Assembly: GCF_002161675.1 (NCBI RefSeq)
Contig: NZ_NFIH01000021.1
Coordinates: forward strand, 1 to 45,401
Length of the DNA: 45,401 nucleotides
From: Pseudoflavonifractor sp. An44
GTDB lineage: Bacteria > Bacillota > Clostridia > Oscillospirales > Oscillospiraceae
Reading direction: 5' to 3'
The translations under genes and the position numbers were made by a program. The notes below the pieces were generated by a model that ran no database searches, was not told where the DNA came from, and was given only the letters and a program-made list of their open reading frames with translations. Positions 1 to 45,401 of this stretch are shown piece by piece; the stretch's first letter is position 1; each line of letters begins with the position of its first letter.

Positions 1-1
1 C

Positions 2-424
2 CCGGCGCCCCCCAGACCGCAGCCTCAGCCCAAGACCTGCTGTCTGCGCCAGCAAGTGCTGGACAGCCTGGAGCAATGGCAGCTGGCCCGACTGCTCAGC
101 CGCCGGGCGGGCAAGCAGAGCCGCCAAATGTCCAACGTGGCCGCCCAGCTCCACCAGCAGGCCAAGCAGCTCTCGGCGGCCTACTTCCTCCAGTCCGGGG
201 TCCGCTACTGGCCCGTGGCCCAGCTCACCGCCCCCCGGATGACCACCTACGTAGGGGGCCTGCGCCAGCTCTATCAGCGAAACCAGGCCCTCACCCAGGA
301 GTTCCAGACCTGCCGAGCCAAGGCGGGCAGCCCCGACCTTGCCCAACTCTATGGACAACTGGCCCAGGAGGGCGTGAAGCGGGCGGCCCTGCTGCGCCAG
401 CTGCTGGAGCAGACCGGGATGTGA
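2..424 (+). CDS. Partial protein of unknown function (5' end outside window)
   Basis: The frame is open from the left edge to a TGA, so only the C-terminal ~140 residues are seen. The visible part starts with a Pro-rich segment, then a Cys-Cys pair, then a long Gln-, Leu- and Arg-rich region that looks wholly alpha-helical. An internal GTG at position 56 could be read as a start, but it has no ribosome-binding site and the frame continues upstream, so I treat the gene as truncated by the window. A strong hairpin terminator follows 30 bp downstream. I do not recognise the family. Confidence 0.6.
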   Translation, partial: PAPPRPQPQPKTCCLRQQVLDSLEQWQLARLLSRRAGKQSRQMSNVAAQLHQQAKQLSAAYFLQSGVRYWPVAQLTAPRMTTYVGGLRQLYQRNQALTQEFQTCRAKAGSPDLAQLYGQLAQEGVKRAALLRQLLEQTGM

Positions 425-426
425 CC

Positions 427-456
427 TTGCACATTCCCCCGACACCATGCTATACT
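427..456 (+). promoter_or_regulatory. Promoter of the M42 peptidase gene
   Basis: TTGCAC at 427-432, an 18-bp spacer and TATACT at 451-456. TG at 448-449 gives an extended -10. The predicted start near 463 falls inside the terminator hairpin of the upstream gene, so promoter and terminator overlap. Confidence 0.6.
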
Positions 457-490
457 AAAGTCCGACGGCATTGGGCCGCCGGACTTTTTC
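457..490 (+). terminator. Rho-independent terminator overlapping a promoter
   Basis: AAAGTCCG (457-464) pairs with CGGACTTT (480-487). Inside it CGGC (466-469) pairs with GCCG (475-478) around a 5-nt loop, with one A/C mismatch. The 3' arm runs into TTTTT. It should end the unknown upstream gene. Confidence 0.75.
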
Positions 491-509
491 AACAAAGGAA
501 GCGATCTGT

Positions 510-1544
510 GTGGAACACGTAGTAAATGACGCCGTGGAACAGGCTCTGGCCCTGCTGGCCATTGACAGCCCCTCCGGCTACACCGAAACGGTGGCACAAT
601 ATACATACAATCATCTGAAAGACCTGGGTTTTGAACCCCAATACACCCGGAAAGGGGCCGTTCTGGTGAACCTCACCCCCAACCTGCCCCAGGCGGGCGG
701 CCTGCTGCTGCTGGCCCACCTGGACACCCTGGGGGGCATGATCTCCCGCATCACCGGAGAGGGCCGCATCCACATTGTCAACGTGGGCGGCCTGCGTCCC
801 CACAACTGCGAGGGGGAGAATGTGCGCATCCGCACCCGGGATGGCAAGGTGTACACCGGCACCTTCCAGCTCCACAACCCCTCCGCCCACGTCAACCCCG
901 ACTACGCCGACACCCCCCGCACCTTCGACACCATGGAGGTGGTGCTGGACGAGGAGGTGGAGAGCCGGGAGGACGTGAAGGCCCTGGGCATCTCCAACGG
1001 GGATGTGGTGTGTTTTGACCCCCGCACCACCGTCACCCCCTCTGGGTACATCAAGAGCCGCTTCTTGGACGATAAGCTGTCTGCTGGTATCCTCCTGGCC
1101 CTGGCCCGCCAGGTGGCCCATGGGAACGTGACCCCCACCCGGCCGGTGTGGCTCCACCTCACCGGATACGAGGAAGTGGGCCACGGCGGCTCCACCTCCG
1201 TCCCCGCTGGCATCACCGACGTGGTGGCGGTGGACATGGGCTGCGTGGGCGACAACCTGGAGGGCGAGGAGCGCAAGGTGTCCATCTGCGCCAAGGATGG
1301 CCGCTCCCCCTATGACTACGCCCTCACCAGCCAGCTGATTGAAGCCGCCAAGGCCGGCGGCGCCGACTACGCCGTGGACATCTTCACCAACTACGGCTCG
1401 GACGCCGACGCCACCCTCTCCGCCGGGTACGAGGTGCGCCACGGCCTCATCGGCCCCGGGGTGTTTGCCTCCCACGGCTATGAGCGCAGCCACAAAAAGG
1501 GCGTGCTGAGTACCTTGAAGCTGCTGGACGCCTTTGTGGGGTAA
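510..1544 (+). CDS. M42 family metallopeptidase (aminopeptidase / deblocking type)
   Basis: This is a cytosolic di-metal aminopeptidase of family M42 (PepA/FrvX/YsdC type), which removes N-terminal residues from peptides. The 344-aa length is normal. The metal site is complete: H70 and D72 in LAHLDTLGG, D187 in RFLDDKLSAG, catalytic E221 and E222 in GYEEVGHGG, D242 in AVDMG, and H322 in the SHGYERSH tail. I chose GTG at 510 because AAAGGA (494-499) lies 10 bp upstream; a longer frame from TTG 471 would begin inside the terminator hairpin. It is monocistronic between two hairpins. The family is sure; substrate preference cannot be read. Confidence 0.93.
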   Translation: MEHVVNDAVEQALALLAIDSPSGYTETVAQYTYNHLKDLGFEPQYTRKGAVLVNLTPNLPQAGGLLLLAHLDTLGGMISRITGEGRIHIVNVGGLRPHNCEGENVRIRTRDGKVYTGTFQLHNPSAHVNPDYADTPRTFDTMEVVLDEEVESREDVKALGISNGDVVCFDPRTTVTPSGYIKSRFLDDKLSAGILLALARQVAHGNVTPTRPVWLHLTGYEEVGHGGSTSVPAGITDVVAVDMGCVGDNLEGEERKVSICAKDGRSPYDYALTSQLIEAAKAGGADYAVDIFTNYGSDADATLSAGYEVRHGLIGPGVFASHGYERSHKKGVLSTLKLLDAFVG

Positions 1545-1564
1545 ATTTCCTCTGTATATCTCTT

Positions 1565-1604
1565 CCCCGCCAAAATCTTTAGACTTATTAAAGATTTGGC
1601 GGGG
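1565..1604 (+). terminator. Terminator after the M42 peptidase gene
   Basis: The arm 1565-1581 (CCCCGCC, A-run, TCTTTA) pairs with 1589-1604 with one bulged A and a 7-nt loop. The following sequence is only moderately T-rich, so it is strong as a hairpin and less certain as an intrinsic terminator. Confidence 0.6.
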
Positions 1605-1702
1605 AATCCTTTACTTTCCATCATATCTTCTCTTCTTTTTTATTATTATGTCGCATATTATGCAAAAAACATATTTCTTATGTATATGTATGTAGTTTTA
1701 AC

Positions 1703-1731
1703 TTGCACGGGTAATATATATATGCTAGAAT
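1703..1731 (+). promoter_or_regulatory. Promoter of the AT-rich two-gene cassette
   Basis: TTGCAC (1703-1708), 17-bp spacer, TAGAAT (1726-1731), with TG at 1723-1724 making an extended -10. Transcription should start near 1738. The 1605-1702 gap is very AT-rich and I see nothing else definite in it. Confidence 0.6.
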
Positions 1732-1776
1732 TAGTAAGGAGGCATGTATCCTGTGCATAAAAAAGGAAGTATATTT

Positions 1777-1998
1777 ATGACAAATTTTTTATATTCATCT
1801 AAGACAAAAAGCTATTCTCAATCTCAATCTATAGCCCCATCTAAAATAACTATATCCGACATGAAGGTGAAAATTGCACGTAACATAACCAAATCTTGCA
1901 CAGTTCCCCTCCTTATTTCCTTGCTTAAAATGAATCACGACTTAACAATTTCTATTTTGCATGGTATTACCACAAGTAACATGAACAAGGAGGACTGA
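1777..1998 (+). CDS. Small protein of unknown function (73 aa) in AT-rich cassette
   Basis: A 73-residue Ser-, Thr- and Lys-rich protein that I do not recognise. The N-terminal third is polar and the middle has a short hydrophobic stretch (VPLLISLL), too short for a confident membrane helix. ATG 1777 is preferred because AAAGGA (1762-1767) is 9 bp upstream. The frame extends to GTG 1753 and ATG 1744, but the AAGGAGG at 1736-1742 lies almost on the predicted transcription start. The next gene begins 5 bp after the stop, so the two are probably co-transcribed. AT-rich codons differ sharply from every neighbour, which suggests horizontal acquisition. It is supported by frame, ribosome-binding site and promoter only. 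Confidence 0.5.
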   Translation: MTNFLYSSKTKSYSQSQSIAPSKITISDMKVKIARNITKSCTVPLLISLLKMNHDLTISILHGITTSNMNKED

Positions 1999-2003
1999 CT
2001 GCA

Positions 2004-2468
2004 ATGGAAAACGATGAAAACAATCTGAATGATTCTGGGCTGTCCGACAACTCCGACAATTTAGAACAGGATATTCCTGCAGAAATCGAAGCTATTTTGG
2101 GAAGCGTTCCTCCAGATCAAAAGAAACATGCTGAGCGGTTAGTTATTGAAAAAACTTTTGGCATGTTAGGAATGGGACAACTATCTCAAGAAAACGAAAT
2201 TGCTAAAAAAATCACTGAATCACATATAACCGACTATCTTCAAGCCTCCAGAGAACAAATGCAAAATACATATCAAGAACGTCACGAAAGAAAAATATTT
2301 ACTTTTGGTTTGGTCGCTCTTGCACTGCTATTCTTTATTGCGATAATTGTACTATTAGATGAAAAAACTGATATATTGGAAAAAATCATCTATTCTGTTA
2401 CTGGCTTAGTTGCTGGTGCATTTGGCGGATATGGTTTTGGCCGCAATCACAAAAAAGATGATGATTAA
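2004..2468 (+). CDS. Two-helix membrane protein of unknown function (154 aa)
   Basis: A perfect AAGGAGG (1987-1993) lies 10 bp before the ATG. Residues 1-25 are acidic and Asn/Asp-rich, probably disordered. Residues 30-100 are helical and charged. Two membrane helices follow, at about 102-118 and 125-146, the second Gly-rich (GAFGGYGFG), and the protein ends in a basic-then-acidic tail (NHKKDDD). The layout of a soluble N-terminus plus a C-terminal helical hairpin resembles DUF2335-type membrane proteins, but I cannot confirm membership. With the upstream 73-aa gene it forms an isolated AT-rich cassette bounded by its own promoter and a strong terminator. Function is unknown. Confidence 0.75.
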   Translation: MENDENNLNDSGLSDNSDNLEQDIPAEIEAILGSVPPDQKKHAERLVIEKTFGMLGMGQLSQENEIAKKITESHITDYLQASREQMQNTYQERHERKIFTFGLVALALLFFIAIIVLLDEKTDILEKIIYSVTGLVAGAFGGYGFGRNHKKDDD

Positions 2469-2539
2469 AAACATTTACGCTTAATAGGCTTAGTACAGAT
2501 AAATTCTTAAATTATAAGATCTTATGATAATATTTAAAG

Positions 2540-2592
2540 CCCTCAGCAGAAAATAGGTATGCTTACCTTTTTCTGCTGAGGGTATATTTTTA
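2540..2592 (+). terminator. Strong terminator of the AT-rich cassette
   Basis: A long hairpin with arms 2540-2559 (CCCTCAGCAGAAAA then AGGTA) and 2564-2582, almost fully paired around a 4-nt loop, followed by a T-rich tail. Nothing further is evident between it and the next terminator at 2681. Confidence 0.85.
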
Positions 2593-2680
2593 CACTATAC
2601 ATGTCCATACACTGTTGCAAAATGGTGGTTAGCCCCCCCTTCCCTGGTTGTCAATGCCCAGCGGGGATGGCTTCCAGTCC

Positions 2681-2717
2681 AAAAAACAAGGTGCCAAAAT
2701 AGGCACCTTGTTTTTTT
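2681..2717. terminator. Bidirectional terminator ending the V-ATPase operon
   Basis: CAAGGTGCC (2687-2695) and GGCACCTTG (2702-2710) form a perfect 9-bp stem with a 6-nt loop. A-run 2681-2686 gives a U-tract for minus-strand transcription leaving ntpD, and T-run 2711-2717 does the same for the plus strand. Confidence 0.9.
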
Positions 2718-2721
2718 GCTC

Positions 2722-3408
2722 TTATTGGAAGTTCTGCAAAGCCTCAGCATCCCGGGCCTTCTGCTCCTCCAGGGCCTGCTTGAGCAGCATGTCCTTCACC
2801 TTCATCAATCGGGTGGTGGTGGAGCGGTCGTTCTCATCCAGCTTCATGGTGATATACCGGATGGCCTCCTGGGTGTTGGGAATCATCACATATTCCAGGG
2901 CGTTGACTCGGCGGCGGGTCTTCTCGATCTCCTCGGCCAGCAGCTGGGCCGTCTTTTCGATCTGGGCCAGCTTGAGCATGGACTGGAACACATCCCCCAG
3001 GGCCTCCACGGCGGAGTCCAGCTCGCCGGAGGTGGTGGCAAAGCCGTAGGGGAAGATGTCCGAGGTGTCGCTGGTGCGGGTCTTGTAGGTGTAGGTGGGC
3101 ACGTTGACGCTCATCACATTGCGGAAGCTCATGTCCAGCTCCACGCTCTGCTTGGGGTACATCAGCGCCTGCTCCATGGCCGCCCCGCTCATGAGGGCGG
3201 AGGCCACGGTGAAGGAGCCGTGCACCCGCATCAGCTCCTCCTCCACCTGGCTGCGCAGGGCGCGCACCTCCCGCACGGTGTCCAGAAACTGCTTCATCAG
3301 CTCGTCCCGCTTGTCTTTGAGCAGCTTGTGGCCCCGCTGGGCGGTCTTCAGCTTGCGTTTTAAGCGGGTGAGCTCCATTCGGGTGGGATTGACAACGGTG
3401 GCAGCCAT
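2722..3408 (-). CDS. ntpD: V-type ATPase subunit D (central stalk)
   Basis: Subunit D is the long coiled-coil shaft that turns inside the A3B3 head and, with subunit F/NtpG, couples ATP hydrolysis to the membrane ring. The 228-aa length is usual. The N-terminus carries the family pattern NPTRMELTRLKRKLKTA followed by RGHKLLKDKRDEL, and both ends are predicted long helices. It is last in the operon, 3 bp after the ntpB stop, and its own stop is 5 bp from a strong terminator. The subunits after D in Enterococcus hirae (H and J) are not present. Confidence 0.95.
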   Translation of the reverse strand: MAATVVNPTRMELTRLKRKLKTAQRGHKLLKDKRDELMKQFLDTVREVRALRSQVEEELMRVHGSFTVASALMSGAAMEQALMYPKQSVELDMSFRNVMSVNVPTYTYKTRTSDTSDIFPYGFATTSGELDSAVEALGDVFQSMLKLAQIEKTAQLLAEEIEKTRRRVNALEYVMIPNTQEAIRYITMKLDENDRSTTTRLMKVKDMLLKQALEEQKARDAEALQNFQ

Positions 3409-3411
3409 TGT

Positions 3412-4794
3412 TTATCCCTCCTTCTTGGGCAGGTACTTGTCGATATACTCCGGCTTGATGCGCTTGAGCTCCGCCTTGGGCAGGATGGACAGCAGCTCCC
3501 AGCCCAGGTCCAGGGTCTCCTCAATGGAGCGGTTGGTCTCATAACCCTGGTTGACATAGCGCTTTTCAAACTCATCGGCGAACTTGGCGTACAGCAGATC
3601 GGTGGGGGTCAGAGCGGCCTCACCCAGAATGGACATCAGCTCCTTGTTGTCCTTACCGGTGGAGTAGGCGGCAAAGAGCTGGTTCATGGTGTTGGCGTGG
3701 TCCTCTCGGGTCTTGCCCTCGCCGATACCCTTATCCTTCAGACGGGACAGGGAGGGCAGCACGTCCACGGGGGGATTGATGCCCTGGCGGTAGAGAGCAC
3801 GGGAGAGGATGATCTGGCCCTCGGTGATATATCCGGTCAGGTCGGGGATGGGGTGGGTCTTGTCATCCTCGGGCATGGTGAGGATGGGGATCATGGTGAT
3901 GGAACCGGGCTTGCCCAGCTGACGGCCGGCACGCTCGTACATGGTGGCCAGGTCGGTGTACAGGTAGCCGGGGAAGCCACGGCGGCCGGGCACTTCCTTC
4001 TTGGCAGCAGACACCTCACGGAGGGCCTCGGCGTAGTTGGTGATGTCGGTCAAGATGACCAGCACGTGCATGCCCTTCTCAAAGGCCAGGTACTCGGCGG
4101 CGGTCAGGGCCATACGAGGGGTGGAGATACGCTCCACGGCGGGGTCGTTGGCCAGGTTGGTGAACAGCACGGTGCGGTCGATGGCGCCGGTGCGCTTGAA
4201 CTCCTGGACGAAGTACTCGGACTCCTCGTAGGTGATACCGATGGCGGCGAACACCACGGCGAAGTTGCCGGCGTCGTCGCCCAACACACGGGCCTGACGG
4301 GCGATCTGAGCGGCCAGCTGGGCGTGGGGCAGACCGGAGCCGGAGAAGATGGGCAGCTTCTGGCCACGCACCAGGGTGTTCAGGCCGTCAATGGTGGACA
4401 CACCGGTCTGGATGAACTCGTTGGGGTAGTCCCGGGCGGCGGGGTTCATGGGCAGGCCGTTGATATCCCGGTACTCCTCGGCCAGGATCTCGGGGCCTCC
4501 GTCAATGGGACGGCCCATGCCGTTGAACACGCGGCCCAGCATGTCGCCGGACACACCCAGCTGGAGGGGGTGGCCCAGGAAACGCACCTTGGACTGGGCC
4601 AGGTTGATGCCGGCGGCGGACTCGAACAGCTGCACCACAGCGGTGTCGCCGTTGACCTCCAGCACCTTACCACGGCGGATGCCGCCATCGGGCAGCTCTA
4701 CCTCTACCAGTTCGTCATAGGTGACGTTTTCCACCATCTTCACCATCATCAGAGGAGAGACGATCTCCTGAATGGTTCTATATTCACGAATCAC
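3412..4794 (-). CDS. ntpB: V-type ATPase subunit B (non-catalytic nucleotide-binding)
   Basis: Subunit B alternates with A in the A3B3 head. It binds nucleotide at the interface but lacks a Walker A loop; the equivalent place reads [13 protein letters not shown]. The 460-aa length and the opening [15 protein letters not shown] and [15 protein letters not shown] segments match the family. The start is GTG at 4794, which overlaps the TGA of ntpA as GTGA, pointing to translational coupling. Codon use matches the rest of the operon. Confidence 0.97.
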
Positions 4795-6566
4795 AGGGTA
4801 TCACCCGCCTTTTCCACAACTTCGTCGATTTCCCGCTCCATCTGCACCCGGATGTCGGCGTACTCCTGCTGGTACTGCTCCACGGGCACGGACTTGGCGC
4901 GGCCAATGCGCTCCCGGGCGGGGATGCCAAACAGCTCCATGGTGGGAGCGCCCTTGGCGATGGCGGCCCGGCACAGCTTGTCATAGTTCAGAATCATGGC
5001 CAGCAGCTGGGCCTGGCGGTCATAGCTGGAGTAGGAGTCCACGTCCATAAAGGAGTTTTGCTGGAGGAAGTCCTCACGCACCATACGGGCGGACTCCAGG
5101 GTCAGCTGGTCATTGGGGGACAGGGAGTCCTTACCAACCAGCTGCACAATCTCGTTGAGGCTGGCCTCGCTCTGCAGCAAGCTCATGGCCTGCTCCCGGT
5201 TGGCCATAAACTCAGGGCCCAGGTTCTCGTCAAACCAGGGCTTCAGGGAGTCCAGGTACAGGGAGTAGGAGTTGAGCCAGTTGATGGCGGGGAAGTGGCG
5301 CTTGTAGGCCAGCTGGGCGTCCAGAGCCCAGAACACCTTGACGATACGCATGGTGCCCTGGCTGACGGGCTCGGACAGGTCGCCGCCGGGAGGGGACACG
5401 GCGCCCACGGCGGTCAGAGAACCACGGCGGTCGTCGCTGCCCAGGCAGGACACGGAGCCAGCCCGCTCGTAGAACTGGGCCAGACGGGAGGCCAGGTAGG
5501 CGGGGTAGCCTTCCTCACCGGGCATCTCTTCCAGACGGCCGGACATCTCACGCAGAGCCTCGGCCCAGCGGGAGGTGGAGTCGGCGATGACGGCCACATC
5601 GTAGCCCATGTCACGGAAGTACTCGGCGATGGTGATGCCGGTGTAAATGGAGGCCTCACGGGCAGCCACGGGCATGTCGGAGGTGTTGGCAATGAGCACG
5701 GTGCGCTTCATCAGGGACTCGCCGGTGCGGGGGTCGATGAGTTCGGGGAACTCCCGGAGCACGTCGGTCATCTCGTTGCCACGCTCGCCGCAGCCAATGT
5801 AGATGACGATGTCCACGTCAGACCACTTGGCCACGGCGTGCTGCATCACGGTCTTGCCGGAGCCGAAGGGGCCGGGGATGGCGGCGGTGCCGCCCTTGGC
5901 CACGGGGAAGCAGGTGTCCACAATCCGCTGTCCGGTGGACAGGGGACGGACGGGGGGATACTTGCGCTTGTAGGGACGGCCCACACGCACGGGCCAGCGC
6001 TGGCTCATGGTGATCTCCACGTCGGTGCCGTCCTCACGGGTCAGGACCGCCACCACGGTCTTCACGTTGTAGGAGCCAGCGGGGGTGACGCTCTTCAGAG
6101 TGCCCTTGAGATAGGGGGGCACCATGATCTTGTGGAGCACCACGGGGGTCTCGGGGACGGTGCCGATGACGTCGCCGCCCTCCACTTTATCCCCCACCTT
6201 GGCCACGGGAGTGAACTCCCACAGCTTCTCGGGGTCGATGGGGGGAACCTCCACGCCACGGGGCAGGTTGTTGCCCCCCACCTTCTTCATGATCTCCTCC
6301 AGGGGTCGCTGGATTCCATCGTAGATATTCTCAATCATGCCGGGGCCCAGCTCTACGCTCATGGGGTAACCGGTGGTTACCACCTCGGCGCCGGGGCCCA
6401 GGCCGGAGGTCTCCTCATAGACCTGAATGGAGGCGGCATCCCCGTTCATGGTGAGGATCTCACCGATGAGGCGCTGGGGACCCACACGGACTACGTCGGA
6501 CATGTTGGCGTCCGACAGGCCGGTGGCCACCACCAGGGGGCCGGAGACCTTAACTACTTTACCCAT
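4791..6566 (-). CDS. ntpA: V-type ATPase subunit A (catalytic)
   Basis: This is the catalytic subunit of the soluble V1 head, hydrolysing or making ATP. In the 591 residues the Walker A motif GPFGSGKT lies at 232-239, the GCGERGNE segment at 258-265, and the catalytic-site segment [12 protein letters not shown] with [10 protein letters not shown] follows. The family-specific non-homologous insertion lies at about residues 110-190. An AAGGAAGG ribosome-binding site is 12 bp upstream of ATG 6566. It is the only gene in the operon with a long upstream gap (216 bp), which holds a possible interspersed repeat. Confidence 0.98.
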
Positions 6567-6782
6567 ATCGTCGAAACCTTCCTTCTAGGTTTTGATTTTT
6601 GTGTATTCAAACACGCCATGGCAATGCCGAGACATAACGGCAAGTGGTATGACGGAGCAATTTTGTGTCAGACCGAGGCGTGGCTTTGCAGAAATCCTTT
6701 GTGGATTTCAAAAAGTCACAACGATGGTATGGCGCAAAAGGGCCCGTCAGAACCGCAGCCGTCATGGCGAGGGATTGCCCCA
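6567..6782. repeat. Gap inside the V-ATPase operon, probable interspersed repeat
   Basis: The 216 bp between ntpG and ntpA hold no gene with a ribosome-binding site. They contain hairpins: GAAATCC/GGATTTC (6691-6697 and 6703-6709) and TGCCG/CGGCA (6625-6629 and 6638-6642). All other gaps in the operon are 0-44 bp, so this looks like an inserted repeat. I recall similar short open frames in gut Clostridia, but there is no second copy in this window to prove it. Confidence 0.4.
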
Positions 6783-7097
6783 TCAAAGAATGTCTGCGCC
6801 TACGGCACGTTCCACCGCTTTTTTGATGTTGCGCATGCCGATGCCCTGGCTGCCCTCTTTCCCGGGAATGAGAATGATGGCAGGGGTCAGCTCGTCCTTG
6901 TAGCGGGCGATGTCGCTGTCCATACTGGCCGCCAGGGTCTCGGTGAGATAGATAATCCCGTAGTTCTCCTTGGCGATGGTGTGGAGGGTGGTGCGGGCCT
7001 GGTCCACGCTGTCCACCGGAAAGGTGGCCAGCCCTAAGGCCTTGAAGCCCAACACGCTGTCCTTGTCGCCGATGACGGCGATCTGATAACGAGCCAT
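6783..7097 (-). CDS. ntpG: V-type ATPase subunit F (central stalk, NtpG)
   Basis: A 104-aa Rossmann-like subunit that sits beside subunit D in the rotor stalk. The N-terminus YQIAVIGDKDSVLGFKALG and the later GIIYLTETLA segment are typical. The last third (PAIILIPGKEGSQGIGMRNI) matches the conserved PAI.PIP.. pattern of the family. An AAAGGAGGGGAAGGG ribosome-binding site precedes the ATG. It starts 15 bp after ntpC stops and is followed by the unusual 216-bp gap before ntpA. Confidence 0.95.
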   Translation of the reverse strand: MARYQIAVIGDKDSVLGFKALGLATFPVDSVDQARTTLHTIAKENYGIIYLTETLAASMDSDIARYKDELTPAIILIPGKEGSQGIGMRNIKKAVERAVGADIL

Positions 7098-7112
7098 GTC
7101 CCTTCCCCTCCT

Positions 7113-8111
7113 TTAACCGTAGGTCCGGCGCAGACGCTGCCGGATGGTGTCTCCGTCCAGGCCCGCCATACGGCCGGACAAAATGATGCGAATGGCGGTC
7201 ATCTCCGCCTCCCGGGCGTAGAGATAGCCCACAATGGGCTGCTCGCCAAAGGCCACTCGGCGACCGGCACCCAGGTACTCCATCACCGCATCGTCGCACT
7301 GCCGCTCAAAGTCAGTCAGCGCCCCGGAGCCGGGGGCGGACAGAGCGGAGCCAGTGGCAGCGGCCTGGGAGAGAGGACTGGTGCGGAACAGGCCCGCCAG
7401 CTCGTCCCCCCGGGCAGTGGCCAGGGTACGGGCGGGGACATTGCCCCCGGGCACCAGCACCTGCTGGAGAAAATCCATGCCCTTGTTCAGCCGGGATGCC
7501 CGGACGCAGGAGCGCAGGTTGGCCACGTCAATGGTCAGGGCCACGTAGCCCTCCAGGAACTTGCTGTCCGCCTGACGGGCCATGGCAGTGAGCTCCTCAA
7601 AGTAGGCCCGGTCCAGGATGAAGTCGGACAGCTGGGGGTCGCCGGTGGCACCCAGGGTCTCCCGGGCACGGGCCACACCCCGGCGGAAGATGTCGGAGCA
7701 GCCCCGCAGATCCTCCCGCTGGTAGTCCTCCGCCAGCTTCTGGGGGTCGTACCGGCCGCCCCCCACCAGCAGGGACTCCTGGTTTGACCCCAGGGCTTCC
7801 CCCTTCACCAGCACCTTGGCATTGTGGTAGTCGTAGCTGCACCGGAACACATCCAGCAGCGCCCGGTTGCCCACAGCACTGCTCAAATCGTGGAACAGGT
7901 CGGTCTGGGCCTTGGAGAGCATCTCCTCAATGCCCCCTGCCGTCACCTGCCCCAGGTCTTCATATCCGCACTCGGTGAGCACCTTGGCAGCCTCAGAAAG
8001 CTCCCGGGCCTCAATCATCCGCTCCATGCGCTCATGGTTGAGCAGTCGGTTCTCCATGGCGTGGATGCGGGCGGATATGGTCAAATAATCCAAATCTTTC
8101 TCGTGTGACAT
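7113..8111 (-). CDS. ntpC: V-type ATPase subunit C (V0-V1 socket, d/AC39 type)
   Basis: Subunit C is the funnel-shaped socket joining the central stalk to the K ring. The chosen ATG at 8111 gives 332 aa beginning MSHEKDLDYLTISARIHAME, with an AAAGGGGG ribosome-binding site 9 bp upstream; an upstream in-frame start at 8159 would overlap ntpE and lacks support. The protein is mostly helical, with repeated ARARETLGATGDPQL and FLEGYVALTIDVANLRS segments characteristic of AC39-type subunits. It lies 44 bp after ntpE. Confidence 0.93.
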   Translation of the reverse strand: MSHEKDLDYLTISARIHAMENRLLNHERMERMIEARELSEAAKVLTECGYEDLGQVTAGGIEEMLSKAQTDLFHDLSSAVGNRALLDVFRCSYDYHNAKVLVKGEALGSNQESLLVGGGRYDPQKLAEDYQREDLRGCSDIFRRGVARARETLGATGDPQLSDFILDRAYFEELTAMARQADSKFLEGYVALTIDVANLRSCVRASRLNKGMDFLQQVLVPGGNVPARTLATARGDELAGLFRTSPLSQAAATGSALSAPGSGALTDFERQCDDAVMEYLGAGRRVAFGEQPIVGYLYAREAEMTAIRIILSGRMAGLDGDTIRQRLRRTYG

Positions 8112-8155
8112 GGTTGATTTCCCCCTTTCTGAAATGATGTGTGAAAGGGTCTGCA

Positions 8156-8746
8156 TCAACCGAAGAGCACGTCTGCCACCTGGGTGGACAGGGTGTTCCG
8201 CTGCAGCCGCACCAGGGTCTCAAAGGTGCAGTTGACCTCCACCACCCCGTCGCTGAGGATGAAGCCTCCCTGCATGGGGCGGGTCTCCTGGGACAGGGTC
8301 AGCTGGCCCTTGTCCCCCAGCTTCTGGTTAGCGGCCACCACCACCGCCTTGCCCAACCGGGCCCGGTCGGCAGCGGAGAAGATGAGGGCCTCGGTGCCCT
8401 TGGAGGCAGCCTGGGCGGCCAGATCGGCCAGCAGAGCCACGCACTTCTCCTGGGGCAGCTGGGTGAGTTTCTTCATGGCCAGCTGGAAGGCCTCTTCCAC
8501 GACCTCCTGCTTGGCCCGCAGCACTTCCTTGCGACACTCCAGCTGGGCCACGCTGGCCAGCCGTTCGCCCCGCTCGGCAGCGGCCTTCTCCCCACGGGCC
8601 AGGATGTCGTCGGCCTCGGCCTTGGCCTGAGCCTGATACTCAGCGGTGATCTTCTCCGCCTCGGCCTGGGCCGCTGCCAGCACGTCGTCCACTTCCCGCT
8701 GGGCATCGCTGCTGATGCGGTCTATGATCTTCTCGATTCCGTCCAT
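8156..8746 (-). CDS. ntpE: V-type ATPase subunit E (peripheral stalk)
   Basis: Subunit E pairs with NtpF/G as the peripheral stalk holding the head still. Residues 1-100 are an Ala-, Glu- and Lys-rich coiled coil, and the C-terminal half is the globular domain that caps the A3B3 head (LSQETRPMQGGFILSDG). The length of 196 aa is normal. GAGAGG lies just before the ATG. It starts 15 bp after ntpK stops. Confidence 0.92.
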   Translation of the reverse strand: MDGIEKIIDRISSDAQREVDDVLAAAQAEAEKITAEYQAQAKAEADDILARGEKAAAERGERLASVAQLECRKEVLRAKQEVVEEAFQLAMKKLTQLPQEKCVALLADLAAQAASKGTEALIFSAADRARLGKAVVVAANQKLGDKGQLTLSQETRPMQGGFILSDGVVEVNCTFETLVRLQRNTLSTQVADVLFG

Positions 8747-8761
8747 AGTCTACCTCTCAGC

Positions 8762-11263
<2,502 letters not shown>

Positions 11264-11264
<1 letters not shown>

Positions 11265-11578
11265 CAGTTTTTACCTACCCTTCCAACAATGAGGTCCGCC
11301 GCTTGCTCCAGATGCCCGCGGGCCTGCCGCTTCATGGCCTCACAGGCCTGGGCGTTGCCCTCCAGCACCTGGCGGGACTGCTGGGCGGCCAGCTCCTCGG
11401 CCTGGGCCATCATGGCCTTGGCCTTCTCCTGGGCCTGGGCCCGGGCCTCGGCCACCAGCGCCTTTCCAGCCCGCTGGGCGTCCGCCACAATCCGCTTGGC
11501 CTGGGCGGCAGCTTCCGCCTTCTGGCCCCGGGAGGCCTCCTCGGTCTGGGTCACCTTCTGGATGGCTTCAAATGCCAT
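11264..11578 (-). CDS. ntpF: V-type ATPase peripheral stalk subunit (G/H type, NtpF)
   Basis: A 104-aa protein that is almost all Ala-, Gln- and Glu-rich coiled coil (residues 10-90), as expected for the partner of subunit E in the peripheral stalk. It is the first gene of the operon, and the order F-I-K-E-C-G-A-B-D matches the E. hirae ntp operon exactly up to D. An AAAGAGGTGAG ribosome-binding site precedes the ATG. The sequence alone is low-complexity, so position in the operon carries much of the assignment. Confidence 0.88.
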
Positions 11579-11638
11579 AGTATCTCACCTCTTTCTGGGA
11601 CTCAAAGGTCATCAGGTTCCTTGGTTAGATGATCCCCG

Positions 11639-11678
11639 ATTATGTTAAAATTGTACCACATTTGTCAAATCAGTTCAA
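11639..11678 (-). promoter_or_regulatory. V-ATPase operon promoter (two overlapping candidates)
   Basis: On the minus strand, TTGAAC (11673-11678), 17 bp, TACAAT (11650-11655) with TGG just before it. An alternative is TTGACA (11663-11668), 18 bp, CATAAT (11639-11644). The leader to ntpF is about 55-65 nt. The region from here to 11800 is AT-rich and gene-free. Confidence 0.65.
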
Positions 11679-11801
11679 TAGTTTTTTAAGATTTTCGGTG
11701 AAAAAGTTCTACACTTCTTTTTGTAAAATCCCTGTGTTTTTTGTATTTTCCGTTCTATTTTTATCTCTTTTCTACTTTACTACCTATTTAACTAATGTTC
11801 C

Positions 11802-11836
11802 ACAAAAAGAAACCCCCAGGGCGTACGCCTTGGGGG
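11802..11836 (-). terminator. Terminator after the TIM-barrel gene
   Basis: CCCCCAGGGCGT and ACGCCTTGGGGG (11813-11824 and 11825-11836) form a hairpin with one wobble pair. On the minus strand it is followed by TTTCTTTTTG. It isolates the upstream genes from the V-ATPase promoter. Confidence 0.8.
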
Positions 11837-11863
11837 CATAAAGGAATCGGGTATGTGGAAGGC

Positions 11864-12556
11864 TCAGGTTTCCCCCTGTTCCTGGCGGTAGCGCTGCATG
11901 GAAACGGCGAACAGATCCGCACTGCTGGGCGGGGTATAGGTAATGGCGTTGGCCCCGGCGGCGATGGTCTCCAAAATGCTCTCGTCGGTGGGTCCGCCGG
12001 TGGCGATGATGGGGACGTTGGGGAACTGCGCCCGCACCGCCCGGACGATCTCAGGGGTGTGCCGGGCCCCGGAGATGTTGAGGATATCCGCCCCGGCCTC
12101 CAGCCGGGCGGCGATGTCGGTGTTGGGGGACACCACAGTGACCACCACCGGGATGTCCAGCACCTGCTTGAGCCGACGCACCACGTCGTTTTGGGTGGGG
12201 GCGTTGACCACCACCCCGAAGGCGCCCTCGTGCTCGGCGTCGTTGGCCAGGTTCACCACCCGCAGACCCCGGGTGACGCCGCCGCCCACTCCCACAAACA
12301 CGGGCATGTCGGCGGCCTGCATCACCGCTCGGTGGATGGCGGGCTGGGGGGTGAAGGGGTAGACGGCCATGACGGCGTCGGCGTTGATGTTGCGAATCAC
12401 CGCCACGTCGGTGGTAAAGGCCAGGGATTTGATTCTCCGCCCGAATACCCGGATGCCGGAGCACTCGGAGATGCAGGTGGGAATTTTAATCATGTGGCTG
12501 CGCAGGGTGCCCTCGTACTCAGGCACCCACTTGCGGGGGGCAATTTTCTCTGTCAT
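11864..12556 (-). CDS. Uncharacterised TIM-barrel protein (hydrolase-like)
   Basis: 230 aa of alternating beta strands and helices ending in a phosphate-binding-like pattern: GADILNISGARHTPEIV, then VPIIATGGPTDESILETIAAGANAITYTPP. This resembles TIM-barrel enzymes of the ribulose-phosphate-binding superfamily. A Cys-rich opening (PTCISECSGIRV) and a GVGGGVTRG loop are also present. I cannot name a substrate. GGAG lies about 9 bp before ATG 12556, and a strong terminator follows. The gap to the preceding gene holds one ATGAAGAATG-type repeat fragment. Confidence 0.75.
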   Translation of the reverse strand: MTEKIAPRKWVPEYEGTLRSHMIKIPTCISECSGIRVFGRRIKSLAFTTDVAVIRNINADAVMAVYPFTPQPAIHRAVMQAADMPVFVGVGGGVTRGLRVVNLANDAEHEGAFGVVVNAPTQNDVVRRLKQVLDIPVVVTVVSPNTDIAARLEAGADILNISGARHTPEIVRAVRAQFPNVPIIATGGPTDESILETIAAGANAITYTPPSSADLFAVSMQRYRQEQGET

Positions 12557-12651
12557 GGGGGTTCTCCTCTAAATGGGACAATGAAGAATGAAAAATGATG
12601 AATGCAAACCCTGATCGTGCTTGCGGCTCCCTCCGGGAGGCTTTTCGTCGC

Positions 12652-13722
12652 TCACTCCCAGATGGTCTGACCGCTGGTGTTCTCCTGGACCACCAGTTGG
12701 CGGGAGGGATCCATCCCCGCCTGGGTCAGCGCACGGGTCACCTGGGTCTGGGTGGTGGCCTTGTTCAGGGTCACCCACACCCGCTGGGTGTACTGGGCCA
12801 GCAGCTGGGGGGTCATGCCGCTGGTCACGCCGCCCTCCACCAGGGAGTCTCCCCGCACCTGGGCGGAGAGGCGCACCTGGCTGCCCTCCAGGGCCTGGGT
12901 GACCTCCTGCCAGAACTGCTCCACCACGGTGGCGCGGGTCTGGGGGTAGTTGGTGGACTGGGCCAGCACGTGCACCTCCCCCTGGTCGGGGAAGTAGGCG
13001 CTGTCCAGCACCAGCTCGTCAAAGCCCATCTGGGACAGCTCCACGCACAACTCCACCAGGTACTGCCGCACCTGGGTATTCACCGGGCTGACCCAGCTCA
13101 TGCCCATGAAGTCATACCAGCGGTTGCCGCTACGGGCCATCAGTAGGCTACCTCCCACGTTGGCAGCGGCCAGGGCCTGGTCCCGGAAGCAGTCCACCCG
13201 GGCCACCAGGTAGATGTCCTGGGCGGTCAGAGCGTTGAGGGCCTGGGTGAGGCTCTGGGTGGTGGACACCGTGCCCAGCTGACGGGCCAGAGCGGCCTGG
13301 CTGGGCCATTGCAGCTTGCCCCACTCGCCCTTGACCTGAACCACCACGGCGTCACAGCCCGTCTGCTGGGCCAGGGTCTGGGCCGAGCCGTCCAACAGCT
13401 GGCTCACCGTCACGTCCACCGCCCGAATCTCCTCTGTCTCCGGGGCCTGGGAGGGCGTGGGAGAGGGCTGGGGGGAATCGGAGGGGTCCGGCTCCTGGGT
13501 GGGGGTGTCGGAGGCTGGGGTCTGGGGGGTGTCCGTGGTCTGCCCCTGGGGCAGCCAGCTGGGCAGCGCCCCGCCGTTGTTCAACGCCAGCAGGTATCCG
13601 CCGCCGCCCACCACCAGGATGGCCAAAATACACACGATAAGTTTCAGGAAGGTGCTGGCGCCGCCGCCCCGTCCCTGATATCCTCTATATCCCATGCGGT
13701 TTCGTCTTCGCACCGAAACCAC
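12652..13722 (-). CDS. DUF4015-type putative glycoside hydrolase, membrane-anchored
   Basis: About 356 aa: a basic N-terminus, one membrane helix (residues ~25-47), a Pro-, Thr- and Ser-rich linker (~55-95), then an extracellular domain. That domain carries YLVARVDCFRDQALA, a WVSPVNTQVRQYLVELCVEL segment and FDELVLDSAYFP, the pattern of the DUF4015 putative glycosyl hydrolase (TIM-barrel) family; activity is unproven. The start is uncertain: GTG 13722 lies only 3 bp and GTG 13713 lies 12 bp from AAAGG. The stop is followed by a repeat fragment at about 12574-12600. Confidence 0.75.
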   Translation of the reverse strand: MVSVRRRNRMGYRGYQGRGGGASTFLKLIVCILAILVVGGGGYLLALNNGGALPSWLPQGQTTDTPQTPASDTPTQEPDPSDSPQPSPTPSQAPETEEIRAVDVTVSQLLDGSAQTLAQQTGCDAVVVQVKGEWGKLQWPSQAALARQLGTVSTTQSLTQALNALTAQDIYLVARVDCFRDQALAAANVGGSLLMARSGNRWYDFMGMSWVSPVNTQVRQYLVELCVELSQMGFDELVLDSAYFPDQGEVHVLAQSTNYPQTRATVVEQFWQEVTQALEGSQVRLSAQVRGDSLVEGGVTSGMTPQLLAQYTQRVWVTLNKATTQTQVTRALTQAGMDPSRQLVVQENTSGQTIWE

Positions 13723-13779
13723 CCGCCTTTCTCATCTGGAGTCTCTGGGGGCAGCGCTGGGCCGCCCACCGTGCCCCTT

Positions 13780-13808
13780 ATTCTACCACACCTTTCCCAG
13801 CGATTCCA
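13780..13808 (-). promoter_or_regulatory. Candidate promoter of the DUF4015 gene
   Basis: On the minus strand an extended -10 (TGG then TAGAAT, 13780-13785) lies 17 bp from a poor -35, TGGAAT (13803-13808). Confidence 0.4.
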
Positions 13809-13838
13809 CCGACATTTTGTAGATATTTTCCCGCCCCC

Positions 13839-14093
13839 TCAGCGGAACACCCACTGTGTCAACATGAGAAGCCCAAATCCTGGAACTCCCAGCACCCCCA
13901 GCACCAGGCCGTTGAGGGCGTTGAAGCCCAGGTACACCCCCAGGCTGGGCCCGATGCCCTGGAGGCCCCACAGCACCGCCATGGCCACCCCCCACCGCAC
14001 CGCCAGCTTTCCCAGCAGGCGCAGGGGGCGGCGGAAGATTGCCAGCAGCATCAGCGCCCCCAGGGCCACCCCCAGCCACAGACCCCAGCTCAT
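13839..14093 (-). CDS. bofA: BofA-type pro-sigma-K processing inhibitor
   Basis: BofA is an integral membrane protein that holds the SpoIVFB protease inactive during sporulation, delaying pro-sigma-K processing. The 84 aa have hydrophobic segments at 4-20 and 30-48 and the conserved C-terminal block FNALNGLVLGVLGVPGFGLLML, matching the NP.T..I.G.LG.PG pattern of BofA. It overlaps the upstream gene by 4 bp (ATGA). In Bacillus subtilis bofA lies directly after yaaL, the same arrangement seen here, which supports both calls and implies a spore-former. Confidence 0.85.
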   Translation of the reverse strand: MSWGLWLGVALGALMLLAIFRRPLRLLGKLAVRWGVAMAVLWGLQGIGPSLGVYLGFNALNGLVLGVLGVPGFGLLMLTQWVFR

Positions 14094-14326
14094 CGCATTC
14101 CCTCGTCGGCGGCGTCCAGGCGCTTGACCTGGCGCACCAGGTAGGAGTAGCGGCTGCGCAGGGCGTTGATCTCATACACGCAGGCGTCCACCAAGTCCGG
14201 GTCCGAGTGCAAATTGAACTGGGCATAGGCCTGGTTGAGCTGCACCCGGGTCTGGGCCACCCCCTCCATCAGGCACCGGCGCTCCTCCAGCCTGACATTC
14301 CTCCCCCGTTTTCTTCCCACCGTCAT
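14090..14326 (-). CDS. yaaL: YaaL-like DUF2508 family protein
   Basis: A 78-aa basic, helical protein with the DUF2508 look: an opening helix (QTRVQLNQAYAQFNL), then DPDLVDACVYEINALRSRYSYLVRQVK. Its function is unknown even in B. subtilis. The start is ATG 14326 with a full AAAGGAGG 7 bp upstream. It overlaps bofA by 4 bp. The recR gene that precedes yaaL in Bacillus is absent here; upstream is a 440-bp non-coding region. Confidence 0.8.
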   Translation of the reverse strand: MTVGRKRGRNVRLEERRCLMEGVAQTRVQLNQAYAQFNLHSDPDLVDACVYEINALRSRYSYLVRQVKRLDAADEGMR

Positions 14327-14434
14327 AGGGCATCCTCCTTTGGTTTTTTGTTCCAGATTCTCTCCCAGTTTAAGCGAAATACATAAAAATTATTCCAGAC
14401 CGGAAAAACTCTCCTAATATGGAGCCTCGCAGAG

Positions 14435-14602
14435 TTCCGTCACCCGCAGGTGACGGAATCCATTGAAATCTCGTCATTTCCGGGGACATGTGCATCGGAA
14501 ATGACACCTCTCATGGCGGACGGGGTGACTTTTTCGCAAGAAATCGAGCCCCATCCGCCATGCAATCCCCCACTCAAAGAAGTCCTGGGACTTCTTTGAG
14601 TG
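14435..14602. repeat. Four tandem hairpins in a 440-bp gene-free region
   Basis: The 14327-14766 gap has no gene. Its core has four hairpins in a row: TTCCGTCACC/GGTGACGGAA (14435-14458); GTCATTTCCG/CGGAAATGAC (14473-14505); CATGGCGGA...TCCGCCATG (14512-14562), extended by GGGG/CCCC and holding a small TTTC-GCAA-GAAA stem-loop; and a perfect 15-bp inverted repeat starting CACTCAAAGAAG (14571-14602). None is followed by a T-run on the plus strand. It may be a cluster of palindromic repeats or a structured RNA. Confidence 0.6.
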
Positions 14603-14688
14603 ATTAAAAATTATTCCTCTATTGGTGGAGTGGTTATAATACGGAAAGGAGTGGCGGCTCTGGTATCAGATTTTTGGGACACACACTC

Positions 14689-14718
14689 TTTACACTCCGT
14701 TTACGTGTATGTTATACT
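14689..14718 (+). promoter_or_regulatory. Promoter of the Na/Pi cotransporter gene
   Basis: TTTACA (14689-14694), 18 bp, TATACT (14713-14718) with TG at 14710-14711. The start is predicted near 14725, giving a leader of about 42 nt. Confidence 0.65.
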
Positions 14719-14766
14719 ATGACCAGTTATGTCCAAATTTGAAGAAAAAGATTGAGGTATGCGACT

Positions 14767-16509
14767 ATGGATTTATTCGACGTCCTGACGATGTTGGGCG
14801 GCCTGTCCCTGTTCCTCTTTGGTATGTCCATTATGGGCGATGGACTGGAGCGAGCAGCGGGCAACAAGCTCAAAACCATCCTGGAGCGGCTCACCTCCAG
14901 CCCCATCAAAGGCTTCTTCCTGGGCCTGGTGGTCACCGCCATCATTCAGTCCTCCTCTGCCACCACGGTGATGGTGGTGGGCTTCGTCAACTCCGGTGTG
15001 ATGAAGCTCAATCAGGCCGTGGGTATCATCATGGGTGCCAACGTGGGCACCACGGTGACGGCCTGGATTCTGTCTCTGTCCGGCATTCAGGGCGACAGCT
15101 TCTTTATCCAGCTGCTCAAGCCCACCTCCTTCTCCCCCATTCTGGCCGTCATCGGCGTGGTGCTGTATGTGTTCCTCAAGGACAACCGCAAGCGGGACAT
15201 CGGCGCCATTCTGCTGGGCTTTGCCACCCTCATGTTCGGCATGGACACCATGTCCGGGGCTGTGGCCGGTCTGAAGGACGTACCTGAGTTCACCAACATC
15301 CTGCTGATGTTCTCCAACCCCATCCTGGGCGTGCTGGCTGGCGCGGCTCTCACCGCCATCATCCAGTCCTCCTCTGCCTCTGTGGGTATCCTGCAGGCCC
15401 TGGCCTCCACGGGTGTGGTGACCTTTGGCTCCGCCATCCCCATCATCCTGGGCCAGAACATCGGCACCACCGTCACCGCCATGCTCTCCTCGGTGGGCGC
15501 CAACAAGAACGCCCGTCGGGCTGCCCTCATTCATCTGTATTTCAACGTCATTGGTACCATTACCTTCCTCATTTTGTTCTTTATCCTGCAAGTCTTCATC
15601 CCCATGCCCTTCCTCAACGACAGCATCAACGAGTTCTATATCGCCGTGGTCCACACGGTGTTCAACGTGGTGTGCACCCTGGCCCTGCTGCCCTTCAACA
15701 AGCTGCTGGTGAAGCTGGCCTGCGCCACCATCAAGGAAGAGGCCAAGGAGCCCGAGGTCATGCTGTTGGACGAGCGCCTGCTGGTCACTCCTCCCATCGC
15801 TCTGGAGCAGTGCAACAAGCTGGCCATCGGCATGGCCAACCTGGCCAGCACCTCCGTCCAGCGTGCCCTGGGCCTCATCACCTCCTACAACGAGGAGGAC
15901 GCCAAGCTGGTGTGCGAGGTGGAGGATCAGCTGGACCAGTACGAGGACCAGATTGGCTCCTACCTGGTAAAACTGTCCACCAAGACCCTGTCTGTGGATG
16001 ACAGCCGCGCCGTGTCCCTGCTGCTGCACTCCATCAGCGATCTGGAGCGCATCAGCGACCACGCCAAGAGCATCCAGATCTCCGCCCAGCGGATGCACAA
16101 CAAGCACAACCAGCTCTCCGGGGACGCCAAGGAGGAGCTGCAGGTGCTGGCCAAGGCCGTCACCGCCGTCACCAAGGAGACCGCCAAGAGCTTCGCCGAC
16201 GACGACAGCAAGCAGGCCCGGAAGGTGGAGCCCATGGAGCAGGTGGTGGACCACCTGTGCTCCAACATGAAGGCCCGCCACATCAAGCGTCTCCAAGACG
16301 GGGCCTGCCGTGTGGAGCAGGGTATGCTCTTCACCGACGTGCTGGGCGACTGCGCCCGCATCTCCGACCACTGCTCCAACGTGGCCGCCGCCATCATCGA
16401 GCTGCACCACGACAGCTACGACACCCACCAGTACCTGGATGACCTGCGCAGCGACCCCGAATTTAAAGAGCTGTACCAGGAGTATCTGGCCCAGTATCCC
16501 CTCCCCTAA
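14767..16509 (+). CDS. Na/Pi cotransporter family protein with C-terminal PhoU-like domain
   Basis: A sodium-dependent phosphate transporter of the NptA/YjbB type, 580 aa. The two inverted transport repeats each carry the QSSSA signature, at residues 61-65 (TAIIQSSSATTV) and 200-204 (TAIIQSSSASVG), within roughly eight membrane helices. From about residue 340 the protein is soluble and helical, a PhoU-like domain (ISDLERISDHAKSI, CARISDHCSNVAAAI). ATG 14767 is 9 bp after GAGG; an in-frame TTG at 14752 is less likely. It is transcribed alone between its own promoter and a strong terminator. Confidence 0.95.
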   Translation: MDLFDVLTMLGGLSLFLFGMSIMGDGLERAAGNKLKTILERLTSSPIKGFFLGLVVTAIIQSSSATTVMVVGFVNSGVMKLNQAVGIIMGANVGTTVTAWILSLSGIQGDSFFIQLLKPTSFSPILAVIGVVLYVFLKDNRKRDIGAILLGFATLMFGMDTMSGAVAGLKDVPEFTNILLMFSNPILGVLAGAALTAIIQSSSASVGILQALASTGVVTFGSAIPIILGQNIGTTVTAMLSSVGANKNARRAALIHLYFNVIGTITFLILFFILQVFIPMPFLNDSINEFYIAVVHTVFNVVCTLALLPFNKLLVKLACATIKEEAKEPEVMLLDERLLVTPPIALEQCNKLAIGMANLASTSVQRALGLITSYNEEDAKLVCEVEDQLDQYEDQIGSYLVKLSTKTLSVDDSRAVSLLLHSISDLERISDHAKSIQISAQRMHNKHNQLSGDAKEELQVLAKAVTAVTKETAKSFADDDSKQARKVEPMEQVVDHLCSNMKARHIKRLQDGACRVEQGMLFTDVLGDCARISDHCSNVAAAIIELHHDSYDTHQYLDDLRSDPEFKELYQEYLAQYPLP

Positions 16510-16536
16510 GCAAATCGGCAACATGCACGCATTTCC

Positions 16537-16571
16537 AACCGCCGCAGCCACAGCGCTGCGGCGGTTTTGTT
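16537..16571 (+). terminator. Terminator after the Na/Pi cotransporter
   Basis: AACCGCCGCAG (16537-16547) pairs with CTGCGGCGGTT (16556-16566), and TTTTG follows. Confidence 0.85.
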
Positions 16572-16623
16572 TGCACTCCTACGGGCGAACCAGTGAAGAG
16601 TGAAGAGTGAAAAGTGAAGAAGT

Positions 16624-16673
16624 GGAAGCGGCAAAGCCGCTTCCTTGACGGGGGCCAAACCTTGCGCTATAAT
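16624..16673 (+). promoter_or_regulatory. Promoter of the topoisomerase pair, with abutting hairpin
   Basis: TTGACG (16645-16650), 17 bp, TATAAT (16668-16673): a strong consensus. A perfect 9-bp hairpin, GGAAGCGGC-AAA-GCCGCTTCC (16624-16644), ends exactly at the -35 and could be an operator or a repeat. Just upstream (about 16590-16620) is an imperfect tandem GTGAAGAGTGAA run. Confidence 0.7.
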
Positions 16674-16713
16674 TAAAATGAAATGATATGCTCATACAAA
16701 AGTAGGTGCAACT

Positions 16714-18711
16714 ATGGCAAAAGCCAGTGTAAAGACAACATATGACAACCAATCCATATCTTCCCTGAAGGGTCCGGACCGGGTGCGCAAGCGCCCCGGC
16801 GTCATCTTCGGCTCCGACGGACTGGACGGCTGCCAGCACGCCGTGTTCGAGATTCTCTCCAACGCCATCGACGAGGCACGAGAGGGCCACGGCAGCCAGA
16901 TCATTGTCACCCGCTACCAGGACCACTCCATTGAGGTGGAGGACTTCGGCCGGGGCTGCCCCGTGGACTGGAACGAGGCGGAGGGCAAGTACAACTGGGA
17001 GCTGGTGTTCTGCGAGCTGTACGCCGGCGGCAAGTACAAAAACGGGGACGGGGACAACTACGAGTACTCCCTGGGCCTCAACGGCCTGGGCTCCTGCGCC
17101 ACCCAGTACGCCTCCCGCTACTTTGACGCCACCATCTACCGGGACGGCTTTAAGTACACCCTCCACTTTGAGCGGGGCGAACTGGTGGGGGAGATGATCA
17201 AAGAGCCCGCCGACCGGAAAAAGACCGGCTCCAAGTTCCGGTGGCTGCCCGACCTGGACGTGTTCACCGACATCGACATCCCCCTGGAGTACTACACCGA
17301 CACCTTGAAGCGTCAGGCGGTGGTCAACGCCCCGGTCACCTTCCGGCTGCGCAACCAGATCGGGGCCAACCGCTTTGAGACCACCGACTTCAAGTACGAA
17401 AACGGCATCATCGACTATGTCACCGAGCTGGTGGGAGATCAGTCCCTCACCCCCCCGGTGTTCTGGCAGACCGAACGGAAGGGTCGGGACCGGGCGGACA
17501 AGGCAGATTATAAGGTAAAGCTGTCTGTGTCCTTCTGCTTCTCCAACACGGTGAATTTGGTGGAGCACTACCACAACTCCTCCTGGCTGGAGTACGGCGG
17601 CGCCCCGGAGAAGGCCATGCGCTCCGCCTTTGTCTCCGCCATTGATTCCTGGCTCAAGCAAAACGGCAAGTACCAAAAGAGCGAGTCTAAGATCACCTGG
17701 GCGGACATTCAGGACTGTCTGGTGCTGGTGAGCAACAACTTCTCCACCCAGACCAGCTACGAAAACCAGACCAAAAAGGCCATCACCAACAAGTTCGTCC
17801 AGGAGGCCATGACCGAGTTCCTCCGCTCCCAGCTGGAGGTCTACTTCATCGAGAACCCCTTTGACGCCGAGAAGATCGCCGGACAGGTGCTCATCAACAA
17901 GCGGTCCCGGGAGACCGCCGAAAAGACCCGCCTGGGCATCAAAAAGAAGCTGTCCGGCTCGGTGGACATCTCCAACCGGGTGCAGAAGTTCGTGGACTGC
18001 CGCACCAAGGACGTCGCGAGGCGGGAACTGTATATCGTGGAGGGCGACTCCGCTCTGGGCGCCTGTAAGCTCAGCCGAGACGCTGAGTTCCAGGGTATCA
18101 TGCCCGTTCGTGGTAAGATTCTCAACTGTTTGAAGGCCGATTACGCCAAAATCTTCAAAAGTGAGATCATCACCGACCTGCTCAAGGTCATGGGCTGCGG
18201 CGTGGAGGTGAAGGACAAGCACGTCAAGGACCTGTCCGCCTTCGATCTGTCCGCCCTGCGGTGGAACAAGATCATCATCTGTACCGATGGCGACGTGGAC
18301 GGATTTCAGATTCGCACCCTCATCCTCACCATGCTCTACCGCCTCACCCCCACCCTCATCCAGGAGGGGTATGTGTTCATCGCCGAGTCCCCCCTGTACG
18401 AGATCACCTGTAAAGAGAAGACCTGGTTTGCCTACTCCGACCGGGAGAAGGCAGAGATCTGCCAGCAGCTGGACGCTGAGAAGAAAAAGTATGACTTGCA
18501 GCGCTCCAAGGGTCTTGGTGAGAACGAGCCGGACATGATGTGGCTGACCACCATGAGCCCGGACACCCGGCGGCTCATCAAGGTCATGCCCGAGGACGTG
18601 GAGCGCACCGCCCAGGTCTTCGACCTGCTGCTGGGGGACAACCTCCAGGGCCGCAAGGATCACATTGCGGAAAACGGCTACAAATACCTGGATATGGCCG
18701 ATATTTCATAA
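16714..18711 (+). CDS. Divergent type IIA topoisomerase subunit B (GyrB/ParE paralogue)
   Basis: The ATPase subunit of a type IIA topoisomerase, 665 aa. The GHKL fold is intact but unusual: E46, N50 and D53 in EILSNAIDEA, DFGRGCPV in place of DNGRGIPV, and GLNGLGS (121-127) in place of GLHGVGA. The Toprim domain has EGDSA (443-447) and D525, D527, D529 in TDGDVDG, where the usual motif is TDADVDG. KGLGENEPDMMW near the C-terminus is conserved. The pairing with a GyrA-type gene 172 bp downstream makes a full enzyme. It is too divergent to be the housekeeping GyrB, so I read it as the second, topo IV-like pair of Clostridia. Confidence 0.9.
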   Translation: MAKASVKTTYDNQSISSLKGPDRVRKRPGVIFGSDGLDGCQHAVFEILSNAIDEAREGHGSQIIVTRYQDHSIEVEDFGRGCPVDWNEAEGKYNWELVFCELYAGGKYKNGDGDNYEYSLGLNGLGSCATQYASRYFDATIYRDGFKYTLHFERGELVGEMIKEPADRKKTGSKFRWLPDLDVFTDIDIPLEYYTDTLKRQAVVNAPVTFRLRNQIGANRFETTDFKYENGIIDYVTELVGDQSLTPPVFWQTERKGRDRADKADYKVKLSVSFCFSNTVNLVEHYHNSSWLEYGGAPEKAMRSAFVSAIDSWLKQNGKYQKSESKITWADIQDCLVLVSNNFSTQTSYENQTKKAITNKFVQEAMTEFLRSQLEVYFIENPFDAEKIAGQVLINKRSRETAEKTRLGIKKKLSGSVDISNRVQKFVDCRTKDVARRELYIVEGDSALGACKLSRDAEFQGIMPVRGKILNCLKADYAKIFKSEIITDLLKVMGCGVEVKDKHVKDLSAFDLSALRWNKIIICTDGDVDGFQIRTLILTMLYRLTPTLIQEGYVFIAESPLYEITCKEKTWFAYSDREKAEICQQLDAEKKKYDLQRSKGLGENEPDMMWLTTMSPDTRRLIKVMPEDVERTAQVFDLLLGDNLQGRKDHIAENGYKYLDMADIS

Positions 18712-18736
18712 CTTCTATCTCTCATTTGTTGCTCCT

Positions 18737-18814
18737 GTAGGGGCGGGGCTTGCCCCGCCCGTATCACCAGGGCAATTCCAGGGTAGCAACGGGAGGGGCA
18801 AGCCCCTCCCCTAC
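18737..18814. repeat. REPIN-like element (two inverted GC-rich palindromes)
   Basis: Two 25-bp arms, 18737-18761 and 18790-18814, are inverted copies of each other with 23 of 25 matches. Each arm is itself a near-perfect palindrome (GGGCGGGGC-TT-GCCCCGCCC and GGGAGGGGC-AA-GCCCCTCCC), separated by 28 bp. This is the architecture of a REP doublet. It lies between the two topoisomerase subunit genes. A degenerate single arm is at 39107-39122. Confidence 0.8.
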
Positions 18815-18883
18815 CCCCACGCCGGAAAGTCCAAAGCGTGGATTTTAACGCTAGAAATCGTATCATGATAAGGACGGAATTAC

Positions 18884-21130
18884 ATGGCTAAGAAGAAGTC
18901 CCCCGCAGAGGGGGCAAAGAAGAAGACAAACCCCAACGTCATGGGACTCCACGCCCAGGTGCTGGAGCAGCCCATCACCCAGACCCTGGAGCTGAACTAC
19001 ATGCCCTACGCCATGTCGGTGATCGTCTCCCGGGCCATCCCGGAAATCGACGGCTTCAAGCCCAGCCACCGAAAGCTGCTGTACACCATGTACCAGATGA
19101 AGCTGCTCTCTGGGCCCCGCACCAAGAGCGCCAACGTGGTGGGCGCCACCATGAAATTAAATCCCCACGGCGACGCCGCCATTTACGACACCATGGTGCG
19201 CCTCTCCCGGGGCTATGGGGCTCTGCTCCACCCCCTGGTGGACTCCAAAGGTAACTTCGGCAAGGTGTACTCCCGGGACATGGCCTGGGCCGCCTCCCGA
19301 TACACCGAGGTGCGGCTGGATGCCATCTGTCAGGAACTATTCCGGGACATTGACCAGGACGCCGTGGACTTTGTGCCCAACTACGACGGCAAGCTCCAAG
19401 AGCCCACCCTGCTGCCCACCACCTTTCCCAACGTGCTGGTGGCGGCCAACCAGGGCATCGCCGTGGGCATGGCCTCCAACCTGTGCGGGTTCAACCTAGG
19501 GGAGGTGTGCGAGGCCGCCATCGCCCGGATGAAGAACCCGGAGGCGGACCTGCTGGCCATTTTGAAGGCCCCGGACTTCTCCACCGGGGGCCAGCTGCTC
19601 TACGACCAGAAGGCCCTGGAGGACATCTACCGCACCGGTCGGGGCAGCGTGAAGCTGCGGGCCAAGTGGAACTATTCCAAGAGCGAAAACCTCATTGAAG
19701 TTACTGAAATCCCCTACTCCACCACCGTGGAGGCCATCATTGACAAGGTGGCGGAGCTCATCAAGGCGGGCAAAATCCGGGAAATCTCGGACATGCGAGA
19801 TGAGACGGGTCTGGACGGCCTGAAACTGGCCATTGACCTCAAGCGTGGCACCGACCCGGACAAGCTCATGGCCAAGCTCTTCTCCCTCACCCCCCTGCAA
19901 GACTCCTTCTCCTGCAACTTCAACATCCTCATTGCGGGCATGCCCCGGGTGATGGGAGTGGGCGAGATTCTGGACGAGTGGACGGCGTGGCGGATGGACT
20001 GCGTGCGCCGCCGCACCTACCACATCTGCAAAAAGAAAGAGGACAAGCTGCACCTGCTCCGGGGTTTGAAGCAGATTCTGCTGGACATCGACAAGGCCAT
20101 CGCCATCATCCGGGAGACAGAGGAGGAGGCGGAGGTGGTGCCCAACCTGATGATCGGGTTCGGCATCGACCAGATTCAGGCCGAGTACGTGGCAGACATC
20201 CGGCTGCGCAACATCAACAAAGAGTACATCCTCAAGCGGGTGGAGGAGGTCTCCACCCTGGAAGAGGAGATTGCGGACCTCACTGACCTGATGAACTCCC
20301 CCAAGCGGATTCAGAAGGTCATCATCACCGAGCTGCAGCAGGTGAAGAAGAAGTACGACACCCCCCGGCGCACCGAGATCATCTACGAGTACGAGAACCT
20401 CTCCGCCGAAAAGGCCGCCGCCCAGGAGGCCCCGGACTACCCCGTCCACGTCTTTCTCTCCCAGGAGGGGTATTTTAAAAAGATCACCCCCCAGTCTCTG
20501 CGCATGAGCGGAGAGCAGAAGTACAAGGAGGGGGACGGCCCCTACCTGCACTGGGAGGGGAGCAACCGGGACGAGCTGCTGGTGTTCACCGACCGCCAGC
20601 AGTGCTACAAGACCCGCCTGTCCGACTTCGACGACTCCAAGGCCAGCATTCTGGGCGACTACCTGCCCACCAAGCTGGGTATGGACCCAGAGGAAAAGGT
20701 GGTGTGGGCCTGCTGTCCCGGCGACTACTCCGCCCACCTGCTCTTCTTCTTTGAAAACGGCAAGGCCGCCCGGGTGGAGCTGGGGGCCTACCAGACCCAG
20801 ACCCGGCGGAAAAAGCTTACCACCGCCTACTCGGACAAGTCCCCCCTGGTGTCCGCTCTGGTACTCTCGGAGGACACCGAAATGGCGGTATGCTCCACCG
20901 AGGGGCGCTGCGTGGTGTTCCACACCGCCTCCCTCACCCCCAAGTCCACCCGCTCCACCCAGGGTGTGAACATCATGACCCTGAAACCCAAGTACAAGGT
21001 GGAGTGGGCCAAGCCCCTGAGCGAAACCACCATTGTAAACGCCCCCCGGTACCGGGCCCGCTCCCTGCCCATTGCCGGTGCACTGCTAAAGGAAGAGGAC
21101 CGTGGCGAGACGCAGCTGTCTCTGCTGTAA
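18884..21130 (+). CDS. Divergent type IIA topoisomerase subunit A (ParC/GyrA paralogue)
   Basis: The DNA-cleaving subunit, 748 aa. The catalytic pair is R139-Y140 in ASRYTEVRLD. The winged-helix region has NVVGATMKLNPHGDAAIYD and the segment PLVDSKGNFGKVYS. A long coiled-coil follows, at about 360-500. The C-terminal beta-pinwheel lacks a QRRGGKG-type GyrA box, so it is more ParC-like and probably decatenates rather than supercoils. The first 15 residues are a Lys-rich extension. The ribosome-binding site is weak, and no clear promoter is seen in the 172-bp gap, so it probably shares the upstream promoter. Confidence 0.9.
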   Translation: MAKKKSPAEGAKKKTNPNVMGLHAQVLEQPITQTLELNYMPYAMSVIVSRAIPEIDGFKPSHRKLLYTMYQMKLLSGPRTKSANVVGATMKLNPHGDAAIYDTMVRLSRGYGALLHPLVDSKGNFGKVYSRDMAWAASRYTEVRLDAICQELFRDIDQDAVDFVPNYDGKLQEPTLLPTTFPNVLVAANQGIAVGMASNLCGFNLGEVCEAAIARMKNPEADLLAILKAPDFSTGGQLLYDQKALEDIYRTGRGSVKLRAKWNYSKSENLIEVTEIPYSTTVEAIIDKVAELIKAGKIREISDMRDETGLDGLKLAIDLKRGTDPDKLMAKLFSLTPLQDSFSCNFNILIAGMPRVMGVGEILDEWTAWRMDCVRRRTYHICKKKEDKLHLLRGLKQILLDIDKAIAIIRETEEEAEVVPNLMIGFGIDQIQAEYVADIRLRNINKEYILKRVEEVSTLEEEIADLTDLMNSPKRIQKVIITELQQVKKKYDTPRRTEIIYEYENLSAEKAAAQEAPDYPVHVFLSQEGYFKKITPQSLRMSGEQKYKEGDGPYLHWEGSNRDELLVFTDRQQCYKTRLSDFDDSKASILGDYLPTKLGMDPEEKVVWACCPGDYSAHLLFFFENGKAARVELGAYQTQTRRKKLTTAYSDKSPLVSALVLSEDTEMAVCSTEGRCVVFHTASLTPKSTRSTQGVNIMTLKPKYKVEWAKPLSETTIVNAPRYRARSLPIAGALLKEEDRGETQLSLL

Positions 21131-21142
21131 CAAGGAGAAGCT

Positions 21143-22006
21143 ATGAATGTAAAGAAAAATCTGTGGGCCATTCTGGTCATCACCTTCGCCTCCGCCATCT
21201 ACGCGCTGGGCTTTGTGTGGTGCTTTGCCCCCAACAACATCGCCTTCGGCGGCATCACCGGCGTGGCTCAGATCATCAACCACTTCATCCCCGCCTGCCC
21301 TGTGGGTATGACGGTGATCGTGCTCAACATCCCCCTGTTTATCCTGGGCTGGAGGTTCATTGGCGGGCGGCTGCTGGTGCTGTCTCTGTACGCCATGTTC
21401 ATCTCCTCGGTGTTCATCGACATTCTCACCCCTCTGTATGACTGGCAGCCCATGGAGCCTCTGCTGGCCTGTATCTTCGGCGGCCTGCTCATGGGCCTGT
21501 CCCTGGGCTTTGTGTTCCAGCAGGGCGCCACCACCGGCGGCACCGACCTGGCCGCCCGGCTTCTCAAGCTGGTGTTCAAGTGGCTGCCCATGGGCAAGCT
21601 GCTGCTGGCCGTGGACCTGATCGTAGTGGTGTCCGTGGCCCTGGCCTTCCAGACCATCAACACCGCCCTCTACGGCCTGGTGGCCCTGTACATCTCCACC
21701 CTGGCTCTGGATGGGGTCCTCTACGGCATGGACACCGCCAAGGTGGCCTACATCATCAGCGACCACAACGAGGAGATCCGCCGCACCCTGGTGGAGGACC
21801 TGGACAAGGGTGTCACCATCCTCCACGGCCAGGGCGCCTACACCGGGGCGGAAAAGCAGGTGCTCCTGTGCGCCTTCAAGCAGCGGGAGATCGCCACCAT
21901 CAAGTCCGCCGTGAAGGGCCTGGACCCCAACGCCTTCCTCATCGTGTGCGACGCCCATGAGGTGCTGGGCGAGGGCTTCCGGGTGTACCACTCCGACGGA
22001 CTCTAA
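21143..22006 (+). CDS. yitT: YitT family membrane protein (DUF161 + DUF2179)
   Basis: 287 aa with five to six membrane helices in the first ~175 residues, including the hallmark NNIAFGGITGVAQIINH and QQGATTGGTDLAARLL loops. A soluble DUF2179 domain follows (DLDKGVTILHGQGAYTGAEKQVLLC), a GlnB-like fold thought to sense a small ligand. Function is unproven; a transport role is usually assumed. It starts 12 bp after the topoisomerase stop with AAGGAGAA, so it is probably co-transcribed. Confidence 0.92.
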   Translation: MNVKKNLWAILVITFASAIYALGFVWCFAPNNIAFGGITGVAQIINHFIPACPVGMTVIVLNIPLFILGWRFIGGRLLVLSLYAMFISSVFIDILTPLYDWQPMEPLLACIFGGLLMGLSLGFVFQQGATTGGTDLAARLLKLVFKWLPMGKLLLAVDLIVVVSVALAFQTINTALYGLVALYISTLALDGVLYGMDTAKVAYIISDHNEEIRRTLVEDLDKGVTILHGQGAYTGAEKQVLLCAFKQREIATIKSAVKGLDPNAFLIVCDAHEVLGEGFRVYHSDGL

Positions 22007-22038
22007 GCCGCCCCACATGGGGCAAAGGAGGGAGACTC

Positions 22039-23121
22039 ATGAAAGTACGACTGCTGGCCCTGGGCCTTGCCACCGCCCTCACCCTGTCCGGCTGCACCGC
22101 CATGCTGGAGCGCAGCTACGTCTCCTCCGCCACCCACCTGGACTACTCGGTGACGGAGGACTCCTCCATCCTGCGGGTGGAGAACTATCAGGGTCTGGTC
22201 AACGCCCTGCTCTACTTCGTCAACCAGCACTCCACCAACGGCACGTTGCGGCTATACAACTACGCCGGGGATGTGGAGTCGGACTTGGAGCGCGCCTGCA
22301 ACGAGGTCATGACCGAGGACCCCCTGGGGGTATTCTCGGTGCGCTCCATGAAGTATGACAGCACCCGCATTCTCACCTACTACGAGGTGGATGTGCGCAT
22401 TGTCTACTCTCGCTCGGCTCAGGTGGTGTCCTCCATTCAGTCTGTGGCTGGCCTTTCCGGGCTACGGGGCGAACTGACCCGGGTCATCTCCACCCGGCAG
22501 TCCCAGAGCATCTCCCGGGTGAGCTACTTCTCCGGGGATGCCGCCGCCGTGGAGTCCCTGTTCTGGCTGGCCTTTTACAGCAACCCCCAGACCGCTCTGG
22601 AGCCTCCCAAAATCTCCGCGTCCCTCTATCCGGAATCCGGGGCCCAGCGCATTGTAGAGCTGACCCTCACCTGGCCGGACACCCAGATGGACCTGGAGGA
22701 ATACGCCAAGTCTCTGGAGACTCTGGCGGGCCAGATGCTGGAGGAGTCCGCCCAGACCCCCTACACCCTGGAACAGCTCACCGGCCTGGTCCAGAGCGTG
22801 GCCGCTCCCTCCACCACCGGTTCCCTCACCGCCCTGGACGCCCTGTCCGGCAAGCCCGCCAGCGACCAGGGGCTGCTGCTGGGCCTGGAAGCCCTGCTGC
22901 AAGAGGCGGGGATGGAGTACACCATGGTGTTGGGCTCTCAGAACTCCATCCGCACCCTATGGCTCATTGTGGCCACCGACCACGGCTATCGCCACCTGTT
23001 GGCCCAGTCCCTCCACCCGGACCAGCCCCTGAAGCTGTACACCGACCAGCAGATGACCGACCAGGGGTATAGCTGGTCCACCTCTCTCTATCCCGCCTGT
23101 CGGGAAAACGGGGAGGAATAA
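22039..23121 (+). CDS. Lipoprotein with a degenerate transglutaminase-like region
   Basis: 360 aa with a lipoprotein signal: MKVRLLALGLATALTLSGC, lipobox LSGC with Cys at residue 19. Residues 30-230 are mixed alpha/beta and unrecognised. At about 270-330, TALDALSGKPASDQGLLLGLEALLQEAG then YTMVLGS and LWLIVATDHGYRHLL follow the order of a transglutaminase-like domain (GxxxCQGYA...HAWN...WYHVD). However, the catalytic Cys is Ser/Asp and the His/Asp positions do not match, so I infer an inactive relative. AAAGGAGGGAG precedes the ATG. It lies 32 bp after yitT, probably in the same operon. Confidence 0.7.
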   Translation: MKVRLLALGLATALTLSGCTAMLERSYVSSATHLDYSVTEDSSILRVENYQGLVNALLYFVNQHSTNGTLRLYNYAGDVESDLERACNEVMTEDPLGVFSVRSMKYDSTRILTYYEVDVRIVYSRSAQVVSSIQSVAGLSGLRGELTRVISTRQSQSISRVSYFSGDAAAVESLFWLAFYSNPQTALEPPKISASLYPESGAQRIVELTLTWPDTQMDLEEYAKSLETLAGQMLEESAQTPYTLEQLTGLVQSVAAPSTTGSLTALDALSGKPASDQGLLLGLEALLQEAGMEYTMVLGSQNSIRTLWLIVATDHGYRHLLAQSLHPDQPLKLYTDQQMTDQGYSWSTSLYPACRENGEE

Positions 23122-23155
23122 GGAAACGTTTTTTCGAGAAACTTTGAATTTTGTG

Positions 23156-23191
23156 TTGACAAAAGGGATGATATCTGGTATCATCCCTTTT
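23156..23191 (+). promoter_or_regulatory. tRNA-Gly promoter overlapping a palindromic terminator
   Basis: TTGACA (23156-23161), 17 bp, TATCAT (23179-23184) with TGG before it. The interval 23161-23191 is also a perfect 13-bp inverted repeat (AAAAGGGATGATA/TATCATCCCTTTT) ending in T's, so the -10 lies in the 3' arm of a hairpin that could terminate the lipoprotein operon. Confidence 0.75.
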
Positions 23192-23197
23192 GTTGTC

Positions 23198-23273
23198 GCG
23201 AGTGTAGCTCATCTGGTAGAGCGCCACCTTGCCAAGGTGGAGGTAGCGAGTTCGAGCCTCGTCACTCGCTCCA
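23198..23273 (+). tRNA. tRNA-Gly (anticodon GCC), copy 1
   Basis: A 76-nt cloverleaf: acceptor GCGAGTG/CACTCGC, D arm GCTC/GAGC, anticodon stem CCACC/GGTGG with loop TTGCCAA (anticodon GCC at 23231-23233), T loop TTCGAGC, and encoded CCA end. It is identical over all 76 nt to the copy at 24062-24137. A terminator follows 5 bp downstream. Confidence 0.97.
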
Positions 23274-23277
23274 TAGT

Positions 23278-23314
23278 ATGGAGATATGCCTATCTGGGTA
23301 TATCTCCATTTTTT
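23278..23314 (+). terminator. tRNA-Gly terminator, copy 1
   Basis: ATGGAGATATGCC (23278-23290) pairs with GGGTATATCTCCAT (23296-23309), followed by TTTTTT. Confidence 0.85.
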
Positions 23315-23325
23315 CTTGTCTTAGC

Positions 23326-23431
23326 GAACTCGCTACCTCCACCTTAACTTGAAATCTGAGGTTGGGGGCCCCGCAAAAGCCATGGGCTTTTGTGGGTACG
23401 GAAGCGAGTTCGAGCCTCGTCACTCGCTCCA
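23326..23431 (+). repeat. tRNA-Gly-derived 106-bp block, copy 1
   Basis: The block opens with an inverted copy of tRNA-Gly positions 23234-23254 (anticodon stem 3' side to T loop) at 23325-23345. It ends with a direct 29-bp copy of the tRNA 3' end (23403-23431 repeats 23245-23273). Between them is a 12-bp hairpin (CCCGCAAAAGCC/GGCTTTTGTGGG, one wobble). GAACTCGCT (23326-23334) and AGCGAGTTC (23403-23411) can close the whole unit. The block is identical to 24190-24295. Confidence 0.85.
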
Positions 23432-23434
23432 AAC

Positions 23435-23466
23435 AAAAACGGTCTGACTTAAGTCAGGCCGTTTTT
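23435..23466. terminator. Bidirectional hairpin terminator after the 106-bp block
   Basis: The 16-bp arms 23435-23450 and 23451-23466 (AAAAACGG... and ...CCGTTTTT) pair with one wobble. The poly-A/poly-T ends make it work on both strands. Confidence 0.75.
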
Positions 23467-23587
23467 ATTTGGCATCCGTAGGTTATTTCAATGCTCGCCG
23501 GAAGTCAATTCCGGCTGCGCCAAGGTTTTCGCCTCAGGCGAAAACACTTGTACGGCGCACCCGCGCCGCCCCGCCTTGCGGGGCCCC

Positions 23588-23651
23588 ATGGAGACGTACC
23601 TGTTCGGGTATGTCTCCATTTTTCTTGTCTCGGTGAACTCGTCCTCCTCCA
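23588..23651 (+). repeat. Third, tRNA-less copy of the tRNA-Gly terminator region
   Basis: A terminator hairpin (23588-23600 with 23606-23619, then T's), CTTGTCTCGG, and a decayed inverted tRNA fragment resemble 24143-24209 closely, but no tRNA lies upstream. The sequence before it (23470-23587) holds short hairpins such as GTTTTCGCC-TCA-GGCGAAAAC and GCCCCGC-CTT-GCGGGGC. Confidence 0.6.
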
Positions 23652-23653
23652 TC

Positions 23654-23706
23654 GGCTCCCTTGTGTAAAGGGAGCTGTCAGCCGCAAGGCTGACAAGGGG
23701 TTGTCC
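23654..23706. repeat. Interspersed palindromic repeat of gut-Clostridia type
   Basis: GGCTCCCTT-GTGT-AAAGGGAGC hairpin followed by TCAGCCGCAAGGCTGA and CAAGGGGTTGTCC. From memory, near-identical units are scattered in many Oscillospiraceae and Lachnospiraceae genomes. There is a single copy in this window. Confidence 0.5.
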
Positions 23707-23760
23707 TTCTAAACAGCATAGTTCAGGCTTCCCAGCCCGGTGGGGACGCTACCCGCTGGG

Positions 23761-23788
23761 GGTACCTTTTGACCGGGCAAAAGGTACC
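23761..23788. repeat. Perfect palindrome in gene-free repeat region
   Basis: GGTACCTTTTG and CAAAAGGTACC flank ACCGGG. The rest of 23707-24019 is GC-rich, with further short inverted repeats and no open frame preceded by a ribosome-binding site; I see no gene in it. Confidence 0.5.
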
Positions 23789-24019
23789 AAAACCCGCTTA
23801 GGGCGTTCCCCCCTAAGTACCCCCCTGGGGTACGAGGCTGGAACTGCGTCAATCCGACCGTCGGCCCTGGCCCCGGTGGGGTCACATAGATAGCCTGGCA
23901 AGTCTATGGAAAGCGCCCCTTCTCTGTGAGTCTGTGCCTCTGTTTCCAGGCCCTCACCCTGGTGCGCGGCGTTTCCGCCGCCAGGAGTGTCTGCCGCTCC
24001 ACATTTTTTCATTTCACCC

Positions 24020-24048
24020 TTGACAAATCCTCTTCCCTCTGGTATCAT
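24020..24048 (+). promoter_or_regulatory. Promoter of tRNA-Gly copy 2
   Basis: TTGACA (24020-24025), 17 bp, TATCAT (24043-24048), with TGG before the -10. The hexamers are the same as copy 1, but the spacer differs and lacks the palindrome. Confidence 0.8.
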
Positions 24049-24061
24049 ACCCTTTGTCGTT

Positions 24062-24137
24062 GCGAGTGTAGCTCATCTGGTAGAGCGCCACCTTGCCAAG
24101 GTGGAGGTAGCGAGTTCGAGCCTCGTCACTCGCTCCA
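24062..24137 (+). tRNA. tRNA-Gly (anticodon GCC), copy 2
   Basis: Identical over 76 nt to the copy at 23198-23273, with encoded CCA. The two genes are 864 bp apart. Identity of the tRNAs and the downstream 106-bp blocks, with diverged terminators between, suggests duplication or gene conversion. Confidence 0.97.
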
Positions 24138-24142
24138 TGTAA

Positions 24143-24179
24143 ATGGAGGCGTACCTGTTCGGGTATGTCTCCATTTTTT
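24143..24179 (+). terminator. tRNA-Gly terminator, copy 2
   Basis: ATGGAGGCGTACC (24143-24155) pairs with GGGTATGTCTCCAT (24161-24174), then TTTTTT. It is diverged from copy 1 but keeps the fold. Confidence 0.85.
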
Positions 24180-24189
24180 CTTGTCTCGG

Positions 24190-24295
24190 GAACTCGCTAC
24201 CTCCACCTTAACTTGAAATCTGAGGTTGGGGGCCCCGCAAAAGCCATGGGCTTTTGTGGGTACGGAAGCGAGTTCGAGCCTCGTCACTCGCTCCA
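24190..24295 (+). repeat. tRNA-Gly-derived 106-bp block, copy 2
   Basis: Identical by eye to 23326-23431: inverted tRNA piece at 24190-24209, internal 12-bp hairpin, and direct 29-bp tRNA 3' end at 24267-24295. Confidence 0.85.
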
Positions 24296-24296
24296 G

Positions 24297-24334
24297 AAAA
24301 AGAAGTTCTGACTTACGTCAGACCTTCTTTTTTA
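24297..24334. terminator. Hairpin terminator after block copy 2
   Basis: GAAGTTCTGAC and GTCAGACCTTC pair around TTAC, flanked by A- and T-runs. It holds the same position as the terminator at 23435-23466. Confidence 0.75.
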
Positions 24335-24344
24335 TTCCGCATAC

Positions 24345-24372
24345 GGCCCGGCGCAGATGCGCCGGGCCTTTT
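24345..24372 (+). terminator. Perfect GC-rich hairpin before the cinA end
   Basis: GGCCCGGCGCA (24345-24355) and TGCGCCGGGCC (24358-24368) with TTTT after. Possibly a terminator or a repeat palindrome. Confidence 0.6.
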
Positions 24373-24380
24373 CCATTCCA

Positions 24381-24440
24381 ATCCGTGCCGCTACGCGGCA
24401 CACCACAATTCTTCATTATTCATTCTTCATTATTCATTTT
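24381..24440. repeat. ATTCTTCATT-family interspersed repeat, copy A
   Basis: CCGTGCCGC-TA-GCGGCACACC hairpin head followed by ACAATTCTTCAT and tandem ATTCATTCTTC units. It shares this order with 39128-39193 and, inverted, 30853-30911. It supplies the last codons and stop of cinA. Confidence 0.8.
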
Positions 24441-25682
24441 TAGGCAGTATTTCCGCACCAAATCCAGGGCATGATTGGCCGCCAGGGTCCGCACTCGGTC
24501 CCGGCGCTGGGCAGCGCCCCCCAGGTGCAGCTCCACCGCCTCACAGCCCTCGGGTGTGGCCAGGGCCACATACACCAGCCCCACCGGGTTGCCCCGGTCA
24601 TCGCTGTCCGGGCCCGCCACCCCGGTGGTGGACACCGCCAGGTCACAGCCCAGCACCCTCATCGCCCCCTGGGCCATCTGCCGGGCCACCTCGGCGCACA
24701 CCGCTCCCTGCTGCTCCAGCACCTCCTGGGACACCCCCAGCACGTTGTGCTTGACGGCATTGGTGTAGCTCACCACGCCGCCCTGGAGCACTGCCGAGGC
24801 CCCGGGCACGTCGGTGACCCGCTTGGCAATGAGGCCCCCGGTGCAGCTCTCGGCAGTACCCAGGGTCAGGCCCTGTTTGGCCAGCATGGGCACCACCACT
24901 TCCTCCAGGGAAGTCACATCCGCCCCGTAGACCTGGTCCCCCAGGATGTCCCGGACCTCCTGTTCCACCGGGGCGATCATCTCTTTGGCTGCCTCCACAC
25001 TCTCTGCCTTGGCGGTGATGCGCAGCTCCACCTCCCCCTCCTTGGCGTAAGGGGCCAGGGTGGGATTTTGGAGGGTGCTCATTTTGTCCCGGAGCAGCTG
25101 CTCCACCCCCGACTCGCCCAGGCCGAAAATGCGCAGGGTGCGGGAATGAATGACCCCCTGGGTGAGTTGGGCCAGATACGGGGTCACCTCCTCCCGGAAC
25201 ATGGGCAGACACTCCCGGGGCGGGCCGGGGAGCATCACCACATGCACGCCATCCACGCAGAAGGCACAGCCCGGGGCGGTGCCCCAGCGGTTTTCCAGCA
25301 CCGTGCACCCCTTTGGCAGATAGGCCTGCTGGAGGTTGTTGGCCGTCATGGTGCGCCCGGACTTGGCAAAGTAGTCCCGGATGCTCTGCTCACACTCGGG
25401 GTGAAACTCCAGAGGGAGCCCGAAGGCCCCCGCCACCACCTTTTTGGTCAAGTCGTCGCAGGTGGGCCCCAGCCCTCCAGTGGTGATGAGGATGTCTGCC
25501 CGGCCCTTGGCAATCTCCACCGCCTGGGCCAGGCGGGCGGGGTTGTCCCCCACCACGGTGTGGTGGTAGACGTTGAGGCCCAGCCCAGATAAGAGCTGGC
25601 TTAAATCCCGGGCGTTGGTATTTAAAATGTTGCCCAGCAGCAGCTCGGTGCCCACTGCCAGCAATTCTACGCGATGTTCCAT
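24420..25682 (-). CDS. cinA: CinA family nicotinamide-nucleotide amidohydrolase / competence-damage protein
   Basis: 420 aa in two domains. The MoCF/COG1058 domain (residues 1-~170) has AVGTELLLGNILNTNA and TTGGLGPTCDDLTK. The C-terminal CinA amidohydrolase domain (~255-410) has TAESCTGGLIAKRVTDVPGAS and STTGVAGPD. It recycles nicotinamide mononucleotide in the pyridine nucleotide cycle. An AGGAGGGAG ribosome-binding site precedes ATG 25682. The last five residues (MNNEE) and the TGA come from the ATTCTTCATT-type repeat, so the natural C-terminus was probably replaced by a repeat insertion. Confidence 0.95.
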   Translation of the reverse strand: MEHRVELLAVGTELLLGNILNTNARDLSQLLSGLGLNVYHHTVVGDNPARLAQAVEIAKGRADILITTGGLGPTCDDLTKKVVAGAFGLPLEFHPECEQSIRDYFAKSGRTMTANNLQQAYLPKGCTVLENRWGTAPGCAFCVDGVHVVMLPGPPRECLPMFREEVTPYLAQLTQGVIHSRTLRIFGLGESGVEQLLRDKMSTLQNPTLAPYAKEGEVELRITAKAESVEAAKEMIAPVEQEVRDILGDQVYGADVTSLEEVVVPMLAKQGLTLGTAESCTGGLIAKRVTDVPGASAVLQGGVVSYTNAVKHNVLGVSQEVLEQQGAVCAEVARQMAQGAMRVLGCDLAVSTTGVAGPDSDDRGNPVGLVYVALATPEGCEAVELHLGGAAQRRDRVRTLAANHALDLVRKYCLKMNNEE

Positions 25683-25714
25683 GTTTGGTGCTCCCTCCTG
25701 TGGTCTTTGCTGCT

Positions 25715-25744
25715 ATCCTATTCCCTCCTCCGCCCCCTTGTCAA
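25715..25744 (-). promoter_or_regulatory. cinA promoter
   Basis: On the minus strand, TTGACA (25739-25744), 18 bp, TAGGAT (25715-25720). It diverges from the aromatic operon promoter 43 bp away. Confidence 0.65.
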
Positions 25745-25786
25745 TGCCCTGCATCTTTCTCACTTTAGCGCACCAGAAAAAAAGAC

Positions 25787-25815
25787 TTGCATTTTCTGGC
25801 TGTGTGGTCTATAAT
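25787..25815 (+). promoter_or_regulatory. Promoter of the aromatic amino acid operon
   Basis: TTGCAT (25787-25792), 17 bp, TATAAT (25810-25815). With a start near 25822 the leader RNA before aroF is about 270 nt and contains the leader peptide and attenuator. Confidence 0.8.
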
Positions 25816-25847
25816 AGCCTCACTTGAACGAAACGAGGTTTACAGCA

Positions 25848-25943
25848 ATGGCCCGTCTGTCTGCCCACAACTTCATGGCTTATTATGGCTTTACTCGATT
25901 TACCGGGTACGGCAAATTTGTCGTGGAGCAATGTGGCATATGA
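25848..25943 (+). CDS. Phe/Tyr-rich leader peptide of the aromatic operon (31 aa)
   Basis: A 31-codon frame with GAGG (25835-25838) 9 bp before its ATG, sitting between the operon promoter and a rho-independent terminator. Seven of 31 residues are Phe or Tyr: F9, Y12, Y13, F15, F18, Y21 and F24, with no Trp. The composition, position and following structures are those of an attenuator leader peptide such as pheL in enterobacteria. It probably has no function as a protein: ribosome stalling at Phe/Tyr codons would report charged tRNA-Phe and tRNA-Tyr levels. This is inference from sequence; no homologue search was possible. Confidence 0.8.
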   Translation: MARLSAHNFMAYYGFTRFTGYGKFVVEQCGI

Positions 25944-26035
25944 GTGAGGCGTTTGGCACCCACACCCGTGGGGGCAACTGCTGACATACCGGAATGGGAC
26001 GCTCATTGACGCATTGGCAGTCAATGGGCGTTTTT
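25943..26035 (+). promoter_or_regulatory. Attenuator: antiterminator and terminator ahead of aroF
   Basis: Terminator: ACGCTCATTGAC (25999-26010) pairs with GTCAATGGGCGT (26020-26031), one wobble, 9-nt loop, then TTTTT. Competing antiterminator: 25943-25952 (AGTGAGGCGT) can pair with 25999-26007 with one bulge and one wobble, consuming the terminator 5' arm. The antiterminator 5' strand begins on the last base of the leader stop codon. A separate hairpin, GCACCCAC/GTGGGGGC (25956-25963 and 25968-25975), lies between. No T-box sequence is seen. Confidence 0.75.
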
Positions 26036-26090
26036 GCATACCGGGGACCTCTTCCCAGCCGCTGAGACAAGTAGAAAGGATGAACAACGT

Positions 26091-27113
26091 ATGGTTATCG
26101 TGATGAAGCCCTCTGCCACACAAGATACCATCCAGGCTCTGGCCCACCAGCTGGAGACAGACCACCCGGAAGTGCGGGTGAGCATCACCAAGGGCGTGGG
26201 CTGCTCCATTCTGGGCCTGGTGGGAGACACCTCCCAAATTGACCAGGACAAACTCACCATCCACCAGGACGTGGACCGGGTGATGCGGGTCCAGGAGCCA
26301 TACAAGAAGGCCAACCGGAAGTTCCACCCCGAGGACAGCGCCGTGCGTATTGGCAACGCCGTCATCGGCGGCGGTGGATTCACCGTCATCGCCGGGCCCT
26401 GCTCGGTGGAGAGCCGGGAGCAGATCATTGACGTGGCCCAGTCGGTGAAGGCCTCCGGGGCCTCCCTGCTGCGGGGCGGCGCTTTCAAGCCCCGCACCTC
26501 CCCCTACGCCTTCCAGGGCATGGGCACCCCCGGCCTGGATTTGCTGCTGGAAGCCAAGGCAGAGACCGGGCTGCCCATCGTCACCGAGCTGATGAGCCCC
26601 AAATACTGCGAGCTCTTCGAGGAAAAGGTGGATTTAGTGCAGATTGGCGCCCGGAACATGCAGAACTTCGACCTTCTCAAAGAAGTGGGCAAGATGTCCA
26701 AGCCCATTTTGCTCAAGCGGGGCCTGGCCAACACCTACGAGGAGTGGATTATGTCGGCGGAGTACATCATGGCCGCCGGCAATGAAAACGTGATTTTGTG
26801 CGAGCGAGGGGTGCGTACCTTCGAGACCTTCACCCGTAACACCCTGGACCTGTCCGCCATCCCCGCCATCCGCCGCATGAGCCACCTTCCCATCGTGGTG
26901 GACCCCTCCCACGCCGCCGGGATGTACTGGATGGTGGAGCCCCTGGCCATGGCCGCCGCCGCTGTGGGCGCCGACGGTTTGATGATCGAGGTGCACAACA
27001 ACCCCGCCTGTGCCAAGTGCGACGGCCAGCAGTCCCTGACCCCCGAGAAGTTCCGCCGCCTCATGGACAAGGTGGTGCCCCTGGTGGAGCTGATGGGCAA
27101 AACCCTCACCTAA
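26091..27113 (+). CDS. aroF: 3-deoxy-7-phosphoheptulonate (DAHP) synthase, type I-beta
   Basis: The first shikimate enzyme, condensing phosphoenolpyruvate and erythrose 4-phosphate. It has 340 aa. Residues ~1-70 are a small ferredoxin-like regulatory domain, as in Thermotoga maritima DAHP synthase, where it mediates Tyr/Phe inhibition. The barrel carries AGPCSVESREQI, LLRGGAFKPRTSPYAFQG, QIGARNMQNF and VVDPSHAAG. ATG 26091 is 10 bp after AAAGGA; the frame extends upstream only into the attenuator. As first structural gene after the attenuator it would be controlled both by transcription and by feedback. Confidence 0.96.
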   Translation: MVIVMKPSATQDTIQALAHQLETDHPEVRVSITKGVGCSILGLVGDTSQIDQDKLTIHQDVDRVMRVQEPYKKANRKFHPEDSAVRIGNAVIGGGGFTVIAGPCSVESREQIIDVAQSVKASGASLLRGGAFKPRTSPYAFQGMGTPGLDLLLEAKAETGLPIVTELMSPKYCELFEEKVDLVQIGARNMQNFDLLKEVGKMSKPILLKRGLANTYEEWIMSAEYIMAAGNENVILCERGVRTFETFTRNTLDLSAIPAIRRMSHLPIVVDPSHAAGMYWMVEPLAMAAAAVGADGLMIEVHNNPACAKCDGQQSLTPEKFRRLMDKVVPLVELMGKTLT

Positions 27114-27139
27114 CATACAACGAGAGAGGAGTATGAACT

Positions 27140-27472
27140 ATGGCCATGCTAGAGCGCACCCTCACAGGAAACTTTGACCAAGTCCTCCGCACCCTGGACC
27201 AAGCCATCTTAAACGGCAGCATGTCCGCCTCCTACGAGGACGGCACGGTGTACACTATGGGCGACGTCCGCTGCGCCGTGCGTATGTACGAGCGGTACAG
27301 CTACACCGGCGGCAACCGGGTGGCCCTGTGTATGACCCTCACGGGACAGGGCGACCAGCTGCGCCTGACCGCCATCACCGCCGGCGGCAGTCAGGCCATG
27401 TTCTTCAAGCTCAACACCTGGGGCGAGGAGGCCTTTTTGGACACTTTGGCCCAGGCCATCGACAAACTCTGA
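27140..27472 (+). CDS. DUF6054-like small protein in the aromatic operon
   Basis: 110 aa, alpha/beta, with FDQVLRTLDQAIL near the start, CAVRMYERYSYTGGNRVALCMTL in the middle and GGSQAMFFKLNTWGEEAFLDTL at the end. The last block resembles the DUF6054 family as I remember it; function is unknown. GAGAGGAG is 8 bp before ATG 27140. It sits 26 bp after aroF and 15 bp before aroB, so it is within the operon and may serve the pathway or be a passenger. Confidence 0.7.
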   Translation: MAMLERTLTGNFDQVLRTLDQAILNGSMSASYEDGTVYTMGDVRCAVRMYERYSYTGGNRVALCMTLTGQGDQLRLTAITAGGSQAMFFKLNTWGEEAFLDTLAQAIDKL

Positions 27473-27487
27473 GAGGAGATATCCCCC

Positions 27488-28549
27488 ATGCGAACCCTCA
27501 CAGTCCCCCTCCCCGGACGGGAGTATGACATTCTCATAAGGCCCGGCCTGCTCCCCCAGGCCGGGGGCTACATCTGCTCGGTGGTCCCCCAGGCCCGGAA
27601 AGTGGCCCTGGTCACCGACTCCCACGTGGCCCCGCTGTACGGCGAGACGGTGGCCCACAGCCTGGCCCGGGCCGGGTTCCAGGTGGAGACCTTTGTGGTC
27701 CCCGCCGGGGAGCAGAGCAAGTGCTCCAAGCAGCTGGCCCGGCTGTGGAGCAGCTTCGCCCAGTTCGGCCTCACCCGCACCGACTGCGTGGTGGCCCTGG
27801 GGGGCGGCGTGGTGGGGGACCTGGCGGGCTTTGCCGCCGCCACCATCCTGCGGGGGGTGGCCCTCATCCAGATTCCCACCACCCTCCTGGCCCAGGTGGA
27901 CTCCTCGGTGGGGGGCAAGGTGGCCATCGACCTGCCCGAGGGGAAAAACCTGGCGGGGACCTTCTACCAGCCCCGGCTGGTGCTCATGGACCCGGAGGTG
28001 CTGGGCACCCTCCCCCACGAGACCTTTGCCGACGGCATGGCGGAGGTCATCAAGTACGGCTGCATCGCCGACCAGGGCTTTTTGGAGTTTCTGAGCCAGA
28101 ACCCCTCCCGCTCCGCCATCATGGCCAACATGGAACAGGTGCTGTACACCTGCTGCCGCATCAAGGCGGAGGTGGTGGCAGAGGACGAGCTGGACACCGG
28201 GCGGCGGATGATTCTCAACTTCGGCCACACCCTGGGCCACGCCTACGAGCTGGCGGGCCACTACACCACCCACACCCACGGCCAGGCCGTGGCCGCCGGG
28301 ATGGTTCGGGCCGCCCAACTGGGCACCGCCCTGGGTCTCACCCCCGCCCACCTGGCCCCGGACATCGCCCAACTGGTGGAGGCCTTCGGCCTGCCCACCG
28401 CCATTCCCTGTTCCCAGGCGGACTACGCCGCCGCCATCGGCCTGGACAAGAAGGGGGCGGGCTCCTCCCTCTCCCTCATCCTCCTGGACCGACCCGGCCA
28501 CGCCCTGGCCTACCCCATTTTGAAACAGCAGCTGCTGGAGATGCTGTAA
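27488..28549 (+). CDS. aroB: 3-dehydroquinate synthase
   Basis: Converts DAHP to 3-dehydroquinate using NAD+ and a divalent metal. 353 aa, normal length. The NAD-binding stretch is DCVVALGGGVVGDLAGFAAAT, followed by PTTLLAQVDSSVGGKVAID and KNLAGTFYQP; metal ligands lie in MAEVIKYG and NFGHTLGHAYE, and H..H in HTHGQAVAAGM. GAGAGGAG precedes the ATG at short spacing. Confidence 0.97.
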   Translation: MRTLTVPLPGREYDILIRPGLLPQAGGYICSVVPQARKVALVTDSHVAPLYGETVAHSLARAGFQVETFVVPAGEQSKCSKQLARLWSSFAQFGLTRTDCVVALGGGVVGDLAGFAAATILRGVALIQIPTTLLAQVDSSVGGKVAIDLPEGKNLAGTFYQPRLVLMDPEVLGTLPHETFADGMAEVIKYGCIADQGFLEFLSQNPSRSAIMANMEQVLYTCCRIKAEVVAEDELDTGRRMILNFGHTLGHAYELAGHYTTHTHGQAVAAGMVRAAQLGTALGLTPAHLAPDIAQLVEAFGLPTAIPCSQADYAAAIGLDKKGAGSSLSLILLDRPGHALAYPILKQQLLEML

Positions 28550-28561
28550 CGAGGTATTGCT

Positions 28562-29788
28562 ATGAACGTCACCATCACCCCCACCAAGCTTCACGGCCCC
28601 GTCACGCCTCCTCCCTCCAAAAGCCAGGCTCACCGGCTCATCATCGCCGCCGCCCTGGCCTCTGGGGAGAGCGTGCTCACCCACGTGGCCCCATCCCAGG
28701 ACATTCTGGCCACCATCCGGTGTATGGAGGCCCTGGGTGCCTCCTTCACCTGGTCCGGGTCCACCCTGACGGTGCAGGGCCTCACCATGAACCGCCCCAC
28801 CCCTTCCCTTCCCCGCCTGGACTGCGGGGAGTCCGGCTCCACCCTCCGCTTTCTCATCCCCATCGCCCTGGCGGTGGCGGGCGGGGGCGTGTTCACCGGA
28901 CAGGGGCGGCTGATGGAGCGGCCCCAAAAGCCCTACTTTGATCTCTTCGAGGCCAAAGGCATCTCCTACGCCCTGGAAGACGGGGTGCTCACGGTCCAGG
29001 GCCAGCTCCCCCCCGGGGACTACCCCCTGCCGGGCAACGTGTCCAGCCAGTTCGTCACCGGGCTGCTGTACGCCCTGCCCCTGGTGGAGGGCACCTCCAC
29101 CATCACCCTCACCTCCCCCCTGGAGTCGGAGGACTACGTGGCCATGACCCGGCAGGCCCTCCACCAGGCGGGCATTACGTTGGACGGATACACCGTCCCC
29201 GGTTCCCAGCACTACTCCCCCATTCAGGGCAGCGTGGAGGCGGACTGGTCCCAGGCGGGCTTTTTCTACGCCGGGCTGGGGCTGGGCAATGACCTGGACA
29301 TCCAGGGTCTGGACCCCCACTCCCCCCAGGGAGACCGGCGCATTGTCTCCTTCTATGAGCAGCTCACCGGGGCGGGACACACCGTCACTTTGGACGTGAG
29401 CCAGTGCCCCGACCTGGTGCCCCCCCTGGCGGCCCTGGCCGCTGGTATGGAGGGGAAAACCACCCACATTGTGGGGGCGGCCCGGCTGCGCATCAAGGAG
29501 AGCGACCGACTGGCCACCACCTCCCAGGTCCTCAACGAACTGGGTGCCCAGGTGGAGGAGCTCTCCCAGGGGCTCACCATCCGGGGTATAGCCCAATTCG
29601 CCGGGGGCGTCACCGTCCCCTGCCACAACGACCACCGCATCGCCATGATGGCTGCCATGGCCGCCACCCGGTGTGAGGCTCCCGTCACCCTCACAGGTGC
29701 TCAGTGTGTGGCCAAATCCTTCCCCGACTTCTGGGAGGTCTATGAGAAGCTGGGTGGAACCATTGTAAAAAGCGAGGAAATCCTATGA
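28562..29788 (+). CDS. aroA: 5-enolpyruvylshikimate-3-phosphate synthase
   Basis: Adds enolpyruvate to shikimate 3-phosphate. 408 aa, slightly short for the family. Substrate-binding segments are PPSKSQAHRLIIAAALASG at the N-terminus, LDCGESGSTLRFLIPIA, and RLRIKESDRLATTSQVLNELGA near the C-terminus; HNDHRIAMMAAM is the conserved late motif. GESGSTLR replaces the more common GNAGTxxR, as in other clostridial enzymes. Its end overlaps aroC by 4 bp (ATGA). Confidence 0.96.
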   Translation: MNVTITPTKLHGPVTPPPSKSQAHRLIIAAALASGESVLTHVAPSQDILATIRCMEALGASFTWSGSTLTVQGLTMNRPTPSLPRLDCGESGSTLRFLIPIALAVAGGGVFTGQGRLMERPQKPYFDLFEAKGISYALEDGVLTVQGQLPPGDYPLPGNVSSQFVTGLLYALPLVEGTSTITLTSPLESEDYVAMTRQALHQAGITLDGYTVPGSQHYSPIQGSVEADWSQAGFFYAGLGLGNDLDIQGLDPHSPQGDRRIVSFYEQLTGAGHTVTLDVSQCPDLVPPLAALAAGMEGKTTHIVGAARLRIKESDRLATTSQVLNELGAQVEELSQGLTIRGIAQFAGGVTVPCHNDHRIAMMAAMAATRCEAPVTLTGAQCVAKSFPDFWEVYEKLGGTIVKSEEIL

Positions 29789-30831
29789 ACTATACCATTT
29801 TCGGCGAATCCCACGGCCCCGCCATTGGCGTCACCCTGACAGGGGTGCCCGCCGGGCTGGAGCTGGACTGGGCCGCCATTGAGAAAGACATGGCCCGCCG
29901 GGCCCCCGGCAAGTCCCCCCTGGCCACCGCCCGCAAGGAGGCCGACCAGGTCCAGGTGCTCTCCGGGGTATTTGAGGGAAAGACCACCGGGTCCCCCCTG
30001 TGCGCCATGATTGCCAACACCGACACCCGCTCGGCGGATTACAGCAAAACCCGTGACCTGGCCCGGCCCGGCCACGCCGACTACCCCGCCCACGTCCGCT
30101 ACCAGGGCTTCAACGACTACCGGGGCGGCGGCCACTTCTCCGGGCGGCTCACCGCGCCCCTGGTATTTGCCGGGGCCATCGCCAAGCAGATTCTGGCCCA
30201 GCGTGGTATCACCGTGGGGGCCCACATCAGCTCCATCTACGGGGTCAACGACGAGGCCCTGGAGGACTGGGATACCCTGAAAGGGGTGGCGGACAAGGAC
30301 TTCCCGGTGCTCAACGACGAGAAGGGCCAGGAGATGCAGGAGGCCATTTTGGAGGCCAAGGAGGACCAGGACTCCGTGGGCGGCTCCATTGAGTGCGGGG
30401 TGTTCGGACTCCCCGCCGGATACGGCTCCCCTGACTTCGGGGAGAACGCCGAGGGCATCTTCTCCCAGTACCTGTTCGCCGTCCCGGCGGTGAAGGCGGT
30501 GGCCTTCGGCGCTGGCACCGCCTTCTCCCTCATGCGGGGCTCCGAGGCCAACGACCCCCTGTACGTGGACGAACATGGAAACGTCGGGGCGGAGCAGAAC
30601 TGCGCCGGGGGCATCAACGGCGGCATCACCAACGGCATGCCCCTGGTGTTCGAGGTGACCATGCGCCCCACCCCCTCCATCGCCCGCACCCAATTTACCA
30701 TTGATATGAACCGCATGGAACATGCGGAGCTGGAGCTCCAGGGGCGGCACGACCCCTGTGTGGTCCCCCGGGCGGTCCCCGTCATTGAGGCCGCCGCAGC
30801 CCTGGCCGCCTGCCAGCTGCTGGGAATCTGA
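29785..30831 (+). CDS. aroC: Chorismate synthase
   Basis: Makes chorismate from EPSP with reduced FMN. 348 aa. Signatures: GESHGPAIGVTLTGVPAG at the start, RPGHADYPAHVRYQGFNDYRGGGHFSGR, and the late NGGITNGMPLVFEVTMRPTPSI. Translation is coupled to aroA through ATGA. The stop is 21 bp before an ATTCTTCATT-type repeat, which splits the operon between aroC and pheA. Confidence 0.97.
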   Translation: MNYTIFGESHGPAIGVTLTGVPAGLELDWAAIEKDMARRAPGKSPLATARKEADQVQVLSGVFEGKTTGSPLCAMIANTDTRSADYSKTRDLARPGHADYPAHVRYQGFNDYRGGGHFSGRLTAPLVFAGAIAKQILAQRGITVGAHISSIYGVNDEALEDWDTLKGVADKDFPVLNDEKGQEMQEAILEAKEDQDSVGGSIECGVFGLPAGYGSPDFGENAEGIFSQYLFAVPAVKAVAFGAGTAFSLMRGSEANDPLYVDEHGNVGAEQNCAGGINGGITNGMPLVFEVTMRPTPSIARTQFTIDMNRMEHAELELQGRHDPCVVPRAVPVIEAAAALAACQLLGI

Positions 30832-30852
30832 TTTCCGGCCGTTCAGGCCGGA

Positions 30853-30911
30853 AAAACGAAGAATTAAGAATGAATCATGAAGAATTGTGGTGTGCCGCAT
30901 AGCGGCACGGA
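30853..30911. repeat. ATTCTTCATT-family interspersed repeat, copy B (inverted)
   Basis: Reverse orientation of the family: tandem GAAGAAT/AGAATGAAT, then ATGAAGAATTGTGGTGTGCCGC-AT-AGCGGCACGG (split here across the hairpin). It lies between aroC and pheA, where transcription must read through it. Confidence 0.8.
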
Positions 30912-30932
30912 GTTTCATTGGAGGCCATTCCC

Positions 30933-32096
30933 ATGGATGAATTGCAGCAGTATAGAGAGGAAATCGACCGCATTGACCGACAGATGGTAGAGCTGTTCCG
31001 CCAGCGCATGGCGGTGACCGGACAGGTGGGCCAGTACAAGCTGGAGCGAGGCATCCCGGTGCTGGACGCTCAGAGAGAGCGCCAGGTGCTCCAGGACAAG
31101 GCCCGTCTGGTGGACGGAAACCTGCGCCCCGGCGTCACCACCCTCTTTCAGACCATGATGTCCATCTCCCGCCGCCAACAGCGGGACCTGACCCGGGAAC
31201 GGGCGGATAACCCCGGCGTTCCCCGGTTTGTCCAGGCCCTGTCCCAGATACGGGAGCCCATCCAGAACCCCCGGGTGGTGTTCCAGGGCGAGCCTGGGGC
31301 GTACAGTGAGCAGGCCTGTGTCAACTTCTTCGGCGAAGGGGTCCAGGCCACCGGGCTGCCCCAATTTGAGGACACCTTTCTGGCCCTGAAAGAGGGCCGG
31401 GCGGACTATGCGGTGCTCCCCATTGAAAATAGCTCCACGGGCGCCATCCGCCAAATCTACGATCTGCTGTCGGAATACGATTTCTTCCTGATGGGGGAAA
31501 CCACAGTGAAGGTGGACCACTGCCTCATGGCCCTGCCCGGGGCCACCCTGGACACCATCACCCAGGTGTACTCCCACGAACAGGGCCTGCTGCAAAGCGC
31601 CAAATTTCTAAGCCAACACCCCAACTGGCGGCCCATGACCCAGTCGGACACCGCCGGGTCGGCCAAGATGGTGGCCGAGAGCGGCGACCTGACAAAAGCC
31701 GCCCTGTGCTCGGCCCGGGCCGCCCAGATCTACGGGCTGAACATCCTGGTCTGTCCCACCAACGACAACCCCCACAACACCACCCGCTTTGTGGTGGTCT
31801 CTCCCCAGGTGGAGCTGCGGGAGGGCGCTGACAAGATCAGCACCGTCTTTCTCCTCCCCCATGAGGCGGGCTCCCTCCACGAGATTCTCACCATCTTCGC
31901 CGTCCACGGCCTGAACATGGTGAAGCTGGAATCCCGCCCCCTGCCCCAGCACAGCTGGGAGTACATGTTCTTCTTGGAGTTCACCGGGAACCTGAACACC
32001 CCGGAGATCGCCGATGTGCTCCATGAGCTGTCCCAGACCACCGGAGACTTCCGGGTACTTGGCAACTTCGTGTCGAATTTGGAGGAAGAAGCATGA
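30933..32096 (+). CDS. pheA: Bifunctional chorismate mutase / prephenate dehydratase
   Basis: P-protein, 387 aa, turning chorismate into phenylpyruvate. The AroQ-type chorismate mutase covers residues ~1-85 (YREEIDRIDRQMVELFRQRM). Prephenate dehydratase covers ~108-290, with GEPGAYSEQA, LPIENSSTGAI and catalytic NTTRF. A C-terminal ACT domain (~300-380) has KLESRPL, the Phe-binding ESRP motif, so feedback inhibition by Phe is expected. ATG 30933 is 8 bp after GGAGG; the upstream in-frame TTG at 30918 lies before the ribosome-binding site. It overlaps the next gene by 4 bp. Confidence 0.97.
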   Translation: MDELQQYREEIDRIDRQMVELFRQRMAVTGQVGQYKLERGIPVLDAQRERQVLQDKARLVDGNLRPGVTTLFQTMMSISRRQQRDLTRERADNPGVPRFVQALSQIREPIQNPRVVFQGEPGAYSEQACVNFFGEGVQATGLPQFEDTFLALKEGRADYAVLPIENSSTGAIRQIYDLLSEYDFFLMGETTVKVDHCLMALPGATLDTITQVYSHEQGLLQSAKFLSQHPNWRPMTQSDTAGSAKMVAESGDLTKAALCSARAAQIYGLNILVCPTNDNPHNTTRFVVVSPQVELREGADKISTVFLLPHEAGSLHEILTIFAVHGLNMVKLESRPLPQHSWEYMFFLEFTGNLNTPEIADVLHELSQTTGDFRVLGNFVSNLEEEA

Positions 32097-33031
32097 AGAA
32101 TATTATCCTCATTGGTATGATGGGCTGTGGAAAAACCACCGCCGGACATATGTTGGCCCAGCAGCTGGGCCGCCCCTTCGTGGACTGCGACGAGCTGATG
32201 GAGGGGACCACCGGGCGCACCATCTCCCAGATCTTCGCCCAGGACGGCGAGCGGGGCTTCCGCTCCCTGGAAAGCCAGGTGCTGGAGCAGCTGAGCAGCC
32301 AGGAGGGTTTGGTCATCGCCACCGGCGGCGGGGCGGTGCTGTCCCGGAAAAATGTGACCTCCCTGCGCCGCAACGGCATTCTGGTGTTCCTGGACCGCCC
32401 CATCGACGAGATCTGCGCCAGCCTGGACACCGAGGGCCGCCCCCTGGCCCAGGAGGGACACCACGCCTTTGTGGAGCGCCACCACCACCGTCTGCCCCTG
32501 TACCTGTCCGCCGCCGACGTGATCATCCAGGACTTTTCCACACCGGAGGCCACCGTTGCGGAAATTCTGGAGAAGATCTCCGAGGTGGGCAAGAAGTTTC
32601 TCATCATCAACGGCCCCAACCTGAACCTGTTGGGCAAGGGGGATGTGGAGCTGTACGGCCGGGAAAACCACGAAAATTACGCCTCTCTGTGCACCATGAT
32701 CGAGGAGTACGCCAAGGTACATAACTCCACCGCCACCTGCTATCAGTCCAACCACGAGGGGGACATTGTGGACCAGATTCAGGCCGCCGACGGCATCTAT
32801 GACGCCATCATCATCAATCCCGGCGCCTACGCCCACTACTCCTACGCCATTCTCGATGCCCTGCTGGCGGTGAACACCCCCGCCTTCGAGGTGCTCATCG
32901 GCAACATCCACGCCCGGGAGCCCTTCCGCTCGGTGTCCGTCACCGCCTCGGGGTGTGTGGGCCAAATCTACGGCCTGGGCCTCCAGGGCTACCTGCGGGC
33001 CATGGACTTCTTCCTCAAAGGGGGACAATAA
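32093..33031 (+). CDS. aroKQ: Fused shikimate kinase - type II 3-dehydroquinate dehydratase
   Basis: One 312-aa chain carries two non-consecutive shikimate steps. Residues 1-165 are shikimate kinase: Walker A GMMGCGKTT (8-16), DCDE with D31 and D33, R57, GGG (78-80) and lid R116. Residues 167-312 are type II dehydroquinase: INGPNLNLLG (172-181), catalytic-type Y188, YQSNHEGD, NPGAYAHYSYA and NIHAREPFR. There is no stop or internal start between them. Oddly, the loop normally reading G-T-R-E-P before that Tyr is GKGDV here, so the conserved catalytic Arg is absent, with only K182 nearby. No other dehydroquinase is in the window. Confidence 0.93.
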   Translation: MKNIILIGMMGCGKTTAGHMLAQQLGRPFVDCDELMEGTTGRTISQIFAQDGERGFRSLESQVLEQLSSQEGLVIATGGGAVLSRKNVTSLRRNGILVFLDRPIDEICASLDTEGRPLAQEGHHAFVERHHHRLPLYLSAADVIIQDFSTPEATVAEILEKISEVGKKFLIINGPNLNLLGKGDVELYGRENHENYASLCTMIEEYAKVHNSTATCYQSNHEGDIVDQIQAADGIYDAIIINPGAYAHYSYAILDALLAVNTPAFEVLIGNIHAREPFRSVSVTASGCVGQIYGLGLQGYLRAMDFFLKGGQ

Positions 33032-33033
33032 CC

Positions 33034-33864
33034 ATGCTGCAAGTCATCGGTGATCCCATCTCCCACTCCAAATCCCCCATCATCCAGACCACCATGCTGG
33101 ACTACCTGGGGCTGGACATTCCCTACACCCCCCACCTGGTGAAAAAGGGGGAGGTGGCCCAGTACCTGGCCCAGGCTGAGGTCCAGGGCATCACCGGCTT
33201 CAACGCCACCATGCCCCACAAGGAGGACCTGGTGCCCCTGATGGACCAGTTGGGGGAGGAAGTGGAGCTATACGGGGCGGTGAACACCGTCTGCCGCCGG
33301 GACGGAACGTGGATTGGCCACAACACCGACGGGGACGGCTGTCTGGAGTCCCTGGTGCACATGGGCATGTGGCCCGCCCGGCAGGTGGTACTGCTGGGGG
33401 CGGGGGGCGCTGCCCGGGCGGTGGCCCTGCGCCTGGCCCAGACCAAGGCCGAGCGCATCTGGGTGTGCAACCGCACCCTGCCCAAGGCCCACCAGCTGTG
33501 CCAGCTGGACGCCTCCGGCACCCTCATCCCCGTGGGCTTCGACCCCAGCACCCTCTCCCAGGTGTGCTCCCAGTCCCAGCTGGTCATCAACTGCACCAAC
33601 CTGGGCATGGACGACTGCCCCCACCAGTTTGAGGACTTCTCCTTCCTGGATGCTCTTCCCCGTGACGCCGGGGTGATGGACCTCATCTACTACCCCGCCT
33701 GCACCGAATTGCTGCGTCAGGCCCAGACCCGGGGTCTCAAGACCTGCAACGGCCTGCCCATGCTCATCTATCAGGCCATTTTCGCCCTGGAATACTTCCT
33801 GGACCGGCCTCTGCCCCGGTATGAGCTGGCCCAAGTGGTATTTGCCAAGCTGGGCCTGGTATAG
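33034..33864 (+). CDS. aroE: Shikimate dehydrogenase
   Basis: NADPH-dependent reduction of 3-dehydroshikimate. 276 aa from ATG 33034, with AAAGGGGGA 8 bp upstream. Signatures: GDPISHSKSP at residues 6-15, NATMPHKEDL with the catalytic Lys, NTDGDG with the catalytic Asp, and the nucleotide-binding GAGGAARAV. It is the last gene of the operon. I see no convincing terminator in the 40 bp after the stop. Confidence 0.96.
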   Translation: MLQVIGDPISHSKSPIIQTTMLDYLGLDIPYTPHLVKKGEVAQYLAQAEVQGITGFNATMPHKEDLVPLMDQLGEEVELYGAVNTVCRRDGTWIGHNTDGDGCLESLVHMGMWPARQVVLLGAGGAARAVALRLAQTKAERIWVCNRTLPKAHQLCQLDASGTLIPVGFDPSTLSQVCSQSQLVINCTNLGMDDCPHQFEDFSFLDALPRDAGVMDLIYYPACTELLRQAQTRGLKTCNGLPMLIYQAIFALEYFLDRPLPRYELAQVVFAKLGLV

Positions 33865-33904
33865 ACAGAATGGACAATATAATTCATACAGTTTCATGAG
33901 ATAT

Positions 33905-33979
33905 AACAATCCTTCTTTTGTTTACTTTTTCCATATCCAGTGGTATACTGGTAGCAAGTGAACAACAAGAAGGATTGTT
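33905..33979 (+). promoter_or_regulatory. GH84 gene promoter flanked by 13-bp inverted repeats
   Basis: Promoter: TTTACT (33921-33926), 17 bp, TATACT (33944-33949) with TGG before it. AACAATCCTTCTT (33905-33917) and AAGAAGGATTGTT (33967-33979) are perfect inverted repeats, one just upstream of the -35 and one in the early leader. They could be paired operators. Confidence 0.7.
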
Positions 33980-33993
33980 ACCGTATGGGCAAA

Positions 33994-34059
33994 ACCAGAT
34001 GAACCGAAAGGGGGCGTATCTCTGTGATATGGGCCCCTTTGGTGTCGTCTGGTCTTTTT
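33994..34059 (+). terminator. Attenuator-like hairpin in the GH84 leader
   Basis: Outer stem ACCAGATGA/TCGTCTGGT (33994-34002 with 34045-34053) encloses ACC(G)AAAGGGG/CCCCTTTGGT, then CTTTTTC follows. It lies inside the 220-nt leader of the 34179 gene, so if real it would terminate before the gene. A second hairpin, CCGTGGG/CCCACGG, is at about 34074-34092. Confidence 0.5.
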
Positions 34060-34178
34060 CGTCGGTACCTCTACCGTGGGAGTTCCCCACGGCGTCCATC
34101 TTGTCCCATCAGGAGGTGATACATCCCCCAAATTGTCCCGTACATCTTCACTTAAGGAGAATAGGAGGAACATCAACC

Positions 34179-37100
34179 ATGCGCAAGATTACCAAAAAAG
34201 TCGGCGCTCTGGTCACCGTGTGTGCCATGTGTCTGTCCACGGTCAGCTATGCCGCTGCCCTGCCTCAGACCCAGGCCGACGAGATCACCAACTCCGCTGC
34301 CACCCTCGCCAATGAGGCGACCAGCCCCAACCTGGCCCTCAAGGCCACCGCCGCCTCGTCCGCCAACGAGACCTCTAACTTCACCCAGGAGAAGGCCAAC
34401 GACGGCAACATGGACACCCGCTGGTCCAGCGGCTCTGTGGAGAACAATCCCCAGTGGCTGCGCCTGGACTTCGGCGAGCCCACCACCTTCAACTGCGTCC
34501 GTCTGTTCTGGGAGAAGTCCGGCGGCAAGGCCTACAAGGTTCAGGTCTCCGACGACGGCAATGAGTGGCGTGGCGTGGCCAACATCACCGACGGCCAGCC
34601 CGAGGAGACCCGCACCCTCACCTTTGACGAGGTCACGGCCCGCTATGTCCGGGTGTATGTCACCGAGAACTTCCCTGACATCTGGACCTGCGTGTCCATT
34701 TACGAGATGGAAGTGTACAACAACACCTGGGACTTCGTCTTCGGCCAGGCCAAGACCCAGCTGGAGAACGCCCAGAAGTGGAACGCTCTGAGCCGGGATG
34801 TGTCCCTGGTGGAGACCACCGACTACGGCGCCACCGTCACCTGGAAGAGCGACTCTCCCTACCTCACCGTGGAGTACGGAATGCTGAAGGTGACCCTGCC
34901 TGAGACCACCACCCAGGCCACCCTCACCGCCACGGTCTCCTACCTGGGCAACAGCGCCGACGTGGAGATTCCCGTGACCATTCTGTCCCAGACCGATCTG
35001 GACAACACCTATGACCTCAACCCCACCCCCCAGAAGCTGGAGATGCAGTACAACCTCATCGACTTTGACAACGTCAAGGTCTACTATGAGTCCGGCATCA
35101 CCGACGTTACCCGTGGCCGGGTGCAGGAGATCATGGACAAGCAGGGCGTGTCCTACACCGTCACCGAGAACTATGAGGAGAGCACCCTGGCGTTAGGGTT
35201 GCACGGCTCTACTGAGAACGTGGACACCAACACCACCGGCTACTCCGACGACCTGTTTGTGGCCAGCGAGACCAAGTATGACGCCCACTTTGTGGACATC
35301 AACTCCAATGGCCGCGTGACCATCCTGGGTGAGGACGACGACGCCGTGTACTACGGCCTGGCCACCCTGGACGACGCCATGGAGACCGTGGCCGGTCAGC
35401 AGCTGACCTGCGCCACCATCGAGGACTATGCCAACATGCAGTACCGCGGCATCGTCGAGGGCTTCTATGGCAAGGTGTACTCTGTGGAGGACATTCTCTC
35501 CCTGTTCGAGTACATGGAAGACAACAAGATGAACACCTTCGTCTACGGCCCCAAGGGCGACCCCTATCACCTGGGCAACTGGCGGGATGAGTATCCCACC
35601 GAGATCACCGACGAGCAGCGCTTCTACGGCATGATGACCCAGGACGACATGCGCACCATCACCGCCGCTGCCGCCGAGAACAACATCTCCTTTGCCTGGT
35701 CCATCCACCCCGCCATGCAAAACGGCATCAACTTCACCGACCGTGACAGCGTGGAGCAGGGCATTGACGACATCATGGAGAAGTTCTCCCACATGTACGA
35801 TCTGGGCGTGCGCCAGTTCGGCGTGTTTGTGGACGACATCGACACCGGCGTGGCTCTGCGTGGTTCTGAGAACCAGGCCTACATGATGGCCGAGCTCCAG
35901 CGCCGCCTGGAGGACAAGTACAACGGCTCCGAGGATCCCGCCGACCACGTGGCCGGCACCTACTACGTGCCCAGCTTCTACGCCCTGGGCTTCGGGTCCT
36001 CCTCTCAGCTGGAGACCAACCTGGGCGCCTTCCGTGAGGCCAACCAGGGCAACAACGTCATCATGATGATGACCGGCTCCGGCGTGTGGTCCCCCATCCG
36101 CAACTCCGACCTGCTGAAGATCCAGCAGTACACCGGCAAGAAGCCCGTCATGTGGTGGAACTACCCCGTCAACGACAACATTGACGACCAGATGCTCATG
36201 AACCGTCTGGACTCCGTGTACGCCACCGATTTGGACGTCACCGCCAGTCTGGGCGTTCTGTCCAACCCCATGAACCAGGCCGAGGCCTCCAAGGTGGCCC
36301 TGTACGGCGTGGCCGACTACACCTGGAACACCGCCAACTTCGATGTCCAGAGCAACTGGGAGGAGTCCTTTGCCTCCTACACCGATGACCCCGCCATGCA
36401 GGAGGCCCTGCGTGTGTTTGCCAGCCACGCTGCCAAGAACCAGGACCACACCAACATCAACTCCATCTTCAACGCCTACAAGTCGGACAGCTCCAACTAT
36501 CCGGCCGTGCTGGAGGAGATGCAGAAGATCGTGGATTCCTGCCAGCTCATCCTCACCCTCAAGGACAGCGATGATTACAAGCTGGTGAACCTGGAAGAGG
36601 AGATTCGCCCCTGGGTGTACCGCCTCAATGACATGAGCCAGATCATCATCGACTGCATCCAGGCCATGTATGGCGAGGAGAGCCAGCGCTTCGATCACCT
36701 GATGAACGCCATCTACCTCTCCAACGGCATCGACACCCTGGAGAAGTACAAGGTGGAGAGCCTGGAGGGCCAGGGCACCAGCCAGACCATCAGCAACTAT
36801 GTCACCAGCCCCGGCAACCTCTACATCCTGCCCTTCGCCCGCTACATCATGACTCAGGCCGGCGGCTCCTTCTTCACTGACGCCTCCGACCCCTTCGTCT
36901 ACACCGACACCAACACGGAGGGCTGGGCCATGGCCAAGTCCGGCAACACCTTCACCGTCACCGACGGCGAGACCGTGACCCTGGCCTCCGGCTCCTATGT
37001 CCAGTTCGACCTGGCCCAGCTGGTGGCTCTGTCCTCCGTGTCCGGCCTGGACGACCTGAACGTCCAGATCTCCCTGGACGGCAAGACCTGGACCGGCTTT

Positions 37101-38963
37101 GCCGCCGGCACTCAGGCCCGCTATGTGCGTGTGATGAACAACACCGCTGAGGAGATTTCCGTGGACCTGACCCAGGTGTCCATCGCCGCTCAGGTGGTGT
37201 CCATCGCCTCCGTCACCTCCAGCGCCCAGATCTATGAGCCCAACAACTACCCCACCAGCAACATCAACGACTACAACAACACCACCTTCGTCTGGCTCAA
37301 CAGCCAGCAGCCCGGCACCAGCCTCACCGTCACCTACTCCGCCCCCACCAGCATCAACCGCATCGAGTACACCACCACCACCGATGGTGACCGCATGGTT
37401 GGTAAGGTGAACCTGGAGTATCAGGACACCGACGGCAACTGGAACTCCGTGGGCATCGTGGACAGCGATGACTTTGTCTCCGGCGCCATCGCCGTCACCT
37501 TCGACACCGTCCAGGCCAAGGCCATCCGGGCCACCGTCACCGAGTCCCGCTCCACCAACTGGCTGAAGATCGCCGAGTTCCACGGGGTGTCCACCGACGC
37601 TGAGTACGTGGCCACCGTCAACGGCGTGGGCGAGGCCAAGCTCACCGACCGGGACGTGATGAGCTTCATCCAGGCCACCGGCGAGGGTGAAGTGGTGTAC
37701 AACGTCTACGAGAGTGCCAAGGCCAACGCCCTGGTGCTGTACAACGCCCTGGACAGCTGGGACGGCGTGAGCGTGTACGCTGTCACCGCCGACGGCGAGA
37801 CCCTGCTGGAGTACGCCCCTGACGCCAGCACCTCCGGTTCCCGGGTCTATCCCGCCAACCAGCTCAAGGGCGTCACCGCCTTCCGCATCGCCTACACCGA
37901 CGGCATCTACCTCAACGAGATCGAGATCCAGGGCGACCGCTTCGTGGCCCTGAACACCTACGGCGTGCAGCCTCAGGTGGACGAGGCCAAGGCCGCTGCC
38001 GCTGAGCCCGGCTACACCGCCGAGTCCATCGCCGCCCTCAACGACGCCATCGCCGCTGTGGAGGCCATTCTGGCTGACAACACCCTGGGTGAGCCCGTGA
38101 CCCAGGAGGCTCTGAACACCGCCGTGGAGGCCATGAACGCCGCTGTGGAGGCCCGTGTGCCCGATCAGCCCGGCCAGGAGGCCAACAAGGCTCTGCTCCA
38201 GGCCACCTACGACTACGCTGTGACCCTGGACACCACCGGCGTGGTGGACTCCGCCGTGGCCATCTTCCAGAAGGCCCTGGACGAGGCCAAGACCGTGCTG
38301 GACGACCCCAACGCCACCCAGGAGCAGGTGAACACCGCTTGGGACAACCTGCTCACTGGCATCTGGTCCCTGGGCCTGAAGCAGGGCGACAAGGACATTC
38401 TGGAAGTGCTCATCGCCAAGGCTGAGACCATGGTCGCCAACCAGAGCAAGTACGTGCAGGACCACTGGCAGGAGCTGCTGGACGCTCTGAACGCCGGCCA
38501 GAAGGTCATGGACGACGGCGACGCCCTCCAGGGCGACGTGGAGACCGCTGTGGATGCCCTGATGAACGCCATCCTGGCCCAGCGCTACAAGGCCGACAAG
38601 TCCATCCTGGAAGACCTCATCGGCAAGGCTGAGGGCATCGACCTGACCGGCTACACCGCCGAGTCCGTGGCCGTGTTCCGCTCCGCTCTGGCCACCGCTC
38701 AGTCCGTGCTGGCTGACGAGACCCTGTCCGAGGACGATCAGGCCACCGTGGACAACGCGGTCGCCGCTCTGTCCGCTGCTATGGACGGCCTCACCGCCGG
38801 TGGCGCTCCCGAGACCACCGACAAGCCCCAGACCACCCAGAAGCCCGAGAACGTGCCTCAGACTGGCGACTCCGCTCAGCTGATGGTGTACGTGGCTGCT
38901 CTGGCTGGCTCTGTGAGCCTGCTCACCGGCGCCGCTTACGTGACCCGCAAGCGCCGCAGCTAA
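34179..38963 (+). CDS. Sortase-anchored GH84 beta-N-acetylglucosaminidase with CBM32-like and FIVAR domains
   Basis: A 1594-aa surface enzyme. Signal peptide 1-~25 (cut near SYA-AA). An F5/8C/CBM32 domain is at ~48-185, an Ig-like segment at ~190-270, and a GH84 N-terminal domain at ~278-418. The GH84 catalytic barrel starts at YRGIVEGFYG (422), with adjacent catalytic Asp D552-D553 in FVDDID and MWWNYPVND later, as in Clostridium perfringens NagJ. Helices and a second CBM32-like region (~1008-1140) follow, then four three-helix FIVAR-type repeats (~1265-1540), and finally VPQTG (1559-1563), a membrane helix and RKRRS. It should release terminal N-acetylglucosamine from mucin-type or host glycans. 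AGGAGG is 10 bp before ATG 34179. Confidence 0.93.
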   Translation: MRKITKKVGALVTVCAMCLSTVSYAAALPQTQADEITNSAATLANEATSPNLALKATAASSANETSNFTQEKANDGNMDTRWSSGSVENNPQWLRLDFGEPTTFNCVRLFWEKSGGKAYKVQVSDDGNEWRGVANITDGQPEETRTLTFDEVTARYVRVYVTENFPDIWTCVSIYEMEVYNNTWDFVFGQAKTQLENAQKWNALSRDVSLVETTDYGATVTWKSDSPYLTVEYGMLKVTLPETTTQATLTATVSYLGNSADVEIPVTILSQTDLDNTYDLNPTPQKLEMQYNLIDFDNVKVYYESGITDVTRGRVQEIMDKQGVSYTVTENYEESTLALGLHGSTENVDTNTTGYSDDLFVASETKYDAHFVDINSNGRVTILGEDDDAVYYGLATLDDAMETVAGQQLTCATIEDYANMQYRGIVEGFYGKVYSVEDILSLFEYMEDNKMNTFVYGPKGDPYHLGNWRDEYPTEITDEQRFYGMMTQDDMRTITAAAAENNISFAWSIHPAMQNGINFTDRDSVEQGIDDIMEKFSHMYDLGVRQFGVFVDDIDTGVALRGSENQAYMMAELQRRLEDKYNGSEDPADHVAGTYYVPSFYALGFGSSSQLETNLGAFREANQGNNVIMMMTGSGVWSPIRNSDLLKIQQYTGKKPVMWWNYPVNDNIDDQMLMNRLDSVYATDLDVTASLGVLSNPMNQAEASKVALYGVADYTWNTANFDVQSNWEESFASYTDDPAMQEALRVFASHAAKNQDHTNINSIFNAYKSDSSNYPAVLEEMQKIVDSCQLILTLKDSDDYKLVNLEEEIRPWVYRLNDMSQIIIDCIQAMYGEESQRFDHLMNAIYLSNGIDTLEKYKVESLEGQGTSQTISNYVTSPGNLYILPFARYIMTQAGGSFFTDASDPFVYTDTNTEGWAMAKSGNTFTVTDGETVTLASGSYVQFDLAQLVALSSVSGLDDLNVQISLDGKTWTGFAAGTQARYVRVMNNTAEEISVDLTQVSIAAQVVSIASVTSSAQIYEPNNYPTSNINDYNNTTFVWLNSQQPGTSLTVTYSAPTSINRIEYTTTTDGDRMVGKVNLEYQDTDGNWNSVGIVDSDDFVSGAIAVTFDTVQAKAIRATVTESRSTNWLKIAEFHGVSTDAEYVATVNGVGEAKLTDRDVMSFIQATGEGEVVYNVYESAKANALVLYNALDSWDGVSVYAVTADGETLLEYAPDASTSGSRVYPANQLKGVTAFRIAYTDGIYLNEIEIQGDRFVALNTYGVQPQVDEAKAAAAEPGYTAESIAALNDAIAAVEAILADNTLGEPVTQEALNTAVEAMNAAVEARVPDQPGQEANKALLQATYDYAVTLDTTGVVDSAVAIFQKALDEAKTVLDDPNATQEQVNTAWDNLLTGIWSLGLKQGDKDILEVLIAKAETMVANQSKYVQDHWQELLDALNAGQKVMDDGDALQGDVETAVDALMNAILAQRYKADKSILEDLIGKAEGIDLTGYTAESVAVFRSALATAQSVLADETLSEDDQATVDNAVAALSAAMDGLTAGGAPETTDKPQTTQKPENVPQTGDSAQLMVYVAALAGSVSLLTGAAYVTRKRRS

Positions 38964-38964
38964 T

Positions 38965-39016
38965 GCAAAAAAGCTCCGGGGGGAAGCAAATTGCTTCCCC
39001 CCGGTCTTTTTTGCAA
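38965..39016 (+). terminator. Terminator after the GH84 gene
   Basis: CCGGGGGGAAGCAA (38976-38989) pairs with TTGCTTCCCCCCGG (38991-39004), extended by GCAAAAAA and TTTTTTGC on either side. Confidence 0.9.
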
Positions 39017-39122
39017 ATGAATAACGAAGAATGAAAAACGAAAAATGCAGGTCCTGAAAGCTTTTTCAGCTTCCTGAACCTGCCTAGGCTTTCGGTAGTG
39101 ACCGTTGTAGGGCTTGCCCCTC
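39017..39122. repeat. Repeat-dense gap: tandem GAAGAATGA run, hairpin and REP half-site
   Basis: A degenerate GAAGAATGAAAAACGAAAAATG run (39024-39046) is followed by a hairpin GCAGGT/ACCTGC with inner CTGAAA/TTTCAG (39046-39083). Then comes GTAGGGCTTGCCCCTC (39107-39122), which resembles one arm of the REPIN at 18737. Confidence 0.55.
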
Positions 39123-39127
39123 ATAAA

Positions 39128-39193
39128 ATCCGTGCCGCTGTTGCGGCACACCACAATTCTTCATTCTTCATTCTTCATTTATCATTATTCATT
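39128..39193. repeat. ATTCTTCATT-family interspersed repeat, copy C
   Basis: CCGTGCCGC-TGT-TGCGGCACACC head followed by ACAATTCTTCATTCTTCAT and further ATTCTTC/ATTATTC units. Same orientation and order as 24381-24440. Confidence 0.8.
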
Positions 39194-39196
39194 GCC

Positions 39197-39234
39197 AAAA
39201 AAGGGGCCGCTGATCGCTCAGCGGCCCCTTTTTT
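39197..39234. terminator. Bidirectional terminator
   Basis: GGGGCCGCTGA (39203-39213), loop TCGC, TCAGCGGCCCC (39218-39228), with A-run before and T-run after. It ends the minus-strand gene that stops at 39237. Confidence 0.9.
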
Positions 39235-39236
39235 GC

Positions 39237-39431
39237 TTACAGGTCGATATCCTCGTAATCGTCGTACTCGGAGGAACAGAAGCAGCAGTTGGCCTTCTTC
39301 TCCTCCACCTTGTCGGCAATGGCGTAGAATGTGTCCACGATCTTGTCCCAGTATGCCATCACCACGCATACCACGGCGCTCACGGCCATAGCCACGGCGG
39401 CTGCCTTCAAGATAAAGCGGATGACTTTCAT
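39237..39431 (-). CDS. Small single-pass membrane protein (64 aa)
   Basis: 64 aa from ATG 39431, with GGGAGGG about 9 bp upstream; the frame extends to 39488 without support. One membrane helix at about residues 5-28 (FILKAAAVAMAVSAVVCVVMAYW), then a short helical stretch with charged VEEKKAN, a CCFC cluster and a very acidic tail (EYDDYEDIDL). I do not recognise the family. The Cys cluster could bind metal or be modified. Its terminator is 2 bp from the stop. Confidence 0.7.
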   Translation of the reverse strand: MKVIRFILKAAAVAMAVSAVVCVVMAYWDKIVDTFYAIADKVEEKKANCCFCSSEYDDYEDIDL

Positions 39432-39632
39432 GTTCAGTCCCTCCCTTGTGTGTTTCGGTACGTCATAGTTTACACGATTTGCGTGCAAAAAACAATGGGA
39501 TTTGAAAAAAATTCACAATTCCCTTTCCCCCCTCTCCGGCCCTCCGGGCCTCCTTCCACAAATTGCACCAGAAACCGGGAATTTCTCTTGAAATTTTCCA
39601 TCCTTTCCCCCGCCTATGTGGGAAAACTCCCC

Positions 39633-39661
39633 TTGTTTTTTCCTCCAAAATGGAATACAAT
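39633..39661 (+). promoter_or_regulatory. Candidate promoter of yloU-fakA
   Basis: TTGTTT (39633-39638), 17 bp, TACAAT (39656-39661). A second option, TTGACC (39682-39687) with TACCAT (39704-39709), would start inside the ribosome-binding site. Confidence 0.5.
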
Positions 39662-39725
39662 GTATTGACTAAAGCTTTGTCTTGACCACACATTTCCCAC
39701 TCTTACCATAGAAAGGAAGGGTTCC

Positions 39726-40076
39726 ATGAAGATACAAACTGAAATTGGCCGCATCCGCATTGCCAGCGAAGTGTTCAGCAACATCACCGGCGCTGTGGCT
39801 ACCAGCTGCTACGGCGTGAAAGGGATGGCCTTCCGCTCCAAGACCGACGGCCTGGTTCATCTGCTCCGCCGGGAGTCCATGTCCAAAGGCGTGAAGCTGG
39901 TCTATCACGAGGACGATTCCGTGTCCATTGAGCTGCACATCATCGTGGACAACGGGGTCAATCTGGTGGCCGTGAGCCGCTCCATCCAAAGTGAAGTCAA
40001 GTACAACGTCAACCGCCTCACCGGCGTGGAAGTGCGCAGCGTCTCCGTGTGCGTAGACTCCATGGTCATCGGCTAA
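39726..40076 (+). CDS. yloU: Asp23/Gls24 family envelope stress protein (YloU-like)
   Basis: 116 aa with the Asp23/Gls24 pattern: GRIRIASEVFSNITGAVATSCYGVKGM at the start, then VSIELHIIVDNGVNLVAVSRSIQSEVKYNVNRLTGVEVRSVSVCV. These proteins associate with the cell envelope and are linked to alkaline and cell-wall stress. AAAGGAAGGG precedes the ATG. It lies 34 bp before the DAK2 gene, the same yloU-yloV order as in B. subtilis. Confidence 0.92.
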   Translation: MKIQTEIGRIRIASEVFSNITGAVATSCYGVKGMAFRSKTDGLVHLLRRESMSKGVKLVYHEDDSVSIELHIIVDNGVNLVAVSRSIQSEVKYNVNRLTGVEVRSVSVCVDSMVIG

Positions 40077-40110
40077 GGCCAGCGCTGATAGAAAGGAATT
40101 TGCTAACATT

Positions 40111-41787
40111 ATGATCGACATCATTGACGGCGCATTGTTTCAGCGCATGGTGGTGCACGCTGCTGCCTCCATCAACGCCCAGAAACAGAGCATCAACGAG
40201 CTCAACGTCTTCCCTGTGCCCGACGGCGACACCGGCACCAACATGTCCCTGACCATTGGCACCGCCGCCGCTGAGGCCAAGAAAAAGCCCGCCACCACCG
40301 TGGCCCAGGCTGCCGCCACCAACGCCTCCGCCCTGCTGCGGGGCGCCCGTGGCAACTCCGGCGTCATCCTCTCCCTGCTCTTCCGCGGCGTGTCCAAGGC
40401 CCTGAAGGACCACGACACCGCCGACGGCGTGGCCCTGGCCGCCGCCCTCCACGAGGGCGTGTCCGCCGCCTACAAGGCCGTCATGAAGCCTGCTGAGGGC
40501 ACCATCCTCACCGTCTCCCGCCTGGCCGCCAAGGCTGCCGCTGAGGCCGCCCAGGAGCAGAACAGCGCCGAGCACGTGCTGGAGGCTGCCATCGCCCACG
40601 GCCAGGAGGCCCTGGCTGAGACCATCAACCAAAACCCCGTGCTGAAGAAGGCGGGCGTGGTGGACGCCGGTGGTAAGGGCTTCCTCATCATCCTCCAGGG
40701 TATGCTGGACGAGATGCGGGGTATTCCCGCTCCCCAGGACTACCGGGACGACGCCCCCCAGACCAAGGACAAGGCGGACTTTATGGCCATGAGCCAGGAG
40801 GAGATCACCTTCGCCTTTGACACCGTCTTTATTGTCCGCAAAGCCCAGCCCGATGTCAACCTGGGCCCCTTCCGCACTTACCTCAACAGCATCGGTGACA
40901 GCCTGGTCATCGGTGAGGACGACGAGGCCTTTAAGGTCCACGTCCACACCAACATCCCCGGCAACGCCCTCAACGAGGCCCAGAAGTACGGCACCCTGGA
41001 GCTGGCCAAGATTGAGAACATGCGCACCCAGGCCGACGATCTGGCCGCTGGACGCAAGGCCCAGAGCGTGGACGACCTGGAGGACGACCACCACGAGGAG
41101 AAGCAGACTACGGTGGCCCCCGTGGAGAAGAAGTACGGCGTGGTGGCCGTGTGTGCCGGCGGCGGCCTGGCCTCCGTGTTCCGGGACCTGGGCGTGGACG
41201 GCATCATCTCCGGCGGCCAGACCATGAACCCCTCCACCGAGGACATTCTGCGGGAGATCGCCCGCACCCCCGCCGAGACCGTGTTCGTGCTGCCCAACAA
41301 CAAGAACATCATCATGGCCGCCCAGCAGTGTGTGGGCCTCATTGAGGGCCGGGAAGTGGTGGTCATCCCCACCCGCACCGTGCCCCAGGGCATCTCCACC
41401 CTGCTGGTGATGGACCCCGAGGGTCCCGTGCAGGACAACGTGGACGCCATGACCGAGGCCATGAGCCACGTGCACACCAGCGAGGTGACCTACGCCGCCC
41501 GCAACTCCGACTTTGACGGCTTCGCCATCCAGGAGGGCGACTACATGGCCCTCAGCGACGGCCAGCTGTTCGGCACCGCCAAGTCCATGGAGGAGCTGCT
41601 GGAGAACCTGGCCCAGGCCGAGACCCAGCAAACGGCAGAGTTCATCAACATCTTCTACGGTGAGGATGTGGACGAGGAGTCCGCCGGCAAGGCCCTGGCC
41701 CTGTTCCAGCGCCTGTGCCCCAACGCTGAGATCACTCTGCTCAGCGGCGGCCAGCCCGTGTACTACTATATGATTTCCGCGGAATAA
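40111..41787 (+). CDS. fakA: DAK2-domain fatty acid kinase subunit FakA (YloV-like)
   Basis: 558 aa. The N-terminal DAK2 domain (~1-200) has the Mg-ATP motif NVFPVPDGDTGTNM and LLRGARGNSGVILS. The middle and C-terminal DegV-like domains contain FIVRKAQPDVNLG, CAGGGLASVFRDLGVDGIISGGQTMNPST and NKNIIMAA. FakA phosphorylates exogenous fatty acids carried by a FakB partner, which is not in the window. AAAGGAA precedes the ATG. Confidence 0.94.
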   Translation: MIDIIDGALFQRMVVHAAASINAQKQSINELNVFPVPDGDTGTNMSLTIGTAAAEAKKKPATTVAQAAATNASALLRGARGNSGVILSLLFRGVSKALKDHDTADGVALAAALHEGVSAAYKAVMKPAEGTILTVSRLAAKAAAEAAQEQNSAEHVLEAAIAHGQEALAETINQNPVLKKAGVVDAGGKGFLIILQGMLDEMRGIPAPQDYRDDAPQTKDKADFMAMSQEEITFAFDTVFIVRKAQPDVNLGPFRTYLNSIGDSLVIGEDDEAFKVHVHTNIPGNALNEAQKYGTLELAKIENMRTQADDLAAGRKAQSVDDLEDDHHEEKQTTVAPVEKKYGVVAVCAGGGLASVFRDLGVDGIISGGQTMNPSTEDILREIARTPAETVFVLPNNKNIIMAAQQCVGLIEGREVVVIPTRTVPQGISTLLVMDPEGPVQDNVDAMTEAMSHVHTSEVTYAARNSDFDGFAIQEGDYMALSDGQLFGTAKSMEELLENLAQAETQQTAEFINIFYGEDVDEESAGKALALFQRLCPNAEITLLSGGQPVYYYMISAE

Positions 41788-41802
41788 CGGCCAAAACACT
41801 CC

Positions 41803-41845
41803 ACCCGGCGGTGCAGCTGACGCTGCGCCGCCGGGTTTTTCTTTT
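41803..41845 (+). terminator. Terminator after fakA
   Basis: ACCCGGCGG (41803-41811) with CCGCCGGGT (41828-41836), inner GCAGC/GCTGC, followed by TTTTTC. Confidence 0.9.
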
Positions 41846-41983
41846 TTCCTGCAAAAAATGATTCTCCATATTTCACGCAACTTTTCACCCTGGTTTGCAT
41901 ATACTACATGGTATACGGGGGAGTGTGGCGGGAATTTGCCCGTCCCTCCTCCACAGACATTGACAGAAACGGAGCGATTGACC

Positions 41984-42085
41984 ATGTTGTTGCAAACCAC
42001 ACCCCCGAAATCCAACACCCCCGCCCAGGACGTGGACGACCTGATCTTTATGGGCCAGGCCGGGCCAATTGTCAGCCAGCGTTGA
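41984..42085 (+). CDS. Candidate small protein (33 aa) upstream of prfB
   Basis: A 33-residue frame, from MLLQTTPPKSN to GPIVSQR, with GGAG 9 bp before its ATG and GC-rich codon use like neighbouring genes. An extended -10-like TGG-TATACG is at about 41916-41924, with no good -35. There is no recognised domain. It lies in the 410-bp gap between fakA and prfB, which otherwise holds the fakA terminator and the prfB promoter. It may be real, a leader peptide, or chance. Confidence 0.3.
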   Translation: MLLQTTPPKSNTPAQDVDDLIFMGQAGPIVSQR

Positions 42086-42122
42086 CGGTGAAAAATCATC
42101 TTTTTGACGGGAATCTCCCCCC

Positions 42123-42151
42123 TTTACAACCCAGGGGCCTTTCTATATAAT
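42123..42151 (+). promoter_or_regulatory. prfB promoter
   Basis: TTTACA (42123-42128), 17 bp, TATAAT (42146-42151). Confidence 0.75.
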
Positions 42152-42197
42152 ATATGGGATATATTATGGCCATGGGCCGGTTAAAGGATGAACGAGA

Positions 42198-43319
<1,122 letters not shown>

Positions 43320-43330
43320 TTCCCACACAC

Positions 43331-43376
43331 ATCGCCTGTCCCGGGTGCTCCTCGCCTCCGGGACAGGCGATTTCTT
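43331..43376 (+). terminator. Terminator after prfB
   Basis: ATCGCCTGTCCCGG (43331-43344) is perfectly complementary to CCGGGACAGGCGAT (43358-43371), 13-nt loop, then TTCTT. Confidence 0.85.
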
Positions 43377-43421
43377 CCCTCTAGGCCAGGGGAACTTCTT
43401 TGTAAATATTGTCTTATATGG

Positions 43422-43450
43422 TTGACTATTCCTGACATGAGGACTACAAT
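43422..43450 (+). promoter_or_regulatory. Promoter of the CAP-domain gene
   Basis: TTGACT (43422-43427), 17 bp, TACAAT (43445-43450). Confidence 0.75.
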
Positions 43451-43485
43451 AGTACCACAATGATACGATTAGGAGGGTATCAATC

Positions 43486-45401
43486 ATGAAAAAGCTGATT
43501 CGCCGATGTCTTGCTCTGGCGCTGAGCGCTGTGTTTGTGCTCACCTGCGCCGCCCCCGTCTCTGCCGCCGGCACTGACATCAACGTCCAATTGGATGTCA
43601 CCTATTCCCAGACCGACGCCCGGGATATGCTGACACTGATCAATGACTTCCGTGCCAGCGACGATGCCTGGTACTGGAACCAGGACAATTCCGCCAAAAC
43701 CGATGTATCCGGTAAGCTCAAGGACTTCGTCTACGACTACAACCTGGAGAAAATAGCCATGCAGCGGGCCGCGGAAATCGTGGTGGCGTATGGTCACATC
43801 CGCCCGGACGGTACTAGCTGGTATTCCGCATTCCGGGAGTTTGGCGTCTATTACCACAGCGCATCGGAGAACATTGCCATTGGCTACACCTCCGCCCAAG
43901 ATGTCTTTGAGGGCTGGCGGGAGGACAACGAGGACTATTCCGGCCAGGGTCACCGCCGCAATATGCTCTCCCAGGACATGACCTCCATCGGCATTGCCCA
44001 TGTGGTATACGGCGGGGTGCATTTCTGGGTTCAGGAGTTTGGCACCCTGGCAAACCCCAACACCACGGAGACCACCCCCGCCACCGCTGCCACCGTGGAC
44101 ATCCGGGTGGCGTCCGACTCCATCCGCAGCGTCACCCTGGACGCCATCTCCCCCCTGTCTCTGACGGCTGGAGAGCAGGCAGACCTGCCCACCGTGTCCG
44201 CCACGCTGACGACCAACAGCACCTGGGACCACACCCCTGAAATCCATGTGACGCTGGAGCCCAACTGGACTGTGACGGCAGGCAGCGATGTGGTGAAGGT
44301 GGAGGGCGACAAGCTCACCGCCCTGGGGGCGGGCAGCGCCACCCTCTCCGCCACCGTGGCGGGCCAGACCGTCACCTGCTCGGTCACCGTCACCCAGGCC
44401 CCCTGTCAGCACCAGTGGGATGACGGTGTCGTCACCACTGAGCCCACCTGCACCCAGGACGGGGTGTGCACCTACACCTGCCAGCTGTGTGGGGCGACCA
44501 AGACCGAGGCCATCCCCGCCACCGGCCACACCGTTGTCATCGATCCTGCCGTTGCCCCCACCTGCACCCACACCGGCCTCACGGAAGGCAGTCACTGCTC
44601 CGTGTGCAACACGGTGATCGTGGCCCAGACTGAGGTACCTATGCTGCCCCACGACTATGTGGCCTCTGTCACCACGGAGCCCACTTGCACCGTGGATGGT
44701 GTGCGCACCTATACCTGTTCCATGTGCGGCGACAGCTATACCGAAGCCATCCCCGCCACCGGCCACACCTTTGGCCCCTGGACCACCGTCACCTCTCCCA
44801 CCTGCACCCAGAGCGGCAGTGAGCAGCGCTCCTGCTCCGTCTGCGGCTATACCGAGACCCGGGGCGTCGATCCCACCGGCCACTCCTGGGAGGATGACTA
44901 CACCGTGGATCAGGCTCCCACCTGCACCCAGGACGGCAGCAAGTCCATCCACTGCTCCCGGTGCGATGCCGTCACCGATGTCCAGACCATCCCCGCCACC
45001 GGCCACACCTGGGACCAGGGCACCGTCTTCACCCCCGCCACCTGCACGGAAAGCGGCACCATGCGCTATACCTGCACCGTCTGCGGCGAGACCCGGGATG
45101 AGGTGATCCCCGCCACTGGTCACACCTGGGACCAGGGCACTGTCATCACCCCCGCCACTTGCACGGAAAACGGTACCATGCGCTACACCTGCACCGTCTG
45201 CGGCGAGACCCGGGACGAGGTGATTCCCGCCACCGGTCACACCTGGGACCAGGGCACTGTCCTCACCCCTGCCACCTGCACAGAAAACGGCACCATGCGC
45301 TACACCTGCACCGTCTGCGGCGAGACCCGGGACGAGGTGATTCCCGCCACCGGTCACGCCTGGGAGGATGATTACACCGTGGATCAGGCTCCCACCTGCA
45401 C
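43486..45401 (+). CDS. Secreted CAP-domain protein with Ig-like domain and tandem Cys-rich repeats (3' end outside window)
   Basis: At least 638 residues, still open at the right edge. ATG 43486 is 9 bp after AGGAGG. A signal peptide (~1-28, cut near VSA-AG) is followed by a CAP/SCP domain (~35-190) with GHIRPDGTSW, SENIAIGY, GHRRNML and HFWVQEFG. A bacterial Ig-like segment is at ~205-305. From ~307 there are repeats of about 39-45 aa with the pattern PTCT..G...YTC..CG....IPATGH, each with three or four Cys, probably metal-binding or disulphide-rich modules. The last complete units are nearly identical. The role is probably at the cell surface; a wall anchor, if any, lies outside the window. 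Confidence 0.9.
   Translation, partial: MKKLIRRCLALALSAVFVLTCAAPVSAAGTDINVQLDVTYSQTDARDMLTLINDFRASDDAWYWNQDNSAKTDVSGKLKDFVYDYNLEKIAMQRAAEIVVAYGHIRPDGTSWYSAFREFGVYYHSASENIAIGYTSAQDVFEGWREDNEDYSGQGHRRNMLSQDMTSIGIAHVVYGGVHFWVQEFGTLANPNTTETTPATAATVDIRVASDSIRSVTLDAISPLSLTAGEQADLPTVSATLTTNSTWDHTPEIHVTLEPNWTVTAGSDVVKVEGDKLTALGAGSATLSATVAGQTVTCSVTVTQAPCQHQWDDGVVTTEPTCTQDGVCTYTCQLCGATKTEAIPATGHTVVIDPAVAPTCTHTGLTEGSHCSVCNTVIVAQTEVPMLPHDYVASVTTEPTCTVDGVRTYTCSMCGDSYTEAIPATGHTFGPWTTVTSPTCTQSGSEQRSCSVCGYTETRGVDPTGHSWEDDYTVDQAPTCTQDGSKSIHCSRCDAVTDVQTIPATGHTWDQGTVFTPATCTESGTMRYTCTVCGETRDEVIPATGHTWDQGTVITPATCTENGTMRYTCTVCGETRDEVIPATGHTWDQGTVLTPATCTENGTMRYTCTVCGETRDEVIPATGHAWEDDYTVDQAPTC
45001..45351 (+). repeat. 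Three tandem 117-bp coding repeats
   Basis: Units begin at 45001, 45118 and 45235, each encoding 39 aa (GHTWDQGT...DEVIPAT), differing by a few bases. A fourth start at 45352 switches back to the GHxWEDDYTVDQAPTC type also seen at 44878, indicating a higher-order repeat. Confidence 0.95.

Follow-up and report, generated by a model that had tools for sequence, protein, structure and literature searches.

The enterobacterial pheL and trpL attenuators have a pause hairpin that uses strand 2 in common with the antiterminator. The pheL/pheA and trpL attenuators are mentioned in the accessible part of PMC11802643, which, together with that of PMC4046766, describes the aroR leader of the aroF operon in Corynebacterium glutamicum, a leader reported as responding to Phe limitation and not to Tyr. 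A second motif found before aroF, uORFC-13-1, is known from 24 representatives in Acholeplasma and environmental sequences, and attenuation has been proposed for it (excerpts of PMC8632094). Leader peptides in Firmicutes have been noted for hisS (PMC2965389, in the part available), and in Bacillus subtilis the leaders of tlrB and vmlR combine attenuation with NusG-dependent pausing, the tlrB pause giving time for translation of its leader (PMC12288461, likewise in part).

The locus described here, in Pseudoflavonifractor sp. An44, shares with pheL/pheA and trpL a leader with regulatory codons, a terminator and a mutually exclusive antiterminator, but unlike them it carries a separate hairpin, here called P1, which lies wholly inside the leader ORF and has no Rfam match. 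Like aroR, which carries Phe-Tyr-Phe, it is an aromatic leader peptide preceding a DAHP synthase gene; however, aroR is actinobacterial and has a run of three residues, the likeness is one of description and not of sequence, and the available descriptions of aroR (PMC4046766; PMC11802643) mention no internal hairpin, CGA-UUU pair or paired Tyr leader. The resemblance to uORFC-13-1, again by description only, lies in an upstream ORF with one or more Phe codons before a DAHP synthase gene, followed by an additional base-paired element and a terminator. The tlrB and vmlR leaders, as far as the excerpted account goes, differ in responding to antibiotics (tylosin in the case of tlrB) rather than to amino acid supply, and pausing in our leader is a matter of inference.

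The window, that is, the whole stretch analysed (45,401 nt, contig NZ_NFIH01000021.1), contains the leader and the operon behind it (Table 1). A first-pass annotation had described a complete shikimate-to-phenylpyruvate operon of nine genes. The pathway is indeed complete, although the operon has eight genes encoding nine aromatic activities, which comprise all shikimate steps plus chorismate mutase/prephenate dehydratase; prephenate dehydrogenase is not among the eight. The gene upstream of the leader, cinA, is divergent, and the terminator therefore serves no other plus-strand gene.

Table 1. Features of the leader and the aro-pheA operon in the window.
Feature	Position	Strand	Basis
Promoter: -35 TTGCAT (25787-25792), 17-nt spacer, -10 TATAAT (25810-25815)	25787..25815	+	sequence; conservation in relatives
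GAGG ribosome-binding site of the leader ORF	25835..25838	+	sequence; GAGG in 19/19 aligned relatives
Leader peptide ORF, 31 codons, 4 Phe + 3 Tyr; ATG at 25848, stop TGA 25941-25943	25848..25943	+	
P1 hairpin: 5' arm 25887-25897, loop 25898-25903, 3' arm 25904-25914; 9/11 pairs in window copy	25887..25914	+	
Near-invariant in-frame codon pair CGA TTT (Arg17-Phe18)	25896..25901	+	
Putative pause site of RNA polymerase (U -1 / G +1), 10 nt downstream of P1	25924..25925	+	inferred from geometry
Antiterminator strand, pairs with 26000-26006	25940..25946	+	predicted folds, relatives
Intrinsic terminator	25999..26035	+	folding, covariation, relatives
aroF, DAHP synthase	26091..27113	+	
DUF6054 protein	27140..27472	+	
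aroB, 3-dehydroquinate synthase	27488..28549	+	
aroA, EPSP synthase	28562..29788	+	
aroC, chorismate synthase	29785..30831	+	
pheA, chorismate mutase / prephenate dehydratase with ACT domain	30918..32096	+	
aroK-aroQ fusion, shikimate kinase + dehydroquinase II	32093..33031	+	
aroE, shikimate dehydrogenase (ORF as listed; likely ATG at 33040)	32953..33864	+	

The promoter, ribosome-binding site, 31-codon frame and seven Phe/Tyr codons are present in the sequence exactly as the first-pass annotation had given them, and the terminator it had placed downstream appears in the minimum-energy structures of the leader region. The peptide reads MARLSAHNFMAYYGFTRFTGYGKFVVEQCGI, with aromatic residues F9, Y12, Y13, F15, F18, Y21 and F24; at the composition of the operon proteins (6.2% Phe + Tyr), at least seven such residues in 31 are expected with P = 0.0025. 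The fold of 25934-26040 has a z score of -3.1, with 1 of 200 shuffles equally stable, and in each of two folding windows the leader-terminator region is more stable than 199 of 200 shuffles. A consensus scan of the window listed neither the leader promoter nor the terminator, because the -35 element is far from TTGACA and the terminator hairpin is bulged; the promoter call rests on conservation in relatives (among 19 aligned, TATAAT or TATACT in all 19 and TTGCA visible in 18, the sequence of L033 being cut), the terminator call on folding. Sequence conservation is a stronger argument than these folding and composition statistics from a single copy.

Within the genus, 42 genomes were sampled and the region upstream of the orthologous aroF was read in 40 (the gene is partial in G188); of the other two, one has only a second aroF paralog and one gave no match at E 1e-60. 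Besides the window's own genome, six of the 42 matched the DNA along most of its length, and in eleven others the match was confined to a short core in the corresponding position (E up to 0.002; the match in G178 lies elsewhere). A leader ORF with CGAT[T/C]T and a terminator precedes 32 of the 40 genes. Among the eight without a leader, inspection by eye found neither leader nor terminator in five (L070, L071, L073, L075 and L088) and a terminator-like sequence kept after loss of the leader in three (L084, L091 and L092). Outside the genus, 35 of the best-scoring orthologs from 150 sampled genomes of the family yielded 34 usable loci, one being truncated, and 29 of these have the CGAT[T/C]T leader; two others (L023, L027) lack the motif but still have an aromatic leader with a terminator, and three (L020, L096, L101) have none.

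A permissive search found a terminator in all 61 of these leaders. Removal of eight near-duplicates, one sequence containing N and three aberrant leaders (L026, L095, L100) left 49 for alignment, in which Phe, Tyr and Trp make up 15.2, 4.2 and 2.9% of residues versus 3.5, 2.7 and 0.6% in the operon proteins. In the terminator helix, eight of 11 pairs show double changes and 97% of cells are paired, and P1 and the terminator taken together beat 500 of 500 shuffles on all five covariation measures. Conservation of the aromatic codons and of both stems, which the first-pass annotation had proposed as the test of its reading, was thus found in the form of 61 leaders, a covarying terminator and an antiterminator that is on average better than shuffled.

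A covariance model of P1 plus terminator matched 95 of 400 family genomes; the 71 at E 5.5e-9 or better were taken and the 24 weaker (the next at 3e-5) left aside. A strict P1 pattern gave 56 matches in named GTDB genomes, including Flavonifractor plautii, Pseudoflavonifractor, Intestinimonas and Enterenecus; aroF follows in 55 of them, and the remaining locus ends 236 nt after the motif. Across 345 genomes of the order, a short P1 model matched 14 at 1.5e-10 or better, all of them Oscillospiraceae, the best match outside being about 1e-4. Weak matches of the model led to similar leaders: L259, in another order, precedes DAHP synthase, and L172 and L173 (the latter with a partial gene), in another family, precede prephenate dehydrogenase. 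Nine more weak matches that were read (L250-L255, L257, L258 and L260) were by eye not aromatic leaders.

The strand said by the first-pass annotation to pair with the terminator 5' arm, at 25943-25952, does so, but in a shifted position, the best fold using the overlapping 25940-25946. When the terminator 3' arm is missing from the RNA, the best fold pairs this stretch with 26000-26006 and also 25930-25935 with 26010-26015; addition of the 3' arm makes the terminator the preferred fold over the antiterminator in the window copy. Over the 61 leaders, which are related to one another and were each compared with 10 shuffles, the pairing averages -13.8 versus -11.8 kcal/mol for shuffled sequence and is better in 42, a modest advantage that is absent in the other 19. 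The antiterminator strand begins 34-54 nt 3' of CGATTT in 56 of the 61 (the exceptions being L005, L018, L024, L026 and L094), whereas the stop codon falls anywhere from 33 to 87 nt 3' of it, and among 28 leaders with the stop elsewhere than at +45 or +48, the start of the strand has a standard deviation of 8.7 measured from the motif and 19.4 measured from the stop. The strand keeps its distance from CGA-TTT and not from the stop codon, which rules out, as a general rule, the suggestion drawn from the window copy that its first base is the final base of the stop. By eye, the P1 5' arm and the antiterminator strand could also form a classical 1:2 hairpin in the window's clade, though not in leaders of the L005 type.

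Most genomes of the genus carry a second aroF paralog, 58-65% identical to that of the window, and its upstream region offers a counterpart of the leader. We collected 40 second-paralog loci (26 from the genus, 14 from the family), and all 40 have a tyrA homologue downstream in the same orientation. Of 26 other DAHP synthase upstream regions, 20 have an aromatic ORF preceded by a Shine-Dalgarno sequence, three (L102, L103, L106) have a Tyr leader slightly below the threshold, and three (L111, L112, L121) have none. The 35 recognised Tyr leaders, such as MNSRNYGYGYYRYYDSGTLSCP, average 5.2 Tyr and 0.9 Phe codons, each with a terminator; this set omits, by eye, L320, L333 and L334, and L301 and L335 gave no candidate (at L320 the script picked another ORF, the place being that of L102, where a Tyr leader is seen). 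A hairpin covers the Tyr codons (mean z -2.42, below -1 in 34 of 35), and the Arg codon is CGC (33) or CGT (2), not CGA. With a Tyr-rich leader before aroF-tyrA, the leader codons match the branch that each operon serves, and the paralogous operon supports the match of codons to product independently of the Phe leader.

The window's own clade, of seven species, shows what happens with one paralog: its draft genomes, 86-100% complete, each match DAHP synthase once at E 1e-60. The mean number of Tyr codons around the motif is 3.7 in this clade and 1.0 in 23 genomes of the genus that have two paralogs (P = 8e-5, Mann-Whitney), although the difference, being seen in one clade, is effectively one event. 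The mixed Phe + Tyr sensor that the first-pass annotation had read from the codons is, in its codon character, real for this clade.

We therefore interpret the element, with a probability of roughly 90%, as a ribosome-mediated transcription attenuator that senses the supply of charged tRNA-Phe and, in the window's single-paralog clade, of charged tRNA-Tyr. This is the pheL/trpL logic proposed at first pass, now supported by the conserved leaders, the covarying terminator and the Tyr leader before aroF-tyrA, the last of which raised our confidence in attenuation and lowered that in its rivals. With Phe and Tyr ample, the ribosome would complete the leader and cover the antiterminator strand, so that the terminator could form and the aro-pheA operon would be off. 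With Phe or Tyr short, it would stall in the leader, likeliest at CGA-TTT or the neighbouring aromatic codons, so that the antiterminator strand, left uncovered, could pair with 26000-26006 ahead of synthesis of the terminator 3' arm, and read-through would follow. P1 would presumably hold the polymerase as a pause hairpin until the ribosome arrives.

The codon pair itself is strongly constrained. In all 49 aligned leaders Arg is encoded by CGA, followed by TTT in 48; since these leaders were chosen by CGAT[T/C]T, the unbiased figure for the motif is 61 of 63 identified family leaders. By comparison, CGA accounts for 11 of 609 Arg codons (about 2%) in aroF of 38 of the same loci. At +21 the Phe codon is TTT in 44 cases and TTC in one, versus 83 TTT and 70 TTC elsewhere in the leaders (P = 3e-9). 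That CGA and TTT are fixed to the exclusion of synonymous Arg or Phe codons means that the constraint acts on codons or nucleotides and not on the peptide alone, and this rules out a peptide-only account of leader conservation. The same evidence weighs against nascent-peptide arrest of the TnaC kind, in which a conserved Arg-Phe-x-Gly peptide would respond, within the exit tunnel, to free Phe or some other metabolite rather than to codon starvation. Such a mechanism would fit a core, RF and then G-x-G-[FY]-F, that is unusually conserved for a simple codon counter, but the conservation lies at the nucleotide and codon level, much of it is accounted for by the P1 helix (divergent leaders swap residues and keep pairs), and the Tyr-rich leader of the paralogous operon has a different core; we consider arrest improbable. 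Under the attenuation reading, CGA-UUU might serve as a stall amplifier, by analogy with the destabilisation of elongation by CGA in the P site reported for yeast (PMC6301793, available in part), an idea that we hold to be rather doubtful.

P1 forms a stem of up to 11 pairs around the Arg-Phe codons in the 49 aligned leaders (in one clade, GGCUGGACUCG-AUUUAC-CGGGUUCGGCU), and its upper half exists in two registers. The P1 window has a mean z of -2.67, with 46 of 49 leaders below -1, while the adjoining upstream window stands at +0.34. In comparisons that are all inflated by kinship among the leaders, the inner stem in its better register forms 4.63 of 5 pairs versus 4.26 (sd 0.05) with arms exchanged between leaders, the outer stem 5.49 of 6 versus 5.17 (sd 0.06), and one register contains 15 double-change cells versus 4.6 in shuffles (0 of 500 reach this), although P1 alone is unexceptional on two of five covariation measures (135/500 and 47/500 shuffles). 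Unaided, RNAalifold returned the terminator only and not P1. Compensatory changes are nonetheless visible in divergent leaders with altered amino acids, as UAUCG/CGAUA in L097 and AAUCG/CGGUU in L029.

A covarying stem with the near-invariant loop CGAUUUA could also suggest that P1 is the site of an RNA-binding protein or part of a riboswitch-like element, for which the short ORF would be a mere carrier. A second family of the order (f23; best 30 loci from 59 matching genomes of 100, 29 usable) bears on this. There, an in-frame CGA TTT stands in an aromatic leader in 17 of 29 DAHP synthase upstream regions, three chance CGATTT ORFs (L280, L287, L295) having been dropped by eye, and CGA makes up 16 of 434 Arg codons in aroF. 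The hairpin in these leaders starts 12-21 nt after CGATTT in 16 of 17 (the search began at +12, and the 17th, L272, is mis-anchored), its stems are quite different (mean z -1.73) and in most cases Tyr/Phe codons lie in its loop; in L265 and L270, CGATTT occurs twice, early and in the hairpin loop. The position of CGATTT mostly outside the hairpin argues against a protein site or riboswitch, as do the other letters of the Tyr-leader hairpins, the conservation of frame, Shine-Dalgarno sequence and aromatic codons, and the lack of an Rfam family match, and we rank this explanation marginally below peptide arrest. A constitutive terminator behind a spurious small ORF, read-through giving a low basal level without sensing, would agree with the loss of the leader in some relatives but is very improbable given the aromatic enrichment, the codon constraint, the antiterminator pairing, the retention of ORF and terminator together, the Tyr leader of the tyrA operon and the divergent cinA, which leaves no other plus-strand gene to terminate.

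Returning to attenuation, we asked how well P1 suits the part of a pause hairpin. The NusG pauses of B. subtilis combine a hairpin that lies 11-12 nt from the RNA 3' end with TTNTTT at positions -11 to -6 (excerpt of PMC12288461). With column 46 of the alignment taken as -1, the end of P1 falls at -11/-12 and the stretch from -11 to -6 is T-rich; 42 of 49 leaders fit at least four of the five defined bases of TTNTTT and 10 fit all, 36 of 49 also fit with the motif placed one base earlier, and 48 of 49 have a pyrimidine-G step at the pause position or the base before it. Against such a pause, Phe codons bring T residues of their own to this stretch. The window copy, AAATTT, fits only three of five positions, and in NusG of the window's genome, the one genome compared, H, N and I align to Y77, N81 and T82 of chain 8ehq_G, which we take to be B. 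subtilis NusG, so that one of the three residues is kept; the non-pausing substitutions at these positions are H, S and V. The window's motif and NusG thus seem poorly suited to a NusG pause. A polymerase pause in the leader is plausible, with NusG as a candidate factor, and we put the chance that P1 acts as a pause hairpin at a little short of even.

No Rfam family matched the leader (25780-26100) up to E 5, and the same held for the curated Rfam leader models, among them that of the enterobacterial Phe leader (pheL). A T-box (RF00230) or other Rfam element at the locus is rejected, there being no match, which bears out the earlier remark that no T-box is visible. Elsewhere the genome has 12 T-box matches, seven of them above the Rfam cut-off; the one before pheS scores 82.6 bits, under the cut-off of 93, with E 2e-18.

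More speculatively, these leaders may belong to a modular class split by branch, with aroF-pheA under a Phe leader, aroF-tyrA under a Tyr leader, pausing hairpins over the sensed codons, a merged sensor in single-paralog genomes and CGA-UUU as amplifier, in which CGA in the P site, through its inosine-adenosine wobble, would make the next Phe codon hypersensitive to low tRNA-Phe; taken as a whole, we think this scheme possible but unlikely. The description of the locus as perhaps undescribed went too far, since attenuation by a Phe/Tyr leader upstream of DAHP synthase has been reported from Corynebacterium (aroR), and a uORF motif before aroF from Acholeplasma. It stands to the extent that, in literature largely without subscription papers, we found no report of the element in Oscillospiraceae or of the CGA-UUU and P1 features, nor, in searches that did not name the Tyr leader, of paired Phe and Tyr leaders.

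The findings point to ribosome-mediated attenuation of an entire shikimate-to-phenylpyruvate operon in a large family of gut Clostridia; the window's genome also has a T-box, before pheS. The CGA-UUU pair and the covarying hairpin within the ORF go beyond what the textbook mechanism needs, and invite a test of whether codon pairing and polymerase pausing set the sensitivity of the attenuator. The paralogous DAHP synthase operons with Phe and Tyr leaders constitute a natural experiment on the evolution of amino acid specificity, and the window's clade shows the form that the leader takes when only one DAHP synthase paralog remains.

Aromatic leaders were also read at other genes and in other lineages. 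The second aroF paralog (L296-L335) lies in an aroF-tyrA pair preceded by a Tyr-rich leader with an in-ORF hairpin and a terminator; tyrA is downstream in 40/40 loci, and the leader was recognised and analysed in 35. Leaders with a hairpin like P1, the one inside the Phe leader ORF, precede a prephenate dehydrogenase gene in another family (L172, L173) and a DAHP synthase gene in another order (L259), which suggests that the leader class is wider. A third leader type, Phe/Tyr mixed and devoid of CGATTT, the near-invariant Arg-Phe codon pair of Phe leaders, occurs at DAHP synthase genes of other genomes of the family (L115, L118-L120, L122-L127; for example ..YFSFTYFFGKAY..). The leaders of L265 and L270 carry two in-frame CGATTT copies, one early and one in the hairpin loop, and are possible intermediates between the two family types.

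Within the window, the aromatic operon itself contains a hairpin that is a possible internal control point, and a DUF6054 gene matched in 10 of the 56 loci fitting the strict P1 pattern; many of these loci are too short for its presence to be judged. Elsewhere, two near-identical tRNA-Gly(GCC) units each have their own TTGACA/TATCAT promoter and hairpin-T-run terminator, and each is followed by a 144-bp repeat.

Further features of the window
Feature	Coordinates	Remarks
Two tRNA-Gly(GCC) units	23156-24333	Spaced 864 bp
DUF6054 gene	27140-27472	Within aromatic operon
Terminator-like hairpin, then weak T run	30891-30909	Between aroC and pheA

Because a T-box precedes pheS in the attenuator's own genome (G000:C44, L136), that genome seems to combine two distinct kinds of RNA system for sensing Phe. 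Five genomes of the genus (L070, L071, L073, L075, L088) have lost both the leader and the terminator upstream of aroF, and offer a natural comparison for the function of the regulator.
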